64,000 nt of DNA from Sediminibacterium magnilacihabitans (lineage in GTDB: Bacteria > Bacteroidota > Bacteroidia > Chitinophagales > Chitinophagaceae), in contig PVEQ01000005.1 in NCBI GenBank assembly GCA_002973575.1, forward strand, positions 1 to 64,000. The letters run 5' to 3'. Position numbers and translations under genes: made by a program. The notes beneath the pieces were generated by a model. That model searched no databases and was not told the DNA's origin. It saw only the letters and a program-made list of their open reading frames with translations. The first letter of the stretch is position 1; the number at the start of each line of letters is the position of its first letter. Below are positions 1 to 64,000 of this stretch, piece by piece.

Positions 1-76
1 TTTACATGAACTATTCGCTAAACCCATACTACAAAATTTCAAAGAGCAAAATGATAACCAGTTGAAAATGTTCTAA
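1..76 (+). CDS. Possible C-terminal tail of a gene entering from the left
   Basis: One forward frame is open from the left edge to a TAA at 74-76 and would end in the residues LKMF. The 24 residues are too few to identify a family. An alternative is a reverse-strand gene starting at the CAT at 25-27. I include it only because the edge prevents a decision. Confidence 0.25.
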   Translation, partial: LHELFAKPILQNFKEQNDNQLKMF

Positions 77-129
77 TTAAGACGAAACGTTAATGATAAA
101 AACTGTATTCTGATACAAAGATACACAAA

Positions 130-159
130 TTGGCGTACGCCGTTTTTTTGCTAACTTTC
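130..159 (+). promoter_or_regulatory. Bacteroidota-type promoter of the class V aminotransferase
   Basis: TTG at 130-132 (-33 element) is followed after 19 bases by TAACTTTC at 152-159, one base from the consensus TANNTTTG. It places the transcription start near 165, so the in-frame TTG at 130 belongs to the promoter and is not a start codon. Confidence 0.55.
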
Positions 160-177
160 TCACTAAACTTCATGGGT

Positions 178-1473
178 ATGAACCAGCGCAGGAAATTCAT
201 CAGACAGCTTGGCCTGCTGGCGGGAGCGTTCTCTGCCAACAGTCTTTTTAACCAGTTGCATGCAGCAGAATGGAAGCAGGCTGCACAAAAAGTAGCAGGA
301 TTCAGTCCAGAAACTGTGGCTGCTGATGAGGACTACTGGTCAGTGATACAACAGTCATTCACTGTAAACCCCAACCTGGTGAACCTCAACAATGGCGGAG
401 TAAGTCCCGCTCCGCGTGTGGTACAGGAAGCGGTGGAACGCTTCAATCGTTTATCCAATGAAGGGCCCTCTTATTATATGTGGCGGATACTGGACCAGGG
501 AAGGGAGCCGCTGCGCCAGAAGCTGGCAACACTGGCCGGCTGCCTGCCCGAAGAAATAGCGGTGAACAGGAATGCCACCGAATCGCTGAATACAGTTATC
601 TATGGACTGGAACTCAAAGCGGGCGATGAAGTGATCGGTACCAAACAGGATTATCCGAACATGATACAGGCCTGGAAGCAGCGTGCCATGCGTGACGGAT
701 TACAGTATACGCAGATCAGTTTCGATTTTCCCATAGAAGATGATGAGGCGATTGTAAGCGCTTATGAAAAAGCCATCACACCTAAAACCCGGATATTGCA
801 TGTTACCCATATCATCAATTGGGTGGGACAGATCATGCCCGTGAAAAAGATTTGCCAGATGGCGCACCGGCACAACCTGGAAGTGATTGTGGATGGGGCG
901 CATTCATTCGGACTGCTTGATTTCAAGATCCCGGATCTGGAATGCGATTATTTCGGAACCAGTCTGCACAAATTCTTAAGCGCACCCATTGGCAGCGGCA
1001 TGTTATGGATCAAACAAGATAAAATTGGCAAGATATGGCCGCTACTTTGTAACGATAAACCGCACAGCGACGACATCCGCAAATTTGAAACCCTTGGTAC
1101 CCGTAGCTTTCCGATAGAGCAGGGAATAGGCGAAGCGATCAATTTTCATACAGCCATCGGGAGTAAACGGAAAGAAGAACGCATTCGCTATCTCAAAAAT
1201 TATTGGGCCGGGAAGGTAAAATCCATTCCGCGTGTAAAACTGCATACATCTTTGAAACCGGAATATTCCTGCGCCATAACGGGCGTAAGCATTGAAGGTA
1301 TGACACCGGCAGAGCTCGACAACGCTTTATTCAACCGCTATAAGATACATACCGTTGGTATTGTGTGGGAAAACATCAGTTGCGTACGCGTTACGCCGCA
1401 TGTATATACGAAGATAGATGACCTGGACAGATTGGTTCAGGCAATAGAAACAATAGCAACGAAGAATCGCTGA
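178..1473 (+). CDS. Class V aminotransferase (isopenicillin N epimerase-like), Tat signal
   Basis: PLP-dependent fold-type I enzyme of the class V aminotransferase/cysteine desulfurase superfamily, 431 residues. The N-terminus carries a twin-arginine signal (QRRKFIRQ, then a hydrophobic stretch ending near LHA), suggesting export of the folded, cofactor-loaded protein to the periplasm. The PLP site is visible: Asp239 in VDGAHS and Lys265 in TSLHKFLSAP. The ATG at 178 is preferred since it puts the RR pair at residues 4-5; the ATG at 172 is equally possible. The best match by feel is the isopenicillin N epimerase-like group; the substrate cannot be told from sequence. It is monocistronic and followed by a palindromic repeat. 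Confidence 0.85.
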   Translation: MNQRRKFIRQLGLLAGAFSANSLFNQLHAAEWKQAAQKVAGFSPETVAADEDYWSVIQQSFTVNPNLVNLNNGGVSPAPRVVQEAVERFNRLSNEGPSYYMWRILDQGREPLRQKLATLAGCLPEEIAVNRNATESLNTVIYGLELKAGDEVIGTKQDYPNMIQAWKQRAMRDGLQYTQISFDFPIEDDEAIVSAYEKAITPKTRILHVTHIINWVGQIMPVKKICQMAHRHNLEVIVDGAHSFGLLDFKIPDLECDYFGTSLHKFLSAPIGSGMLWIKQDKIGKIWPLLCNDKPHSDDIRKFETLGTRSFPIEQGIGEAINFHTAIGSKRKEERIRYLKNYWAGKVKSIPRVKLHTSLKPEYSCAITGVSIEGMTPAELDNALFNRYKIHTVGIVWENISCVRVTPHVYTKIDDLDRLVQAIETIATKNR

Positions 1474-1486
1474 TGTACCATTATAT

Positions 1487-1600
1487 CGTCATCCCGAGCG
1501 AGCGCAGCGAGTCGAGGGACCTGCTGAAGACTTCATGAGGTCCCTCGGCTGCCCCTTCGACTCGCTGCGCTCGCTCAGGGTGATGTTGCTCGGGATGACG
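1487..1600. repeat. Nested palindromic (REP-like) intergenic element
   Basis: Three nested inverted arms lie in 114 bases: CGTCATCCCGAGC at 1487-1499 with its complement at 1588-1600; a 20-bp arm rich in GAGCG at 1496-1515 with its complement at 1557-1576; and GAGGGACCT at 1514-1522 with its complement at 1538-1546. The outer arms overlap the inner ones, as in composite REP/BIME elements. It sits between the 3' ends of two convergent genes, so it might also end transcription. The open frames running through it look accidental. Confidence 0.75.
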
Positions 1601-1609
1601 ATGGAATGT

Positions 1610-1723
1610 TTAAGAAGCTTTTACAGCAGGCTTCTTACTCTTATTCGGCTTGGCAGGACGCGTTTTTCCAAAAGAGCCCTGAAATCTTTTACCTTTTGCG
1701 GTCTTTTTATCACCTCTACCCAT
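1610..1723 (-). CDS. 30S ribosomal protein THX
   Basis: A 37-residue, highly basic protein beginning MGRGDKKTAKGKR and containing QGSFGKTRP, the signature of the THX (bTHX) family that sits in a cleft of the 30S head in Thermus and is widespread in Bacteroidota. The frame is open further upstream (to 1792), but that extension reads through the HU terminator hairpin and is not family-like, so the ATG at 1721-1723 is chosen. About one third of residues are Lys/Arg. It lies downstream of HU on the same strand, separated by a terminator. Confidence 0.85.
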   Translation of the reverse strand: MGRGDKKTAKGKRFQGSFGKTRPAKPNKSKKPAVKAS

Positions 1724-1769
1724 GGTATTGTTTTTGGTTTTGAAAATAAATGAATTGCAAAAATAGAAA

Positions 1770-1789
1770 AACCCCGCTAATGCGGGGTT
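1770..1789 (-). terminator. Intrinsic terminator of the HU gene
   Basis: An 8-bp perfect stem, AACCCCGC-attA-GCGGGGTT, followed on the reverse strand by a T-rich run. It lies 23 bases after the HU stop codon. Confidence 0.85.
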
Positions 1790-1812
1790 CAATTCTTTTG
1801 AAGAGCTTTCAG

Positions 1813-2082
1813 TTAGATCTTAGCGCTTAATTCTTTACCAGCTTTGAAGCGGGCAACTTTTTTAGCCTTGATCTTGATCGTTTCGCCAGTCTGAGGGTTA
1901 CGACCTGTACGAGCAGCACGCTTAGATACAGAGAAAGTACCAAAACCAACCAGGGTAACTTTGTCGCCTTTTTTCAGCGCTTTGGTTACTGTGTCAACAA
2001 AAGAATCCAGGGCAGCATTTGCCTGGGTCTTAGTAACGCCAGCATCTTCAGCAATCTGGGCGATCAATTCAGCTTTGTTCAT
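1813..2082 (-). CDS. HU family DNA-binding protein
   Basis: An 89-residue nucleoid-associated protein, the usual HU length. It has the helical dimerisation half ([15 protein letters not shown]) followed by the beta-arm with [21 protein letters not shown], which contains the arm-tip Asn-Pro that wedges into DNA. It binds and bends DNA without strong sequence preference. It has a well-formed Bacteroidota promoter upstream and a clear terminator downstream, so it is transcribed alone. Confidence 0.95.
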
Positions 2083-2116
2083 AGATGTGTTTTTAGATTG
2101 TTTTAATTCTATGAAA

Positions 2117-2146
2117 CAAATTTATTGGCTTTTGTCGTTCAGCAAA
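2117..2146 (-). promoter_or_regulatory. Promoter of the HU gene
   Basis: On the reverse strand TTTG (2146-2143) is followed after 18 bases by TAAATTTG (2124-2117), an exact match to TANNTTTG. It predicts a leader of about 30 bases. The remaining stretch to 2382 shows no gene and no motif I recognise. Confidence 0.75.
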
Positions 2147-2382
2147 ATATTTCATTGCTTTTTTATCCTCTTTTTTGGAACCTGCAAACACCCTGCCATA
2201 AAGGATTTCAGCCGATTTTATTCAAATAGTTGGAAATAATTCCGTAAATGCCTTCCGGCTGGAACGCTTGCGGGCAAAGGGTTTTAAGGGTTAGATGGCT
2301 GGAATTCAGTTCCCGTGCGGGTTTCAGAGAAATATAACGAAGATTTGGATATGCCAACATCGCCTGTAAAAACTATCCACAC

Positions 2383-2694
2383 TCAATTCACAATCTGCAT
2401 GAGTGTGCGAAAACCAACGAAATGATTGCCCCATCGATCCAGGGCATCCTGCCGCAATGCAGTTGCATGCTGTGCAATGTACCGCTCATAATCATCCCTG
2501 GTAGCTGCGAAATATTGCGTGGCATAAGTAGGCCCCTCTGATTCGTCGGTTTCCAGCAGTTTTACAAAACGGTACTCCGTAAAGCAGCCGCTTTGCATAA
2601 CAGCCGGTATGTGCTCTTCTTTCATCCAGCGTACCCAGTCTTCGTGGATATGCGGGGAGACTTTCGTGGTGACGTTGTAGATAAACATGCTCAT
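2383..2694 (-). CDS. DUF4286 family protein
   Basis: A 103-residue protein of the DUF4286 family, common in Bacteroidota and of unknown function. It begins MSMFIYNVT and contains the family's HIHEDWVRWM and GPTYATQYF segments; no signal peptide or membrane segment is visible, so it should be cytosolic. Its ATG overlaps the stop codon of the exonuclease III gene (ATGA), suggesting translational coupling. The small alpha/beta fold resembles ferredoxin-like dimeric barrels, but no function can be given. Confidence 0.85.
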   Translation of the reverse strand: MSMFIYNVTTKVSPHIHEDWVRWMKEEHIPAVMQSGCFTEYRFVKLLETDESEGPTYATQYFAATRDDYERYIAQHATALRQDALDRWGNHFVGFRTLMQIVN

Positions 2695-3458
2695 TTAATT
2701 TCCGCGTAGATGGGACAATGATCGCTGTGTTTTACATCTGGGTAAATAGCAGCGGATTTCAGTTGGGGCTTCAATGCTTCACTGATACAGATATAGTCGA
2801 TCCGCCATCCTTTGTTTTGCAATCTTACAGAAGGGAAACGCTGGCTCCACCAGGAATAAGCGCCTTTGGTATCGGGATACAAGAGGCGGAAAGTATCGAT
2901 CCATTGTTTCCCAAGAAATTTATCCATCCAGGCCCGCTCTTCGGGCAGGAAGCCGGATGAGTTTTTATTTCCCTTGGGATCGTGGATATCTACTTCGGTA
3001 TGTGCAATATTATAATCACCCGTAACAATCAGCTTAGGTCTTTTTTTACGCAAGTCCTGAACATAATCAAAGAATTCATCCAGCCATTGGTATTTATAAG
3101 TTTGCCGTTCATCGCCGCTGGTGCCCGAAGGAAAATAAGCGTTGATGAGTGTGATATCTCCGAAATCGGCGCGGATCACCCTTCCTTCAAAATCACTTTG
3201 TTCAATTTTATTTCCCGATATAACCTGGTCGGGTTTGATTTTGGTAAAGATGGCCACCCCGCTGTATCCTTTTTTCTGTGCCGAAAACCAGTATGTCTGG
3301 TAGCCAAGCGATTCTATGGATGCAATATCAATGTCTTCTTTTTGTGCTTTGGTTTCCTGCAAACAAATAATATCTGCCGGATTCGTCTGCAACCAGTCGA
3401 GAAATCCTTTTTTGATAGCAGCCCTGATGCCATTGACATTGTATGAAATGATGCGCAT
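2691..3458 (-). CDS. xth: Exodeoxyribonuclease III
   Basis: An AP endonuclease/3'-5' exonuclease of the EEP family, acting in base-excision repair. The 255-residue protein has all signature blocks: MRIISYNVNGIRA at the start, CLQETKAQ with the metal-binding Glu, GDYNIAHTEVDI, WRIDYICIS and the C-terminal KHSDHCPIYAEI with the catalytic Asp-His. The ATG at 3456-3458 fits the family N-terminus; upstream in-frame codons are unlike the family. It is coupled to the DUF4286 gene through an ATGA overlap. Confidence 0.95.
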   Translation of the reverse strand: MRIISYNVNGIRAAIKKGFLDWLQTNPADIICLQETKAQKEDIDIASIESLGYQTYWFSAQKKGYSGVAIFTKIKPDQVISGNKIEQSDFEGRVIRADFGDITLINAYFPSGTSGDERQTYKYQWLDEFFDYVQDLRKKRPKLIVTGDYNIAHTEVDIHDPKGNKNSSGFLPEERAWMDKFLGKQWIDTFRLLYPDTKGAYSWWSQRFPSVRLQNKGWRIDYICISEALKPQLKSAAIYPDVKHSDHCPIYAEIK

Positions 3459-3558
3459 GTTGATGGGTTTAAGCGAATATAAAGATGCATCAAAAACCAC
3501 ATTCACCGCATGCTATTTTTTTACTAATTTGACCCTTCTTTGTATTCAAGATGTGTAT

Positions 3559-4290
3559 ATGAAAAAGACAGACAGGATCATTCCTGCAAAACAATCCATT
3601 TATCTCGAAGGACCCCGCCCCAGGATCAGTGAACTGGGTTTTGCCTGGGATGTATTCTGGCAGTTCATCAAAGGGTTCAGGACCATGCATTTCCTTGGGC
3701 CCTGTGTTACGGTGTTCGGCTCTGCCAGGTTTGGAGAAGATCATCCATACTACCATGCAGCCAGGGAATTCGGCAGGCGCATTGCTGCAGCCGGTTTTAC
3801 CACCATGACAGGCGGCGGACCGGGCATTATGGAAGCAGCCAACCGCGGCGCTTTTGAAAGCGGCGGTACTTCGGTAGGATGTAATATCAAACTGCCGCAT
3901 GAACAGCATCCCAATCCGTATATGCACAAATGGATCACTTTCGATTATTTTTTCGCCCGCAAAGTGATGCTGGTAAAATATTCTTACGCATTCATCATCA
4001 TGCCGGGAGGCTTTGGCACGATGGATGAATTCTTCGAAACCATTACGTTAGCGCAGACAAAAGTAATCTACGATTTCCCCATCGTACTCTATGGCAAATC
4101 TTATTACGAACCATTGATGAAAGCCATCGACTCCATGGAAGCCGCCGGAACCATTGCGCCGGTTGACAAAACATTGTTGTTCCTTACCGATGATATGGAC
4201 GAAGCCATGCACCACATCGCAACGTATGTGCGCAAAAACTTCAAGGTTAAACCACGTAGAAGGTTATGGTGGCTGTTTGAAAAGAGATGA
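3559..4290 (+). CDS. LOG family protein (TIGR00730)
   Basis: Rossmann-fold lysine decarboxylase-like (LOG) protein, 243 residues. The two family motifs are intact: GGGPGIMEAA at 85-94 and PGGFGTMDE at 149-157, which bind nucleoside monophosphate and hydrolyse the N-glycosidic bond in characterised members (cytokinin riboside 5'-monophosphate phosphoribohydrolases; bacterial PpnN-like enzymes act on purine nucleotides). The substrate here is unknown. The longer open frame overlaps the divergent xth start, so the ATG at 3559 is chosen. It converges on the next gene with only two bases between stop codons. Confidence 0.88.
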   Translation: MKKTDRIIPAKQSIYLEGPRPRISELGFAWDVFWQFIKGFRTMHFLGPCVTVFGSARFGEDHPYYHAAREFGRRIAAAGFTTMTGGGPGIMEAANRGAFESGGTSVGCNIKLPHEQHPNPYMHKWITFDYFFARKVMLVKYSYAFIIMPGGFGTMDEFFETITLAQTKVIYDFPIVLYGKSYYEPLMKAIDSMEAAGTIAPVDKTLLFLTDDMDEAMHHIATYVRKNFKVKPRRRLWWLFEKR

Positions 4291-4292
4291 TA

Positions 4293-5081
4293 TTAAAAAG
4301 AGAATCCCAGGTTCAGGATAAGCTCATAAGTTCCAAAAGCCTGCGACGCAGTTCCTTTGTACACTTTCAATCCTGAATAGCTGGCATAATCCAGCTTGTT
4401 GGCAAACTCAAGGTAAACGTGCTTGCAGAAAGTGCCGCGTAAAGCGCCTTCGAAACCCATGTTCCATCCGCCCAATTGGAAACCGGCATCGTTGTGCTGA
4501 CCGAACAGGCTGTTCTCTACGTGCGGGATAACAGGACCTACACCCGCTTTTGCAAGTGCATCCAATTTGAACCAACTGTTCTTTGCTTCCAACCAGTTCC
4601 ATCTTTTCACGATGTTGAACAACAGGAAATTGGCGCCATTGTTCAGGTAATAATAAAAGCCATTGGCTTTGGAGAAATTGATGGTGGAATCAACCGGTCT
4701 TCCATTCAGCATGCCTTTCACTTCAATTTGCTGTCCGTCTTGTATGATATGTTTGGTATGATCGAAATTGATTTCGAAAGCCCATCCTTTTTTTCGGTTG
4801 AAAAAATATCCTATTCGATAATTGTATTGTGGTATGCTGATGGGAATGCTGAAAATACCTTCATCCCATCCGATATGATCGTGCGAGTGCACAGTTTTCA
4901 TTGTGTACTTAGTCTGCAGCTCAGGCTGACTAACTGTAACGTCTGAATGCGTGTACCATTCTTTGTTATAGCCCCAGGAAAAATAAAACTCGCCTTTTTT
5001 TTCTTTTTTCTTTGTTTGCGCCTGCGTTAAAACGGGCAATACCATAGCCAATACCAACAGCGATTTACTTACACATTTCAT
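4293..5081 (-). CDS. Predicted outer-membrane beta-barrel protein, unknown function
   Basis: A 262-residue protein with a signal peptide (MKCVSKSLLVLAMVLPVL, cleavage after TQAQ). The mature part begins with a Lys-rich stretch, then alternating aromatic/hydrophobic segments such as KGEFYFSWGYNKEWY and GYFFNRKKGWAFEINF, and ends TYELILNLGFSF with a terminal Phe, typical of a BAM-inserted barrel. I recognise no named family. TACCTTTG at 5102-5109 lies 20 bases upstream of the ATG at 5081 and supports this start. It follows the methionine synthase gene but has its own promoter. Confidence 0.75.
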   Translation of the reverse strand: MKCVSKSLLVLAMVLPVLTQAQTKKKEKKGEFYFSWGYNKEWYTHSDVTVSQPELQTKYTMKTVHSHDHIGWDEGIFSIPISIPQYNYRIGYFFNRKKGWAFEINFDHTKHIIQDGQQIEVKGMLNGRPVDSTINFSKANGFYYYLNNGANFLLFNIVKRWNWLEAKNSWFKLDALAKAGVGPVIPHVENSLFGQHNDAGFQLGGWNMGFEGALRGTFCKHVYLEFANKLDYASYSGLKVYKGTASQAFGTYELILNLGFSF

Positions 5082-5101
5082 ACTGAATCGGTTGTTCGGC
5101 G

Positions 5102-5109
5102 CAAAGGTA
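5102..5109 (-). promoter_or_regulatory. -7 element for the small barrel protein
   Basis: Reverse-strand TACCTTTG is an exact TANNTTTG match 20 bases before the ATG; it lies in the gap between the methionine synthase stop and this gene. Confidence 0.5.
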
Positions 5110-5113
5110 AGGG

Positions 5114-7831
5114 CTAATCCAAAACCGGACTCAACCATCTTTCTGCTTCTGCCAGGGGCATGTTCTTTCTACGGGCATAATCTTCCAATTGATCGCGCAG
5201 GATCTTACCCACGCCGAAATACTGGCTGCTTGGATTAGAAAAATACCAACCGCAAACAGAGGAAGCAGGGTACATGGCCAGACTCTCTGTTAACTCAATG
5301 CCCACTGTATCGGTGGCTTTGAGCAAGTGAAAGAGTTTGTGTTTCTCTGTATGATCCGGACAGGCAGGATAACCCGGTGCAGGACGAATACCAGTGTATT
5401 GTTCTTTGATGAGTTCTTCGTTGCTCAGCTGTTCGGACTGATCGTAACCCCAATATGTTTTTCTTGTTTTCAGGTGCAGGTATTCGGCCAAACCTTCTGC
5501 AAAACGATCGGCCAGGGCCTGCAACATGATCTTGTTGTAATCGTCGAAGTTTTGCTCGAATCTTTTGATATGCGGTTCAATGCCGTGTATGGTAACGGCA
5601 AAAGCGCCGATGAAATCTTTTTTACCACTGGAAACAGGCGCTACAAAATCGGCCAGCGACAGGTTGGGTTGTCCGGGCGCTTTTTTTACCTGCTGTCGCA
5701 GGAAGGATAAGCGGGTATCTGCTGTTCCGTTCTTTACCACCACATCGTCGTTCTCGCTGCCCGCTTCCCAGAAGCCGATGGTGCCTTTGGCTGTGAGCCA
5801 TTTTTCAGCAATGATCTTATCAATCAGTGCATTGGCATCGTTGTACAATTTGGTGGCTTCTTTTCCAACCAGTTCATCGCTGAGAATGTCGGGGAAATTG
5901 CCGTGCATTTCCCAGGCAATGAAGAAAGGCTTCCAGTCAATATAAGGTCTGATCTCGGAGAGGTCTACGTCGTCGAATACTTTAGTGCCCAGGAATTGCG
6001 GATCGGTTGCCTGAAAATCATCCCAGTTGATCTTTGTTTTGTTCTGCAATACGTCTTCGTAAGGAAGGTATTGCTTCACCGGCTTTTTGTTGTCGAAATT
6101 GTGTTTCAACCGGGCGTATTCTTCAGCGGTATTTTTCAGGAAGGCTTCTTTCTGTTCTTTATTCAACAAAGAACCTGCTACAGTAACACTTCGTGAAGCG
6201 TCGAGCACATGCACAACGCCATTATTATATTCCGGTGCGATCTTAACCGAAGTATGTATGCGCGAAGTGGTAGCGCCTCCGATGAGCAGCGGCTGCTGCA
6301 TATTGCGACGCTTCATTTCCTTGGCTATATGCACCATTTCATCGAGTGAAGGCGTGATCAATCCGCTCAACCCAATGATATCTGCCTTCTCTTTGATCGC
6401 CGTCTCCAGTATCTTGTCAGCCGGCACCATCACACCCAGGTCAACAATGTCATAGCCGTTACATCCCAATACCACGCCTACGATGTTTTTCCCGATATCG
6501 TGTACATCGCCTTTTACAGTAGCCAATAATATTTTGGCAGCGCCAGCAGATGTTGTGTCTGCCTCACCACTAAGTAGCTGCGCCTTTTTCTTTTCTTCTT
6601 TTTCGGCTTCTATATAAGGTGTAAGGATGGCCACGCTTTTTTTCATCACCCTGGCGCTCTTCACCACCTGTGGCAGGAACATTTTACCGGCGCCAAACAG
6701 GTCACCTACGATGTTCATACCATCCATCAACGGGCCTTCGATCACATCCAATGGCTTAGGATATTTTTGTCTGGCTTCTTCCGTATCTGCATCTATATAA
6801 TCGGTAATGCCGTTCACCAGTGCATGGGCCAGTCTTTTCTCGATGGGCTCATTCCGCCATGCTTCGTCTTTCACTTCCACTTTGCCTTTGGCTTTCACTG
6901 TTTCGGCATGGGCAATGAGTTTTTCGGTGGCTTCGTTGTTCTCGTTGTTGCGGTTCAGGATCACGTCTTCACACAACTCGCGCAGGCGGGGTTCTATTTC
7001 ATCGTATACCACTAACTGACCTGCGTTCACAATGCCCATGTCCATACCGGCTTTGATGGCATGGAGCAGGAATACCGAGTGAATGGCTTCCCGCACATGG
7101 TCGTTGCCGCGGAAAGAGAAAGAAACGTTGGAAACACCACCGCTCACTTTGGTCAGCGGCATCAGTTGCTTGATCTCGCGGGTGGCTTCAATAAAATCAA
7201 CTGCATAATTGTTATGCTCTTCAATACCGGTGGCAATAGCAAAGATGTTGGGATCGAAGATGATCTCCTGCGGTGCAAAGCCTACGCGCTCAGTCAGTAT
7301 TTTATAAGCCCTGTGACAGATAGTTACTTTTCTTTCTTTGGTATCGGCCTGTCCTATTTCATCAAATGCCATCACAATTACTGCGGCGCCAAAAGATTTA
7401 CAAATGATGGCCTGCTCAATGAATTTCTCTTCTCCTTCTTTCATGGAGATGGAGTTCACAATACATTTACCCTGTACGCATTTCAATCCCGCTTCAATGA
7501 TCTCGAATTTCGAGCTGTCGATCATAATGGGGATCTTGGCAATATCGGGTTCGCTCTGGATCAGGTTGAGGAAAGTGGTCATGGCTGTTACGCCTTCAAG
7601 CAACGCATCGTCCATGTTCACATCCAGTATTTGTGCACCGCTCTCCACTTGCTGCCTCGCTACAGAAAGGGCTTCTTCGTATTTACCTTCCCTGATGAGC
7701 CGCGCGAATTTCTTGGAACCGGTTACATTGGTACGTTCGCCTACATTGACAAAATTCGTTTCAGGCCGTATAACCAATGGTTCCAGTCCGGAAAGGCGTA
7801 AATAAGGTTTGATAATGATGTCTCCACTCAT
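5114..7831 (-). CDS. metH: Cobalamin-dependent methionine synthase, folate/B12/activation part
   Basis: A 905-residue protein corresponding to MetH without its first module. Order: pterin-binding domain (about 20-280; [22 protein letters not shown]), B12 cap domain (about 330-410), Rossmann B12-binding domain with the DVHDIGKN motif at 442-449 whose His444 is the lower axial cobalt ligand, and C-terminal SAM-dependent reactivation domain (about 600-900; [26 protein letters not shown]). It transfers methyl from methyltetrahydrofolate through cobalamin to homocysteine. The homocysteine-binding half is the separate gene 17 bases upstream; the two must act as a complex. Confidence 0.95.
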
Positions 7832-7848
7832 GATACTTGACTTAATGA

Positions 7849-8865
7849 TTAAACCAACTCGGTCTCAATAACCGGTATCGCTCTCGGCGCAATCTTTTTA
7901 ACATTGTCGGCAATGTGTTTGATGTGATCGGGCGTGGTGCCGCAACAACCTCCTACGATGTTCACGAATCCTTCTTTGGCCCATTCTTCTATAAAATGAG
8001 CCGTTTCATGGGGTGCCTCATCGTATTCACCCATGGCATTAGGCAGACCTGCATTGGGATAGGCCGAAGTATAACAAGCGGCTATCTGGCTCAGTTCTTC
8101 AATATGCGGTCTCATTTCAGCAGCGCCCAATGCACAGTTCAATCCCACGCTTAAAGGGTTTGCATGCATGATGGAAGTATAAAAGGCTTCCAGTGTCTGT
8201 CCGCTCAACGTACGCCCCGAAGCATCGGTAATGGTACCGCTGATCATGATGGGCAATTCCGGTTTGCCGCTTGTTCTGAAATATTTTTTGGCCGCATAGA
8301 TGGCGCCTTTGGCATTGAGGGTGTCGAAGATGGTTTCAATTAGTAAAATATCAACGCCGCCATCTACGAGTCCGCTTATCTGTTCATAATAAGCATCGGC
8401 CACTTCATCGAATGTTACGGCGCGGTAGCCGGGATTGTTTACATCGGGAGAGAGGCTCAAGGTTTTATTCAGCGGACCGATGGCGCCAGCCACATACCGT
8501 TGTGCAGTACCCGGATTTTCTGCGGTAAATTCCTGGATGGCTTCCCTGGCGCAGCGCGCAGCGGCTACATTCAATTCATAAGCCAGCGATTGCATTTCGT
8601 AATCGGCCATGGCAATGAAAGTGCTGCTGAAGGTATTGGTTTCAATAATGTCGGCGCCGGCAGCAAGGTATTGTTTATGAATGCCTTTGATGATCTGTGG
8701 TTGTGTAATACACAGCAGGTCGTTATTGCCCTTTACATCGCATTGCCAGTCTTTGAAACGCTCACCGCGGTAATCGGCTTCTGTAAGTTTGTGTTGTTGG
8801 ATCATGGTGCCCATAGCGCCGTCGATCACCAGTATCCTTTTTTCCAGTTCTTTTCTGATATCCAT
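7849..8865 (-). CDS. metH: Homocysteine S-methyltransferase module of split methionine synthase
   Basis: A 338-residue zinc-dependent homocysteine-activating TIM barrel. It starts like MetH ([14 protein letters not shown]) and has the three zinc cysteines: Cys244 in GLNCALGA and Cys307-Cys308 in [10 protein letters not shown]. It ends just where the pterin domain would start in a one-piece MetH, and that domain is the next gene, co-transcribed. The ATG at 8863-8865 gives the family N-terminus; the open frame upstream runs into a hairpin-rich leader. Alone it might use another methyl donor, but the arrangement points to a two-subunit MetH. Confidence 0.93.
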
Positions 8866-9043
8866 AATGCACTCTTTGGGTTGCTGTTGTTCCGTTGTAA
8901 GAGAACAGGGCAACCGGTTATATTATGGAACCAATAAACGCTTGTGAGAGAAAAAATGAAGGGCTCTTCAATACGTTTATTAGTTCAATTGATTCCGCAA
9001 TAATGCGGAACGCCAGGCTGAACAATAAACAAATCCGCCTGAG
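8866..9043 (-). promoter_or_regulatory. Long structured 5' leader of the split metH operon
   Basis: With the promoter at 9050-9057 the transcript carries about 180 untranslated bases. They include a perfect hairpin (8993-9010, arms TTCCGCA/TGCGGAA), a 12-bp long-range stem with one G-U pair (8929-8940 with 8974-8985) closing over a small inner hairpin (8957-8970, arms TGAAG/CTTCA), and a short TGTTC/GAACA stem near the gene. I do not find the conserved SAM-I, SAM-II or cobalamin riboswitch sequences. A regulatory role is inferred from length, folding and the adjoining gene. Confidence 0.45.
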
Positions 9044-9049
9044 GCAGTG

Positions 9050-9057
9050 CAAAGTTA
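9050..9057 (-). promoter_or_regulatory. -7 element of the metH operon
   Basis: Reverse-strand TAACTTTG, an exact TANNTTTG match, with a TTG about 24 bases upstream inside the neighbouring gene's terminator. Confidence 0.5.
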
Positions 9058-9062
9058 AGGAA

Positions 9063-9089
9063 AAAGGGAATGGATTACCAATTCCCTTT
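9063..9089 (-). terminator. Terminator overlapping the DUF5777 stop codon
   Basis: Arms AAAGGGAAT (9063-9071) and ATTCCCTTT (9081-9089) form a 9-bp stem followed on the reverse strand by a short T run. The DUF5777 stop codon (9075-9077) lies in the loop. Confidence 0.7.
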
Positions 9090-9995
9090 CTTGTTCTTCG
9101 AGCTGATATTGAAGATACGGGATATATTAAAGCCCCAGCGAACGGCTCCATTGCCCCATGAGCCAGTGGTTTCGTGGATGAACGCATGTTCGTTCATGCC
9201 AATGGAATTGGTAAAATGAAGCTGGAAAACATGCCCGCCCGTTTGAATATCCACACCAATGGAAAGCGGGTCATATGTGCCGTTGAAGCGATTCGCCTGC
9301 CAGAAATATTCAGCATTGATACTGATGCGTTTGCTCACTTTCTGCCGGGCGAGAAAACCTATGGAAAGCATATCGGAAGATCCGCCGGTGAAGCCGATGA
9401 TCCGGTTGTAATGTGTGAGGGTGGGCGATATCTGAACAGAGGTATGTTCATTAAATTTGCGGGCGATCATCAGCTGTAGCACATAAGTGAGCCGGTCAGT
9501 GGCGGTTGCTTTCAGACTGGTATCCAAATCAATGGTCTTGTACATGGCCGATCCGAGTACTGCAATGGATAAAGGCATGGCGCCTGCTCCGGTGCTCTGG
9601 TGCATGAGCCGGTATTTGATAAACCCGTCGTATTCTTTGTTATATGTAGTACGGCCCACACCGATCATCAGGTCTTTGGCAATACCAAAGTCGAACCCAA
9701 AACGAAACGAGGCGCCGTCGAGACCGAATAATTCATACAGGCCCTGGTTCACCGGCGAAAAACGGTGATTGATGCGAAAGTCCATACTTCCAGGACCCGT
9801 GATTTCTACCGTATGCGCATTTACCAGTCGTGTAGAATAAAAAGTATTGATCACAGGTCCGGCAGTAATGGTTTTGTCGGTTGCTTTATTGGCGCTGTCC
9901 TGCATTTTAAAAAGATCTACCTGTTGCGCCTGCAACAATGAGGCGGTCAAGCAGCAAGTGATCAGCACAGCAAGTTTCTTATAGGAGCGGTACAT
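9075..9995 (-). CDS. DUF5777 family beta-barrel outer-membrane protein
   Basis: A 306-residue exported protein: signal peptide MYRSYKKLAVLITCCLTASLL with cleavage after LQAQ, then a barrel with many alternating strands and segments typical of DUF5777 (GSMDFRINHRFSP, FGFDFGIAKDLMIGVGR). It is the last gene of a three-gene operon with YceI and an OB-fold protein, a set that recurs in Bacteroidota, often near cytochromes. Function unknown; a pore or ligand-binding barrel is likely. Confidence 0.85.
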   Translation of the reverse strand: MYRSYKKLAVLITCCLTASLLQAQQVDLFKMQDSANKATDKTITAGPVINTFYSTRLVNAHTVEITGPGSMDFRINHRFSPVNQGLYELFGLDGASFRFGFDFGIAKDLMIGVGRTTYNKEYDGFIKYRLMHQSTGAGAMPLSIAVLGSAMYKTIDLDTSLKATATDRLTYVLQLMIARKFNEHTSVQISPTLTHYNRIIGFTGGSSDMLSIGFLARQKVSKRISINAEYFWQANRFNGTYDPLSIGVDIQTGGHVFQLHFTNSIGMNEHAFIHETTGSWGNGAVRWGFNISRIFNISSKNKKGNW

Positions 9996-10024
9996 AAAGA
10001 TGGTTTATTATATCACAATGATGT

Positions 10025-10549
10025 TTATTGGTACTGGCAATTGATTTCGATTGTTACCTTATCGGTTACATTGGCCGCGTCTATTTTAAAATCTTTCATC
10101 ACAATCACAAAAGAGGCTTTAACCGAAGGTTTACCCCCTTTGATTTCAATCACACCATTCACCAGAACGTTTTTGGTAACGCCGTGCATGAGCAGATCGC
10201 CCTTTACAATGGCTTTATAAGTACCATCTTTCGAAAAGTTGATATCGCCCAGGTTGGTGATCATGCCTTTGAAATCGGCCCTTGGAAATTTGGTGCTTTC
10301 CAGGTACTGGTCATTGAAGTGGTCCTGCATTTCTGCGTATTTGAAACGAAACCCTTTGATGAGCAGGCTGAAAGTGATCTGTCCATTGTCAGATATCCTG
10401 CTGGAGACTTCGTTGTTTACGGCTTTCACATCGTCATCCGTAGGTGAAATAAAACCGATCTTTCCATTCCTTGTGCCGAATATTTTTTGTGCATGCAGAT
10501 CGCCGGTCATTGCCAGTGCAAGGAGGAGGATGGTAATGATTTGCTTCAT
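10025..10549 (-). CDS. YceI family protein
   Basis: A 174-residue periplasmic lipocalin-like protein of the YceI family, which bind polyisoprenoids or amphiphilic ligands. The signal peptide (MKQIITILLLALAMTG, cleavage after LHAQ) is followed by the beta-barrel, with STKFPRADFKGMI and HGVTKNVLVNGVIEIKGG as the recognisable family segments. It lies seven bases after the OB-fold gene and 29 bases before DUF5777, so one operon and probably one envelope process. Confidence 0.9.
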   Translation of the reverse strand: MKQIITILLLALAMTGDLHAQKIFGTRNGKIGFISPTDDDVKAVNNEVSSRISDNGQITFSLLIKGFRFKYAEMQDHFNDQYLESTKFPRADFKGMITNLGDINFSKDGTYKAIVKGDLLMHGVTKNVLVNGVIEIKGGKPSVKASFVIVMKDFKIDAANVTDKVTIEINCQYQ

Positions 10550-10556
10550 AGGTTGT

Positions 10557-10973
10557 TTATTTTGCTAAAACGCCTTCATTGATAACAACGTTGGCATCGG
10601 GGATATACCCGGTGCAGATGCCTTTGAAAGTGATGTTCTGCCCCGGTTTTAACTCGCCGGGGTTGGTTTTGAAAGTACAATTGATCATAACAAGCGGGTC
10701 ATTGGTCTTAAAATTTACGACAATATTACCTTCCTGGTTTTTGCTGATATCGGCAATCTCTCCGGTAAGCTGGATGGCTTTGTCGAGGTACTTTTGATTG
10801 GCCGCCTGCTCGTTGGTCTTGAAAGCGTCATAAAGCTGCTGTGCGGTAAGCGCTACGCCGGTTTCCTGTGTAACATCCCTGTGGGGTTTGTTGAAAATAC
10901 GATAGGCAATGATGCCGCCGGTTACAGCACATGCCACAGCAATTGCCAAAATGATCCGAATCCATCTTTTCAT
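10557..10973 (-). CDS. Membrane-anchored OB-fold (tRNA_anti-like) protein
   Basis: A 138-residue protein with an N-terminal membrane anchor (about residues 4-24) and a periplasmic OB-fold of the tRNA_anti-like type: AIQLTGEIADISKN, VMINCTFKTNP and QNITFKGICTGYIPD are the strand segments. The first ATG with a good signal is at 10971-10973; an upstream in-frame ATG would add twelve polar residues before the anchor. It starts the OB-fold/YceI/DUF5777 operon. The precise role is unknown. Confidence 0.8.
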   Translation of the reverse strand: MKRWIRIILAIAVACAVTGGIIAYRIFNKPHRDVTQETGVALTAQQLYDAFKTNEQAANQKYLDKAIQLTGEIADISKNQEGNIVVNFKTNDPLVMINCTFKTNPGELKPGQNITFKGICTGYIPDANVVINEGVLAK

Positions 10974-11072
10974 AAAATTGAATTTGCGGTTGATATGCAA
11001 ATTATTCAATGTTATGCATTAATTATATACTATTACGGTAATGGGTAACGAAAGGTTGCTTGCCGAACTATT

Positions 11073-11687
11073 TTACTTTACATACTGCTGTACCGGCAGC
11101 CTGTTGGCGATGCTGCGCGCCAATGTCATCTCATCGGCATATTCCAGTTCGCCGCCAAAAGCAATGCCACGGGCAATGGTGGTAACGCGGCAGGGGAGGT
11201 GGGTTATTTTTTTCTGGATATAATAAATGGTGGTATCGCCCTGTATATTCGGACTTAACGCGAATACCAGCTCTTCTGTTTCTTCTTTTTCAATACGGTG
11301 TGTGAGGGCGCTGATGTTCAACTGATCGGGACCAACACCGTCGAGCGGGGAAATAACGCCACCCAGTACATGATAGGCGCCGTTGAATTGTTGGGTGCTT
11401 TCAATGGCAATGACGTCGCGGATGTTTTCCACCACGCAGATCATGCGCTGGTTGCGCATGGAATTGGAACAGATGGCACAGATATCGCCATCGCTGATGT
11501 TGAAGCAACGCTGGCAGAATTTAATGTCGCGCCGCATGCGGGCGATGGTCTCTCCAAAATGTTGTACTTCGTTCACTTCCTGTTTGAGCAGGTGCAGGAC
11601 CAGCCGCAACGCTGTTTTTTTGCCGATGCCCGGCAATTTGGCAAACTGCGCCACTGCATTTTCTAATAAAGCGGAAGGAAGCTGCAT
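11073..11687 (-). CDS. recR: Recombination mediator protein RecR
   Basis: A 204-residue RecR, which with RecO and RecF loads RecA at gaps in single-stranded DNA. N-terminal helix-hairpin-helix (LPGIGKKTALRL, residues 18-29), zinc finger with Cys58, Cys61, Cys70 and Cys73, and a Toprim domain with VVENIRDVIAIE and ALSPNIQGD. Length is as expected. TATCTTTG at 11693-11700 is only five bases from the ATG, which implies a leaderless or nearly leaderless message. Confidence 0.96.
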   Translation of the reverse strand: MQLPSALLENAVAQFAKLPGIGKKTALRLVLHLLKQEVNEVQHFGETIARMRRDIKFCQRCFNISDGDICAICSNSMRNQRMICVVENIRDVIAIESTQQFNGAYHVLGGVISPLDGVGPDQLNISALTHRIEKEETEELVFALSPNIQGDTTIYYIQKKITHLPCRVTTIARGIAFGGELEYADEMTLARSIANRLPVQQYVK

Positions 11688-11692
11688 ACCTG

Positions 11693-11700
11693 CAAAGATA
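11693..11700 (-). promoter_or_regulatory. -7 element of recR, five bases from the start codon
   Basis: Reverse-strand TATCTTTG followed by CAGGT and ATG. With initiation about seven bases downstream the transcript would begin at or next to the start codon. Confidence 0.55.
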
Positions 11701-11705
11701 CATCA

Positions 11706-13121
11706 TCAGAGATTCACCGATACCTGGTTATCCCAGTTGCCTCTGATGTTCAATTGGGTTGGAATGGACTGCACGCGTTCCGGCTGCTTGCGGTTGCCAG
11801 GGAACCTTCCGGTATCCCATACACCATTCTGGTTGGCATCGTACAGCACGCGCAACTCGTAATTACCAGGTTTGAAAAGCTTACGTTTGAATTCCGGCGA
11901 GGTCAACACTACCGACTCCACAATGCGGTCGTTCTGTACAAATTGCAATACCGGGTTCAGCTGCAGGTTAAGGTTTTTGAATTGAAGGAAAAGACTCCCA
12001 TAGCTGGATTCTTTTTCTGTATAAAAGCGGATGGTATCTGCTTTGGCCCGCATATTCCCGGCCGTATCGGTCATCGCGTCTTTGGCAATGACCAGCCTGA
12101 AGGGAACGTTTTCCTTCCAATCGTACCGGAGACGGATCCTGGTCTTACTGGTGTCTAGCGAAAGGGTATAACCTTTTACCACCTGGTAATTGGTATCGCA
12201 TAAAAGTATCTTCGTACTGTCGATCGTTGCCAGCTTATGGTTGGTATTCAATTGAAGATCACTCAACAGGTCCTGACTGCCACCTTCCAATGAACCGGCA
12301 AACAATTTGAGCTTATTATCTTCTTTGGTTTTGTTGGGTGCAGCAGTGTTTTTAGGAACAGTCGTAGCTTTTTCTTTCTTTTTTACTTGTTGAAAAGCAT
12401 AAAAAGTATCTATCCTGGTGCTGGCGCCTACTGTTACGGATGAATCCAGGAAAGCAAACAATTTTGTGCTGTCGTCGTATCGCTTGGTATAATCGTTGGG
12501 TACTACATAGGCGTTGAAAGTAGCGGCTGGAAGGTTGCGAAATACAAAATCTCCCTTTCCGTTGATGCGTGCATAATAACGCGGACGATCTTTCGAAATG
12601 GCTGTGTCTGACAGGTTGTTGTGCAGTACAACAATCAATGTACTGTCTGCCTTACCTGTTTCTGCTAAAAACACTTTGCCTCTGTAAGTAAAATGGTCGA
12701 TGTTTTTTCCCGTAGAAAAAACATAGCTGAAACCTTTTGCCACATTTCCTTCATTTACATCTTTGACGGCATCGCCAAAATTGAGTGTGTACGTGGTGTT
12801 GGGTTCCAGGGTGTCTCTAAGACGCACCGTTACGTTGCGCAAGTGTGCGTCTACCGTTGGAATATTTTTAAGCGTGGGGGAAACAATGAGGTTTTCCTGT
12901 ATGTTCTGCAACTGCACGAACTCATCGAAAGTGAGTACGATGTTTTTAGTGGTCAGCGGGATATTGAGGGATGAATCCCTGGGCGATGCCAGGGCCAGCC
13001 GGGGAGGCAGGCTGTCTTTAGGCCCTCCGCCCGGCGGAATGATATTGGCACAGGAATGCAGCGCCAGTGTGGCGATGGAGGCCGACAGGACAGCGATAAA
13101 AAAGGATACCGTATGCTTCAT
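11706..13121 (-). CDS. Ig-like domain lipoprotein
   Basis: A 471-residue lipoprotein: hydrophobic signal followed by a lipobox ALHSC (Cys24), then NIIPPGGGPKDSLPP and an N-terminal bacterial Ig-like (SbsA-type) domain (about 35-130; LTFDEFVQL, NTTYTLNFGDAVKD). The rest holds a carboxypeptidase-regulatory-like stretch (RNLPAATFNAYVVPND) and a C-terminal part ending with YDANQNGVWDTG. The family is frequent in Bacteroidota and of unknown function; surface or periplasmic location is inferred. The second ATG (13119-13121) is preferred to the one nine bases earlier because it gives a compact signal. Confidence 0.85.
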   Translation of the reverse strand: MKHTVSFFIAVLSASIATLALHSCANIIPPGGGPKDSLPPRLALASPRDSSLNIPLTTKNIVLTFDEFVQLQNIQENLIVSPTLKNIPTVDAHLRNVTVRLRDTLEPNTTYTLNFGDAVKDVNEGNVAKGFSYVFSTGKNIDHFTYRGKVFLAETGKADSTLIVVLHNNLSDTAISKDRPRYYARINGKGDFVFRNLPAATFNAYVVPNDYTKRYDDSTKLFAFLDSSVTVGASTRIDTFYAFQQVKKKEKATTVPKNTAAPNKTKEDNKLKLFAGSLEGGSQDLLSDLQLNTNHKLATIDSTKILLCDTNYQVVKGYTLSLDTSKTRIRLRYDWKENVPFRLVIAKDAMTDTAGNMRAKADTIRFYTEKESSYGSLFLQFKNLNLQLNPVLQFVQNDRIVESVVLTSPEFKRKLFKPGNYELRVLYDANQNGVWDTGRFPGNRKQPERVQSIPTQLNIRGNWDNQVSVNL

Positions 13122-13160
13122 CTGGATCATTGATCAGGTGCAAACTTATATTGTTTGAAA

Positions 13161-16100
13161 TTAATCGTTGTCTTCTTCTTCGTTAAGATTGTGGAGTGAT
13201 ACGGCCAGGTTATTGGTTTTAACAAAATTACACCAGTGACAATCGGCCTTGCCGCAACCGGTATAGAACTCACGATCCTGTATCTTCTGCCATACAGAGC
13301 TGATCTGCTGCATAACAGTGGTAATATCTTCCGGCTTAATAACGATCTTTTCCTTGCGGTACTGCTTCTTTTTGTCGGGCTCCACAAAATCGAATTCGGC
13401 GCTTACCACATTCCAGTTCTTCTGCTCCATATTATCTATCAGTATCTTGTAGAATACTGCCTGCCGCCAGTAATCGCCCCCGTTGGGATTTTTATCGTGC
13501 GGCGGTTTCAACTTATCTCTTGCATTTTCAATATCACCGGTTTTGTAATCCACCACATTTACATTTTTACCGTCGAACTCCAGTTTGTCTATCTTGCCCT
13601 TGAGCGGAACATTTTTTACTACCACATTCCGGATGCTGGTTTCCACTACCACGATCTTATTCCAGGTATCAACATATTGATCGTAATAATTAGACAACAC
13701 TTCCTGCCCATATTCTTTTCTTCTTGCAAACTGCTCTTTGGTAAAACTCTCACGGTGCCGGTGCATGTATTTTTCAAAGTCTTCAATGAAAGTACTTTTC
13801 GGCGGGAAGGCATTGGTGTCCTTCATTTTGCTAAAGAGCTTGTGCAGGGCATCGTGAACGGCGGAACCGAATTCGGTGGCTTCCGATTTGCCCGAAGGAA
13901 CACGAACCAGGTTGTTGAAATAGAATTGCAATGGGCATTTCAAGTAATTGTTCAAAGCGGTCACATTCATCACAAACCTGTCGAGCAGGTGTGTAACCAC
14001 ATCGGCTTCCATGGGGTCGATCTCCGGAGCCGAAGCGGTTTGGAAAGTCAGTGCGGCAAATCTGCTGCGGGTTTCCTCATCAACCAATACCGTCATGGCA
14101 GGCAATGCATGTTTTTCCTGTATCTCGGCAATGAACATGGAAGGCTCCAACTCTTTGCCATCGTCTTTGAACCGGGCATAAGAAATAACGAGGTGTTCTT
14201 CGGCGCGTGTAAGGGCCACATAAAACAGGCGGCGCAATTCTTCCTCTTCCTTATGTGCAGGTTGGGAAATAAAGAGTGTATCCGGGAAACTGTATCCACC
14301 GCCCGGCTTGCGTTTCTTTTCCCAGTTACTGGCATTGCAACCTGCAAAGAATACATGCTCAAATTCCAATCCCTTTGAACCGTGTGCCGTCATGAGGTTA
14401 ACACCTTTATCGGTACCGCTTACCTGTACCAACGGAAGGCTGATGGCTTCTTTCTCCATCAATGCTATATTGTTCACCAGTGTTTCCAGTGAAAGCAAAG
14501 GATTACGCCGCGTCTCTTCTTTTATAAAATTGAAGAGGCCGGTGAGTACCTGCAGGTGCCAGTGTTTATCGGGCTGCTGCATGATGAAGTTCAATACCCC
14601 TGCTTTGCGGATACAGTTTTCAAAAAGGTTTTGCAGGGTAACATTGGGCACATCGGCAATCAGTGATTCAAGCATGAGCCCGGCATTTTTCAATGCTGCA
14701 GGAACAGGCTGACTGAAGAGATCCTGTGGAGGTTGGTTAATTTTGTCATGCAATAATTGCCTGATAGATGTTTTATCTTTTCCAAATTTCCGTTCAGCCA
14801 CTTCAATGCTCAGCCGGGCAATGTCGAGCGGTGCGATACCGAACCAGTCGAAATGCAGGATCTCAAACAACATTTCATTACCACCATAAGGAGTATCGTG
14901 TTCAGCCGCCAGGTATTTGAGCAATAAGATGATCTTCCTGGCCAGGGGCAATTCCAATATGTTCAGCCTGCGTTTGCTGTACACAGGAATGTTTTGCTGC
15001 CTGAAATATTGCGTCAGCTCTTCACCGTATTTGTTTTCTTTATAAATGATACCGATGGCTCCCGGCTGAATGCCTTGTTCTAATAGATGAGACACGTGCA
15101 GGGTGATATCGATCATTTCATCCTGTTGCGTTTCATAGACCCTTAGTTCTGGCTGGTGATCCAGTTGGGCGATAGCAGCATTAGAAGCAAGTAATGTTTT
15201 GGAAAGCCCCTCTATTTTATTCACCAGCCTTTCACTGTTCCGGTCGATCAGTGTTTTGGAAGCATCAAGGATGGGTTGGGTTGAACGGTAGTTGTTGGTT
15301 AGCACCACTGTTCGCAGGTGCTCGCGGTACTGGTTGGCGAAATGGAGCATATTCTCCACGTTGGCTCCCTGGAAGCGATAGATGCTTTGGTCATCATCGC
15401 CCACCACGAATACATTGGGCTTATCCCAATAACTGATGAGCAGTTCCACCAGCCTGTTCTGCGTACCGCTGGTATCCTGGTATTCATCAACCAATATATA
15501 CTGGTATTGTTCCTGGTAGCGGGCCAGCAAGTGCTTCTCTTCGTTAAAGGCCCGTATCACCCAATTGATCATATCGTCGAAATCGTAACGGTTCTTCCTG
15601 AGCATCATCTCCTGGAAACGGTTGAATTCGTTAACAGCAGCACGCAGCTTTTCCATCTTCTCCGTTTCTTCTTCTATGCGGGCCGTCTTCAGATCGCCGG
15701 CCTTATAATTTTTGCCATTGCGCTGGTAGATATAATCCTGCCGGTTGGGTAAGTCTTTGAGATAGGCATCGATCTGAGACGAAATATACCCCGGCGTCCA
15801 CCCTTCGCGTTTCATGGTGCTGAAGAGTGATTGCAGGTTCCTGACTTCAAAATAAACATCGCCCCGGTAACGTTTTAAAGGATGGTTTTTGGGAAAGTTG
15901 TCGATCAGCGTTTTGAATAACTCGATGCTTTCAAGCGCTGAAATGGGGTCCAGGGCTGTTTTTTCGAAGAGGGAGAGGTTTTCCTGGATGATGTCGTTGC
16001 AGAAGGCATGAAAAGTATAGATATTCACTTTATACGCATCGGGACCCATGAAGCCAACCAGTCTTTTGCGCATGGCTACTACGCCGGCATCGGTATAGGT

Positions 16101-16304
16101 AAGGCAGAGGATATTTTCGGGTAAAACATCGGTATCCATTAGGATCTTTCCAATGCGGGCCGCCAGTATCTGAGTTTTACCTGTACCCGGACCGGCAATC
16201 ACCATCACAGGACCTTCAATGGTATCTACAGCTTTTTTTTGCTGCTCGTTGAGCGAGCCGTAAATATCGGTGAACAGGTTCGTAAAGTGCTGGTGTGCTG
16301 ACAT
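13161..16304 (-). CDS. RecB-like UvrD-family helicase with C-terminal Fe-S PD-(D/E)XK nuclease
   Basis: A 1047-residue superfamily 1A helicase-nuclease for DNA end processing. Helicase motifs in order: GPGTGKT (38-44), LCLTYTDAGV, DEYQDTSG, GDDDQSIYRFQGA, NNYRSTQPIL and TAHGSKGLEFEHVF. The C-terminal third is a RecB-type nuclease: GSAVHDALHKLF, GKIDKLEF and VVDYKTGD. A Cys in LKCPLQFYF and Cys1017, Cys1022 and Cys1025 in CGKADCHWC match the four-cysteine 4Fe-4S staple of AddB-type nucleases. It resembles AddA in outline with AddB-like nuclease cysteines; no AddB partner is in the window. Confidence 0.9.
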   Translation of the reverse strand: MSAHQHFTNLFTDIYGSLNEQQKKAVDTIEGPVMVIAGPGTGKTQILAARIGKILMDTDVLPENILCLTYTDAGVVAMRKRLVGFMGPDAYKVNIYTFHAFCNDIIQENLSLFEKTALDPISALESIELFKTLIDNFPKNHPLKRYRGDVYFEVRNLQSLFSTMKREGWTPGYISSQIDAYLKDLPNRQDYIYQRNGKNYKAGDLKTARIEEETEKMEKLRAAVNEFNRFQEMMLRKNRYDFDDMINWVIRAFNEEKHLLARYQEQYQYILVDEYQDTSGTQNRLVELLISYWDKPNVFVVGDDDQSIYRFQGANVENMLHFANQYREHLRTVVLTNNYRSTQPILDASKTLIDRNSERLVNKIEGLSKTLLASNAAIAQLDHQPELRVYETQQDEMIDITLHVSHLLEQGIQPGAIGIIYKENKYGEELTQYFRQQNIPVYSKRRLNILELPLARKIILLLKYLAAEHDTPYGGNEMLFEILHFDWFGIAPLDIARLSIEVAERKFGKDKTSIRQLLHDKINQPPQDLFSQPVPAALKNAGLMLESLIADVPNVTLQNLFENCIRKAGVLNFIMQQPDKHWHLQVLTGLFNFIKEETRRNPLLSLETLVNNIALMEKEAISLPLVQVSGTDKGVNLMTAHGSKGLEFEHVFFAGCNASNWEKKRKPGGGYSFPDTLFISQPAHKEEEELRRLFYVALTRAEEHLVISYARFKDDGKELEPSMFIAEIQEKHALPAMTVLVDEETRSRFAALTFQTASAPEIDPMEADVVTHLLDRFVMNVTALNNYLKCPLQFYFNNLVRVPSGKSEATEFGSAVHDALHKLFSKMKDTNAFPPKSTFIEDFEKYMHRHRESFTKEQFARRKEYGQEVLSNYYDQYVDTWNKIVVVETSIRNVVVKNVPLKGKIDKLEFDGKNVNVVDYKTGDIENARDKLKPPHDKNPNGGDYWRQAVFYKILIDNMEQKNWNVVSAEFDFVEPDKKKQYRKEKIVIKPEDITTVMQQISSVWQKIQDREFYTGCGKADCHWCNFVKTNNLAVSLHNLNEEEDND

Positions 16305-16522
16305 GCGATAAAGATAACAGGATGAAGGGATTTGGACCCGAAAGGTAAAACGAACAATTGTTATTACTTAAATGTCGATTAATATTTTGGTAAAAACCTT
16401 ACAGGTGCTGATTTAGAAAATAGTTTTGACCCTTGATAATTGCTATGATTGCCAGCCATCTTTCCGATATCCTTTTTTACTTATTTTGTATTTAATCATA
16501 AACCAAACCACTCTGACTCATC

Positions 16523-18517
16523 ATGCCTACCTCTTCTTCGGCTGGTCATAATTATTTGAGCAAATTAAGTTTTGCGGGCTTATTGGTAACGCTGGGTATC
16601 ATTTATGGTGATATCGGAACTTCTCCTTTATATGTATTCCGCTCCATCATCGGCGAACGGCCCATTACGGAAGAGCTGGTATATGGTGGAATATCCTGTG
16701 TGGTGTGGACACTGACCCTGCAAACTACTTTTAAGTATGTATTCCTTACGCTGAGAGCAGATAACAAGGGTGAGGGAGGAATATTTTCCCTGTATGCATT
16801 GGTTCGCCGGTATGCCAAATGGTTGTATGTGCCGGCCATCATCGGTGCTGCCACCCTGCTGGCCGATGGCATCATCACCCCACCCATTTCCGTGGCTTCG
16901 GCCATTGAAGGATTGGGTGGTGTAAAAGGTTTGGAAACTATCATTGTTCCCGGCAATAACCTTACGGTAGGTATTGTGATCGGTATCATCTCCCTACTGT
17001 TCTTTTTCCAGCGGTTCGGTACCAAAGTAGTGGGCTTTTCTTTTGGCCCTATTATGCTCATCTGGTTTACCATGATCATGATATTAGGGGCTGCGCAGAT
17101 TGCGCACATGCCTGAAATTCTTAAGGCCATCAACCCTTATTATGGCATTGAGCTGCTGGTCAACTATCCCAAAGGTTTCTGGATACTGGGCGCTGTTTTC
17201 CTTTGTACAACAGGAGCAGAAGCGTTGTACAGTGACCTAGGACACTGCGGACGCAGGAATATCCAGGTGAGCTGGATATTTGTGAAATTCGCCCTCATCA
17301 TCAATTATATGGGGCAAGGCGCCTGGTTGCTGTTGCAGCACAGTAAATCGCTGGGCGATTTGAATCCTTTTTATGAGCTGATGCCACACTGGTTCCTGCT
17401 TGTGGGTATCATCATTGCCACGATGGCCACTATCATTGCCAGCCAGGCTTTGATCAGTGGGTCATTTACACTTATCAGTGAAGCCATCAGCATGAACTTC
17501 TGGCCGAGGGTTACCATTAAATTCCCCACCGACATCAAAGGGCAGATCTATATTCCCAGCCTGAATATCATATTATGGATCGGATGTATAGCCATGATGT
17601 TGTATTTCCGGGAGAGCGGTCATATGGAAGCGGCTTATGGCTTCTCCATTGTTATTGCCATGCTGATGACCACCACGCTGATGTATGTGTACATGCACAG
17701 GGTGCGCAAATGGAATCTTGCATTGATCACCCTTATTATGATGGTGTTCATTACCGTGGAAGTGGCTTTCTTCATTGCCAATGTGGCCAAGATCAAGCAA
17801 AGGTGGATGTTCCTTTTCTTTGAATTCGGACTCACTTTCATCATGGTAATATGGTTCCGGGCCCGCAAGATCACCAATCGCTATTTACAGTTCGTGAAGT
17901 TCTCGGATTATCTCCCACGATTGATAGAACTCAGCGAGGATACGAATTTCCCCAAATACGCCACGCACCTGGTTTACCTTACCAAGGCTGATTACGATGG
18001 AGAAATTGAAAAAAGGATCATGCATTCCATCCTGCACCGCAGGGCCAAGCGGGCCGAAGTTTACTGGTTTATACATATCGACAGGGCCGATGCTCCTTTT
18101 ACCATGGAGTATTCTACCAAAGAACTCGTGAAAGGGAAAGTGATACGGATCGACTTTAAGCTGGGCTTCCGTGTACAGCCCCGCATCAACCTGTTGTTCA
18201 AGAAAGTGGTGCAGGAAATGTTTAACAGGGGAGAAATATGTGTGATCAATAAATACGAGAGCCTGCAAAGAGAAACTTTCCATGCCGACATACGTTTTGT
18301 GATCATAGAATCGTTCCTCTCGGTGGAGAACGAGCTTTCGTTCAAGGAAGGATTCATCATGGATTCCTATTTTGCCATCAAGAACTGGGCACAGTCAGAC
18401 CAGAAAGCATTCGGCCTCGACAATGCATCTACTGTTATTGAAAACGTGCCGTTACTCATCAACCCCAAAGTATACCTGCCGTTGCAGCGTGTTGACAGAA
18501 GGTCTTCTTCTGTTTGA
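16523..18517 (+). CDS. kup: KUP/HAK/KT family potassium uptake transporter
   Basis: A 664-residue integral membrane protein with about twelve hydrophobic segments and a C-terminal cytoplasmic domain (about 450-664). Family blocks include GIIYGDIGTSPLYVF near the start, ADNKGEGGIFSLYAL, ADGIITPPISVASAIEG and TTGAEALYSDLGHCG. It takes up K+ with protons and is probably the housekeeping system next to the inducible Kdp ATPase. The ATG at 16523 gives a short polar lead before the first helix. Its TGA abuts the stop codon of the convergent kinase gene. Confidence 0.95.
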   Translation: MPTSSSAGHNYLSKLSFAGLLVTLGIIYGDIGTSPLYVFRSIIGERPITEELVYGGISCVVWTLTLQTTFKYVFLTLRADNKGEGGIFSLYALVRRYAKWLYVPAIIGAATLLADGIITPPISVASAIEGLGGVKGLETIIVPGNNLTVGIVIGIISLLFFFQRFGTKVVGFSFGPIMLIWFTMIMILGAAQIAHMPEILKAINPYYGIELLVNYPKGFWILGAVFLCTTGAEALYSDLGHCGRRNIQVSWIFVKFALIINYMGQGAWLLLQHSKSLGDLNPFYELMPHWFLLVGIIIATMATIIASQALISGSFTLISEAISMNFWPRVTIKFPTDIKGQIYIPSLNIILWIGCIAMMLYFRESGHMEAAYGFSIVIAMLMTTTLMYVYMHRVRKWNLALITLIMMVFITVEVAFFIANVAKIKQRWMFLFFEFGLTFIMVIWFRARKITNRYLQFVKFSDYLPRLIELSEDTNFPKYATHLVYLTKADYDGEIEKRIMHSILHRRAKRAEVYWFIHIDRADAPFTMEYSTKELVKGKVIRIDFKLGFRVQPRINLLFKKVVQEMFNRGEICVINKYESLQRETFHADIRFVIIESFLSVENELSFKEGFIMDSYFAIKNWAQSDQKAFGLDNASTVIENVPLLINPKVYLPLQRVDRRSSSV

Positions 18518-20209
18518 TCATGCTTTGGGTAACGAAAAAGAAAACTGACTGCCTTCACCGGTGCGGCTCGCAGCCCATATCTGTCCGTGTTGTGCTTCAA
18601 TGAACTCTTTGGAAATGGATAGACCCAGCCCTGTGCCAGTTTCTTCATGAACCCCCGGCACTTTAAAATAGCGGTCGAAAATGCGGGGCAGGTATTTCTC
18701 ATCAATGCCTTTCCCATGATCGGTTACGGTAAAAATGATCTTGCCTTTGTGCAGTGATGCACTCACTTCGATGGATGAGGATTCGGAAGAATATTTGATG
18801 GCATTGGTGAGCAGGTTAACCAGTACCCAGGATGTTTTTTCAGCATCTGCCTGGATGGAAGGCAGGTCGTTTGCCAACTGGCGATGGATAGCAATATTTT
18901 TCTGCTGCGCAGGTAATGCAACGGCCTGCGTAGCTTGTTCTATGATGGAGGCCGGATTAGTAGCCTGTAATTTCAGGTGAATATGCCCTGTTTCTACCTG
19001 CGACATATTCAGCAGTTCGCCGGTAATCTTCAGCAACCGTTCGGCATCGTCGCGGATACTGCCGATGAGCTCCTGTTGCTCATTGTTCAGCGAGCCTACC
19101 CTGTTGTCTGTGAGGAGCTGCGCACTCATTTTGATGGCGGAAATAGGCGTTTTCAGTTCATGTGAAACAGTAGCGATGAAATTGGTTTTAGCCGTATTCA
19201 GTTCATGGAAGGGAGTGATGTTGCGCAAAATGATCACCTGCCCGATAATGGTTTCGTTATTGGTTACATTGAGTGTGTCTTTGTTGAAATAACTTTCTTT
19301 GTTGTCGGCAAATATTTTCAATTCTTTTTTATCCTCATGCAGTAACGTGCGCATAAGATCGTTGCCCAATGCCACATCGGGCGCATACATGCCTATAATA
19401 GAGCTTTCTTTGATACCGAGCAAAGTTTCAGCTACCGGATTCAGGAACAGTATGTTCCGTTTAGCATCCAGTCCAATGATGCCATCTTTCATTTGGTTGA
19501 TGATGGTCTCTATCCGGCTTTTTTCAAACTTGATCTGTGCCAGGTTGCTGTGCTCATATTCATCCAGCTTTTCAGCCATACTGTTAAAGGCGGCTGCCAG
19601 CTCGCCGAACTCATCTTCCTGTTGCAGGAAAATCCTTTTCCGGTAATTTTTGTTGGCGATCTCATGTATACCGTCGTTGAGCAGGCGAACGGGAGTGGCA
19701 ATGATGGCGGGGAAATTCACTACAAAAGAGAAAGCAACCAGCCCCAGTACTACAAAAATGATCGTCAGCCATAAAGTAGCGTCCTCTGCCGTTTTTAACG
19801 CCACGGCATTTTTCCGGAGCATGGCTTGCTGGTTGAGCTCATCGATACGTAAGATGTCTTGCCGTACGGTAGCATAGTCGACCGGGCCACCCGGATTAGA
19901 TAGCAGCGCTGAAAAATTTCTACGCAAAGTTTGCGTGGCTTCTCTCTCGCCGATCTCCGTGATGTTGTTTTCCTGTTTGCTCAGGTTGTTATCGAAAAGC
20001 TGTATGGCTTCTTTTTTCCCTGGAATGTCTTCCAGCGATTTCAACATATTGTTACAATACACGAGCGATTCGTAATTGTTCTTCAGTACTTTTTCCGCGT
20101 CGCCGCTTAAGCGGTTGATATAAAAAATGGCCAGTATGCCATAAGTAAGGATGACAATGAAAAGAAAGGATAATCCCAGTCCGAGTTTTGTTTTTAGTTT
20201 GATGGCCAT
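18518..20209 (-). CDS. HAMP-PAS sensor histidine kinase of the kdp operon
   Basis: A 563-residue membrane histidine kinase. Two membrane segments (about 9-31 and 147-170) bracket a periplasmic helical domain; then HAMP (about 170-222), PAS (about 230-335), HisKA with the phospho-acceptor His350 in ATVSHELKTP, and HATPase_c with VLVNLLTNAIKYS and GTGLGLSISKEF. It starts one base after the KdpD sensor-domain gene ends, so it probably supplies the kinase that this shortened KdpD lacks. The output partner is probably the sigma-54 regulator at 28762-30111. Confidence 0.9.
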   Translation of the reverse strand: MAIKLKTKLGLGLSFLFIVILTYGILAIFYINRLSGDAEKVLKNNYESLVYCNNMLKSLEDIPGKKEAIQLFDNNLSKQENNITEIGEREATQTLRRNFSALLSNPGGPVDYATVRQDILRIDELNQQAMLRKNAVALKTAEDATLWLTIIFVVLGLVAFSFVVNFPAIIATPVRLLNDGIHEIANKNYRKRIFLQQEDEFGELAAAFNSMAEKLDEYEHSNLAQIKFEKSRIETIINQMKDGIIGLDAKRNILFLNPVAETLLGIKESSIIGMYAPDVALGNDLMRTLLHEDKKELKIFADNKESYFNKDTLNVTNNETIIGQVIILRNITPFHELNTAKTNFIATVSHELKTPISAIKMSAQLLTDNRVGSLNNEQQELIGSIRDDAERLLKITGELLNMSQVETGHIHLKLQATNPASIIEQATQAVALPAQQKNIAIHRQLANDLPSIQADAEKTSWVLVNLLTNAIKYSSESSSIEVSASLHKGKIIFTVTDHGKGIDEKYLPRIFDRYFKVPGVHEETGTGLGLSISKEFIEAQHGQIWAASRTGEGSQFSFSLPKA

Positions 20210-20210
20210 A

Positions 20211-21344
20211 TCAGGAAAGGATTACAATATCAATATCTGAAGCAGACAATTTATTCAGCAGTTGGTTGAATACGGCAGTGCTCATGATCACATTCAGCAG
20301 GTTGATATGCGGTTTGCCAATACAAATGGTGGTAATGTTTTTTTGTCCCGTGACTTCAAAAATACCTCTTGCAATATTACTACTCCTGACGCGGATCACT
20401 TCGGCGCCCAATTCAGTAGCCAGTTTAAAATTATTAATGAGGTGACGCTGTGCGGCCAATCCTATTTTATCTCCTTCTTCCCTGGGTGTTTGCACATAAA
20501 GCAAAAACCATTTGGAATTATAATAAGCGGCAAGCCGTGCTGTTTTGCGGATCACTTTACGGGCTATTTCATGATTGCTGCTGATGCAGGCCAGGAAACG
20601 TTCCTGCCGGTAATTGTTGATGCCCGGCATTTCGGTTTCGATCTTTCTTTCTACCTGTGATGCCACTTCTTTGAGCGCCAGCTCTCTTAATTGCAGGATC
20701 TTTTCACTCTGAAAAAAATGCTGCAACGCGATCTCAATTTTATCCGGGGTGTATATTTTCCCTTCTTTCAAACGGGTGATCAGTTCATCTGCGGTGAGAT
20801 CAATGTTCACTACTTCATCGGCCTGTTGCAATATGCTGTCGGGCACCCTTTCTGCCATATCTATCCCGGTGATTTGTTTAACCTCGTCGTTCAGGCTCTC
20901 CATGTGCTGGATATTCACAGCGCTGATCACGTGAATGCCGGCATCGAGAATGTCCATCACGTCCTGCCAGCGTTTTTCATTCTTACTTCCCTCAATATTA
21001 GTATGAGCCAACTCGTCAACGACCACTATTTCGGGACGAAGGGCCAGTACCGCAGGCACATCCAGCTCTTCCAACTCTTTGCCTTTGTAAAATAATGTTC
21101 TGCGTGGGATCAGGGGCAACCCTTCCAATAAGGCTTCTGTTTCTTTTCGCTGATGTGTTTCTATATAACCGATCTTAACGTCTACACCGTTGCGCAACAA
21201 CGCATGAGCTTCCTGCAACATGCGGTAAGTTTTACCCACGCCGGCACTCATGCCGATGTATATCTTTAGCTTACCTTTTCTCGATCTTTTAATGAGGTCG
21301 AGAAAATGCTGCACATTGTTTTCTTTGTTGTTGTCGTCAGGCAT
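20211..21344 (-). CDS. kdpD: KdpD N-terminal sensor protein (no kinase domain)
   Basis: A 377-residue stand-alone version of the cytoplasmic N-terminal half of KdpD. It has the KdpD domain with a Walker A-like IGMSAGVGKTYRML (30-43) and VVVDELAHTN (Walker B-like), then a UspA-like domain (about 250-377; CISSNHEIARKVIRKTA). There are no membrane segments and no histidine kinase domain. In this operon the kinase is the next gene. The family responds to K+ limitation or turgor; here it may modulate the kinase through direct binding (inference). Confidence 0.92.
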   Translation of the reverse strand: MPDDNNKENNVQHFLDLIKRSRKGKLKIYIGMSAGVGKTYRMLQEAHALLRNGVDVKIGYIETHQRKETEALLEGLPLIPRRTLFYKGKELEELDVPAVLALRPEIVVVDELAHTNIEGSKNEKRWQDVMDILDAGIHVISAVNIQHMESLNDEVKQITGIDMAERVPDSILQQADEVVNIDLTADELITRLKEGKIYTPDKIEIALQHFFQSEKILQLRELALKEVASQVERKIETEMPGINNYRQERFLACISSNHEIARKVIRKTARLAAYYNSKWFLLYVQTPREEGDKIGLAAQRHLINNFKLATELGAEVIRVRSSNIARGIFEVTGQKNITTICIGKPHINLLNVIMSTAVFNQLLNKLSASDIDIVILS

Positions 21345-21356
21345 AGCATAAGATCA

Positions 21357-22715
21357 TTATAGTCTGAAAAGCATAGCCAGGATCAGCCTGTTCTCCGATT
21401 TCACCAGGTCGGGCCTCCAGTTGGGCGGCAAAGGAGTAGTAGTGTATCCGTCGGGAGAAGTTACACCACCCCTGCCTGCAAAATAAGGCACGCTGGCATG
21501 TCGCGTAACGAATTCAAGGCGAAAGGTAATACTTTGATTGGGCAGGTAATCCAGGTTTGTGGAAGCATCCCATCCGTTGAATGGATCACCCGGATTTGCA
21601 CTGAAGGGAAATGCTCCTTCGGTTTGGGTGGGGTTACTGGGATTGGGCAAGGGGCTTGCCTGGCCAGTTGGATAGAGTACCAGGTACCTTCCCGGGTTGG
21701 TCATCACACCACCACCAATGGTCCAGGCGAATTTATTTTTTGCAAACCAGGTACGGTTGTAGAACATGGCACTCAGGAAATTTTGTGATGGTGTATTTGC
21801 ATCGCCGCCAAAAGCTTTTACACCGGCGCCCGTTTCAAAACCCAGGTCACCGGTAAGGGAGAATGCCATTTTACTGATGCCACTGGAATTTGGACGGTTA
21901 TAATAACGCACGAGCCAACTGTTATCTGAGTGGAAACGTTTCCTGCCGGGAATACCACCGGCATCGGTGCCGTAATAGTTGTTGGTGAGGAGCTTCATGT
22001 AGTCGTTGGGTATCCAGGTAAAATTGAAACCGAAACCCGGCATGCTGTTGAATTTACCATAGCTCTGCCATCCGTTGATGATCCAGGGTTCGAACTTGAT
22101 ATGTTTGGAAGGAAAGATCTGTATGCGGATGCCGTTGAAGAACCAGGGTGTATTATCTGAAGTGAAAGAAGCCTGGTACTCCCAGTTCTCAGGCTGGTAA
22201 TAAGAGTTCAACCCGATATAAGACATGAATAATCCTGCATCGATATTGATGCCATACCATTTATCGATGTGATAACCGGCATAGGCTTCGCTGAGGTAAC
22301 GATACACATCATCGAGATGATATTGGCCACGATATATGCTGAGATCGTTCCTGGGTACCACTGTAGAACGGGTACCGAATTGCGTCATGACCCTTGCGTG
22401 TGCATTCAGGTAGGTGAAATCGCCGCCAAGATGCAGGGCCGACAACTGTACTTCATTGTGCCTGGCCATTGCGGTGGATCCTACAACGGTGTTATCGATG
22501 GGATTATTGAATGAATAATTGTAGTTCACATCCAGTAAAATACTGGGTATGAAATAAACACCTTTGAATACACTTGAATCACGCCGGTCGTTACCATTAT
22601 GCCAGGTCATGTCAATGCCTTCAAAAGGAATCTTAGGTTTGCTGGTGTCTTGCTGTGCTTGTGCTATGATCGATGCTGCGGAGCAGATGATCGTTAGTAT
22701 ATGTCTTTGCATCAT
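21357..22715 (-). CDS. Outer-membrane beta-barrel porin inside the kdp operon
   Basis: A 452-residue exported barrel: signal peptide MMQRHILTIICSAASIIAQAQ, then alternating aromatic strands (VNYNYSFNNPIDNT, YNRTWFAKNKFAWTIGGG) and a C-terminal strand ENRLILAMLFRL. It resembles the putative beta-barrel porin-2 group. It lies three bases after kdpC and twelve bases before kdpD, so it belongs to the operon. A role as the outer-membrane entry for K+ under starvation is inferred from position only. Confidence 0.82.
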   Translation of the reverse strand: MMQRHILTIICSAASIIAQAQQDTSKPKIPFEGIDMTWHNGNDRRDSSVFKGVYFIPSILLDVNYNYSFNNPIDNTVVGSTAMARHNEVQLSALHLGGDFTYLNAHARVMTQFGTRSTVVPRNDLSIYRGQYHLDDVYRYLSEAYAGYHIDKWYGINIDAGLFMSYIGLNSYYQPENWEYQASFTSDNTPWFFNGIRIQIFPSKHIKFEPWIINGWQSYGKFNSMPGFGFNFTWIPNDYMKLLTNNYYGTDAGGIPGRKRFHSDNSWLVRYYNRPNSSGISKMAFSLTGDLGFETGAGVKAFGGDANTPSQNFLSAMFYNRTWFAKNKFAWTIGGGVMTNPGRYLVLYPTGQASPLPNPSNPTQTEGAFPFSANPGDPFNGWDASTNLDYLPNQSITFRLEFVTRHASVPYFAGRGGVTSPDGYTTTPLPPNWRPDLVKSENRLILAMLFRL

Positions 22716-22718
22716 TGA

Positions 22719-23282
22719 TTATTTTAATTGATCCAGCGCCAGGTTCAATGGCAATACATTCACCACACTCGTTCCTAAAACGCCTAAAAACGGGCTTTCG
22801 GTATATTGCTGAACAAGCTGTTTGAGCCGCTCTTCAGAAATATGCCTGTAAGCAGCAACTCTCTTTACCTGCACCATGGCGGCTTGCGGAGAAATATGGG
22901 GGTCTAGTCCGCTACCAGAAGCCGTTACCAGCTCGGAGGGAATGTCGGCTCTTTCAATTCCCGGGTTGTGTGCCAGGAAACTATCGATGCGCGCGTTCAC
23001 TTCTTTCAGGTAATCAGGGTTGGAGGGGCCTTTATTACTGCCCGTACTGCCGGCGGCATTGTATCCTGCCGCTGAGGGACGGCCCTGAAAATAATTGTCG
23101 CGTGTGAATGACTGGCCTTCCAGGCGATAGCCTACGGTTTTGTTTTGTGATACTACTGTTTCACCGCGTCCCCTGGCAGGGGCAGCCTGCGCCGCTATCC
23201 ATATCAGCAGCGGGTATGCTACCATGAAAACTACTATGCAGACCAGTGTTAATTTTATTGCGGGAAGAATATGCTGTTTCAT
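22719..23282 (-). CDS. kdpC: Potassium-transporting ATPase subunit C
   Basis: A 187-residue single-pass protein: one N-terminal membrane helix (about 10-32) and a periplasmic domain with QNKTVGYRLEGQSF, YFQGRPSAAGYN, ASGSGLDPHISPQAA and VNVLPLNLALDQ. It stabilises the KdpFABC complex and its interaction with ATP/K+. Length and motifs are standard. Confidence 0.96.
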   Translation of the reverse strand: MKQHILPAIKLTLVCIVVFMVAYPLLIWIAAQAAPARGRGETVVSQNKTVGYRLEGQSFTRDNYFQGRPSAAGYNAAGSTGSNKGPSNPDYLKEVNARIDSFLAHNPGIERADIPSELVTASGSGLDPHISPQAAMVQVKRVAAYRHISEERLKQLVQQYTESPFLGVLGTSVVNVLPLNLALDQLK

Positions 23283-23290
23283 ATCTATGA

Positions 23291-25360
23291 TTAAAAAAAG
23301 TTTGCAATCAAAATATCGATCAGTTTAATACCAATGAAGGGTACCAATATGCCACCCAACCCGTATATCAACAGGTTCCTTCTTAGTAAAGCGCTGGCGC
23401 CAATGGGCCTGTAAGCTACTCCTTTCAATGCCAGGGGTATTAACAGGGGTATGATGATGGCATTGAAAATGACGGCGGAGAGAATGGCCGTTTCCGGGCT
23501 GTGCAGGCGCATGATGTTCAATGCCTGCAAAGAGGGCAACGAGGTGATGAAGAGCGCCGGGACGATGGCGAAATATTTGGCCACATCATTCGCAATGCTG
23601 AATGTAGTAAGTGTGCCGCGGGTCATGAGCAGTTGTTTACCAATCTCCACTATTTCGATCAGCTTGGTGGGATCATTATCAAGATCCACCATATTGCCCG
23701 CTTCTTTAGCAGCTTGTGTACCGCTGTTCATGGCAACGCCTACATCGGCTTGTGCCAGTGCCGGCGCATCGTTGGTGCCATCGCCCATCATAGCCACCAG
23801 CTTACCGCTGTTCTGTTCTTTTTTGATGTAATTCATTTTGTCTTCCGGTTTTGCTTCGGCAATGAAATCATCCACGCCCGCTTTTTGTGCAATGTATCTT
23901 GCAGTGAGCGGGTTATCGCCGGTTACCATCACCGTTTTCACGCCCATTTTGCGTAACCGGTCAAAACGTTCCTGTATGCCGGGCTTGATAATATCTTGCA
24001 ACTCTATCACGCCCCATACCTTTTTTTGATGCGATACCACCAGTGGCGTACCACCGTTGGAGGCGATGGATTTTACTTTCTCTGTGGTCTCATCGGGAAA
24101 GGGATTACCTGCTTTGCTTACGATATGGTGAATGGAATCGTAAGCGCCTTTGCGTATTTGAATATTACCCGGCAGGTCTACACCACTGCTCCTGGTTTCA
24201 GCAGTAAAATCAATGAACCGCATGCCATTTTCTTCACCGCCTTTGAGAGATGGGGCGCTCAGGCCCTGGGCTACAGCCAATTCAATGATGGATTTTCCCT
24301 CCGGAGTCTGGTCTGCAAGCGAGGCAAGTACACAGGCTTCCATGAAATCCTGCTGCGATATGTTTGCCGCAGGCCAGAAATGAGTGGCTTTACGGTTACC
24401 GATAGTAATGGTTCCCGTTTTATCGAGCAAAAGGGTATCGATGTCACCGGCTGTTTCTACTGCTTTACCGCTTTTGGTAATGACATTGGCGCGCAAAGCC
24501 CTGTCCATACCTGCTATGCCAATAGCACTGAGCAAACCACCGATGGTGGTAGGGATCAGGCAAACGAACAAGGATATGAATGCAGCGATGGTAATGGGCG
24601 TGTGCGCAAAGTCGGCAAATGGTTTCAGGGTAACACATACGATCACGAACACCAGTGTGAAGCCAGCCAACAAAATGGTGAGTGCAATTTCATTGGGTGT
24701 TTTCTGCCGGGAAGCGCCTTCTACCAATGCGATCATTTTATCGAGGAATGATTCGCCGGGTTCGGTAGTTACACGTACTTTGATTTTATCCGACAACACT
24801 TTGGTGCCGCCGGTAACGGAACTTTTATCACCACCAGCTTCCCTGATCACGGGAGCCGATTCGCCGGTGATAGCGCTTTCATCGATGGTGGCCAGGCCTT
24901 GTACGATCTCTCCGTCCATCGGAATGATATCGCCTGCTTCGCATAAAAACAGATCACCTTTTTTCAAACGGGAAGAAGGAACGATCTTGATCTCATTCAC
25001 GAATATTTCTCCTACTGTTTGGATCCATTTGGCAGGCGTTTCTTCCCTTGTCTTACGCAGGCTATTGGCTTGTGCTTTACCACGGGCTTCTGCAAGGGCT
25101 TCAGCGAAATTGGCAAACAAAATGGTGATAAAGAGTATGGCGAAGACAAGGATATTGTAGGTGAGACTGCCTTGCGACCGGTTGCCGCTGAGTATCCATA
25201 AACATACGCCCAGCATGATGATACAACCGATTTCCACGGTAAACATTACAGGGTTGCGGAACAGGATGCGGGGATTGAGCTTGATGAAAGATTGTTTCAG
25301 CGCTTCTGCAACGAGCTCGCGTTCAAAAAGCCGGGTTGTTCTGTGTTTTGACATATTCAA
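23291..25360 (-). CDS. kdpB: Potassium-transporting ATPase subunit B
   Basis: A 689-residue P-type ATPase, the energising subunit of KdpFABC. The actuator loop [12 protein letters not shown] (159-170) and the phosphorylation motif DKTGTIT with Asp313 are present, followed by [34 protein letters not shown] and the C-terminal helices. The ATG two codons downstream (25354) is an equally good start. It ends eight bases before kdpC. Confidence 0.97.
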
Positions 25361-25364
25361 TCAA

Positions 25365-27065
25365 TTATTTCATTCCAAAAAATTCAGCCAAAGGGCCAAG
25401 GGTCAGCGCAGGGAAAAAGCTCAGTGCCGCAACGATAAAGATCACTGCCAGCACCATGATACCGAATGTGCCGGTATCTGTTTTAAGTGTTCCTGCACTT
25501 TGGGGGATGTATTTTTTCTTCGCCAGGATGCCTGCAATGGCCAATGGACCAATGATGGGCAGGAAGCGCGACAACAACATCACGATACCACAGGTGATAT
25601 TCCAGTACGGTGTATTGTTGCCCAGACTGGCAAAATTGCTGCCATTGTTAGCGGCAGAGGAAGTGTATTCATACAACATGGCGCTGAAACCGTGACTGCC
25701 CGGGTTGTTGAGCCAGCCGGCATAAGTTGCGGGGTCGTGCGCATAAAGATGGGAAGACAAAGCAGTGGCTGAGAGGATTAGCAGTGGGTGCAGTAATGCA
25801 ATGATCACGGCAATCTTCATTTCTTTGGCTTCGATTTTTTTTCCAAGGAACTCTGGTGTTCTGCCTACCATCAATCCACTGATGAAAACAGCGATGATGA
25901 TAAAAATGTAGAAGTTGAGAAAGCCCACGCCTACACCTCCGTAAAACGAATTCACCATCATGCCCAGCATGGCCATCATACCCGATAATGGAGTAAGACT
26001 ATCGTGCACGCCATTGACAGAACCATTGGAAGTAACCGTAGTAACGACCGACCAGAAAGCGGTGGCTGCCGAACCGAACCTGACTTCTTTTCCTTCCATG
26101 CTACCCATTTGCTGGTTGATGCCCATTTGTGTAATAGCAGGATTGCCCTTCATTTCATAATACACAGAAGGCAGGAGGAAGAGCAGGCACCCAATGGTCA
26201 TGACGCCAAAGATGGTCCAGGCCAGTCTTCTTTTCTTGAGTACATAGCCCATAGCAAAAACCATCGCCACTGGAATGAGAAAGATAGAAGCACATTCAGC
26301 CATATTGGTGAAATAGTTGGGGTTCTCCAGGGGGTGGGCAGAGTTGGCGCCGAAAAAGCCGCCGCCATTGGTGCCCAGTTGCTTGATGGCCACCATCGCT
26401 GCGGCAGGACCCCTTGACACATTTACCGTATCTCCCTGTAATGAAATAAACTGTGACTTACCCTGGAAGGTCATGGGTGTACCATTGAATACCAGTAACA
26501 GGGCCAGCACAATTGAAAGCGGCAACAATATCCTGGTGCAGCTTTTCACAAAGTAGTTATAGAAATTGCCGAGTTTGTCCGTGGTTCTTTCTTTCATTGC
26601 ATGAAATACTACTGCGCAAACAGCCATACCTGCACCTGCACTGATGAATTGGAATAACATCAACACCAATTGACCGAGGTAGGAAACGCCTGTCTCGCCA
26701 CTATAGTGCTGCAGGTTGGTATTGCTGACGAAACTGATGGTGGTATTGAAAGCCAGATCGGCCGACATGCCGGGGTTGCCATCGGGGTTGAGCGGCAGCC
26801 ATTGCATGTTCATGAGTATAAACATGGAAAAGAGAAACCATACCAGGTTGATGGTAAGCAAGGCTGTGAGGTGCTGTTTCCAGTTCATTTCTTTTTCCGG
26901 CCTGATGCCCGACAGTTTAAAGAACAGGCGGTCGAGCGGTGCCAGGAATCTGTCGGGCCAGTTTTTTTCTTCGCTATACACTTTCCCTATGTACCGGCCT
27001 AATGGGATGGCCAATAAAAGTGTAAGGATGAAAGTGATACTGATGCCTAAAATTTCTGTGTTCAT
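25365..27065 (-). CDS. kdpA: Potassium-transporting ATPase subunit A
   Basis: A 566-residue channel-like subunit of the SKT superfamily, with about ten membrane helices. Selectivity-filter-like segments are visible at NTNLQHYSGETG, TNGGGFFGANSAHPLENP, TSNGSVNG and EYTSSAANNGSNF. It selects K+, which KdpB then drives inward. It starts 19 bases after kdpF. Confidence 0.97.
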   Translation of the reverse strand: MNTEILGISITFILTLLLAIPLGRYIGKVYSEEKNWPDRFLAPLDRLFFKLSGIRPEKEMNWKQHLTALLTINLVWFLFSMFILMNMQWLPLNPDGNPGMSADLAFNTTISFVSNTNLQHYSGETGVSYLGQLVLMLFQFISAGAGMAVCAVVFHAMKERTTDKLGNFYNYFVKSCTRILLPLSIVLALLLVFNGTPMTFQGKSQFISLQGDTVNVSRGPAAAMVAIKQLGTNGGGFFGANSAHPLENPNYFTNMAECASIFLIPVAMVFAMGYVLKKRRLAWTIFGVMTIGCLLFLLPSVYYEMKGNPAITQMGINQQMGSMEGKEVRFGSAATAFWSVVTTVTSNGSVNGVHDSLTPLSGMMAMLGMMVNSFYGGVGVGFLNFYIFIIIAVFISGLMVGRTPEFLGKKIEAKEMKIAVIIALLHPLLILSATALSSHLYAHDPATYAGWLNNPGSHGFSAMLYEYTSSAANNGSNFASLGNNTPYWNITCGIVMLLSRFLPIIGPLAIAGILAKKKYIPQSAGTLKTDTGTFGIMVLAVIFIVAALSFFPALTLGPLAEFFGMK

Positions 27066-27084
27066 AATAAAGGCTGCTTATGGT

Positions 27085-27162
27085 TTAAAATTTCTCGGGT
27101 TTTACCAGTACATAACAGAGGTAGCAGAAAACCAGGATAGCAATAATGAATAGTAATAACAT
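27085..27162 (-). CDS. kdpF: Potassium-transporting ATPase subunit F
   Basis: A 25-residue single-helix peptide, MLLLFIIAILVFCYLCYVLV followed by KPEKF, matching the KdpF pattern of one hydrophobic helix and a short PEKF-like tail. KdpF stabilises the KdpABC complex in the membrane. It sits directly before kdpA, its canonical position. It is below the size limit of most gene finders. Confidence 0.88.
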   Translation of the reverse strand: MLLLFIIAILVFCYLCYVLVKPEKF

Positions 27163-27165
27163 GGA

Positions 27166-27249
27166 TTATATTTTTTCGAACCATTGAATGAATTTGAAAA
27201 ACAGGGCGAAGAGGACGAGCCCGACGGCAATGAGCAGTATTGTTTGCAT
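27166..27249 (-). CDS. 27-residue membrane micropeptide at the head of the kdp operon
   Basis: ATG at 27247-27249 to TAA at 27166-27168 encodes a peptide beginning MQTILLIAVGLVLFALFF and ending KFIQWFEKI: one membrane helix and a short amphipathic charged end. Its stop is three bases before the kdpF start codon. The design (one helix, then aromatic/charged tail ending EK plus a hydrophobic residue) mirrors KdpF, suggesting a second KdpF-like subunit or a leader peptide. The predicted sigma-54 start leaves only about nine bases before its ATG. I know of no named family for it. Confidence 0.55.
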   Translation of the reverse strand: MQTILLIAVGLVLFALFFKFIQWFEKI

Positions 27250-27269
27250 AGCATGTTTTTGAGCGATGC

Positions 27270-27284
27270 GCCAAAAGGATGCCA
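27270..27284 (-). promoter_or_regulatory. Sigma-54 (-24/-12) promoter of the kdp operon
   Basis: The reverse strand reads TGGCATCCTTTTGGC. Against the consensus TGGCAC-N5-TTGC, the GG (-24) and GC (-12) have the obligatory spacing and TGGCA is perfect; the only core mismatch is the second T of TTGC. It lies just upstream of the first kdp reading frame, and an NtrC-type activator is encoded nearby. Confidence 0.65.
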
Positions 27285-27315
27285 CTAAAGACAGGTTAGC
27301 GTATTGGGAATGGCA

Positions 27316-27336
27316 AACCCTTTGTTTGTAAGGGTT
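27316..27336. promoter_or_regulatory. Inverted repeat upstream of the kdp promoter
   Basis: AACCCTT and AAGGGTT, seven bases each and perfectly complementary, with a seven-base spacer. The centre is about 68 bases upstream of the predicted start. It could be an activator or repressor site. Confidence 0.4.
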
Positions 27337-27384
27337 CGCTGTTACAGCAGAAAAAAGAGGTAGAAAAAGCCGCTCCGCTATACC

Positions 27385-27416
27385 TTTTCATTTTGGGGTG
27401 GTTTTTTCATTTTGGG
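27385..27416. promoter_or_regulatory. Tandem TTTTCATTTTGGG repeats, candidate enhancer sites for kdp
   Basis: The 13-base word occurs at 27385-27397 and 27404-27416, a 19-base period (nearly two helical turns), about 127-158 bases upstream of the predicted sigma-54 start, where NtrC-type activators usually bind. The core TCATTTTGGG recurs at the very start of the sigma-54 regulator gene (30107-30116, reverse strand). The rest of 27417-27539 shows nothing recognisable. Confidence 0.45.
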
Positions 27417-27539
27417 AGGGAAGGGGGCGATTCAAAAAAACCAACCTGGAAGTAGCTAAGCAACTCCATACACGATTCCATATTGACGGTAACCGTTTGC
27501 TCGAAAGCCCTTGAAATAGTTGCTTGAGAAATGGGGTAT

Positions 27540-28649
27540 TTACAGTATTTTACTAACGAGCCAATTGTTCATTACTTCTAATACTTCCGGGGCGAAGGTT
27601 TCTGACAATTGTGCATATTCCTGGATGGTGCATTTGGTACAATGCTGAAACAAATGGTTTAATCCGGAGAAGATCTTAGCCGTTACATTTTTATTTCCGG
27701 CTTTGTTTAGTGACGCTGTAATCGCAGACACATTCTGTTCCGGGTATACCTGGATGTCTTTCCCGCCATTTAATACCAATACCGGGCATTTTACTTTACT
27801 CCAAAACAGATCCGGTTCCGTAGCAATAAAATATTTAAGCCAGGGCTTCAATTCCGCTTTGACTTGGAAATCAGCATATATCTCTGGTGTTACTTTTTTT
27901 GCATTAAGCGGTGTTAAAATGCTATCGGGTAAACCATTTTTCCAACTGGCAAATAATTCTTTTGCCCTATTCAATATCAACGAGTCATTTTCATTAGCAT
28001 GATCATGAATAATTTGTAGTGTTTGTTTCGTAAGTGAATAGAAAGCATTGTATGTATCGCCATTTACTGCATTTTTTAAAGGGTCCGTTTGCTGTTTCAG
28101 CAATACTTCTGCGCCCGATACACCCGTTCCCGCTAAGGAGATTATAAAAGACAAATGGGGCCATTTCGTGTACACCAAAGGTGCAATAAAGCCGCCCTCA
28201 CTATGTCCGATAAGGCCTATCTTGCGCTTATTAATTTCTTTTCTGGTTAATAAATAATGAATACTTGCTTCCACATCATTTGCAAAATCAGCGCTGGTAG
28301 CATTTAATACATCTCCTTTGCTTTTGCCGATATTCCTGTCGTCTACCCTTAATACGGCAATGCCATGGTTGGTTAAGTAATCGGCAATTACAGCAAAAGG
28401 CTTATGATTAAAAATGGTTTCATCTCTATCCTGTAACCCGCTTCCGGTGATCATTATGGCTACCGGGAAGGGGCCCTTTGTTTTCGGATACGTTAATGTG
28501 GCGCCTAAATGAACGGTCTTCTCTGTATTGTCATATTCAACACTATCAACATTGTAATGGAAAGGAGGTTTAGGGGTTTGAGGCCTGTTGTTTGTTTGTG
28601 CCTGTGCAACTGAGAGAATGCCTGTAAGAGCAAGGAATAGTTTTCTCAT
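27540..28649 (-). CDS. Exported alpha/beta hydrolase
   Basis: A 369-residue alpha/beta hydrolase (dienelactone hydrolase/BAAT-like) with a signal peptide MRKLFLALTGILSVAQAQ. Nucleophile elbow GHSEGG, oxyanion region MITGSGLQDRDE, acid Asp region VLVLNGGKDIQVYP and catalytic His in SGLNHLFQH. The ATG at 28647-28649 gives the signal peptide; upstream codons look non-coding. By eye the gene is clearly more AT-rich than its neighbours and separates the kdp operon from its likely regulator, so it may be a later insertion. Substrate unknown; esterase or peptidase activity is likely. Confidence 0.85.
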   Translation of the reverse strand: MRKLFLALTGILSVAQAQTNNRPQTPKPPFHYNVDSVEYDNTEKTVHLGATLTYPKTKGPFPVAIMITGSGLQDRDETIFNHKPFAVIADYLTNHGIAVLRVDDRNIGKSKGDVLNATSADFANDVEASIHYLLTRKEINKRKIGLIGHSEGGFIAPLVYTKWPHLSFIISLAGTGVSGAEVLLKQQTDPLKNAVNGDTYNAFYSLTKQTLQIIHDHANENDSLILNRAKELFASWKNGLPDSILTPLNAKKVTPEIYADFQVKAELKPWLKYFIATEPDLFWSKVKCPVLVLNGGKDIQVYPEQNVSAITASLNKAGNKNVTAKIFSGLNHLFQHCTKCTIQEYAQLSETFAPEVLEVMNNWLVSKIL

Positions 28650-28761
28650 GCTTACTATTATTTTTGATCTTTCGACCCCTGGTGTTGTAGTACCGGGGGT
28701 GTTAGTGTTTTCTAAGATAATGTTTTTGCAGTTAAGAGACATGCATTGATTCATGTGAACT

Positions 28762-30111
28762 TCACAGGATATGATACTCCTCAATTTTCCTGTATAAAGT
28801 AGTGAGCCCGATGTTCAATAGCCTGGCGGCTTCGGTTTTATTTCCTTTGGTATGGTTTAAGACGCGTTGTATGTGTAGTTTTTCAACACTGGAGAGATCA
28901 AAAGCGGAAAGTTGGGATGAACTCTTATGGATAGAGCCTAAACTGGATTGCAATTCAAACGGCAGGTCTTCTGTTGTAAGGGTATCTCCTGTGGCCAGGA
29001 TCACCGCTCTTTCCATGACGTTCTTGAGTTCGCGGATATTGCCCTTCCAATCGTGTTGCTGCAGGCGCTCCATGAATTCAGTGTTCATAGTTGTAACATG
29101 CTGATTGGTTTTGAGAGCAAACTGGCGTAGGAAATGTTCGGCGAGTAATGGGATGTCTTTGATTCTTTCGCGCAGTGCCGGTAGTGTAATGGTGAAAACA
29201 TTCAGCCGGTAATAAAGGTCTTCACGGAAATGTCCTGATTGTATTTCATCCTGTAAACTTCGGTTGGTAGCGGCAATGATGCGCACATTCACTTTGGTAG
29301 AGCGGGTATCACCTACTTTGATGAATTCTCCTGTTTCCAGCACGCGCAATAATTTGGCCTGCAGTTCCATAGGCATTTCGCCGATCTCGTCGAGAAACAG
29401 GGTGCCATTATTCGCTTCTTCTATGAGTCCTTTTTTGTCTTTCACTGCACTGGTGAAAGCACCGGCTTTGTGTCCGAATAATTCACTCTCCAGCAATTCT
29501 TTCCCAAATGCGCTGCAATTGAGTGCCAGAAAAGGCTTGCAGGTTCTTTTACTGGCATGGTGTATGGCCTGGGCAAAAACTTCTTTGCCGGTGCCCGTTT
29601 CTCCCAGTAACAGAACTGTGGCATCGGTAGGCGCTACTTTTTGCGCCAGGGCTACAGCTTCCTTGATCAGGGGCGAGCGGCCAAGGATCTGCTCGAAACC
29701 ATATCGCTTGCCCACGCGTTGTTCCAATAACTCAATATGCTTGCGCAGTTGTACTTTTTCCATTGCCTGGTTGATGAGCGGAATTACTTTTTCGTTGTCA
29801 TCACCCTTGGTGATATAATCAAAAGCGCCACTCTTCATGGCCTGAACGCCATCGGCAATATTGCCATAAGCGGTGAGCAATATGATTTCAACGGAAAGAT
29901 ATTTGGACTTGAGCTCCTGTACAAACTGCAGGCCATTGCCATCAGGTAATTTTACATCGCAGAGCACCACATCTATGGTCTCTTTATCCATCAGCTTACG
30001 TGCCGATTTGAGGTCGGGCGCTTCCCATACCATGAACCCTTCGAGCCGGATGATGCGGCTGAGCAAGGTGCGGAGTTTTTCTTCGTCGTCTATGAGAAGG
30101 ATGTTGCCCAA
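28762..30111 (-). CDS. NtrC-type sigma-54-dependent response regulator
   Basis: A 449-residue activator: receiver domain with phospho-acceptor Asp52 in LCDVKLPDGNG and the conserved Lys in YITKGDD; AAA+ domain with Walker A GETGTGKE (170-177), the sigma-54-contacting GAFTSA loop (217-222) and FLDEIGEM; C-terminal Fis-type helix-turn-helix (GNKTEAARLLNIGLTTLYRK). I choose the TTG at 30109-30111 because the receiver fold begins there (NILLIDDEE) and a TAATTTTG promoter element lies just upstream; a longer TTG start at 30144 is possible. It is the likely partner of the kdp-operon kinase. Confidence 0.9.
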   Translation of the reverse strand: MGNILLIDDEEKLRTLLSRIIRLEGFMVWEAPDLKSARKLMDKETIDVVLCDVKLPDGNGLQFVQELKSKYLSVEIILLTAYGNIADGVQAMKSGAFDYITKGDDNEKVIPLINQAMEKVQLRKHIELLEQRVGKRYGFEQILGRSPLIKEAVALAQKVAPTDATVLLLGETGTGKEVFAQAIHHASKRTCKPFLALNCSAFGKELLESELFGHKAGAFTSAVKDKKGLIEEANNGTLFLDEIGEMPMELQAKLLRVLETGEFIKVGDTRSTKVNVRIIAATNRSLQDEIQSGHFREDLYYRLNVFTITLPALRERIKDIPLLAEHFLRQFALKTNQHVTTMNTEFMERLQQHDWKGNIRELKNVMERAVILATGDTLTTEDLPFELQSSLGSIHKSSSQLSAFDLSSVEKLHIQRVLNHTKGNKTEAARLLNIGLTTLYRKIEEYHIL

Positions 30112-30128
30112 AATGACTGATTTAAAGT

Positions 30129-30136
30129 CAAAATTA
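30129..30136 (-). promoter_or_regulatory. -7 element of the sigma-54 regulator gene
   Basis: Reverse-strand TAATTTTG, an exact TANNTTTG match, about 17 bases before the preferred TTG start. It lies in a direct repeat of TTTTGACTTT. Confidence 0.4.
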
Positions 30137-30166
30137 AAAGTCAAAAGGCAAAACAGCGTGATTAAC

Positions 30167-31645
30167 TCATCTAATTTCTGTAAGCTGACTCACATTGTTA
30201 TTCGGATTGACTGTTATGGCATATATTTTTTTGCCTGTGGCGATATCAGGCAAAGAGCCAAGGTCTACGGTAGCAGTCTTGCTGGCGGGGATCACCTGCA
30301 CCAGTTGTGTATTGATGAATTGTGGTTCGGCGCCTGGTTGCAGTACCAGTATGGCAAATGCCTTGATCTTTTCTTCACCTTTATACACCAACTTTATTTT
30401 ATTCCCCTCCAGTTTCTCAACCAGGGGTTGTATGGGAACAGTATTGTCTACCCAGGGCATGGCAGGTACCAGGGCCGGATAACGGTAATAATGATTGCGC
30501 AAACTGTCGCTCCATCCGTTCGGATTGCTCTCAAATACCTTGCTGTTGAAATAAATGCTCCCACGGGTAGTTGGGTATGTTCTTAGTTCGCGTATTTGTT
30601 CCGGCAACTCATTGGGATCCCTCCAGGCAGCATTGCTGCCGGCGCGGTAAATACCATGCCCAATATAAAGATCTTTGCCATAGGTGTGATCGTTCCACCA
30701 TTCCAGCAATACATCGTAATCGGCCAGCTTATGACCGCGCTCCCAATACAACTGAGGCGCTACATAATCGATCCAGCCTTTTTCCAGCCATAACAGGATA
30801 TCGGCATAGAGATCGTCGTAATTGGTTTGTCCGCCTTTTGTATCGCTGCCCATGGGATCCTGACTTTTGTTGCGCCAGATGCCGAACGGACTGATGCCGA
30901 ATCGCAGCTTGGGCTTGATGGCCCTGATGGCTGTGAACAGATCGTAAATAATGCTGTCGCAATTGCTGCGACGCCATTCGTCTTTACTCAATCCGTTGCC
31001 ATAGCGTTTGTATTCTTTTGCATCGGGAAATTCTTTTCCTGCAATACGATAAGGGTAGAAATAATCGTCGAGGTGAATGCCGTCTATATCGTATCGCTTC
31101 ACCAGGTCTTCCACTACTTTCACGGTGTGTTGTCTTACCTGCGGCAGACCGGGGTTGAAGTATTTTTTATCGCCGTAAACCAGGAACCATTCGGGATGTG
31201 TTTTGGTGAGATGGTTGGATGCAATGGAAGAATTCCGCATGTTGAATACAGCCCTGTAAGGGTTGAGCCAGGCGTGGAACTCCATGCCGCGTTTGTGTGT
31301 TTCGCTGATCATGAAATCAAGCGGATCGTAAAATGGCACAGGCGCCTGTCCTTGTTTACCCGTGAGAAATTCGCTCCAGGGCTCATAAGCAGAAGGATAC
31401 AATGCATCAGCGGCGGGTCTTACTTGTACGATCAAAGCATTCATGCCATTGCGTTTGTGCATTTCTACCAGCCGGATGAATTCTTCTTTTTGTTCTGCCA
31501 CGGAGAGGGTTTTCTTGCTGGGCCAGTCGATATTGCTAACGGAAGCTACCCATACGCCACGGAACTCGTAATTAGGAGAATATTGCGCAATACCCGGTTT
31601 CAAGCCGGCTACAACCATCAAACAGAACGCCAGAAATTTTTTCAT
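30167..31645 (-). CDS. Glycosyl hydrolase-like 10 (DUF187/YngK-type) exported protein
   Basis: A 492-residue protein with a signal peptide (MKKFLAFCLMVVAGLKPGIAQ) and a GHL10 (DUF187) TIM-barrel: YEFRGVWVASVSNIDWPSK at the start, then NALIVQVRPAADALYPS, HAWLNPYRAVF, DGIHLDDYFYPY and RFGISPFGIWRN. The Asp-Asp/Asp pairs of the barrel are candidate catalytic acids. A small Ig/FN3-like C-terminal domain follows (about 400-492). Relatives cleave peptidoglycan glycan strands or other polysaccharides; the substrate here is unknown. Confidence 0.88.
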   Translation of the reverse strand: MKKFLAFCLMVVAGLKPGIAQYSPNYEFRGVWVASVSNIDWPSKKTLSVAEQKEEFIRLVEMHKRNGMNALIVQVRPAADALYPSAYEPWSEFLTGKQGQAPVPFYDPLDFMISETHKRGMEFHAWLNPYRAVFNMRNSSIASNHLTKTHPEWFLVYGDKKYFNPGLPQVRQHTVKVVEDLVKRYDIDGIHLDDYFYPYRIAGKEFPDAKEYKRYGNGLSKDEWRRSNCDSIIYDLFTAIRAIKPKLRFGISPFGIWRNKSQDPMGSDTKGGQTNYDDLYADILLWLEKGWIDYVAPQLYWERGHKLADYDVLLEWWNDHTYGKDLYIGHGIYRAGSNAAWRDPNELPEQIRELRTYPTTRGSIYFNSKVFESNPNGWSDSLRNHYYRYPALVPAMPWVDNTVPIQPLVEKLEGNKIKLVYKGEEKIKAFAILVLQPGAEPQFINTQLVQVIPASKTATVDLGSLPDIATGKKIYAITVNPNNNVSQLTEIR

Positions 31646-31685
31646 GCCACGAAGATAAAGAAGAAGCAAGTGTAGAGCTAACCGT

Positions 31686-32132
31686 TCATCCGCGCATTTT
31701 GTCGAGCAAACGATTCAATGTAATTGCTTCTGATTCAGAGAGGGATTGCAGAATACTATCGAGCGCTGCATTTTTGTGTTCGAGTTTTTCCAGTAATTCA
31801 AGCCCTTTGTGCGAAATGCTTACATCTACCAGGCGTTTGTCGGAAGGGCAGGTTCTTTTTTCCACGAGCCCTTTTTTCAGCATGCGCTCCACAATACGAC
31901 TGGTATCGCTCATACGGTCGAGCATGCGACTCCTGATCTGCAATGTGCTTAATGGTTGCTGACATCCCTTGAGTATGCGAAGGATATTGTATTGTTGTTG
32001 TGTGATGTCTTCCGATTCTAACAGATATTTGATCTTTTCATTCAACCAGTTGGATGAAAAGATCAGATTGATAGCCGCTTTCTGGTATTCATTCCGAAAA
32101 AGCGGTTGTTGTATATCCTGTTCGAGAGACAT
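31686..32132 (-). CDS. MarR family transcriptional regulator
   Basis: A 148-residue winged-helix repressor. Visible are the dimerisation helices, the recognition region LSTLQIRSRMLDRMSDTSRIVERM and the wing with RTCPSDKRLVDVSISHKG, the conserved D-K-R of MarR proteins. It is flanked by the GH10-like gene downstream and a radical SAM gene upstream on the same strand; the target is not evident. Confidence 0.92.
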   Translation of the reverse strand: MSLEQDIQQPLFRNEYQKAAINLIFSSNWLNEKIKYLLESEDITQQQYNILRILKGCQQPLSTLQIRSRMLDRMSDTSRIVERMLKKGLVEKRTCPSDKRLVDVSISHKGLELLEKLEHKNAALDSILQSLSESEAITLNRLLDKMRG

Positions 32133-32227
32133 ATTTAGATGTTAGATGTTAGATTGCCTGGTCGGGATCCTCAATATATTAAACTAATATGAAAGTTGCA
32201 AGTTATCCTCTAACAACTAACAACTCA

Positions 32228-33259
32228 TCAGTTTTCCCAAACACTCAACCCTTCGCTGCAATTGGCACAAATGTCAATATTTTTACGGCTGCTGAGCAGT
32301 TCGCGCCGGAACTGCCTGTAGTTGTCGTTATGCCATGTTTCCCGGAAACTTTGTGTTGTAAGGTTGCCCAGTTGATGGGTGGCATCTTTATCAAAACAAC
32401 AGGGTACTACCAATCCATCCCAGGTGATCACGTTCGCATGCCAGAGTTTCCAGCAATGATTTTTCAGGCCGCTTTTCACCTGCATCTTTCCGTTACGGTC
32501 TTTTTTATAACGGCTGTATTTGTTGTTTTGTGGGATCAATTGATGCGGATCATTTTCATAATCGTATACCTGTGCGGTCTTGAAACGTACCTGGTCTACA
32601 CCAATTTCCTTACCCAATCTTTTTACTTCTTCAATCTGATGTTCATTGGGTTTCACCACCAGGAACTGGAAGAAAATAAAAGGTGTTTTGCTTTTTAGCT
32701 CTTTTTTCCATTTAACAATATTCCTGGCGCCTTCGAGTACTTTATCCAGTTTTCCGCCTACGCGGTATTGTTGGTACACATCTTGTGTAGTGCCATCAAT
32801 GGAAATGATGAGGCGGTCGAGCCCGCTTTCTACTGTTTGCCTGGCCTTTTCATCGGTGAGGTAATGCGCATTGGTAGAGGTAGCGGTATAGACTCCTTTA
32901 TCATGCGCATATTTCACCATGTTCAGGAATTCAGGATTGAGGTAAGGCTCACCCTGGAAATAAAAGATGAGGTAGAGCAGGTCCTGGTAAATATCGTCGA
33001 TGGTCTCTCTGAAAAAGTCTTTCTGCAGCATACCGGTAGGCCGGGTAAACGCGCGAAGTCCGCTGGGGCATTCAGGACAACGCAGGTTGCAGGAAGTGGT
33101 AGGTTCAAAAGAGATCGAAACAGGGTACCCCCATTGAACGGGTTTTCCTGTTAAACGTGTAAGCTGGTAACTACCGTACACTTTGATGGCATTCCAGAAG
33201 CGCCGCAGGGTCAGTTTTTGTAGGAGATTGATACTATCGTTCCAGTTGAAATAGGCCAT
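32228..33259 (-). CDS. Radical SAM/SPASM domain protein
   Basis: A 343-residue radical SAM enzyme. The [4Fe-4S] triad is Cys57, Cys61 and Cys64 (TTSCNLRCPECP). The C-terminal SPASM region has cysteines at NHCWKLWHANVITW, VPCCFDKD and CANCSEG, which should bind an auxiliary cluster. SPASM proteins often modify peptides or proteins, but no precursor peptide is visible nearby. Only the SAM cleavage chemistry can be stated with confidence. Confidence 0.9.
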   Translation of the reverse strand: MAYFNWNDSINLLQKLTLRRFWNAIKVYGSYQLTRLTGKPVQWGYPVSISFEPTTSCNLRCPECPSGLRAFTRPTGMLQKDFFRETIDDIYQDLLYLIFYFQGEPYLNPEFLNMVKYAHDKGVYTATSTNAHYLTDEKARQTVESGLDRLIISIDGTTQDVYQQYRVGGKLDKVLEGARNIVKWKKELKSKTPFIFFQFLVVKPNEHQIEEVKRLGKEIGVDQVRFKTAQVYDYENDPHQLIPQNNKYSRYKKDRNGKMQVKSGLKNHCWKLWHANVITWDGLVVPCCFDKDATHQLGNLTTQSFRETWHNDNYRQFRRELLSSRKNIDICANCSEGLSVWEN

Positions 33260-33267
33260 AGGATTGT

Positions 33268-33299
33268 AAAAGTAGTATTAAATGCACGAGTTTTGCAAG
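33268..33299 (-). promoter_or_regulatory. Promoter of the radical SAM gene
   Basis: Reverse-strand TTG (33299-33297) and TACTTTTA (33275-33268), 21 bases apart, one base from the TANNTTTG consensus and nine bases before the start codon. Confidence 0.45.
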
Positions 33300-33379
33300 C
33301 GATGGGGCGCACAGATATCTAAGGCGTTCCATCCAGCAAAAATAACAGCCGCCAGGGGCGGCGAACCATAAAGATACGG

Positions 33380-34168
33380 ATGAAAAAAAGCAAACGGACA
33401 AAGAACAGGATAGAAAGGATATTGTGGTTGGTGGTGTTGTGTTGCCTGGGCGGCACAGCATCGTACCTTTTCCTGCGCCAGCGTTGGGAGAGAGAAGAGG
33501 AGTCGAAAGCGAAGTTCGTTCATTTTACTGCCTTCGGCATAGATATACCTACAGGCTATTCCATACACGGGATCGATGTAAGCAGTCACCAGGAGCTTAT
33601 TGCATGGCAGGAAGTCAGGGCAATGAAGATCAACAACACGAGACTGGGGTTTGTATTCATCAAAGCAACCGAGGGGCTCAACGATACCGACAAACGTTTC
33701 AAACAGAACTGGGAAAAGGCGAAAGCAGCCGGTATGGTTTGCGGCGCTTATCATTTTTTCCTGGCTAATAAGAGCGGTGCATTGCAGGCCCAAAATTTCA
33801 TCAGCCAGGTAAAATTGACAAAGGGCGATCTGCCGCCGGTGCTGGACATTGAAGAGTTGTATGGTGTGAAGCCCGATTCGATGCGCAGCCGGATCAGGGA
33901 ATGGCTGGTGGCCGTAGAAAAAGCATACGGGGTGAAACCCATCATATATTCTTATGCCGATTTTTATAAGCGGAACCTAGGGCGGGCTTTCGATGAATAT
34001 CCTTTATGGGTAGCGCATTATTTTGAGCAGGAAAGTCCGCACGTGAACCGCCCCTGGACTTTCTGGCAGCACAGCGATGCCGGGCATGTGAACGGGGTCA
34101 GAAGTGTTACCGATTTCAATGTTTTCAATGGCGACTCCCTGGAATGGCAAAAAATATTATTAAAATAA
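33380..34168 (+). CDS. Glycoside hydrolase family 25 lysozyme
   Basis: A 262-residue GH25 muramidase with an N-terminal membrane anchor (about 13-32). Catalytic residues of the family are present: Asp66 in HGIDVSSHQ and Asp156/Glu158 in VLDIEE; KATEG, GAYHFF and the C-terminal WTFWQHSDAGHVNG are typical. It cleaves the beta-1,4 bond between MurNAc and GlcNAc, probably for remodelling of the cell's own wall. A perfect GCCGCC/GGCGGC hairpin lies about 30 bases before the ATG. Confidence 0.93.
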   Translation: MKKSKRTKNRIERILWLVVLCCLGGTASYLFLRQRWEREEESKAKFVHFTAFGIDIPTGYSIHGIDVSSHQELIAWQEVRAMKINNTRLGFVFIKATEGLNDTDKRFKQNWEKAKAAGMVCGAYHFFLANKSGALQAQNFISQVKLTKGDLPPVLDIEELYGVKPDSMRSRIREWLVAVEKAYGVKPIIYSYADFYKRNLGRAFDEYPLWVAHYFEQESPHVNRPWTFWQHSDAGHVNGVRSVTDFNVFNGDSLEWQKILLK

Positions 34169-34503
34169 TTATGAGAATAACCCTGTATTCTTTAACTTAC
34201 TGGGTAAATTGAAAGGTCTTTTTGGGAAATGGGGTTATGGGAAAGGGAATATAAGTGGCTATTTTTCAATGTGTTCTAAAACACGGATTGATGTAGTATT
34301 TCCTTTAACATTTCATTGTTAAACCATTGACAAAAGTTTTTGTCTTTTATACAGATCTTTGTGTTAGAAAAGCAGCGAAGGGAAAGCCCGGTGTATCTGG
34401 GTTTAGAAAGTATTAACAGACGCAGTAAGGGTTTGGCACCGATTTTGAGTTAATATAAGTAGAAGCGCAAAACAAGTTAAGTAGTCAATTTTCTCATAAG
34501 CAG
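34169..34503 (+). other. Gene-free region with a possible small RNA
   Basis: No open frame of interest in 335 bases. It contains a perfect 7-bp inverted repeat (GACAAAA/TTTTGTC, 34329-34344), promoter-like TTG (34327) and GATCTTTG (34354-34361), and then about 160 bases with local hairpins (for example around 34383-34404) that end in the strong terminator at 34518-34548. Either a long 3' end of the lysozyme mRNA or an independent small RNA would fit. Confidence 0.35.
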
Positions 34504-34917
34504 TTAGTTTTGGTTGCGGCCCCGATTTCCATCGGGGCCAATTTTTTTACAGGCTTTCCTGTTCCACATATAAGCAATAAAACTGCCTGTACTATCTGCC
34601 AGTATATCCCATCCTTCAAAGCTCCGCCCCGGTATCCAGAATAATTGGATGAATTCAATAGCAATACCATATCCGATGCTCAACAAGGCGATGAGCAATA
34701 CCCATTTCAAACGTCTTTGCAATGTCCAGGGGCTTTTTACCACAGGATAGCCAAAGCACAATCCCAATAAGGTAAACATACCAATGTGCACCAGCTTATC
34801 GAATTGCGGTATGGCAGCGCAAAACCCACACGAAGGCAGGTCTGCACCCGGGAGGGTTAACAGCACCGTACACAGAGCGAATAACAAGACCGCTGGGGCA
34901 AAAAGAATCGCTTTCAA
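34504..34917 (-). CDS. VanZ family protein
   Basis: A 137-residue membrane protein with four helices and the VanZ-type segments FDKLVHIGMFTLLG and GIAIEFIQLFWIPGRSFEGWDILAD. Function in this context is unknown; VanZ itself gives low-level teicoplanin resistance by an undefined route. It lies eleven bases after gcvH. The last codons encode, on the other strand, a strong terminator. Confidence 0.9.
   Translation of the reverse strand: MKAILFAPAVLLFALCTVLLTLPGADLPSCGFCAAIPQFDKLVHIGMFTLLGLCFGYPVVKSPWTLQRRLKWVLLIALLSIGYGIAIEFIQLFWIPGRSFEGWDILADSTGSFIAYMWNRKACKKIGPDGNRGRNQN
34518..34548 (+). terminator. Strong forward terminator inside the 3' end of vanZ
   Basis: Perfect 9-bp stem GGCCCCGAT/ATCGGGGCC with a TTCC loop and a T7 run. 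Direction is forward, so it serves the lysozyme gene or a small RNA, although it overlaps the coding end of the reverse-strand vanZ gene. Confidence 0.85.
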
Positions 34918-34928
34918 TCAAAATTAAT

Positions 34929-35306
34929 TTATCCTACCAGTGCGCCGTAAGCTTCATGGGTCATCAGTGCGTCTACATCTGACAGAGTCGCTACGGTCAT
35001 TTTGATCATCCATCCGTCTCCATAAGGATCGGTGTTCACCAGTTCAGGTTGTTTTTCCAGCAGGCTGTTCACTTCAACCACTGTTCCGGCAACAGGAAGA
35101 AAAAGATCGCTTACTGTTTTAACAGCTTCAACGGTTCCGAAGACTTCTTCAGCGGCCAGCGTTTTACCGGTAGAAGTAATATCTACATAAACGATATCAC
35201 CCAGTTCATGCTGTGCAAAATCGGTAATGCCGATGATAGCGGTATTGCCTTCCAGGCGTATCCATTCGTGGTCTTTGGTGTAGCGCAGTTCTGCGGGAAA
35301 ATTCAT
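34929..35306 (-). CDS. gcvH: Glycine cleavage system H protein
   Basis: A 125-residue lipoyl carrier that shuttles the aminomethyl intermediate between GcvP, GcvT and the lipoamide dehydrogenase. The lipoylated Lys63 is in the conserved context [15 protein letters not shown] at 35304-35306 gives [16 protein letters not shown], the family start. A near-consensus AATATTTG lies at 35326-35333. The gcvT gene is about 14 kb away, so the system is not one operon. Confidence 0.95.
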
Positions 35307-35350
35307 AAAGCGTGGTTTAATAGTGCAAATATTGAATAAAAAACGATCTT

Positions 35351-35698
35351 TCAAAAACCTTGTTGTTCAAAATACAGGAGAATATGGTCTTTGATGAAGT
35401 TCTCCTGTTCGGGCATGCTCATCACGGGTAATTCTTTCAATTGCCTGAAATGGGGCCAGCCTTCTGCATCCTGTTGCTCCAGTGCATAATAGCCGCTCTG
35501 TGCCAACACCGTACACACAGCTACATGCATGAGGTCCTGCTTCTGCTCTTTCGATATTTTCTCTTTCACAAAACCGGTTTCCTGCATGCCAATAAGGAAC
35601 AATACGGCTTCCAGGTCGGGCTTTTTACCGAACCGCTCCACCAGTTTGGCTTCGAGGTTCCACCAGCGCTGCTGTAAATCATCTGTTGCGAATAACAT
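35351..35698 (-). CDS. Conserved hypothetical protein
   Basis: A 115-residue acidic, mostly helical protein with no signal or membrane segment; it begins [19 protein letters not shown] and contains [21 protein letters not shown] recognise the pattern as a Bacteroidota hypothetical but no domain name. TACCTTTG is only four bases before its ATG, indicating a nearly leaderless mRNA. It is followed after 44 bases by gcvH. Confidence 0.75.
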
Positions 35699-35702
35699 GT
35701 GG

Positions 35703-35727
35703 CAAAGGTAAATGACTGTTATCTTTG
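35703..35727. promoter_or_regulatory. Back-to-back promoters for the hypothetical gene and serS
   Basis: Reverse TACCTTTG (35710-35703), four bases from the reverse ATG, and forward TATCTTTG (35720-35727), 16 bases from the serS ATG, are only nine bases apart. The two polymerase sites should exclude each other. Confidence 0.55.
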
Positions 35728-35743
35728 CGGCAAATCGATCCTT

Positions 35744-37024
35744 ATGTTACAAGTGAGTGTGTTGCGCAATGATACGGCTGAAGTAAAGAGAAGACTGGCA
35801 GTAAAGCATTTCAAACAACCCGAACTGGTGGATACCATCATTCAACTGGATGATGAACGTAAGCGCCTGCAGGCCGAATTCGACAATACACAATCGAAAG
35901 TCAACACAGCATCCAAAGAGATCGGTAAGCTGATGGCACAGGGACAAAAAGAGGCGGCCGAGACCCTGAAGACCGATGTGGCAGGATGGAAAGCAGCCCT
36001 GGAGCCGCTGAAAGAACAAATGGCCAGGGTGGAAAAAGAACTGAACGATACCCTGGTGCTATTACCCAACCTGCCCGGCACGCAGGTGCCGGAAGGACGT
36101 ACGCCGGAAGACAATGTAGTGGTAAGGGAAGGGGGCGTTAAACCTGCGCTGCCGGCTAATGCAACACCACACTGGGACCTGACCAAGAAATACAACCTGA
36201 TCGATTTTGAACTGGGTAACAAGATCACTGGCAGTGGTTTTCCTGTTTATACCGGACAGGGCGCCAAATTACAAAGAGCGCTGGTGCAGTATTTTCTCGA
36301 TTACAATACCGCAGCCGGCTATAAAGAATACCTGCCGCCTTTCATGGTGAATGCCGATTCTGCTTATGCAACCGGACAGCTGCCGGATAAAGAAGGGCAG
36401 ATGTATCATGCTACGGAAGATGATTTTTACCTCATTCCCACGGCAGAAGTACCTGTTACCAATGTTTATCGCGATACAATCCTCAAAGAAGAAGATTTTC
36501 CGGTTAAAATGACGGCCTATTCACCTTGCTTTAGAAGAGAGGCTGGCAGTTATGGAAAAGATGTACGTGGCCTCAACCGCCTGCACCAGTTCGAAAAAGT
36601 AGAGATCATTCAGTTGGTACAGCCCGAAAAAAGTTACGACACACTCGATGAAATGGTGCTGCATGTGGAGAAATTATTACAGTCGCTGCAATTGCCTTAT
36701 CGTTTATTGCGTCTTTGCGGCGGCGATATGGGTTTTGCCAGTGCCATCACTTATGATTTTGAAGTGTACAGCGCTGCGCAGGAACGTTGGCTGGAAGTGA
36801 GCAGTGTAAGCAATTTCGAAAGTTTCCAGGCCAACCGTCTCAAGTGCCGTTACAAAGACGCTACGGGCAAAACGCAACTGGTGCATACGCTGAACGGCAG
36901 CTCACTGGCATTGCCCAGGATACTGGCCTGCCTGCTCGAAAACAACCAGGGCGATGAAGGCATTTTGTTGCCCGAAGTACTGCATGGCTATTTTGGAAAG
37001 AAGATGGTGGTTGCCGGCAACTGA
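35744..37024 (+). CDS. serS: Serine--tRNA ligase
   Basis: A 426-residue class II aminoacyl-tRNA synthetase. N-terminal long coiled-coil arm (about 25-105) that contacts the tRNA variable arm; catalytic core with motif 2 (FRREAGSYGKDVRGLNRLHQF) and motif 3 (GSSLALPRILACLLENNQ). ATG at 35744 gives the family-typical N-terminus MLQVSVLRND; upstream codons lie in the promoter. Confidence 0.97.
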   Translation: MLQVSVLRNDTAEVKRRLAVKHFKQPELVDTIIQLDDERKRLQAEFDNTQSKVNTASKEIGKLMAQGQKEAAETLKTDVAGWKAALEPLKEQMARVEKELNDTLVLLPNLPGTQVPEGRTPEDNVVVREGGVKPALPANATPHWDLTKKYNLIDFELGNKITGSGFPVYTGQGAKLQRALVQYFLDYNTAAGYKEYLPPFMVNADSAYATGQLPDKEGQMYHATEDDFYLIPTAEVPVTNVYRDTILKEEDFPVKMTAYSPCFRREAGSYGKDVRGLNRLHQFEKVEIIQLVQPEKSYDTLDEMVLHVEKLLQSLQLPYRLLRLCGGDMGFASAITYDFEVYSAAQERWLEVSSVSNFESFQANRLKCRYKDATGKTQLVHTLNGSSLALPRILACLLENNQGDEGILLPEVLHGYFGKKMVVAGN

Positions 37025-37036
37025 TGTAAATAAAAA

Positions 37037-37058
37037 GCGCCCCCTGAAAAGAGAGCGC
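37037..37058 (-). terminator. Terminator after the ECF-operon barrel gene
   Basis: Reverse-strand stem GCGCTCTC/GGGGGCGC (with G-U pairs) followed by TTTTTATTT, in the 62-base gap between convergent genes. Confidence 0.6.
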
Positions 37059-37086
37059 ATGATACAACATGAGAAATAAAAGCCGT

Positions 37087-37959
37087 TTACCAGTTACTGA
37101 AACGGATACCTACGGCATAGGGATATTGTTCTAACCGGGTACCTTCCTTGTGCAGCCTGTTGATGCTGTACGAACCGTATAGGCGCACAGGACCCAGTCC
37201 CAGTTCAGCCACAGCCGCAAGACGCCAGGGCTCGAGGCTGAAATCGCCGTTGTTTTTCTGCTTACCCCTTTCGGCGCTCACCTGTTTGTTGCGGTTGCTG
37301 AGCATATACCCGGCACTCACACCCGCACTGAAAGAAAAACTCCTTTTTCTGTCCGGTGCAGGATTGATGTTCACCATCAGTGGCACCGTCAGGTATCCCA
37401 CATATAGTTTGTTCTTGGAAAAAGAGATGGAATCATTGTACACATAAGGCACAGGATCTTTGCGGTAACTGATCCGGCTGTCGTAACGGAAATTGTACAT
37501 TTCAAGCCCCAGCCCGTATTTGAGATTGACCACATGCTTTACCATGTTCAGCTTTTGCATGAACAACCAGATGTTCACATTGCTGGATTTGAGGTTGTTC
37601 AGGTGGAAGCTGTTGGCATTGACCTGGCCGTCTGCCGGCCGCAGCACCCTGAAGTAACCGCCGGACTGTGCCGCTGTATAATCGGTCTGGTCGCGGAAAT
37701 TGGCAAAGCCCAGGTCGAAGATGAACCAGTTGGTGCTGATATTGGTTCTTCTGCGGCTACGGTGTTCTGTACGGATCTCGAAATCTTTGTCCCAGTTCTT
37801 CCACACACTCTCCTCATCGCCCGACCCGCTTTTTTTCTTTTTGATGATGATGAAATTGCCCACTTTGATCGTGTCCGATGAACGGCCGGTGCTGTCGGTC
37901 TGAGCCATCCCCCATCCCGTAACGAACAATGCCGCTACTAAACTTACTACATACTTCAT
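37087..37959 (-). CDS. Outer-membrane beta-barrel protein in the ECF sigma operon
   Basis: A 290-residue barrel: signal peptide MKYVVSLVAALFVTGWGMAQ, then a Lys-rich stretch IIIKKKKSGSGDEES and alternating strands typical of the PorT/OmpA-like eight-stranded group (YVGYLTVPLMVNINP, FSAGVSAGYMLSN), ending AVGIRFSNW. It is the third gene of a sigma/anti-sigma/barrel operon and could be an envelope-stress target. Function is otherwise unknown. Confidence 0.8.
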   Translation of the reverse strand: MKYVVSLVAALFVTGWGMAQTDSTGRSSDTIKVGNFIIIKKKKSGSGDEESVWKNWDKDFEIRTEHRSRRRTNISTNWFIFDLGFANFRDQTDYTAAQSGGYFRVLRPADGQVNANSFHLNNLKSSNVNIWLFMQKLNMVKHVVNLKYGLGLEMYNFRYDSRISYRKDPVPYVYNDSISFSKNKLYVGYLTVPLMVNINPAPDRKRSFSFSAGVSAGYMLSNRNKQVSAERGKQKNNGDFSLEPWRLAAVAELGLGPVRLYGSYSINRLHKEGTRLEQYPYAVGIRFSNW

Positions 37960-37972
37960 ACGATTTTTTACT

Positions 37973-39034
37973 TTATCTCAAGCTGCGATTGTCTTCTTCC
38001 TCCCGGGCAGCTTTGCTTTTAAAAATGCTGGACGCCTTCCTGAAAAAGCCGCGCAGTTTGTCTTTATTGATCTCGATAGAACCCAGTAAGAGTCCTTTAT
38101 TGTCTTCATCGGTTTCCAACTCTTTGTATTTTGTAAGAGCGGAATTGTTGGCTGCCGTTGCTTCTTTCGGGGCAATAACAGGTTGTTGCAAGCTGGTATT
38201 AGCAGCCAGTACTTCAACCGGCGGATGGATCTCGGTTCTTCCAACGCCTGTGCTTACCGGAATGGCTTGTACCTGTGCCAGGGAGCGGCTCTGTTCAGCA
38301 GGCAAACTGTTTTCAACAGGCATGACGCCTGCTGTCTGTGTTTTTGAAGTGGGTTGTTTATTAACTACAGGGTTGGTAGTATGATCTGCAACAACTTCTT
38401 TGTTTTCAGTATTGGTAATAACATGGTCAACAGTACCCGGTGATGATATGGTTGTTTTGCTTTGAGGCTGAACAGCAGGTTTGTTGATAGCAGCCAATTC
38501 TTTTTCAGCCGGTGGGTTGCGGCGGAGAGAACCGGGAATGAACCACAGGGTCAGTCCCAGACCTGCTAAAACGGCTGCCACAGCCACGCGCTGCCAGTTG
38601 ATATAAATAACAGGTCTTTTTGTTGAAGCGGTACGGTAAAGCGATTCTTTATAGGGAAAAGGCACTGGCTCGGCTTCGAGTTTTGTTTGTTGAAGCAGAT
38701 GCAAATAAGCTGTTGCCTCCGGGTTCTTCATCAGCAAAGCTTCCATACTTTCTTTTTCAGCGCCCGCTAACTCGTCATCGATATAACTGAGTAATTGTTC
38801 TTCGTAAGAAGATGCATCAATAGATGCAGTGTTTTTGTACAGCGATTCCTTGAAAGGAAAATCAACTGGTTCACCGGGTAATAAGCGGGTTTGCCTGAGG
38901 GCTTCCAGTTCCACCGCCAGATCGGGATTATCCGCTACGAATTGTTCCACTGCTTTGGCATCCGCGGCAGGGAGTTCCCCGTCGAGGTAGAGCAGGAATA
39001 ATTCTTCGTAGTTATGTCGGTCAATGTTTATCAC
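37973..39034 (-). CDS. Anti-sigma factor-like membrane protein with duplicated N-terminal domain
   Basis: A 353-residue single-pass protein (helix about 148-167). The cytoplasmic part contains two similar units of about 58 residues: 10-67 (ELFLLYLDGELP ... FPFKESLYK) and 78-134 (EQLLSYIDDELA ... FPYKESLYR), each like the short helical sigma-binding domain of Bacteroidota anti-sigma factors. The periplasmic part is a low-complexity Thr/Pro/Gln-rich linker and a charged end. It starts five bases after the ECF sigma gene, its presumed target. Confidence 0.82.
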   Translation of the reverse strand: MINIDRHNYEELFLLYLDGELPAADAKAVEQFVADNPDLAVELEALRQTRLLPGEPVDFPFKESLYKNTASIDASSYEEQLLSYIDDELAGAEKESMEALLMKNPEATAYLHLLQQTKLEAEPVPFPYKESLYRTASTKRPVIYINWQRVAVAAVLAGLGLTLWFIPGSLRRNPPAEKELAAINKPAVQPQSKTTISSPGTVDHVITNTENKEVVADHTTNPVVNKQPTSKTQTAGVMPVENSLPAEQSRSLAQVQAIPVSTGVGRTEIHPPVEVLAANTSLQQPVIAPKEATAANNSALTKYKELETDEDNKGLLLGSIEINKDKLRGFFRKASSIFKSKAAREEEDNRSLR

Positions 39035-39039
39035 AGGTC

Positions 39040-39525
39040 TTATATAATGTTTTCAGGTTTCACCAGATAGGTTTTCAGTGCCAGCCTCGCACGATGCAGG
39101 TACACTTTTACCTGGCTCGCGTTCAGGTTCATGATCTGTCCGATCTCTTCATAACTGTATCCTTCATAATCTTTCAGCATCACCAGGCTTTTCTGCGTTT
39201 CATTAAGACGGTTCAGGGCCTCCATCAGGGTTTTTCTTGGGTTGCTGTGTAACTGGTAGGTCTTGCTTCCGCTTTCTTCGAATGTATCTTTCAATTTTAT
39301 CCTTTTCACCTTCCTGATATGGTCGATCATCTGGTTATAGGCAATGGTAAACAGGTATGATTTTGATTTGATGGTCTCGATCGTTTCCCGGTTACGCCAG
39401 AGTTTTTCGAATGCGGTTTGCACAATATCCCTGGCATCTTCCTCGTGCCGGAGGTTTTTCACGATAAAGCGGTAAACATTATCGGCATATTGTGTGACGC
39501 AGTCGTTGTACTCTTTTTCAGTCAT
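39040..39525 (-). CDS. ECF RNA polymerase sigma factor
   Basis: A 161-residue sigma-70 family ECF factor. Region 2 (EDARDIVQTAFEKLWRNRETI, with SYLFTIAYNQMIDHIRK) and region 4 (MLKDYEGYSYEEIGQIMNLNASQVKVYLHRARLAL) are intact. It heads an operon with its anti-sigma factor and a barrel protein. Confidence 0.95.
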   Translation of the reverse strand: MTEKEYNDCVTQYADNVYRFIVKNLRHEEDARDIVQTAFEKLWRNRETIETIKSKSYLFTIAYNQMIDHIRKVKRIKLKDTFEESGSKTYQLHSNPRKTLMEALNRLNETQKSLVMLKDYEGYSYEEIGQIMNLNASQVKVYLHRARLALKTYLVKPENII

Positions 39526-39583
39526 GTTGTTGACTATTGATACGATTGAAGGGCCACTATGTTACACTACGGGCAGAAAAACA

Positions 39584-40708
39584 TCAATAATTGATCACCT
39601 GCTCCTGTATGGCTTCGGGAATGGGCCTCCATTCGTACTGCTGGTTGCGTAACTGGGGTTCGAAACCGGCCTCGCGGATGGCGTCCTGCATGGTCTTGTA
39701 GGTAAAACGATGGGGTGCACCGGCCGCACTCACCACATTCTCTTCGATCATGATACTGCCGAAATCGTTGGCGCCTGCATGCAGACAGATCTGGGCGGTT
39801 TGCTTGCCCACCGTAAGCCAGCTCGCCTGGATGTTCTTGACATTGGGCAGCATGATGCGGCTGATGGCGATCATGCGGATATATTCGTCGGGGGTAGTGA
39901 GGTTGTGTACGCCCCTGATACGGGCCAGTAAGGTATCTACATCCTGGAAGGTCCAGGGAATGAATGCCAGGAAGCCTTTGGCCGACTCCGGTTTAAGGCT
40001 CTGCACTTCCCTTATGCGCACAAGGTGAATGAAACGCTCTTCCAGTGTTTCCACGTGACCGAACATCATGGTAGCGCTTGTGGTGATGTTGAGTTTATGT
40101 GCTTCGTGCATAATGGCGAGCCATTCATCGGCGCCGCATTTTCCTTTGGAGATCAGGCGTCGCACCCTGTCAACCAATATCTCAGCGCCTGCACCCGGCA
40201 AAGAATCCAGTCCTGCTTCCTGCAAAGCCATGAGCACATCGCGATGGCTCATTTTTTCCAGCTTACAAATGTGGGCCACTTCGGGCGGGCCCAATGCATG
40301 CAGCTTGAGGGTAGGATATTCCTGCTTCAACTGGCGGAATGTACGGGTATAGAAATCGAGGCCCAGCTCAGGGTGGTGTCCGCCCTGCAACAACAATTGG
40401 TCGCCGCCATATTTGAATGTTTCCTCGATCTTCTTGCGGTAAACCGGCATATCGGTGATATACGCTTCGGCATGACCCGGTATACGATAGAAGTTACAGA
40501 ATTTGCAATTGGCAATGCAAACATTGGTGGTATTTACATTCCGATCGATCTGCCAGGTCACTTTTCCGTGTGGCACCTGTTGCTTACGCATCTCATCGGC
40601 AACATACATCAGTTCGGTCAGAGGTGCCTGTTCAAAAAGGAACAGCCCTTCTTCAACGGAAAGGAATTCAAAACCTAGGGCTTTCTGGTATAAATCGGCT
40701 AGTTGCAT
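39584..40708 (-). CDS. mqnC: Cyclic dehypoxanthinyl futalosine synthase
   Basis: A 374-residue radical SAM enzyme of the futalosine route to menaquinone; it converts dehypoxanthine futalosine to its cyclic form. The iron-sulfur triad is Cys64, Cys68 and Cys71 (NVCIANCKFCNF). LLQGGHHPELGLDFY, HALGPPEVAHI, SLPGAGAEIL and GANDFGSIMIEENV are typical of MqnC rather than MqnE or CofH. Other mqn genes are outside the window. Confidence 0.95.
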   Translation of the reverse strand: MQLADLYQKALGFEFLSVEEGLFLFEQAPLTELMYVADEMRKQQVPHGKVTWQIDRNVNTTNVCIANCKFCNFYRIPGHAEAYITDMPVYRKKIEETFKYGGDQLLLQGGHHPELGLDFYTRTFRQLKQEYPTLKLHALGPPEVAHICKLEKMSHRDVLMALQEAGLDSLPGAGAEILVDRVRRLISKGKCGADEWLAIMHEAHKLNITTSATMMFGHVETLEERFIHLVRIREVQSLKPESAKGFLAFIPWTFQDVDTLLARIRGVHNLTTPDEYIRMIAISRIMLPNVKNIQASWLTVGKQTAQICLHAGANDFGSIMIEENVVSAAGAPHRFTYKTMQDAIREAGFEPQLRNQQYEWRPIPEAIQEQVINY

Positions 40709-40734
40709 ATCATCCGTTCATTTAGTAGAAAACA

Positions 40735-40742
40735 CAAAGGTA
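40735..40742 (-). promoter_or_regulatory. -7 element of mqnC
   Basis: Reverse-strand TACCTTTG, exact consensus, 26 bases before the ATG at 40708. Confidence 0.5.
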
Positions 40743-40808
40743 AGATGATAAATGCCATTCATAAAGTAATTGAGCAGCTATTAGTAATTAAGCTTATATT
40801 CAATTTGT

Positions 40809-41999
40809 ATGAAACGCTTATTGCTTGCCAACCTGCTGCTTTTCTGTTTTTTTTCTTTGAAAGCACAGGAAGAGTTCATAGCGCCACAATCGCACTTGCT
40901 CACCAAGTTCTCTTTTACACAACTCAGTGGTGGCATTGTGATCGTAAAAGCACAGGTGGATGATTCGCCCGACTCGCTCAACTTCGTATTCGATACCGGC
41001 AGCGGCGGTATTTCGCTCGATTCAACCACTGCTGCGGCTTTGAAGCTGTCGCTCAAGATGAGCGATAAAACCATTCGCGGTATTGCGGGGATGCGAACGG
41101 TGGAGTTTGCGTATAATCATACGCTCAGGTTACCCGGACTGGTTACGGAACACCTCGACTTTCACATCAACGATTACGACCTGCTTACCAGTGTGTATGG
41201 TATTAAAATAGACGGCATCATCGGGTATAGTTTTTTAAGAAGGTATATTGTGATGATCGATTATGACAAACAGCTGATTGAAGTGTTTACACCGGGCACT
41301 ATAAAATATCCACGTGGCGGATATATATTGAAACCGGATTTTTCAACACTGGCCATGCAGCATGCAATGATCGGCGATGAAAGAGAGATCAACGGTAAAT
41401 TCATTTTTGATACAGGCGCCGGACTCTGTTTCCTTTTATCAAAAGATTTTGTGGATGACAGCGTGTTCATCAAAAAGAAAAGAAAATATTATGCCACGCA
41501 GGCAGAGGGGTTAGGCGGGAAAAAACAAATGCAGATAACGGTGATCAAATCGGTGAAGCTGGGTCCGTATAAATTCCGCAAAGTACCCATCCATATTTTT
41601 GAAGACGATTTCAACGTTACCTCTTATCCTTTGCTGGGCGGACTGATAGGCAACGATATCATGCGCCGTTTCAATGTGATCCTGAACTACCCCGAGCGGA
41701 GTATTTACATCAGACCCAACAGCCATTACGCAGAGTCTTTCGATTATTCGTATACAGGTCTGGGCATTTATATGATCAATGGAGAGATCCGCGTAGTGGA
41801 TATTGTCAAAGGCTCCCCGGGCGATAAAGCAGGTTTCAAGCCCGACGACATTATTTTTTCGGTGGAATCTAATTTCTCCAAGAATATACAGGTGTACAAA
41901 AATCTTTTTCAGAATACCCTGGGCAGGGTGAAAGTGATCGTTTTCCGCAATAACAATCCCCTGGTGCTCACCATGGATATCAAAGACATCAGGCGGTAG
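40809..41999 (+). CDS. Exported retropepsin-like aspartyl protease with PDZ domain
   Basis: A 396-residue protein: signal peptide MKRLLLANLLLFCFFSLKAQ, two retropepsin-like halves each with a DTG (Asp62 in FDTGSGG and FDTGAGL near residue 202), and a PDZ domain (about 305-385; VVDIVKGSPGDKAGFKPDDIIFSV). One chain supplies both catalytic aspartates, unlike dimeric retroviral enzymes. Location is probably periplasmic or surface; substrate unknown. Confidence 0.88.
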   Translation: MKRLLLANLLLFCFFSLKAQEEFIAPQSHLLTKFSFTQLSGGIVIVKAQVDDSPDSLNFVFDTGSGGISLDSTTAAALKLSLKMSDKTIRGIAGMRTVEFAYNHTLRLPGLVTEHLDFHINDYDLLTSVYGIKIDGIIGYSFLRRYIVMIDYDKQLIEVFTPGTIKYPRGGYILKPDFSTLAMQHAMIGDEREINGKFIFDTGAGLCFLLSKDFVDDSVFIKKKRKYYATQAEGLGGKKQMQITVIKSVKLGPYKFRKVPIHIFEDDFNVTSYPLLGGLIGNDIMRRFNVILNYPERSIYIRPNSHYAESFDYSYTGLGIYMINGEIRVVDIVKGSPGDKAGFKPDDIIFSVESNFSKNIQVYKNLFQNTLGRVKVIVFRNNNPLVLTMDIKDIRR

Positions 42000-42034
42000 C
42001 ACAAAATGACTAATTTGCGTCTTTTACAAGGACT

Positions 42035-43279
42035 ATGATTCAATTTAACCGATTTGTGCTGGAGAACGGATTGCGGGTGTTGGTACACGAAGACCCGTCC
42101 ACACCCATGGCTGTAGTGAATATTATGTATGATGTAGGTGCACGCGACGAAGCTCCTTCTCAAACTGGCTTTGCGCATTTGTTCGAACACCTGATGTTTG
42201 GCGGCAGTATCAATATCGCCGATTACGATGAGCCCCTGCAAAGGGCCGGCGGCGAAAACAATGCGTATACTACCAATGATCTCACGAATTATTATTGCCA
42301 GTTACCGGCAGAAAATATTGAAACCGCTTTCTGGCTCGAAAGCGATCGGATGCTGAGCCTGGCTTTCAGCGAGAAGAGCCTTGATGTACAGCGCAAAGTG
42401 GTGGTGGAAGAGTTCAAGGAACATTATATCAACAAACCTTATGGCGATGTATGGCATAAGATGCGTGAACTGGCTTATACCACACACCCTTATCGTTGGA
42501 TGACCATCGGTAAAGAATTAGCGCATATAGAACACGCGCAGATAGAAGATGTAAAAGCATTTTTCTTCAAACATTACAGACCTGTGAATGCTATTCTTGT
42601 GGTGGCGGGAAATGTGCAGACAGACAAGGTCAGAACGCTGGCCGAAAAATGGTTCGGCGATATTCCCATGGGAGAAAAATACCAGCGGAATTTACCGGTT
42701 GAACCAAAGCAGGCAGCCCCGAGAAAAGCAGTATACCATGCCGATGTGCCGCTGGATGCTTTCATCAAAACCTGGCATATTGCCGGCCGGCTCGATAAAG
42801 GCTATTATGTAGCCGACTTAATTACGGAAATACTGGGAGGCGGAGGCTCATCGAGGCTTTACCAGGCATTGGTAAAAGAGCGGCAATTATTTTCCAGCCT
42901 GGATTGCTATCATTTCGGAAGCATTGATGCCGGTTTGCTGGCCATCGAAGGCAAGCTGGTAAAAGGAGTGAGCATGGAAACGGCTGCCGAAGCAGTAGAT
43001 AACGAGGTTGCGCGGATGCGAATGGAAAAAGTGAGCGATACGGAATTACAGAAAGTAAAGAATAAAACAGAAAGCGTGATTGCTTTTGAAGACATGAGCG
43101 TGATGAGTCGCGCCGGAAGCCTGGCCCTGTATGAATTGCTGGGCGATGCACAACTGATGAATACCGAATTGCAAAAATACCATGCGGTAACGGCGGAGGA
43201 TATCCTGGAATACAGCCAGGACATCTTTGATGAGAACAACAGCAACACAATCTTTTACTACAGCAAACCCAACCGATAA
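42035..43279 (+). CDS. M16 family zinc metallopeptidase (catalytic subunit)
   Basis: A 414-residue pitrilysin-type peptidase. The inverted zinc motif is His48-Leu-Phe-Glu51-His52 (AHLFEHLMFGG), with a distal glutamate in VVVEEFKEHY. No signal peptide is visible, so it is either cytosolic or exported by another route. It is followed after one base by a second M16 gene without the zinc motif; the pair likely forms a heterodimer as in other bacterial two-subunit M16B enzymes. Confidence 0.92.
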   Translation: MIQFNRFVLENGLRVLVHEDPSTPMAVVNIMYDVGARDEAPSQTGFAHLFEHLMFGGSINIADYDEPLQRAGGENNAYTTNDLTNYYCQLPAENIETAFWLESDRMLSLAFSEKSLDVQRKVVVEEFKEHYINKPYGDVWHKMRELAYTTHPYRWMTIGKELAHIEHAQIEDVKAFFFKHYRPVNAILVVAGNVQTDKVRTLAEKWFGDIPMGEKYQRNLPVEPKQAAPRKAVYHADVPLDAFIKTWHIAGRLDKGYYVADLITEILGGGGSSRLYQALVKERQLFSSLDCYHFGSIDAGLLAIEGKLVKGVSMETAAEAVDNEVARMRMEKVSDTELQKVKNKTESVIAFEDMSVMSRAGSLALYELLGDAQLMNTELQKYHAVTAEDILEYSQDIFDENNSNTIFYYSKPNR

Positions 43280-43280
43280 A

Positions 43281-44561
43281 ATGCCCAACAGGAAAGCAGC
43301 CCCCGAAATAGTAGATGCAGTGGATTTTGATCTGCGACTGAAACCCTGCGACCGGTTTACCCTGGACAACGGCGTGCCTGTGTATGCCATCAATGCAGGC
43401 GCAGAAGAAGTGGTGATGATCGAGTGGGTGTTTTATGCCGGTAACTGGTATGAAGAAAAAAACATTGTAGCAGCTACAACCAATTTTTTGTTGAAGAATG
43501 GTACCAAACAAAAAAATGCTTTTGCTATCAATGAGCATTTTGAGTTTTATGGTGCTTACCTGAACCGCCAGTGTTATAATGAAACGGCCACCATCTCGTT
43601 GCATTGCCTGGCAAAACATTTGCATCACCTGTTACCGGTAGTAGCTGAACTGATCACCGAAAGTATTTTTCCCGAAGAAGAACTGGCTATCTACAAACAA
43701 AACCAGAAGCAACGACTGGAAGTAAACCTGAAGAAATGCGATTTTATCGCCAACCGGTTGATCGATGAGTACCTTTACGGGTTTCACCATCCGTACGGGC
43801 GATATACTTCTACGCTGGATTACGACCAACTGCAACAGGATGAATTGAAAGCTTTCTACAAGCGTTTTTATGTTGAAGGAAAATGCCTGGTGTTCACGGC
43901 GGGGAAATTACCGGGAGATATTCAACAACAACTGAATAAAACATTCGGCCATCTGCCCCTGAATAAACAACTGCTACCTGAAACAGTATTCAACCTGCAG
44001 TCAGCCGATGAAAAGAAATACCATATTCTCAACGATGCGAATGGTGTGCAAGGCGCCATCCGTATTGCCCGTCCTTTTCCTAACAGGCATCACCCCGATT
44101 TTCCCAAGGTCCAGATATTGAATAACCTGTTCGGTGGTTTTTTTGGTTCAAGGCTCATGAGCAATATCCGGGAAGACAAAGGCTATACTTACGGCATACA
44201 CAGTTACCTGCAAAACCACATACACAACAGTGCCTGGATGATCAGCACGGAAGCGGGCAGGGATGTATGTGAAGCCACTATTGAAGAAGTATACAAAGAA
44301 ATGGCGCTCCTGCGTAAAGAACCGGTGCCGGAAGAAGAACTCGATCTGGTACGCAATTATATGATGGGTTCTTTGCTGGGCGACCTGGACGGCCCCTTCC
44401 AGATCATTGCCAGGTGGAAAAGTTATGTATTGAACAACCTGGAGGAAGCTTATTTTTATAATAGCATAGCAACCATCAAGACAGTGAGTCCGGAAGCGTT
44501 GCGGGAACTGGCAGAAAAATACCTGCAGCCCGACGCATTTTATGAGTTAACGGTAATATAA
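43281..44561 (+). CDS. M16 family peptidase-like protein (non-catalytic partner)
   Basis: A 426-residue M16B fold protein. At the place where the partner has HLFEH this one reads NFLLKNGTKQ, so the zinc site is missing; the C-terminal half keeps the R/Y segment (SRLMSNIREDKGYTYGIHSY) used to close on substrate. The ATG at 43281 directly follows the upstream stop codon. It probably shapes the chamber of the heterodimeric peptidase. Confidence 0.9.
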   Translation: MPNRKAAPEIVDAVDFDLRLKPCDRFTLDNGVPVYAINAGAEEVVMIEWVFYAGNWYEEKNIVAATTNFLLKNGTKQKNAFAINEHFEFYGAYLNRQCYNETATISLHCLAKHLHHLLPVVAELITESIFPEEELAIYKQNQKQRLEVNLKKCDFIANRLIDEYLYGFHHPYGRYTSTLDYDQLQQDELKAFYKRFYVEGKCLVFTAGKLPGDIQQQLNKTFGHLPLNKQLLPETVFNLQSADEKKYHILNDANGVQGAIRIARPFPNRHHPDFPKVQILNNLFGGFFGSRLMSNIREDKGYTYGIHSYLQNHIHNSAWMISTEAGRDVCEATIEEVYKEMALLRKEPVPEEELDLVRNYMMGSLLGDLDGPFQIIARWKSYVLNNLEEAYFYNSIATIKTVSPEALRELAEKYLQPDAFYELTVI

Positions 44562-44571
44562 ATTATACTTC

Positions 44572-44931
44572 ATGATAGGACGTTTCTTTACAAAGACCGT
44601 TGCAACAGCAGTAGCCATACTGGCTGCCGCCTATATACTGAAAGGTATACATGTAAATGGCACTGCCACTGCCTTATTGGTGGCGCTCGTATTGGGCCTG
44701 TTGAACAGCTTTGTGAAACCTGTGCTGATCTTGCTCACCATACCTATCACTTTATTGACGCTTGGATTGTTCCTGTTGGTGATCAATATTCTCATTGTAA
44801 AATTCGCTGCCTCATTGGTACCAGGATTTACAGTAGACGGATGGGTATCGGCGTTATTATTCAGCCTGGTGGTATCATTCTTTACTTCTATTATCGAAGC
44901 TATCCTGGGCAAAGGCGGCAACCCGCAATAA
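44572..44931 (+). CDS. Phage holin family 4-type membrane protein
   Basis: A 119-residue protein with four hydrophobic helices and the family's conserved core (LVALVLGLLNSFVKPVLILLTIPIT). The domain (Phage_holin_4_2) is widespread in bacterial chromosomes and is not by itself a sign of prophage; no phage gene is nearby. It starts ten bases after the M16 pair. Function unknown. Confidence 0.88.
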   Translation: MIGRFFTKTVATAVAILAAAYILKGIHVNGTATALLVALVLGLLNSFVKPVLILLTIPITLLTLGLFLLVINILIVKFAASLVPGFTVDGWVSALLFSLVVSFFTSIIEAILGKGGNPQ

Positions 44932-44934
44932 ACA

Positions 44935-45327
44935 TTACAAAGAAGCGATGAGCTGCTTTACTTTCTCGCCGATCATATCGCGTATTTGATTGAACTCAGC
45001 GGGCTCCAGGTGTTTGGGGTCTGGTATCTGCCAGTCGATGAACTGTTTGGCGGGCATCCAGGGACAGGCATCGCCGCAACCCATGGTTACCACCGCATCG
45101 AAAGGAGCATATTGTTCCACTTCCTGCAATGATTTGCTGTCATGCTTGCTGAGATCATAACCCAGTTCTTTCATGGCTGCAATGGCTTTGGGATTCACTA
45201 TGCCGCTAGGCTTACTGCCCGCACTGAAGGCTTCAACAGCATCGCCACCATATATAGTAGCAAAAGCCTGGCTCATCTGGCTGCGGTTACTGTTTTCAAT
45301 ACAAACGAAAAGGAGCTTCTTTTTCAT
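44935..45327 (-). CDS. arsC: Arsenate reductase (thioredoxin-coupled), low-molecular-weight phosphatase fold
   Basis: A 130-residue enzyme with the P-loop CIENSNRS (Cys9 nucleophile, Arg15) and the redox cysteines Cys84 and Cys88 in MGCGDACPW, the arrangement of pI258-type arsenate reductase, which relays the disulfide to thioredoxin. ATG at 45325-45327 fits the family. No arsR, arsB or acr3 lies beside it, so resistance would depend on genes elsewhere; a phosphatase role is the alternative. Confidence 0.9.
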   Translation of the reverse strand: MKKKLLFVCIENSNRSQMSQAFATIYGGDAVEAFSAGSKPSGIVNPKAIAAMKELGYDLSKHDSKSLQEVEQYAPFDAVVTMGCGDACPWMPAKQFIDWQIPDPKHLEPAEFNQIRDMIGEKVKQLIASL

Positions 45328-45475
45328 GGAAGCACAATGATACAACATTAAGCCTTTCATCAGCCTGAGAAGCCGTTTATGTAAGAGTGAAATGTTCGAT
45401 CTAGCCATAATGTATTGATTATCAAATAAATAAGCTTAACCAGTTACAATCTTCTGCCTATTACTGAAAAAAAAC

Positions 45476-45500
45476 TGGTACTATGTGTTGCATAGTACCA
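45476..45500. promoter_or_regulatory. Perfect 10-bp operator palindrome of the PadR operon
   Basis: TGGTACTATG and its exact complement CATAGTACCA flank a five-base spacer TGTTG. The TTG of the spacer (45488-45490) is the -33 element of the promoter whose -7 is at 45511-45518, so a bound repressor would block polymerase. The nearest regulator gene is padR, downstream. Confidence 0.65.
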
Positions 45501-45518
45501 AATAATATCCCATCTTTG
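45488..45518 (+). promoter_or_regulatory. Promoter of the PadR-PspC operon
   Basis: TTG at 45488-45490 and CATCTTTG at 45511-45518, 20 bases apart; one mismatch to TANNTTTG. It precedes the small gene at 45568 by 49 bases. The remaining gap back to arsC (45328-45475) shows nothing I can name. Confidence 0.55.
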
Positions 45519-45567
45519 TGTTGTCAATGAGAACAAGCATTTAAAAACACTATCAAATAAAAGAATC

Positions 45568-45759
45568 ATGAAAACACAAAACATTCAATTGCTGACAGCC
45601 CTGGAGAAAAGCGATATCACTAACTTGGTGAAAGAAGCATCTGTAAAAGAAACAGTAGCCCGGGTAGCAGAACACAAAGCCATTTTCACAGCGGCCGATT
45701 ATTGGAACCTCCAGCGCAGCAGAAGAACAAGGACCGGAAGGAGATTCCTGATGGCATAA
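45568..45759 (+). CDS. Small conserved hypothetical protein ahead of padR
   Basis: A 63-residue protein: an acidic helical N-terminal part (LLTALEKSDITNLVKEAS) and a conserved-looking FTAADYWNLQRSRR segment followed by an Arg-rich end. No signal or membrane helix. I recall similar short proteins beside PadR/PspC genes in related bacteria but no named domain. It is the first gene after the operator and starts with MKTQNIQ. Confidence 0.65.
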   Translation: MKTQNIQLLTALEKSDITNLVKEASVKETVARVAEHKAIFTAADYWNLQRSRRTRTGRRFLMA

Positions 45760-45844
45760 GCAGCAAACCAATCTCATTTCATAACAACGATCTCCCATCC
45801 CGCGCAAAACCAGGTGCGGGACGGAAGATCCAAAAACTCCGGAT

Positions 45845-46210
45845 ATGGATATTCAGAACACACAGAGTCAGATGCGAAAGGGGGTATTGGAGTTTTGCAT
45901 TTTGTCCATCATACGCCAGGGCGAAGTATACCCCAGCGATATTGTGGATCGCATGAAGACTGCCAACCTGCACATACTGGAAGGCACTTTGTACCCGTTG
46001 CTCACACGATTGAAAAATGCAGGCTTGTTAACCTACCGCTGGGTAGAAAGCAACAGCGGCCCACCCCGGAAATATTTCGTGATGACAGACAAAGGTCTTG
46101 AGTTCTATGGCGAACTGGAAAGAACCTGGCAGGAGCTGGCCGACGCCGTACATACTTTGACGCAATCCGCCATAGATCCAACATCCGAACCCAACCCATC
46201 CCAACCTTAA
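45845..46210 (+). CDS. PadR family transcriptional regulator
   Basis: A 121-residue winged-helix repressor: KGVLEFCILSIIRQGEVYPSDIVDRM, ILEGTLYPLLTRLKNAGLLTYRW and the wing GPPRKYFVMTDKG are typical PadR segments, with a C-terminal dimerisation helix. It probably binds the palindrome at 45476-45500 and represses its own operon (inference). The pspC gene follows after 21 bases. Confidence 0.93.
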   Translation: MDIQNTQSQMRKGVLEFCILSIIRQGEVYPSDIVDRMKTANLHILEGTLYPLLTRLKNAGLLTYRWVESNSGPPRKYFVMTDKGLEFYGELERTWQELADAVHTLTQSAIDPTSEPNPSQP

Positions 46211-46231
46211 CCAACAAAACCAGAACAGAAA

Positions 46232-48454
46232 ATGAAAAAGGTAATCAATATAAACTTCCAGGGCAGGGTGATTCCCATCGAGGAATCGGCCTACGACATG
46301 CTCAAACAGTATGTTGAAAGCTTGCGCAAGTTCTTTGCCAACGAGGAGGGGCGCGACGAGATCATCAATGATATCGAAGGGCGTATTGCAGAACTGTTTG
46401 GCGACAGCCTTAAAAAAGGAAGCACCTGCATCACAGATGAAGATGTAGATGGCATCATTAAGAGCATGGGCCGCCCGGAAGACTTTGAAGGAGACGAAAG
46501 CAAGGTACAGACTCAATTAGGCGAAGAGACCAAACAGCAGCAGCAAAGCAGAACATTTTATGAAGGAGCCGGTGAAGCGCCGAGAGGCCGTCTTTACCGC
46601 GATGAAAGCGATAAAATGCTGGGCGGTGTTTGTAGCGGCCTGGCCAACTACCTGCGCGTTGATCCTACGATCGTGCGCCTGGTATTTGCCCTCATCACTT
46701 TCGGCGCCGGAACCGGTATTTTGTTATACATACTTTTATGGATCATACTGCCTTCCAAAAGGCTTGAAAATGCTACAAGCACCAAGCGTCTCTATCGCAA
46801 TCCAGATGAAAAAGTGATTGCAGGCGTGGCGAGTGGGTTGGCTGCTTATTTCGACATAGCCGTATGGGTACCCCGACTGATCTTTGTACTGCCGCTGGTA
46901 GTAGGCATATTTACTTCCATATTCAGGCATGCTTTCTGGTTCGACTATAATCCGTTCCCGGGCATCGTCTTCGGATCTTTTGGCGGTACACTTTTCATCA
47001 CCTATGCCATACTCTGGGCAGTGATACCGGAAGCCAAAAGTGCATCGGATAAACTGGAGATGCGTGGCGAAAAAGTAGACCTCAATACCATTAAGAATAC
47101 GATACAGGAAGACTTGGAGGGGTTTAAAAGCCGCGCTGAGAAATGGGGTGGTGAAGTGAAAGAGCGTGCGCAACAATTCGGACAAGAATTCGGACAAACC
47201 ATCAGCCAGAAGGGGCAACAGTTCAGCAGTGAAGCAGCAAAGATCGGCAGAAGAGGCGGTAGCCGGCTGGGCAATGCCATAGCCATTATCTTCAAAGCAT
47301 TCTTTCTTTTCCTGGCAGGTATACTGGCTTTTGCCTTACTGGTTACGCTCCTGGCGTTTCTGGTGGCAGGGATAGGTGTATTCCCCCTGAAAGATTTCTT
47401 CCTGGAAGGCGTAACACAAAACTTCCTTGCATGGGCAACACTGTTGCTGTTCCTGGGCGTGCCGGTAGTTGCTTTCATTATATGGATCGTGCGTAGGATC
47501 ATGGGTGTTAAATCGGGCAACAAGTTTCTTGGTTTCACTTTCGCCGGACTGTGGTTCATTGGATTATTCTGCGGCATCATGCTGGCCGTTTCTATTGCAC
47601 GCAATTTCGATGCAAGCGCCAGGGATAAGCAAGAATACTCCATTGTTCAGCCGGGTACGGGAAAACTGATCATCAATGTGCCCGACAGCAAAGTGAAAGT
47701 GATTGGCGGATGGCTGGGTAAAATAGATGGTGTGATGAGTGTGAGCGATGACAGCCTTTTCCTTAATAATGTAAGGCTTCGCATCTTAAAAAGTAAGGAT
47801 TCTGTTTACCATATCTCCGCTACCAAGTACAGCAGCGGAAAAGATGCCGGCAGCGCCATGGAAAATGTAAGAGGCATCAACTATGGGATCAACCAGGAAG
47901 ACAGTACCATCTGGCTCGATCGGGGATTCTCCCTGCATTCAGGAACCAAATTCCGCAACCAGCGTGTAGAAGTAACCGTACAGGTGCCGGTAGGCAAGCG
48001 GATCATGATCGACAGGAGAGTGGCGAACAGGCTAAGCTGGTTCCATGTCAATGACGGCGACTGGGGCGACGATTGGAACGATTACCAGAACTGGGACAGC
48101 AATGTGGAATACATTATGAGGGCAGGCGGACTGGAAAGGGTACACAAGGAAGAAGATGCGCGCGACAACAATAATAATGATGATGATGAGAACAATGCAG
48201 TAGAGCAATACAAGAAGAGCAAAGAAGAACTGAAGAAAGAATATGATAAAAAACAAAAAGAGGCGGAAGAGCTGAAAAAAGAACTGGACAAACCCGTAGA
48301 TACTACCCGCTATCATTATCAGAAAGCCACCACTTACGAAGAAGCACCCCAGCCCAATGCTGTGATGCCTGCGGTGCATGCCGAGAAAAAAGAAGAAAAG
48401 ATGGACATCACATTCGATAATGCAAGATTGGTGATGATGCAAATGGTACTATAA
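46232..48454 (+). CDS. Membrane protein with two PspC domains
   Basis: A 740-residue protein. An N-terminal cytoplasmic segment (about 1-120) is followed by two PspC domains (about 127-181, GRLYRDESDKMLGGVCSGLANYL; and about 191-265, KRLYRNPDEKVIAGVASGLAAYF), further membrane helices (about 350-460), a DUF-like beta region (about 470-620) and an acidic, coiled-coil-forming tail (Asn/Asp run, then KSKEELKKEYDKK). PspC proteins sense or counter inner-membrane stress. The frame continues to the TAA at 48452-48454. Confidence 0.88.
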   Translation: MKKVININFQGRVIPIEESAYDMLKQYVESLRKFFANEEGRDEIINDIEGRIAELFGDSLKKGSTCITDEDVDGIIKSMGRPEDFEGDESKVQTQLGEETKQQQQSRTFYEGAGEAPRGRLYRDESDKMLGGVCSGLANYLRVDPTIVRLVFALITFGAGTGILLYILLWIILPSKRLENATSTKRLYRNPDEKVIAGVASGLAAYFDIAVWVPRLIFVLPLVVGIFTSIFRHAFWFDYNPFPGIVFGSFGGTLFITYAILWAVIPEAKSASDKLEMRGEKVDLNTIKNTIQEDLEGFKSRAEKWGGEVKERAQQFGQEFGQTISQKGQQFSSEAAKIGRRGGSRLGNAIAIIFKAFFLFLAGILAFALLVTLLAFLVAGIGVFPLKDFFLEGVTQNFLAWATLLLFLGVPVVAFIIWIVRRIMGVKSGNKFLGFTFAGLWFIGLFCGIMLAVSIARNFDASARDKQEYSIVQPGTGKLIINVPDSKVKVIGGWLGKIDGVMSVSDDSLFLNNVRLRILKSKDSVYHISATKYSSGKDAGSAMENVRGINYGINQEDSTIWLDRGFSLHSGTKFRNQRVEVTVQVPVGKRIMIDRRVANRLSWFHVNDGDWGDDWNDYQNWDSNVEYIMRAGGLERVHKEEDARDNNNNDDDENNAVEQYKKSKEELKKEYDKKQKEAEELKKELDKPVDTTRYHYQKATTYEEAPQPNAVMPAVHAEKKEEKMDITFDNARLVMMQMVL

Positions 48455-48477
48455 AATCGGTTGAAGTTGGGAAAGAA

Positions 48478-48520
48478 AAGAACCCTGCTTTGTTCTCAGA
48501 ACGGGGTTCTTCCCTTTTTT
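48478..48520 (+). terminator. Terminator after the PspC gene
   Basis: Arms AAGAACCC (48478-48485) and GGGTTCTT (48504-48511), followed by CCC and T6. It separates the PspC gene from the small lipoprotein gene. Confidence 0.75.
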
Positions 48521-48546
48521 AAGAATCGCGAAATAAAACAATCAAT

Positions 48547-48885
48547 ATGAAAAAAATAACTACAGTCATTTTCGTGGGATTGATGCTTACGGTCTTTACC
48601 CTTTCCGGTTGTTTATTTTCATTCGACAATTCGAATACAAGTATTACGATACAAGACTCAGACGACAGGTACGAATTATCGGCGCATTACAATAAACAGA
48701 AAACAAAACGGATCCAGCATTATATAGATGCGAACATAGCTCCCCAGGACCGGGCAATTTTTCAGATAAGGACGAATCCGGGTAAACTGCAAATCAGGTT
48801 CGATAAAAAGGAGAATGACGAGGACGCCTACCTGAGAATAAAGCGATTGGGGGAAGGCATCAAAGCAACACTATCGGCAGACTGA
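48547..48885 (+). CDS. Small lipoprotein, unknown function
   Basis: A 112-residue lipoprotein: signal MKKITTVIFVGLMLTVFT and lipobox LSGC with Cys22. The mature part is polar and ends with LRIKRLGEGIKATLSAD; segments IQHYIDANI and DRAIFQIRTNPGKLQIRF suggest a small alpha/beta fold. It follows the PspC gene after a terminator and may act in the same membrane-stress setting. No family recognised. Confidence 0.75.
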   Translation: MKKITTVIFVGLMLTVFTLSGCLFSFDNSNTSITIQDSDDRYELSAHYNKQKTKRIQHYIDANIAPQDRAIFQIRTNPGKLQIRFDKKENDEDAYLRIKRLGEGIKATLSAD

Positions 48886-48966
48886 TTGAAAACAATGTAA
48901 CACATTGTTTTTTTATTTTTACGCCCCCCTTGCTTCACCTATTTTTGCTCGGCAAAGTAAAAAAGC

Positions 48967-50049
48967 ATGAAAAATACTCCGTTTACTCAGAAACACATGG
49001 CGTTGGGCGCAAAAATGGCCCCTTTTGCAGGATACAATATGCCCATCAGTTACAGCGGTATCAATGATGAACATGCAGCTGTTCGCAAAAATGCTGGTGT
49101 TTTTGATGTAAGTCACATGGGAGAGTTCATACTGAAAGGCCCGGATGCACTCGATCTCATCCAGCGCGTTACTTCGAACGATGCTTCCAAACTCACCAAC
49201 GGAAAAGCCCAGTATAGCTGCCTGCCCAATGAACAGGGAGGTATTGTAGATGACCTCATTGTCTATTGTATCGAAGAGAACAAAACATATATGCTGGTGG
49301 TGAATGCCTCCAATATAGAAAAAGACTGGAACTGGATATCGAAGCACAATACCCGGAATGTGGAAATGCACAACATCAGCGATAAGACTTGTCTGCTGGC
49401 CATACAGGGCCCGAACGCCACAAAGATGTTGCAACCGCTTACCGATATGGACATCATGAACCTGAAATATTACACGTTTGCCAAAGGAAAATTTGCGGGT
49501 GTAGATAATGTGCTGGTAAGTGCCACTGGTTATACGGGAGCGGGCGGTGTAGAAATTTATTTTGAAGACAGCAACGGCGCAGCAGATAAAATCTGGGAAG
49601 CCATTTTTGAGATTGGTACGCCACAAGGGTTGAAGCCGATTGGATTGGGAGCAAGGGACACCCTTCGGTTGGAAATGGGTTATTGCCTTTATGGAAACGA
49701 TATCGATGATACCACTTCTCCACTGGAAGGCGGGCTCGCATGGATTACCAAGTTCAGCAAGGATTTCACAGCAAAAAAAATACTGGAAAAACAAAAAGCG
49801 GAAGGTGTTAAACGGAAGCTGGTAGGTTTTGAAATGATCGAAAGAGGCATCCCGCGCCACGATTACCTGATCAAGGATGCATCAGGCAATGCGATCGGAA
49901 AAGTGACCAGCGGTACGCAGGCGCCTTCACTGAACAAAGCGGTAGGATTGGGTTATGTAACTGTTGACCATGCCGGGCTTGACAGCGAAATCTTCATCGA
50001 CATACGTAATACACCTGTAAAAGCAAGGGTGGTTAAAATTCCTTTCTAA
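48967..50049 (+). CDS. gcvT: Glycine cleavage system aminomethyltransferase
   Basis: A 360-residue T protein, which moves the aminomethyl carbon from lipoylated GcvH to tetrahydrofolate. It shows [31 protein letters not shown], the folate-binding Asp/Glu region [17 protein letters not shown] and [19 protein letters not shown]. The gcvH gene lies about 14 kb away on the other strand. Confidence 0.96.
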
Positions 50050-50167
50050 TAATTGCGTATTAGTACGGTTTTTAAAAAGACCGGAACAGTTAAACTTTGT
50101 GATGCATTCGGATTCGGTACGGTGAATGACCGTTCATCGATTCATCATCAAAGTAAAACTGTTGCTT

Positions 50168-50521
50168 ATGTACACGATCAGGAACAGGGTACAATTGATC
50201 GGCCATCTTGGCCAGGACCCTGAAATTAAACAATTCGATTCTGGAAAGAAAGCGGCACACCTGCGTGTGGCCACCAATGAACATTACCGTGATGTAAACG
50301 GGGAAAAAGTGTCCGATACCCAATGGCACCGGGCCATAGCCTGGAACAAGCTGGCCGATATTGCTGAAAAATACCTGTTCAAAGGAAGTGAAATTGCGCT
50401 TGAAGGCAAGATGGTCAATCGCCAGTATACAGATAAAAAAGGCGATAAACAATATATAACCGAAATACAGATCAATGAGTTACTGATACTGGGGAAAAAA
50501 CTTCCTGAACTGCAGCAATAG
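50168..50521 (+). CDS. ssb: Single-stranded DNA-binding protein
   Basis: A 117-residue OB-fold SSB: MYTIRNRVQLIGHLGQDPE at the start, FDSGKKAAHLRVATNE and TQWHRAIAWNKLADIAEKYL. It ends soon after the OB fold and lacks the long linker and the acidic DDDIPF-type tip of the main SSB, so it may be a secondary copy. ATG at 50168 is the family start. The 275 bases that follow hold only short hairpins. Confidence 0.92.
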   Translation: MYTIRNRVQLIGHLGQDPEIKQFDSGKKAAHLRVATNEHYRDVNGEKVSDTQWHRAIAWNKLADIAEKYLFKGSEIALEGKMVNRQYTDKKGDKQYITEIQINELLILGKKLPELQQ

Positions 50522-50782
50522 CATTGCTCAATACTGCGGCTCAGGTTCCCTGCAGCTGTTCTTTGTGTTTGGTTGCACAAAAGAACGCAGTCTGCCTGCA
50601 TCGATTGAAGCCGGTTAGCGTGTGAGTGTCAAATGACAAAGGTGCCAGGCTGTTTTTGTTGTCCGGATGGATGTTGTTTCTATGTTCCCCCCGCATGATC
50701 CAGCAAACAGCATCTTTTGTGACTCGGTTCTTTTTGTGCAAGGCCGGCCTTTCCAGGCTGGCTCTTTGTTCTTCCTGAACTT

Positions 50783-50790
50783 TATCTTTG
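50783..50790 (+). promoter_or_regulatory. -7 element of comB, six bases from the start codon
   Basis: TATCTTTG (exact consensus), then CAACCT and ATG at 50797; predicts a leaderless or near-leaderless mRNA. Confidence 0.55.
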
Positions 50791-50796
50791 CAACCT

Positions 50797-51540
50797 ATGA
50801 ATCCAAAACCCAGTTTATTTACCGTTGTATCTCCCCGTTTGCTGGATATCTATGATATTTCAAACAGTATTGTGGTAGTCATTGATGTTTTCCGCGCCAC
50901 ATCCACCATTGCTACCGCCTTGTATAATGGCGCTACGCGTGTGATTCCCGTTGACAGCGTGGATAAATGCATCCAGATAGGCAAGACCACGGGCGGCATT
51001 ACAGCCGGAGAGCGTGATGGTAAAGTGATTGAAGGTTTGGCACATGGTAATTCTCCGGCCGAATACCCGCGTTCTTTCATCGCAGGAAAAACACTGGTAC
51101 TTACTACCACCAATGGTACCAGGCTTTTACACATGGCGCTGAATAATGGTGCATCTGAGGTTATCACAGGATCTTTTCCCAACCTCTCTGCCGTGTGCGA
51201 CCACCTGGTGGCGCAAAATAAGAATGTGGTATTGGGCTGCTCTGCCTGGAAAGACCGCTTCAACCTGGAAGACGCCCTTTTTGCAGGCGCAGTCATTGAA
51301 AGGATCAGAGACCATTTTGCCATCCATTGCGACAGCAGCCTGATGGCGGAAGATATGTACCGCCTGCACAAAAACGATATCAAACAGTTCATACGTAAAA
51401 CTACCCACTGGCATAGGCTGGCTGCTTACGGACTGGAAGCCGACCTGGAATACTGCGTAACGGCCGATCAGGCCAATGTTTTGCCCGTTTACCGTAATGG
51501 GGACCTCATAAGCCTTACAGACCCGGCCGGGGGATCTTAA
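50797..51540 (+). CDS. comB: 2-phosphosulfolactate phosphatase-like protein
   Basis: A 247-residue ComB-family phosphatase. Characteristic are VVVIDVFRATSTIATALYNGA, TAGERDGK, GNSPAEYP, TTTNGTRLL and GCSAWKDRFNLEDALFAGA. In archaea ComB makes sulfolactate for coenzyme M; in Bacteroidota the same family may act in sulfonate (for example capnine/sulfonolipid) metabolism, which cannot be decided here. No other coenzyme M gene is in the window. Confidence 0.9.
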   Translation: MNPKPSLFTVVSPRLLDIYDISNSIVVVIDVFRATSTIATALYNGATRVIPVDSVDKCIQIGKTTGGITAGERDGKVIEGLAHGNSPAEYPRSFIAGKTLVLTTTNGTRLLHMALNNGASEVITGSFPNLSAVCDHLVAQNKNVVLGCSAWKDRFNLEDALFAGAVIERIRDHFAIHCDSSLMAEDMYRLHKNDIKQFIRKTTHWHRLAAYGLEADLEYCVTADQANVLPVYRNGDLISLTDPAGGS

Positions 51541-51596
51541 CAAACATTTCATCCACATTCTTCCCTTTAGTTTTCGGTAACTGCCGCGCTTTCCTT

Positions 51597-51604
51597 TACT
51601 TTTG
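51597..51604 (+). promoter_or_regulatory. -7 element of the SNF2 helicase gene
   Basis: TACTTTTG, an exact TANNTTTG match, with TTTTCG about 22 bases upstream; the ATG is 32 bases downstream. Confidence 0.45.
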
Positions 51605-51636
51605 CAAATTGCCCAAACCCTAATTCCTGGCAAAAC

Positions 51637-54600
51637 ATGGCTTTACCGTACCTGGTCAAACATATCTATAACAGTGGCACCGAAGAAGTGATCCGGAGGG
51701 GCAAAAAGATCCATGCGCTCGGCAATGTGGAATTGGTGGAATACGACGACCTGATGGCCAATGTGGTTTTCCGGGTGAAAGATGACGGATACACTACTTT
51801 TTATAAAGTACATATCAACCAGTTCAAAGACGCTAAAACCCTTTCGCTGCGTTGCTCCTGTCCGTATAACCTCTCGGAAATCTGCCGTCACAAAGCAGCC
51901 GCTCTTTTTTACCTGCAGGACTTGTTGGATAAAAACTTATTGGGCGACAGGGAATCTTCTTATGACCAGAAGCATACGGTAGTGAAAATGAAACAGCTTG
52001 ATCTGAAGCTGATTCGTATGCTCACATCTCCCGCCAGCTTCGACGCCGCTGAGAACCTGTTGCGCAGCAGCAGGTCCAATCTCCTCGAAGCAAAAGATGA
52101 AAGGGTGGTGGCCGAGCTGGAATACGAGGGCGAAAATTTCAGGGTGGTTATCCAGAAAAACGAAGAACGGAATTTTGATACGAGTTGTACCTGTCACACC
52201 GACCAGGCACATCCGCTCTGCGTGCACAAATGCATCGTGCTGTTGCAGCTCCTGCACAATTATGGCCCCAATTATTTCGACAGCATCCGTAACTGGGATA
52301 AAGAGAAAAACAAGCTGCTGGCGCTCTACGGCTATTCGCTGGAAGATGACCTGGATGGAAAATTTGAATTCACTTATACAGATGGGAAGCCTTTCCTGCG
52401 TGTACTGAATGCTTCCATCAAAAAAGTATCATTGAACCAGCCGGCGACTGTGCAGCCAAAAAAAATAGAAGAAACAGTACCAGATATTGCAGAAGACGAA
52501 GAAGAGACAGAAAAGCAATTGCTGAAACTGGGGATTGTAATCAATTCCAACGAACACCAGTACCCCTATCTTCAACTGGATGCGGTACAGGGCGAAGCAG
52601 ATGAGGCTGGAACGGGCTATACAGGCAAGGCAGTAAAACTCGACCTGGGCAAATACATCAACACGGAAGTATTTAATGAAGAAGACAAAATACTGCTGCA
52701 ACAGCTGCGTAAATTATTGCCGGGAGAGATCAACCGGTACCTTAACCGGAATTCACCATTCAGTGGCATTTGGGAAAACATCATACAGCAACACGACGAT
52801 GAGTTACCGGAAGAGACCCGTCACCTCATCAATGAATACCTCCATCCCAAAATAAAAAAGCTGTTTACCGATCTGACGGGTAACGCTTTTGTATTCTACC
52901 TGTCATCCGGGAAAACCTTTACAACGGCTAATATGCAGCAGGCTGAGTTGACGTTGCCGTTTATCAGTCCGGAGTTCGAAGTAAACTACAGCAATCACCA
53001 GTATGTGATCGATTGCAGGATAAAGCTGCCGCTGGCTAACCTCAATATCGCCGAAAATGAATGCGGATCTGCATTGCTTTTTCAATACCACAACCAGTTT
53101 TTCACCTGGAATCGCACGGAAGACATCATTGTGCTGGAAAAATTTCTGCCTTCAGGCAAGATGACCATTGCCGCAGAAGACTGGGCCGTGCAGTTACAGC
53201 AATTCGTGCTGCCGCTTTCGAAAGAATACAATGTGCATTTTAGTAATGTACAAAAAGAAGAAGTCAAGGATATTAAGCCGGATGTGAAAGTGGTGCTGAA
53301 AGAGAAGGGGGATTATCTTTTGTTTCAACCGGTGTTTACATATAAGGGATATGATGTACGCAGTACCGATAAAGAAAAGATCATTCTGCCGGTAGCAGAT
53401 AAACTGCTTGTGATACAGCGCAACCTGGATGCTGAAAGGGAATTTGTGCAGAAAGTGGAATCGCTGCATTCTCATTTTGTAAAACCGGTTGAGGGAGATG
53501 TGCTGGCGCTGAAAGGTTCCGAAGTACTCAAGAACAATTGGTTCTTCCTGTTTGTGGATGCGGCCAATGAAATGAATATCCCGGTATACGGTTTTGAGGC
53601 CTTGAAGAAATTTCGTTTCAATACCGCCAAGCCATCTACCAAAATATTCATCAGCAGCAACACCGACTGGTTTGATGCCAAAGTGCAGATACAGTTCGGA
53701 GAGCAGAAGGTAACGGTAGACGACGTGAAAAAGGCCCTGGCCAACAAACAGCAGTTTGTGCAACTGGATGATGGCACGCTGGGCATCCTTCCGGAAGAAT
53801 GGATCAAAAAATATTCGTTGCTGTTCCGTGTAGGTGAAGGAAAGACAGGAACTATGAAGCTGAGTAAATACCATTTCAGCGTAATAGAAGAATTATACCT
53901 GGAGCGTGACGAAGAGGAACTCTCTTTTCAACTGGAAGAGAAATATGAACGGATCAAAGACAATCATTCCATCAAAGAGATACCAGCCCCTGCACACCTG
54001 AAATCCATTTTACGCCCTTACCAGGAAAGCGGTTTCCAATGGCTCAACTACCTGCGCGAAGTACAATGGGGTGGTATACTGGCAGACGATATGGGTTTGG
54101 GTAAAACCATACAGGCATTGAGTTTCCTGCATCATCTCAAAGAAGAAAATGAACACATCAAGGCGCTGGTAGTTTGTCCGACTACACTTATGTACAACTG
54201 GCAAAACGAGATCACCAAGTTCACGCCCAGTCTTAGTTACAACATCCATCACGGTGGTGGGAGGTCCAAAGAGAAGTTGATGATGAACGGCGTGGATGTG
54301 CTGATCACTACCTACGGTACTTTACGAAGTGATATCAAGCAATTTGTGGAAGTTCCGTTCGATTACGTGATACTCGATGAGAGCCAGGCTATCAAAAACC
54401 CCGGCAGTAAGGTAACCAAGGCTGCGGGCCTGCTGAAAGCCAGGAACCGGCTTTGCCTGAGTGGTACGCCCTTGCAAAACAATACATTCGATATTTATGC
54501 CCAGATGAATTTCCTCAACCCGGGCATGCTGGGTAGTGTAGAATTTTTCAAGCAGGAGTTCTCCATCCCGATTGACAAGTTCGGAGAAAAAGAACAGAAA

Positions 54601-55398
54601 GAGCATTTGCGCAAACTACTGTATCCATTCATCCTGCGCCGTACAAAAGAACAGGTGGCCAAAGACCTGCCCGAAAAGCAGGAAATGGTACTGTTCTGTG
54701 AAATGGGAGAAGAGCAGCGAAGGATCTACGATGCTTACCGGAACGATTATCGCGATAAGATATTGGGTGTGGTGGAAAACCAGGGCATACAAAAATCGCA
54801 GCTCACCATTTTGCAGGGATTGATGAGGCTCAGGCAGATCTGTGATAGTCCGGCCATCATGAAAGAAGAAGAACGATACCCCAATGTTTCGGTAAAACTC
54901 GAAGAGATTGGCCGGGAGATCACTGAAAACATCAGTAACCACAAAGCGCTGGTATTCTCGCAGTTTTTGGGCATGCTGGCACTGATCAAACAAAAGCTGG
55001 AAGAGCTGGGCGTTGATTACGAATATTTCGACGGAAGCAGTACAGTAGCCGAACGCGAAAAAGCCATCCAGCGATTCCAGAATGATGAGAACTGCCGTGT
55101 TTTCCTGATCTCGCTGAAAGCGGGAGGTGTAGGTCTGAACCTCACTGCGGCAGATTATGTTTACATTGTTGACCCCTGGTGGAATCCGGCTGTGGAGCAA
55201 CAAGCGATAGATCGTACACACCGCATTGGTCAAACGAAAAATATTTTCGCTTACAGGATGATATGCACCGATACGGTGGAAGACAAAATACTCAAACTAC
55301 AGGAGCGGAAACGAAGCCTTGCCCGCGAACTCATTACAGACGATGAGGGCTTTGTGAAGAGTCTTACCAAAGAAGACGTGGAATACTTATTCAGTTAA
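51637..55398 (+). CDS. SNF2 family DEAD/DEAH-box helicase with two SWIM zinc fingers
   Basis: A 1253-residue DNA translocase. Two SWIM motifs (CxC...CxH) lie in the N-terminal 200 residues: Cys73, Cys75, Cys83, His85 and Cys184, Cys186, Cys195, His197. A long middle region (about 220-780) is followed by the SNF2 ATPase: DDMGLGKTIQAL (motif I), DESQAIKNPGS (motif II), LSGTPLQNN (III) and the helicase C domain with VFSQFLGML, LISLKAGGVGLNL and DRTHRIGQTKNIFAYRM. It probably remodels protein-DNA complexes; the specific target is unknown. Confidence 0.93.
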   Translation: MALPYLVKHIYNSGTEEVIRRGKKIHALGNVELVEYDDLMANVVFRVKDDGYTTFYKVHINQFKDAKTLSLRCSCPYNLSEICRHKAAALFYLQDLLDKNLLGDRESSYDQKHTVVKMKQLDLKLIRMLTSPASFDAAENLLRSSRSNLLEAKDERVVAELEYEGENFRVVIQKNEERNFDTSCTCHTDQAHPLCVHKCIVLLQLLHNYGPNYFDSIRNWDKEKNKLLALYGYSLEDDLDGKFEFTYTDGKPFLRVLNASIKKVSLNQPATVQPKKIEETVPDIAEDEEETEKQLLKLGIVINSNEHQYPYLQLDAVQGEADEAGTGYTGKAVKLDLGKYINTEVFNEEDKILLQQLRKLLPGEINRYLNRNSPFSGIWENIIQQHDDELPEETRHLINEYLHPKIKKLFTDLTGNAFVFYLSSGKTFTTANMQQAELTLPFISPEFEVNYSNHQYVIDCRIKLPLANLNIAENECGSALLFQYHNQFFTWNRTEDIIVLEKFLPSGKMTIAAEDWAVQLQQFVLPLSKEYNVHFSNVQKEEVKDIKPDVKVVLKEKGDYLLFQPVFTYKGYDVRSTDKEKIILPVADKLLVIQRNLDAEREFVQKVESLHSHFVKPVEGDVLALKGSEVLKNNWFFLFVDAANEMNIPVYGFEALKKFRFNTAKPSTKIFISSNTDWFDAKVQIQFGEQKVTVDDVKKALANKQQFVQLDDGTLGILPEEWIKKYSLLFRVGEGKTGTMKLSKYHFSVIEELYLERDEEELSFQLEEKYERIKDNHSIKEIPAPAHLKSILRPYQESGFQWLNYLREVQWGGILADDMGLGKTIQALSFLHHLKEENEHIKALVVCPTTLMYNWQNEITKFTPSLSYNIHHGGGRSKEKLMMNGVDVLITTYGTLRSDIKQFVEVPFDYVILDESQAIKNPGSKVTKAAGLLKARNRLCLSGTPLQNNTFDIYAQMNFLNPGMLGSVEFFKQEFSIPIDKFGEKEQKEHLRKLLYPFILRRTKEQVAKDLPEKQEMVLFCEMGEEQRRIYDAYRNDYRDKILGVVENQGIQKSQLTILQGLMRLRQICDSPAIMKEEERYPNVSVKLEEIGREITENISNHKALVFSQFLGMLALIKQKLEELGVDYEYFDGSSTVAEREKAIQRFQNDENCRVFLISLKAGGVGLNLTAADYVYIVDPWWNPAVEQQAIDRTHRIGQTKNIFAYRMICTDTVEDKILKLQERKRSLARELITDDEGFVKSLTKEDVEYLFS

Positions 55399-55404
55399 AT
55401 TAAA

Positions 55405-55433
55405 AATGCCACACGATATCATCGTATGGCATT
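55405..55433 (-). terminator. Terminator between the SNF2 and YHS genes
   Basis: Arms AATGCCA/TGGCATT with an inner ACGAT/ATCGT stem. On the reverse strand it is followed by TTTTTAATTT, fitting the YHS gene; on the forward strand the T run is missing. Confidence 0.65.
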
Positions 55434-55455
55434 CAGGTAAATTATTGCGGAATAA

Positions 55456-55791
55456 CTATTTCATTTCCGAAGCCACTATGTATTTATCGGGGCTTTTCTG
55501 GAATTCAGCCTTGCATTCTTTCGAACAAAAGCCGATCACTTTGCCATGATAGTGCACAGTATCTGACATGCCGGCTGTTACAGGCATACCGCAGGACGGG
55601 TCTTTTTTGTTGTCGAGCATATCGGCAGTAAATCTTAATTCAAGGCTCATCGGATCTGGGTGAGTGCCGGAAGAGTCTTTCTTTTTAGCTTCTGCCTGTG
55701 AATTGTTGGCGCAAGAACTCGTAAAAAGACATGCGGCCAGCAAAATCAGGCTAGTCGCAAAAAAAGGATAAGCGTGCAAAGATTTTCTCAT
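55456..55791 (-). CDS. YHS domain lipoprotein
   Basis: A 111-residue lipoprotein (lipobox TSSC, Cys27). The mature part ends with a YHS domain: DPSCGMPVTAGMSDTVHYHGK and FCSKECKAEFQKSPDKY, with three cysteines and a His that fit metal binding, often copper or heme-linked. It is divergent from the large barrel gene at 56015. Role inferred: envelope metal handling. Confidence 0.88.
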   Translation of the reverse strand: MRKSLHAYPFFATSLILLAACLFTSSCANNSQAEAKKKDSSGTHPDPMSLELRFTADMLDNKKDPSCGMPVTAGMSDTVHYHGKVIGFCSKECKAEFQKSPDKYIVASEMK

Positions 55792-56014
55792 CTTTAAATG
55801 GTATTGGTGTTGGGTAATGCAGTTGACAGAACATCAAAATTACTGCACCATTTGCATATATTTTTTTTCTTAACAAATTATAAGTAAATCAATACTGCCC
55901 TTTTTTGCCCGGTGTTTCACCGATTATTTCAGGCGCTTGTCCAGCTATAGCAGTAGTTTTCCATCTGTATCGACTAAACCCCTGCTGCCTGGTAAAGGAA
56001 AATATATTTGATCA

Positions 56015-58930
56015 ATGATTCAGCAGCTTATGAGCAGAGTTTTATTAGCGATCGCAATGTTGTTTTTTTCTGTGGAAGCCATGTCGCAGGCCACGGCTTC
56101 CATCAACGGAAAACTGGTGGATTCAGTTGCGAAGCAATCCATGAAAGATGCATCGGTAACTGTGTTAAATGCGCAGGATTCTACCATTGAAGCCTATGGC
56201 CTGGCCAAAGCGGACGGAAGCTTTTCCGTGAGCGGCATTCCTTTCGGCGATATGATGGTACGGATCAGTTTCCAGGGTTATGAAACGTTTACGCGCCGTT
56301 TTCAATTTTCAAAAACGAATGCAACAATAGGTATGGGTACCGTTTACATGAAGCAGGCCGATAACGACCTGGGAATGGTAACGGTTATGCAGTCGCCCAT
56401 ACAAATGAAAAAGGATACGATTGAAGTCAGCGCTTCTGCATTCAAGACCAAGCCCAATGCGGTTGTGGAAGACCTGCTTAAAAAAATTCCGGGTATGGAA
56501 GTGGACAAAGACGGCAATGTGAAGGCACAGGGCGAACAGGTGCAGCGGGTGCTGGTAGACGGTAAAAAGTTTTTTGGTGATGATCCCAAGATGGCCACCA
56601 AGAACCTGCCTCCCGATATCATCGATAAGATACAGGTGTTTGATGCATTGAGCGACCAGAGCGCTTTTACCGGGTTCGATGATGGTAACCGCATCAAGAC
56701 GATTAATATCACCACACGCAAAGACAAACGCAAGGGCTATTTTGGAAAAGCTTCGCTGGGCTTTGGCGCGAATGAAGAAGAAGGATTGTATGATAATAGT
56801 TTTAACCTGAGCAGAATGAATGGAAACCAGCAGATCACATTGTTGGGGCAGGGTAATAACGTGAATAAGCAGAATTTTTCTGTAAAGGATATCCTTGGTT
56901 CACTTGGTGGTGGAGGTTTTGGCGGCGCCGGTGGTGGAAACCGCGGCGGCGGATTTAGCGGGGGAGGTTCTTTGTTGGGAACAAGTGGTGGCGGAGGCCT
57001 TGTCAATACCTGGGCAGGAGGTGTTAACTTCCGCGATAACTGGGGCGCCAAAACACAGCTATCCGGCAGTTATTTTTATAATGACCAACGCACATACCGT
57101 GAACAGAACAGTTATGCCCAGACACTGACGCAGACGCCCGACTCATCCATTTTTACCAGGTCTTCCCAATCATCCGTGACACATAACCAGAATCACCGAA
57201 TCGATCTGAATATCGAACACCAGTTCGATTCGAGCAATGTGCTCATAGTGAGACCCAATATCAGTTTCCAGAATACGAGCTCAACTTCCAATCAAACCAA
57301 TACATCACAGGGAATGGGTAAGGGTGGAAGCCTGATCGATATCAGCAATTCAACTGCCAACGCTACCCGCGCTAACTCCGGGTACAATGCCAGCATCGAT
57401 GCTACTTTTCGTCACCGGTTTTCCAGGAAGGGGCGTACTTTCTCTGTGAACCTGAACCTGGGGCAGAATACCAACGATGGTTCGGGCGCCAATAATTCCA
57501 TTACGCACACATTCGCTACGGCCACCAGGCCAGAGCGTATCGATACCATCAACCAGGTATACAACAGTAACCCGGAAACCAAAAGCATCAGCACTACTTT
57601 TTCTTATACAGAACCGGTGGGCAAGAACCAGTTGATCGAGCTGAACTATAATTATTCCGGCAACCGGAATACTTCGGGTAAACACACTTATAATTTTGAC
57701 ATGGCAACCGGTAATTATGATATACCGGTAATGAACCTGAGTAATATTTTTGAAAACACGTACCAGGCCAACCGCTTTTCGCTGAACTATCGCGTACAGA
57801 ATACTAAAATGAATTTCAGCGTGGGATCGGGATTGCAGTTGGGAGACCGAAGCAGTCACAACCTCACGAAAGACAGTACGCTGACACAGCATTATGTAAA
57901 CCTTTCACCAACGGCCAATTTCAGTTATGCATTCAGCAAAACACGTAACCTGCGGTTCTTTTATTACGGAAGAACGGGCCAGCCAAGTATCGACCAGTTG
58001 CAACCGGTGGTGGATAACAGTAATCCGCTCAACATCAAAGTGGGTAACCCCGATCTGAAACAACAATTCACGCACAGTTTCCGCGTACTGTATCATTCTT
58101 ATGAAGCCAATACGGGCAAGATCATTTTTGCAACAGTGAATGCCAGCGTGGTACAAAACGATATCCAGAACGCTACTACACTGCTCGCCAACGGAGGTCA
58201 GATGGTGAAGCCGGTGAACCTGGGAGGCACTTACAATGTGAATGCTTTCTTTAATTATGGTTTCCAGATCAAATCGCCCAAGAGTAATATGAACCTGAGG
58301 GCCAACCTGTCAACCAACCAGAGCCAGGCGTTGATCAACGGGCTGAGCAACTATACCCGCAATCATTCATTAGGCGGAACCATTGCATGGACAACCAATT
58401 TGAAGGATAATTTCGACATGAACTTTTTCTATACCCCCACTTATGTGATGGCGAGGTATACGCTCAAACCCGAACAGAACAACAATACGTTTACCCAGGA
58501 CGCTTCTACGGAAGCTACTTACTACACCAAAAGCGGCTGGATGCTGTCTACCGATTTTGGCTATACCTACAGCAGTGGCCGGAGCGCCGGGTACAATACG
58601 GCGATACCATTATGGAATGCCAGCCTGTCAAAACAGCTATTTAAAAACAAAGCCGGCGAACTCAAATTTTATGTATTCGATCTGTTGAACCAGAACGTGT
58701 CGCTCACCCGCCAGGTAACTGCTACCGGCTGGCAGGATATACAGAATAAAGTGCTCACAAGGTATTTCATGATCAGCTTTACCTATAATCTTCGACGGTT
58801 TGGCGCTAACAACATGCAGCGTGGAAACGACAACAATCCAATGCGGCAGATGTTTAAAAGTGGAAGAATGGGCATGGGTGATATGATGCGGATGGGAGGC
58901 GGTGGCGGAAAACCCGGAGGCATGGAATAA
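56015..58930 (+). CDS. Large TonB-receptor-like outer-membrane beta-barrel protein
   Basis: A 971-residue barrel protein of the OMP_b-brl_3 type. Signal peptide, carboxypeptidase-regulatory-like domain (about 25-110; INGKLVDSVAKQSMKDASV), a plug-like region (about 135-230; VVEDLLKKIPGMEVDKDGNVKAQGE cut by family pattern), then a 700-residue barrel. A Gly-rich insert lies at about 290-335 and the tail (last 30 residues) is rich in Met and Gly. No TonB box is evident. The second ATG (56030) would give a shorter signal. Ligand unknown. Confidence 0.85.
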   Translation: MIQQLMSRVLLAIAMLFFSVEAMSQATASINGKLVDSVAKQSMKDASVTVLNAQDSTIEAYGLAKADGSFSVSGIPFGDMMVRISFQGYETFTRRFQFSKTNATIGMGTVYMKQADNDLGMVTVMQSPIQMKKDTIEVSASAFKTKPNAVVEDLLKKIPGMEVDKDGNVKAQGEQVQRVLVDGKKFFGDDPKMATKNLPPDIIDKIQVFDALSDQSAFTGFDDGNRIKTINITTRKDKRKGYFGKASLGFGANEEEGLYDNSFNLSRMNGNQQITLLGQGNNVNKQNFSVKDILGSLGGGGFGGAGGGNRGGGFSGGGSLLGTSGGGGLVNTWAGGVNFRDNWGAKTQLSGSYFYNDQRTYREQNSYAQTLTQTPDSSIFTRSSQSSVTHNQNHRIDLNIEHQFDSSNVLIVRPNISFQNTSSTSNQTNTSQGMGKGGSLIDISNSTANATRANSGYNASIDATFRHRFSRKGRTFSVNLNLGQNTNDGSGANNSITHTFATATRPERIDTINQVYNSNPETKSISTTFSYTEPVGKNQLIELNYNYSGNRNTSGKHTYNFDMATGNYDIPVMNLSNIFENTYQANRFSLNYRVQNTKMNFSVGSGLQLGDRSSHNLTKDSTLTQHYVNLSPTANFSYAFSKTRNLRFFYYGRTGQPSIDQLQPVVDNSNPLNIKVGNPDLKQQFTHSFRVLYHSYEANTGKIIFATVNASVVQNDIQNATTLLANGGQMVKPVNLGGTYNVNAFFNYGFQIKSPKSNMNLRANLSTNQSQALINGLSNYTRNHSLGGTIAWTTNLKDNFDMNFFYTPTYVMARYTLKPEQNNNTFTQDASTEATYYTKSGWMLSTDFGYTYSSGRSAGYNTAIPLWNASLSKQLFKNKAGELKFYVFDLLNQNVSLTRQVTATGWQDIQNKVLTRYFMISFTYNLRRFGANNMQRGNDNNPMRQMFKSGRMGMGDMMRMGGGGGKPGGME

Positions 58931-58958
58931 TAGTTTGTTATTGCTTGGTATAAATGGT

Positions 58959-58990
58959 GGCCATCCCTGAAAGACGGGGTGGCCTTTTTT
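58959..58990 (+). terminator. Terminator of the large barrel gene
   Basis: Stem GGCCATCCC/GGGGTGGCC (one G-U pair) with an eight-base loop and T6, 29 bases after the stop codon. Confidence 0.8.
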
Positions 58991-59047
58991 ATGCTAACAG
59001 CCGTAAGTGCCTCGAATGACCGAGCTTAACCAAATTTTCATAAAAAA

Positions 59048-59081
59048 TTGAGGGTATTTATTGTAAACTATACTAATTTTA
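59048..59081 (+). promoter_or_regulatory. Candidate promoter of the arginine operon
   Basis: TTG at 59048-59050 and TAATTTTA at 59074-59081, 23 bases apart. It would give a leader of about 230 bases. A weaker TAATTTTC lies at 59303-59310, directly before the TTG start codon. Confidence 0.4.
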
Positions 59082-59089
59082 CACCTTCA

Positions 59090-59315
59090 AATCACTGAAA
59101 AGATATTGCAAAGTGAAGCAGGCAATTACACATATTAATTTAGTTTCATTGAATTCCCCGTTAAGGGTGGGTTCAGTGGAAGCCGCTTTTATTTCCTTCC
59201 CCCGACGTGGTTGCTGATAGGACGAGCAACTGGCACTTGCCCCTATCAGTGGAAAATCCCCCGGAATTCTTCGACAAGAGCAGCGTTTCTTTTTCACGTT
59301 ATTAATTTTCGCAAG
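59090..59315 (+). promoter_or_regulatory. Hairpin-rich leader region of the arginine operon
   Basis: Contains CTGATAGG (59214-59221) pairing with CCTATCAG (59242-59249) around a smaller GCAA/TTGC stem, and an upstream TGAA..CCC/GGG..TTCA stem near 59149-59176. No known riboswitch or ARG box recognised. A regulatory role is inferred from position and folding. Confidence 0.4.
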
Positions 59316-60020
59316 TTGGAACAAAATATTATTGTCCGTGTAGCCAATGGTGGCGACACACACTACGCGCAAACCATCACTGATGAGATGGAAGCTTCTG
59401 CAAAAGCGCGTGGTACGGGTATTGCCAAACGCAGTCCGGATTATGTTGCGCAGAAAATGACGGAAGGCAAAGCCGTCATTGCCCTCTTGCCAGATGGCAC
59501 CTGGGTGGGGTTCTGCTATATAGAAGCCTGGGGGCATGACGAGTTCGTTGCCAACAGCGGCCTCATCGTGGCGCCCGCATTCAGGAAAAGCGGCGTAGCC
59601 AAGCTCATCAAGAGAACCATCTTCAACCTGTCGAGGGAAAAATACCCGAAGGCCAAAATATTTGGGTTAACCACCGGACTTGCTGTGATGAAGATCAACA
59701 GCGAACTGGGTTACGAGCCCGTTACCTACAGTGAACTGACAGATGATGAAGAATTCTGGGCAGGCTGTAAGAGCTGCGTGAACTACGATATCCTGATGAG
59801 TAAAGACAGGAAGAATTGTATGTGCACAGCCATGTTATACGATCCGGCCGATCATTATACGCCGGAAGAGACCACACAGGAATTCAATAAGCATTCCAAG
59901 CTCTGGGAAAGGTTCATGAAGATCAAGCAAAGCCGGTTGCTGAGTTTTTTCAAGAGAAAAGAGAGCTCCGGTTCTTCGGGTAAACCCAAATCATTGTTTC
60001 ATTATTTCTTTCACCTTTAA
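59316..60020 (+). CDS. GNAT family N-acyltransferase leading the arginine operon
   Basis: A 234-residue GNAT protein: acetyl/acyl-CoA-binding motif A at VAPAFRKSGVAKLIKRTI (85-102), preceded by WVGFCYIEAWGHDEF. The fold needs the residues from NIIVRVAN onward, so the TTG at 59316-59318 is the likely start; no ATG fits. As first gene before argG, argC, argD and argF', it is a candidate for the first step of arginine synthesis, acylation of glutamate. The specificity of argF' suggests succinyl-CoA as donor. The C-terminal part has a cysteine-containing segment (WAGCKSCVNY, KNCMCTAM). Confidence 0.8.
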   Translation: MEQNIIVRVANGGDTHYAQTITDEMEASAKARGTGIAKRSPDYVAQKMTEGKAVIALLPDGTWVGFCYIEAWGHDEFVANSGLIVAPAFRKSGVAKLIKRTIFNLSREKYPKAKIFGLTTGLAVMKINSELGYEPVTYSELTDDEEFWAGCKSCVNYDILMSKDRKNCMCTAMLYDPADHYTPEETTQEFNKHSKLWERFMKIKQSRLLSFFKRKESSGSSGKPKSLFHYFFHL

Positions 60021-60043
60021 TTATTTTCAAAACCAGTTATACC

Positions 60044-61237
60044 ATGCAAAAAGTAGTTCTCGGATTCAGTGGCGGCCTCGATACTTCGTATTGTGTAAAA
60101 TACCTGACAGATGAGAAGGGATATGAAGTACACAGCGTAATTGTGAATACCGGCGGTTTCAACGAAGCCGAGTTACAGCATATAGAACAGCATGCTTACA
60201 AGCTGGGTGTGAAAACACATACCACAGTCAATGCTGTAAACAGTTATTACGAAAGCATCATTAAATACCTGGTATTTGGTAATGTGCTCAAGAACAATAC
60301 TTACCCGCTCAGTGTGAGCGCCGAACGATTGAGCCAAGCCCTGCATATTGCCGAGCACGCCAAAAAGCTGAACGCTGTTGCAGTGGTTCATGGAAGTACA
60401 GGTGCGGGTAACGACCAGGTAAGGTTTGATATGATCTTCAACATCATGATCCCCGGTGTGGAAATTATTACGCCTATAAGAGACCTGCGACTGAGCAGGG
60501 AAGAAGAGATCGAATACCTGAAATCGAAAGGTGTTGAAATGAATTTTACCAAAGCAGCTTACTCCATCAATAAAGGGTTGTGGGGCACGAGCGTAGGCGG
60601 AAGGGAAACCTTGCAGTCGAAAGGCCTGTTGCCTGAAGAAGCCTGGCCTACACAGGTTACTAAAACCGGTTCTGAAGAAGTGAAGCTGGGCTTTGTAAAA
60701 GGAGAATTGAGAACTGTGAATGATCAATCATTCGATCATCCTGCTCAAGCCATTCAATACCTGCAAACCATTGCCGGTCCTTATGGCGTGGGCAGGGATA
60801 TACATGTGGGCGATACCATTATTGGCATCAAAGGCCGCGTTGGTTTTGAAGCTGCCGCGCCCATGGTGATCCTGAAAGCACATCATGCACTGGAAAAGCA
60901 TGTATTAACCAAGTGGCAACTGAGCTGGAAAGACCAGCTGGCGCAGTTTTATGGCAACTGGCTGCATGAGGGACAAATACTCGACCCGGTGATGCGGGAT
61001 ATTGAAGCATACCTGGAAAATTCACAAGCCAATGTTACAGGCGATGTATTTGTACAATTGCATCCGTATCATTTCCAAATCATCGGCATCGAATCGAAAT
61101 ACGACCTGATGAGCAGCAAGTTTGGTAAATACGGAGAGATGAACAATGGCTGGACGGGTGAAGACGTGAGAGGTTTCTCAAAGATCTTCGGCAACCAGAC
61201 TTCCATCTATCATAACGTAAAAGAAAGCAACCGGTAA
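60044..61237 (+). CDS. argG: Argininosuccinate synthase
   Basis: A 397-residue ATP-dependent synthase joining citrulline and aspartate. P-loop LGFSGGLDTSYCVKYL at the start, VHGSTGAGNDQVRFD, and KGLWGTSVGG with ETLQ. Length and the start MQKVVLGFSGG are standard. It begins 23 bases after the GNAT gene. Confidence 0.97.
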   Translation: MQKVVLGFSGGLDTSYCVKYLTDEKGYEVHSVIVNTGGFNEAELQHIEQHAYKLGVKTHTTVNAVNSYYESIIKYLVFGNVLKNNTYPLSVSAERLSQALHIAEHAKKLNAVAVVHGSTGAGNDQVRFDMIFNIMIPGVEIITPIRDLRLSREEEIEYLKSKGVEMNFTKAAYSINKGLWGTSVGGRETLQSKGLLPEEAWPTQVTKTGSEEVKLGFVKGELRTVNDQSFDHPAQAIQYLQTIAGPYGVGRDIHVGDTIIGIKGRVGFEAAAPMVILKAHHALEKHVLTKWQLSWKDQLAQFYGNWLHEGQILDPVMRDIEAYLENSQANVTGDVFVQLHPYHFQIIGIESKYDLMSSKFGKYGEMNNGWTGEDVRGFSKIFGNQTSIYHNVKESNR

Positions 61238-61240
61238 ACC

Positions 61241-62221
61241 ATGAAAAAGATCAAAGCAGGCATAGTAGGAGGAGCAGGATATACGGGCGGGGAAATGATA
61301 CGCCTGCTGATCAACCATCCGAATGTTGAGGTAGCATTCATACACAGTACCAGTAACGCAGGTAATCCTGTGAGTAAAGTGCATGCCGACCTGGTAGGTG
61401 AAACAGACTTACAATTCACCGGCACACTAAGCGATGACATCGATGTGCTGTTCCTTTGTGTGGGACATGGCGATGCGAGGAAATTCCTGGAACAAAATCC
61501 TGTAGCTGAAAAGATAAAAGTGATTGATCTTTCACAGGACTTCAGGCTGGCAGCGCATGCCTCGATCGGCAACAGACAATTTGTTTACGGACTGCCGGAG
61601 ATGAACAAAACGCAGATCAAAACAGCGGCTAATATTGCCAACCCGGGTTGTTTTGCTACTACCATTCAATTGGGTCTGTTGCCGTTGGCCAAAGCAGGTT
61701 TACTGCGTGATGTATATACTACCGGTATCACCGGATCAACAGGCGCAGGACAGGGATTGAGCACTACGTCACATTTCAGCTGGAGAGCGAACAATGTACA
61801 AGCTTACAAAACGTTGCAGCACCAGCATATCAAAGAAATACGTCAAAGCCTGCAACAATTGCAAGGCAATGATGCGGCAGATGTACACTTCGTTCCCTGG
61901 AGAGGAGACTTTACAAGAGGTATCTATGTTACTTCGGTGATCGATTGTGCGTCTCCGATTGAAGAAATAAAACAACTGTACAAAAATTTTTACAAGGACG
62001 CCGCTTTTACGCATGTAAGCGACACCATGATTGATCTGAAGCAGGTGGTGAATACCAACAAATGCCTGTTGCATATTGAAAAACAAGGTAACAAGATAGC
62101 GGTACACTCCGCATCGGATAACCTGCTGAAAGGAGCCAGCGGGCAGGCGGTGCAGAACATGAACCTGTTATTCGGACTGGATGAAACAGCAGGACTTAAA
62201 TTAAAAGCAAACTATTTTTAA
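61241..62221 (+). CDS. argC: N-acyl-gamma-glutamyl-phosphate reductase
   Basis: A 326-residue NADP-dependent reductase. Nucleotide-binding GGAGYTGGEMIRLL, catalytic Cys137 in NPGCFATT, and TGITGSTGAGQGLS with the substrate-binding region. It starts three bases after argG. With the V90-type argF' its natural substrate is probably the N-succinyl form. Confidence 0.96.
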   Translation: MKKIKAGIVGGAGYTGGEMIRLLINHPNVEVAFIHSTSNAGNPVSKVHADLVGETDLQFTGTLSDDIDVLFLCVGHGDARKFLEQNPVAEKIKVIDLSQDFRLAAHASIGNRQFVYGLPEMNKTQIKTAANIANPGCFATTIQLGLLPLAKAGLLRDVYTTGITGSTGAGQGLSTTSHFSWRANNVQAYKTLQHQHIKEIRQSLQQLQGNDAADVHFVPWRGDFTRGIYVTSVIDCASPIEEIKQLYKNFYKDAAFTHVSDTMIDLKQVVNTNKCLLHIEKQGNKIAVHSASDNLLKGASGQAVQNMNLLFGLDETAGLKLKANYF

Positions 62222-62232
62222 TAAGGACGACA

Positions 62233-63393
62233 ATGAAATTATTCGACGTTTATCCCCTCAACAACATCACCATCACCAAGGCCCAGGGGTCTTATGTATG
62301 GGATGAGAACGGTGTACAGTATTTAGACATGTATGGCGGCCATGCCGTTATCAGTATCGGACATACACATCCGCACTGGGTGCGCCGAATAGAAGATCAA
62401 CTGGAAAAGATCGCTTTTTATTCCAACTCCATTCATATTCCTATTCAGCTGGAACTGGCTAAAAAATTAGGAGAAGTGAGCGGCAAACAGGATTACCAGC
62501 TCTTCCTTTGCAATAGTGGCGCAGAAGCCAATGAGAATGCGTTGAAGCTGGCATCTTTTCATACGGGAAGAAAAAAGATAATCGCTTTCAGTAAATCATT
62601 CCATGGAAGGACTTCACTGGCAGTGGCTGCTACCGATAACAAATCGATCGTTGCACCGGTGAATGAGACAGATAATATCATTTTTCTTCCGTTTAACGAT
62701 CAGCAGGCATTGCAGGATTGTTTTGCAAAAGAAGGAAAGGAGATCGCTGCTGTGATCATTGAAGGGATCCAGGGTGTAGGCGGTATTAATATTGCCGATG
62801 AATCTTTTTTGAAATTGATCAGGCAATTGTGCGACGAATATGGTGCGGTATATATTGCTGATAGCGTGCAATGCGGTTATGGCAGAAGCGGTATGTTCTT
62901 CTCGCACGACTATGCCGGTGTGAATGCAGATATTTATTCCATGGCCAAAGGTATGGGCAATGGATTTCCTATAGGCGGCATATTAATAGCACCACATATA
63001 CAACCCAAGTACGGCATGCTGGGCACTACTTTTGGCGGGAACCAATTGGCTTGCGCAGCAGCGCTGGCGGTGCTGGAAGTGATACAGCAAGACCAGTTGA
63101 TAGATGTGGCAAAGCAAAGAGGACAATACCTGCTCAACAGGTTGAAAGCCATCGAAGGCTTGCAGAATGTACGCGGCCGCGGATTGATGATTGGATTTGA
63201 TGTGCCGGAAGCATTGAAAGACCTGAAGAAAAAATTATTATTCGACCACAACGTGTTTACCGGAGAAGCCAAGCCGAATGTGATCCGCCTGCTGCCTTCT
63301 TTGGCCATCACACGCAAACAGGTAGATGAATTCCTGGACGTATTGAAAGAAGTCATCGCTGAAATAACAGCGCATGCAACAGAAAACGCATAA
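62233..63393 (+). CDS. argD: Acylornithine aminotransferase
   Basis: A 386-residue class III aminotransferase. PLP-binding Lys in YSMAKGMGNGFPIGG, FCNSGAEANENALKLA-type segment (here LCNSGAEANENALK), SFHGRTSLAVAATDN and VIIEGIQGVGG. It starts eleven bases after argC. The acyl group handled is not visible from this gene alone. Confidence 0.94.
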   Translation: MKLFDVYPLNNITITKAQGSYVWDENGVQYLDMYGGHAVISIGHTHPHWVRRIEDQLEKIAFYSNSIHIPIQLELAKKLGEVSGKQDYQLFLCNSGAEANENALKLASFHTGRKKIIAFSKSFHGRTSLAVAATDNKSIVAPVNETDNIIFLPFNDQQALQDCFAKEGKEIAAVIIEGIQGVGGINIADESFLKLIRQLCDEYGAVYIADSVQCGYGRSGMFFSHDYAGVNADIYSMAKGMGNGFPIGGILIAPHIQPKYGMLGTTFGGNQLACAAALAVLEVIQQDQLIDVAKQRGQYLLNRLKAIEGLQNVRGRGLMIGFDVPEALKDLKKKLLFDHNVFTGEAKPNVIRLLPSLAITRKQVDEFLDVLKEVIAEITAHATENA

Positions 63394-63418
63394 CAATACC
63401 CCGCATAATACCATAACA

Positions 63419-64000
63419 ATGAAACAGTTTATCTCCGTTCATGATGTTCCCAATATCAATGCGCTCGTTGAAAAAGCGTTGGCATATAAGGAAAACCCTT
63501 TTGCCGACAGACAGCTCGGAGCGGATAAACGAATTGGTTTATTGTTTCTGAATCCCAGTCTGCGTACGCGTTTGAGTACACAGGTGGCTGCGCGCAACCT
63601 GGGCATGGAAGCCATTGTGTTCAACGTAGATAAAGAAGGATGGGCACTGGAGTTTGAAGAAGGCGCTATCATGAGTGGTAACACGGTAGAACACATCAAG
63701 GATGCGGCTCCGATACTGGGGCAGTATTTTGATATCCTGTGCATCCGCACTTTTCCTTCCCTTAAAAACCGGGAAGAGGATTACAGCGAAATGTTCATCC
63801 ACCAGTTCATCAAATATGCTGGCGTACCTGTTGTAAGTTTGGAAAGCGCTACACTGCATCCTTTGCAATCGTTGACAGACATCATTACCATACAGGAACA
63901 TTACCGGGCACAAAATGCGAAACGCAAACCCAGGATCGTACTCACCTGGGCGCCACATGTAAAACCACTGCCACAATGTGTAGCAAATAGTTTTTCCCAA
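63419..64000 (+). CDS. argF': N-acylornithine (probably N-succinylornithine) carbamoyltransferase, partial
   Basis: The first 194 residues of a transcarbamylase, cut by the right edge. Carbamoyl-phosphate loop FLNPSLRTRLSTQ (43-55), specificity loop MSGNTVEH (85-92), SLESATLHPLQSL and TWAPHVKPLPQ. It aligns well with the Bacteroides fragilis succinylornithine enzyme. The residue that decides acetyl versus succinyl specificity (Glu92 in Xanthomonas, Pro90 in B. fragilis) is Val90 here, which favours succinylornithine. The start ATG at 63419 lies 25 bases after argD. Confidence 0.93.
   Translation, partial: MKQFISVHDVPNINALVEKALAYKENPFADRQLGADKRIGLLFLNPSLRTRLSTQVAARNLGMEAIVFNVDKEGWALEFEEGAIMSGNTVEHIKDAAPILGQYFDILCIRTFPSLKNREEDYSEMFIHQFIKYAGVPVVSLESATLHPLQSLTDIITIQEHYRAQNAKRKPRIVLTWAPHVKPLPQCVANSFSQ

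Follow-up and report, generated by a model that had tools for sequence, protein, structure and literature searches.

Gene organisation of the kdp locus

The stretch of 64,000 nt from Sediminibacterium magnilacihabitans (hereafter the window, meaning the whole of the DNA analysed) carries a kdp operon on the reverse strand (Table 1). Read along that strand, a gene for an NtrC-type response regulator is followed by a hydrolase gene, about 290 intergenic bases, a micro-ORF, kdpF, kdpA, kdpB and kdpC, and then by genes for an OmpL-like porin, the N-terminal part of KdpD and a histidine kinase. KdpD is split in two here (20211-21344 and 18518-20209), and no single chain combines sensor and kinase. 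The separate N-terminal protein resembles the KdpD-like non-kinase sensor NF038185, although it scores below the cut-off of that model. The genome also carries rpoN, with one match to the sigma-54 DNA-binding domain.

Table 1. Genes and predicted control elements of the kdp locus, in order of transcription.
Feature	Position	Strand	Remarks
NtrC-type response regulator	28762..30144	-	460 aa from TTG start; receiver, sigma-54 AAA+, Fis-type HTH (Pfam)
Alpha/beta hydrolase (esterase-like), between regulator and kdp	27540..28784	-	Present upstream of kdp in close relative L002 too
Predicted distal operator copy TCCCTCCCAAAATGAAAAAAC	27401..27421	-	Score 11.8 of 16.5, alone near background; 19 bp further upstream than the proximal copy
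Predicted proximal operator copy ACCACCCCAAAATGAAAAGGT	27382..27402	-	Score 12.8 of 16.5; 5' end 119 bp from first G of -24 GG
Sigma-54-type -24/-12 element TGGCATCCTTTTGGC	27270..27284	-	GG at 27283-27282, GC at 27271-27270
Membrane micro-ORF MQTILLIAVGLVLFALFFKFIQWFEKI, 27 aa, first ORF past the promoter	27166..27249	-	No NCBIfam match at E <= 0.1
kdpF, 25 aa	27085..27162	-	NCBIfam TIGR02115, 24.1 bits, below 26.85 cut-off
kdpA	25365..27065	-	PF03814
kdpB (P-type ATPase)	23291..25354	-	Domain annotation
kdpC	22719..23282	-	PF02669
OmpL-like porin (BBP2), same strand after kdpC	21357..22715	-	PF07642
KdpD N-terminal part, separate 377-aa protein without kinase domain	20211..21344	-	PF02702; NF038185 (KdpD_non_kinase) 362 bits, below 550 cut-off
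Histidine kinase, 563 aa (HAMP, PAS, HisKA, HATPase)	18518..20209	-	Presumed to act with the regulator, on the basis of gene neighbourhood

The regulator was read from its TTG codon, since the first ATG would give a protein of 423 aa with a cut receiver. All three parts expected of an NtrC-type protein are present, and alignment shows the conserved receiver motif DVKLPD. The HTH is the best conserved of the parts measured, with a mean identity to the window's sequence of 0.81 over 102 full-length proteins, against 0.66 for the receiver and 0.73 for the AAA+ domain. Among 107 regulators of relatives the GAFTGA loop is intact in 86, a near variant in 20 and unread in one, and in the window's regulator it reads GAFTSA. 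The best match among solved chains is 4l4u. The order of receiver, sigma-54 AAA+ and Fis HTH is that of the AtoC/NtrC family, from which this regulator differs in its link to kdp and in its scores; the best NCBIfam model is AtoC (433 bits), and the protein falls below the cut-off in each of the best 25 of 127 models.

Candidate promoter and upstream repeats

The sequence TGGCATCCTTTTGGC upstream of the kdp operon consists of GG, ten bases and GC, with one mismatch to TGGCAYN5TTGC. The earlier note on this DNA had given it the correct GG/GC spacing for a sigma-54 promoter, and this was borne out (GG-N10-GC at 27284..27270, reverse strand). If the C at 27270 is taken as -12, the sequence predicts a start near 27258. 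Two repeats had also been placed 127-158 bases upstream; exact copies of TTTTCATTTTGGG do lie at 27385-27397 and 27404-27416, 19 bp apart, spanning 127 to 158 from the predicted start, and are the window's only exact copies of this 13-mer. Around each lies a longer palindrome of 21 bp, degenerate in both cases, of which the 13-mer is the core (27382-27402 and 27401-27421).

By count, these motifs are unremarkable in 64 kb. The -24/-12 pattern with at most two mismatches occurs 151 times against 149 expected (20 of the 151 with one mismatch), and a scan for the 13-mer that allowed mismatches gave 5 against 5.05 expected. The case therefore rests on comparison and conservation.

The regulator in kdp loci of relatives

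The first set of relatives comprised the 80 best named loci (L008-L087) of 565 matches in a KdpA scan, together with short loci from relatives' genomes; the named loci are from Bacteroidota. Orthologs of the regulator (57-76% identity in the best matches) lie in the kdp locus of 76 of the 80. The ortholog is missing in L013, L050 and L063, which are short contigs, and in L064, where the absence is real. The L064 locus has kdp with 8 kb of upstream sequence, without regulator and without a clear operator, and offers a natural test of co-loss. The position of the regulator gene varies, being downstream of kdp in L068 and more than 5 kb upstream in some loci (L010, L035). Where a locus extends far enough to include them, matches to the KdpD N-terminal part and to the kinase form two separate stretches next to each other.

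For the later set, 247 genomes of the phylum were drawn. In this draw a KdpA match was found in 70 other genomes, of which 40 contributed a kdp locus: 24 of the 25 belonging to the same family or class (all but G099, which was under the cut-off) and 16 of the 45 in other classes, chosen to spread over families. Each of the 24 same-class loci (three of them from the same family) has the regulator upstream of kdp, and by cluster totals none of these loci falls in a 90% KdpA cluster of the first set. Four of the other-class loci have the regulator, which in L164 is cut by the end of the stretch, and 12 have no ortholog of it in the stretch. In seven of these 12 (L152, L153, L157, L159, L160, L162 and L165) a regulator with an OmpR-type C-terminus, judged by eye, follows kdp, and in L155, L156 and L158 no OmpR-type regulator was seen after kdp. 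L151 has a weak match over a 143-aa fragment, with no open frame there. In L161, also of another class, a different NtrC-type response regulator (L167 4682-6013, reverse strand), 39% identical to that of the window and with another recognition helix, precedes genes for a permease and a histidine kinase as well as kdp. Its gene content suggests that kdp may be under sigma-54 control there too, via this other regulator, so that one of the negative controls, all of them without an ortholog of the window's regulator, may use the same kind of control. Since rpoN was found in 40/40 genomes tested, including those without the regulator, its presence does not discriminate.

Conservation of the promoter element and the palindromes

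Spaced trinucleotides enriched over Markov shuffles were collected from 85 regions upstream of kdp, a number that includes the window's copy and two near-duplicates. Without any seed, GGC-N7-TTG (41 against 6.2 expected) and GGC-N8-TGG (29 against 4.0) were recovered, which together are the -24/-12 form of this lineage, as were ACC-N15-GGT (41 against 2.2) and CCT-N11-AGG (44 against 3.1), which give the palindrome ACCCTTTCAWWWTGAAAGGGT. A strict -24/-12 regular expression matches in only 7 of 86 loci; the de novo dyads then gave the lineage's form of the -12 box, which in many relatives reads TTGG rather than TTGC, and an A sometimes follows the GG. The -24/-12 score was widened after the first set was seen, to C or A after GG and C or G at -12. 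In 64 aligned sites the -24 GG is invariant, partly by construction of the score, and in the close relative L002 the element is the same as in the window. Lack of conservation in relatives was one of the outcomes that, for the earlier note, would have sunk its promoter claim; the element lies upstream of kdp in most relatives, at restricted distances, and the claim survived.

For the palindrome, 67 of the 82 first-set loci had a best operator score of at least 13. The later loci gave 12 of 24 for the same class, one of four for other classes with the regulator and none of 12 for those without an ortholog; among the one-kb background stretches, taken from downstream of kdpA, 1 of 796 scored as high. 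The 82 loci of the final counts leave out L003 (= L047), L040 (= L005), L050 (80 bp upstream) and L004 (the window itself). Sites were placed with a cut-off of 10.5. Background reaches this level within 1 kb (median best background score 10.5; 893 such sites in 1.18 Mb), so a few loci, L068 (operator 11.0, element 10.0) included, have probably been counted by chance. A fitted motif placed 62/83 above the 99% null, a figure of no evidential weight, as motif and test share data.

The window's own operator copies are degenerate, and their mark is that there are two of them, in the right place. Of 110 loci, 78 have a second copy (score at least 9) 18-26 bp to one side of their best site, whereas 10.9% of the 660 control bands do; raising the score to 10.5 gives 46/110 and 1.1%. 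Such a copy was found in 1 of the 12 loci without a regulator ortholog. The 19-bp spacing of the window's pair falls inside the 18-26 bp range.

The distance between the two elements is restricted. Measured from where the operator begins to the leading G of the -24 GG, it is 93-98 or 114-123 bp in 74 of the 82 first-set loci (shuffle mean 1.64, maximum 6), and 119 bp in the window. The 80-locus version of the first set, window included, gives 74/80 (shuffle mean 1.61, maximum 6); this version, used for distances and for T-runs, keeps L004 and L040 and leaves out L003 and L050, plus L063, L064, L065 and L082, whose best site is below 11. Distance ranges and score were chosen on the first set and applied unchanged to the later loci, 18 of 24 of which fall within the preset ranges (shuffle mean 0.49, maximum 3), with four more at 106-107. 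When a 105-107 class is added, the counts become 74/82 in the first set, 22/24 in the later loci, 2/4 in the other-class loci with the regulator and 0/12 in those without an ortholog; by KdpA cluster they are 51/57, 13/15, 2/4 and 0/12. The misses among the 24 are L127 and L140, the former having, by eye, a near-perfect -24/-12 element and a half palindrome, which were left uncounted. The four other-class loci have distances of 98, 119, 89 and 83, the last two being misses (L163 and L166, respectively).

The unwidened consensus TGGCACN5TTGC[AT] gives a weaker result, 45/82 in the first set (shuffle mean 5.77) and 8/24 in the later loci (mean 1.54, maximum 5). L065 and L082, where the operator is further up, were scanned over 1700 bp and all others over 1000; the unwidened-consensus run used 1000 throughout and so counts 72/82. 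A helical-period fit of the distances (L004 included) is flat around 11-11.5 bp, so the claim is limited to restricted distances and phasing is unproven.

A quite improbable alternative gives kdp an ordinary sigma-A promoter of the Bacteroidota type and assigns the palindromes to a classical activator or repressor, be it the regulator or some other protein. The -7 box of this sigma factor in Bacteroidota is TAnnTTTG, and with one mismatch it occurs twice on the reverse strand of 27240-27540, as TCCTTTTG at 27279, which is inside the -24/-12 element, and as TTTTTTTG at 27440, but there is no exact occurrence on that strand of the same region. Moreover, the neighbouring regulator has the sigma-54 AAA+ domain and its loop, here GAFTSA, and the GGC-N7-TTG dyad, which arose unseeded, is not required by a sigma-A -7 box.

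Specificity of the operator in whole genomes

When up to one mismatch is allowed, a 19-base operator pattern finds 19 sites in 14 other genomes. All eight exact sites (in eight genomes) and two of the one-mismatch sites lie upstream of kdpA; the remaining nine one-mismatch sites are at other positions, compared with 10 for the reversed pattern. At this stringency, five of the 14 genomes (G010, G066, G076, G157 and G038) have no site at their own kdp. In the 4.04 Mb genome of the window, the two repeats are two of the three sites within two mismatches of the longer pattern CCYYCCAAAATGRAAARGG, and at up to three mismatches there are 21 sites against 21 for the control. Because clear copies away from kdp are no commoner than background, the regulator looks dedicated to kdp, within reach of the patterns used.

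The 19-mer CCTCTCAAAATGAAAAGCC is identical on four contigs of the window's genome (G000 C3, C21, C23 and C25), and is perhaps a repeated or mobile element.

Probable overlap of the palindrome with a terminator

The proximal palindrome of many relatives forms a clean stem with T's after it, a short way past the stop codon of the upstream gene. A T-run (6 or more T in 8) follows it in 52 of 59 loci at most 90 bp from that stop, against 8 of 21 further away (window included); the link is not strict, with seven near-stop loci lacking the T-run and eight distant loci having it. Four copies in relatives fold at -10.4 to -10.9 kcal/mol. These properties would suit palindromes that are only the intrinsic terminator of the upstream gene, with the tandem repeats as its debris, yet such an explanation is very unlikely. 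The copies of the window, L010 and L012 fold poorly, at -0.3 to -2.1 kcal/mol (-0.3 in the window, which has no T-run), and lie 138, 238 and 96 bp, respectively, from the upstream stop. Stem and T-run have decayed in these three loci, yet the core, the tandem copy and the distance to the -24 box (119, 119 and 118 bp, respectively) are kept. The tandem sites are also kept in L010 and L035, though the regulator gene is remote there, and a terminator has no need of a set distance from the -24 box, of tandem copies, or of near-confinement to kdp in whole genomes. Since stem and T-run decay where the stop is distant while core, tandem arrangement and distance persist, the operator role looks the more constant of the two.

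The palindrome in many relatives probably also ends the upstream transcript. We give slightly better than even chances to a sigma-54 switch dedicated to kdp across the Bacteroidota, in which one 21-bp palindrome would serve as enhancer in the DNA and, in many species, as terminator in the RNA of the gene just upstream, often that of the activator itself. Where the preceding gene is further off or another gene intervenes, as in the window, the palindrome would have ceased to act as a terminator. If this is true, an enhancer that doubles as a terminator is unusually compact regulatory DNA, with the same letters under two selections.

Proposed control of kdp and comparison with known systems

The control region of kdpFABC very probably consists of a sigma-54-type promoter and a pair of upstream activator sites. 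From the sequence we infer the binding protein, the signalling kinase, the K+ signal, the start site and the use of the promoter, as follows. At low K+, the histidine kinase, possibly together with the separate KdpD N-terminal protein, would phosphorylate the NtrC-type regulator. The phosphorylated regulator would bind the two palindromic sites at 27382-27421 and loop to sigma-54 polymerase at the -24/-12 element, and its hydrolysis of ATP would open the promoter, with transcription of the micro-ORF and kdpFABC from about 27258.

An alternative control logic for kdp, with sigma-54 and an enhancer instead of KdpE, was the broader claim of the earlier note. It is supported by the conserved elements and their spacing, by the NtrC-type regulator one gene upstream of kdp, by rpoN, and by the lack of an OmpR-type regulator among the locus's annotated genes. 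That a KdpD/KdpE system with an OmpR-type regulator acts on kdp as in E. coli is hardly credible, for while the operon does encode a KdpD N-terminal protein and a histidine kinase, annotation of genes at the locus turned up no OmpR-type regulator, and a Bacteroidota KdpE (that of L157) has no match above 36% identity in the genome, a level typical of paralogs. Sigma-54 control through an NtrC-type regulator is predicted in nearly all examined kdp loci of the window's class, and in some of other Bacteroidota.

In E. coli, KdpE is an OmpR-type regulator that works without sigma-54. Two-component control of kdpFABC and the KdpD N-terminal domain are common to that system and the one described here; in the latter, the regulator is of the NtrC type and KdpD is split. 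Textbook Kdp control is by KdpD/KdpE, whereas comparison points, for most kdp loci of Bacteroidota examined, to sigma-54 and an activator of the NtrC type, to an operator that occurs chiefly at kdp, and to KdpD in two parts. The consensus of the operator and its preferred spacings allow this prediction to be tested directly.

The closest precedent comes from another phylum. DVU3334 of Desulfovibrio vulgaris Hildenborough is described as the regulator of its own kdpFABC operon, and the kinase there as divided between two proteins, one a K+ sensor/Usp protein and the other a histidine kinase (PMC3333781). DVU3334 is also listed as a sigma-54 response regulator with GAFTGA and a function in potassium uptake (PMC4641369). 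Among the species compared in the first of these sources (2011), orthologs are reported only in D. vulgaris Miyazaki and S. fumaroxidans (PMC3333781). Compared by these descriptions, the two systems share a sigma-54-dependent NtrC-type regulator of kdp and a split kinase (PMC3333781, PMC4641369), and differ in gene order, the regulator being inside the kdp operon in D. vulgaris; the operator may differ too. Sigma-54 control of kdp is therefore not new as a kind. What is added here is its predicted breadth in Bacteroidota, the operator, the spacing and the probable overlap with a terminator. Acidihalobacter aeolianus also has a sigma-54 regulator beside kdp, but there KdpD and KdpE are both present, the gene order is like that of E. 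coli, and the portion of the source consulted makes no claim that the sigma-54 regulator controls kdp (PMC9062700).

Among the literature matches listed for kdp with sigma-54 or related terms, a coverage with most subscription journals outside it, there is no description of sigma-54 control of kdp in Bacteroidota. This phylum is counted among those with mainly short KdpD, in a text whose accessible part mentions no NtrC-type regulator (PMC11018627). The main text of a survey of sigma-54 regulons that includes Bacteroidota has neither 'kdp' nor 'potassium' (PMC12316311). In the available portions of three further sources, kdp is named only through the E. coli PTS-Ntr (PMC3162934), kdpA-D of Chryseobacterium are listed with no link to a sigma-54 regulator (PMC10634447), and nothing is said on sigma-54 control of kdp (PMC8534201).

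Other features of the kdp loci

Over 26000-29000 a search against Rfam at E <= 1 gave one match, far below the gathering score of its family, so that no known riboswitch is supported in this region. An inverted repeat, AACCCTTACAAACAAAGGGTT, lies at 27311-27338 and is less perfect in L002.

A micro-ORF similar to that of the window (about 26-30 aa, usually ending F-[ED]-K-I) precedes kdpF in 78 of 86 loci, the window's included, and is perhaps an unrecognised small Kdp subunit. In L018, L064, L036 and Flavobacterium loci such as L080, the -24 box is 100-400 bp from the micro-ORF, and more small ORFs seem to sit between; one of 34 aa was seen by eye in L018. A gene for a Kup-type K+ transporter (16523-18517, forward strand) converges on the kinase gene of the window, and kup lies between the regulator and kdp in several relatives (L018, L022, L025, L027, L033 and L062). 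The OmpL-like porin (BBP2) is encoded in further kdp loci too, some of which (L009, L051, L053, L079, L128 and L154) have it at 72-76% identity, and perhaps provides an outer-membrane path for K+.
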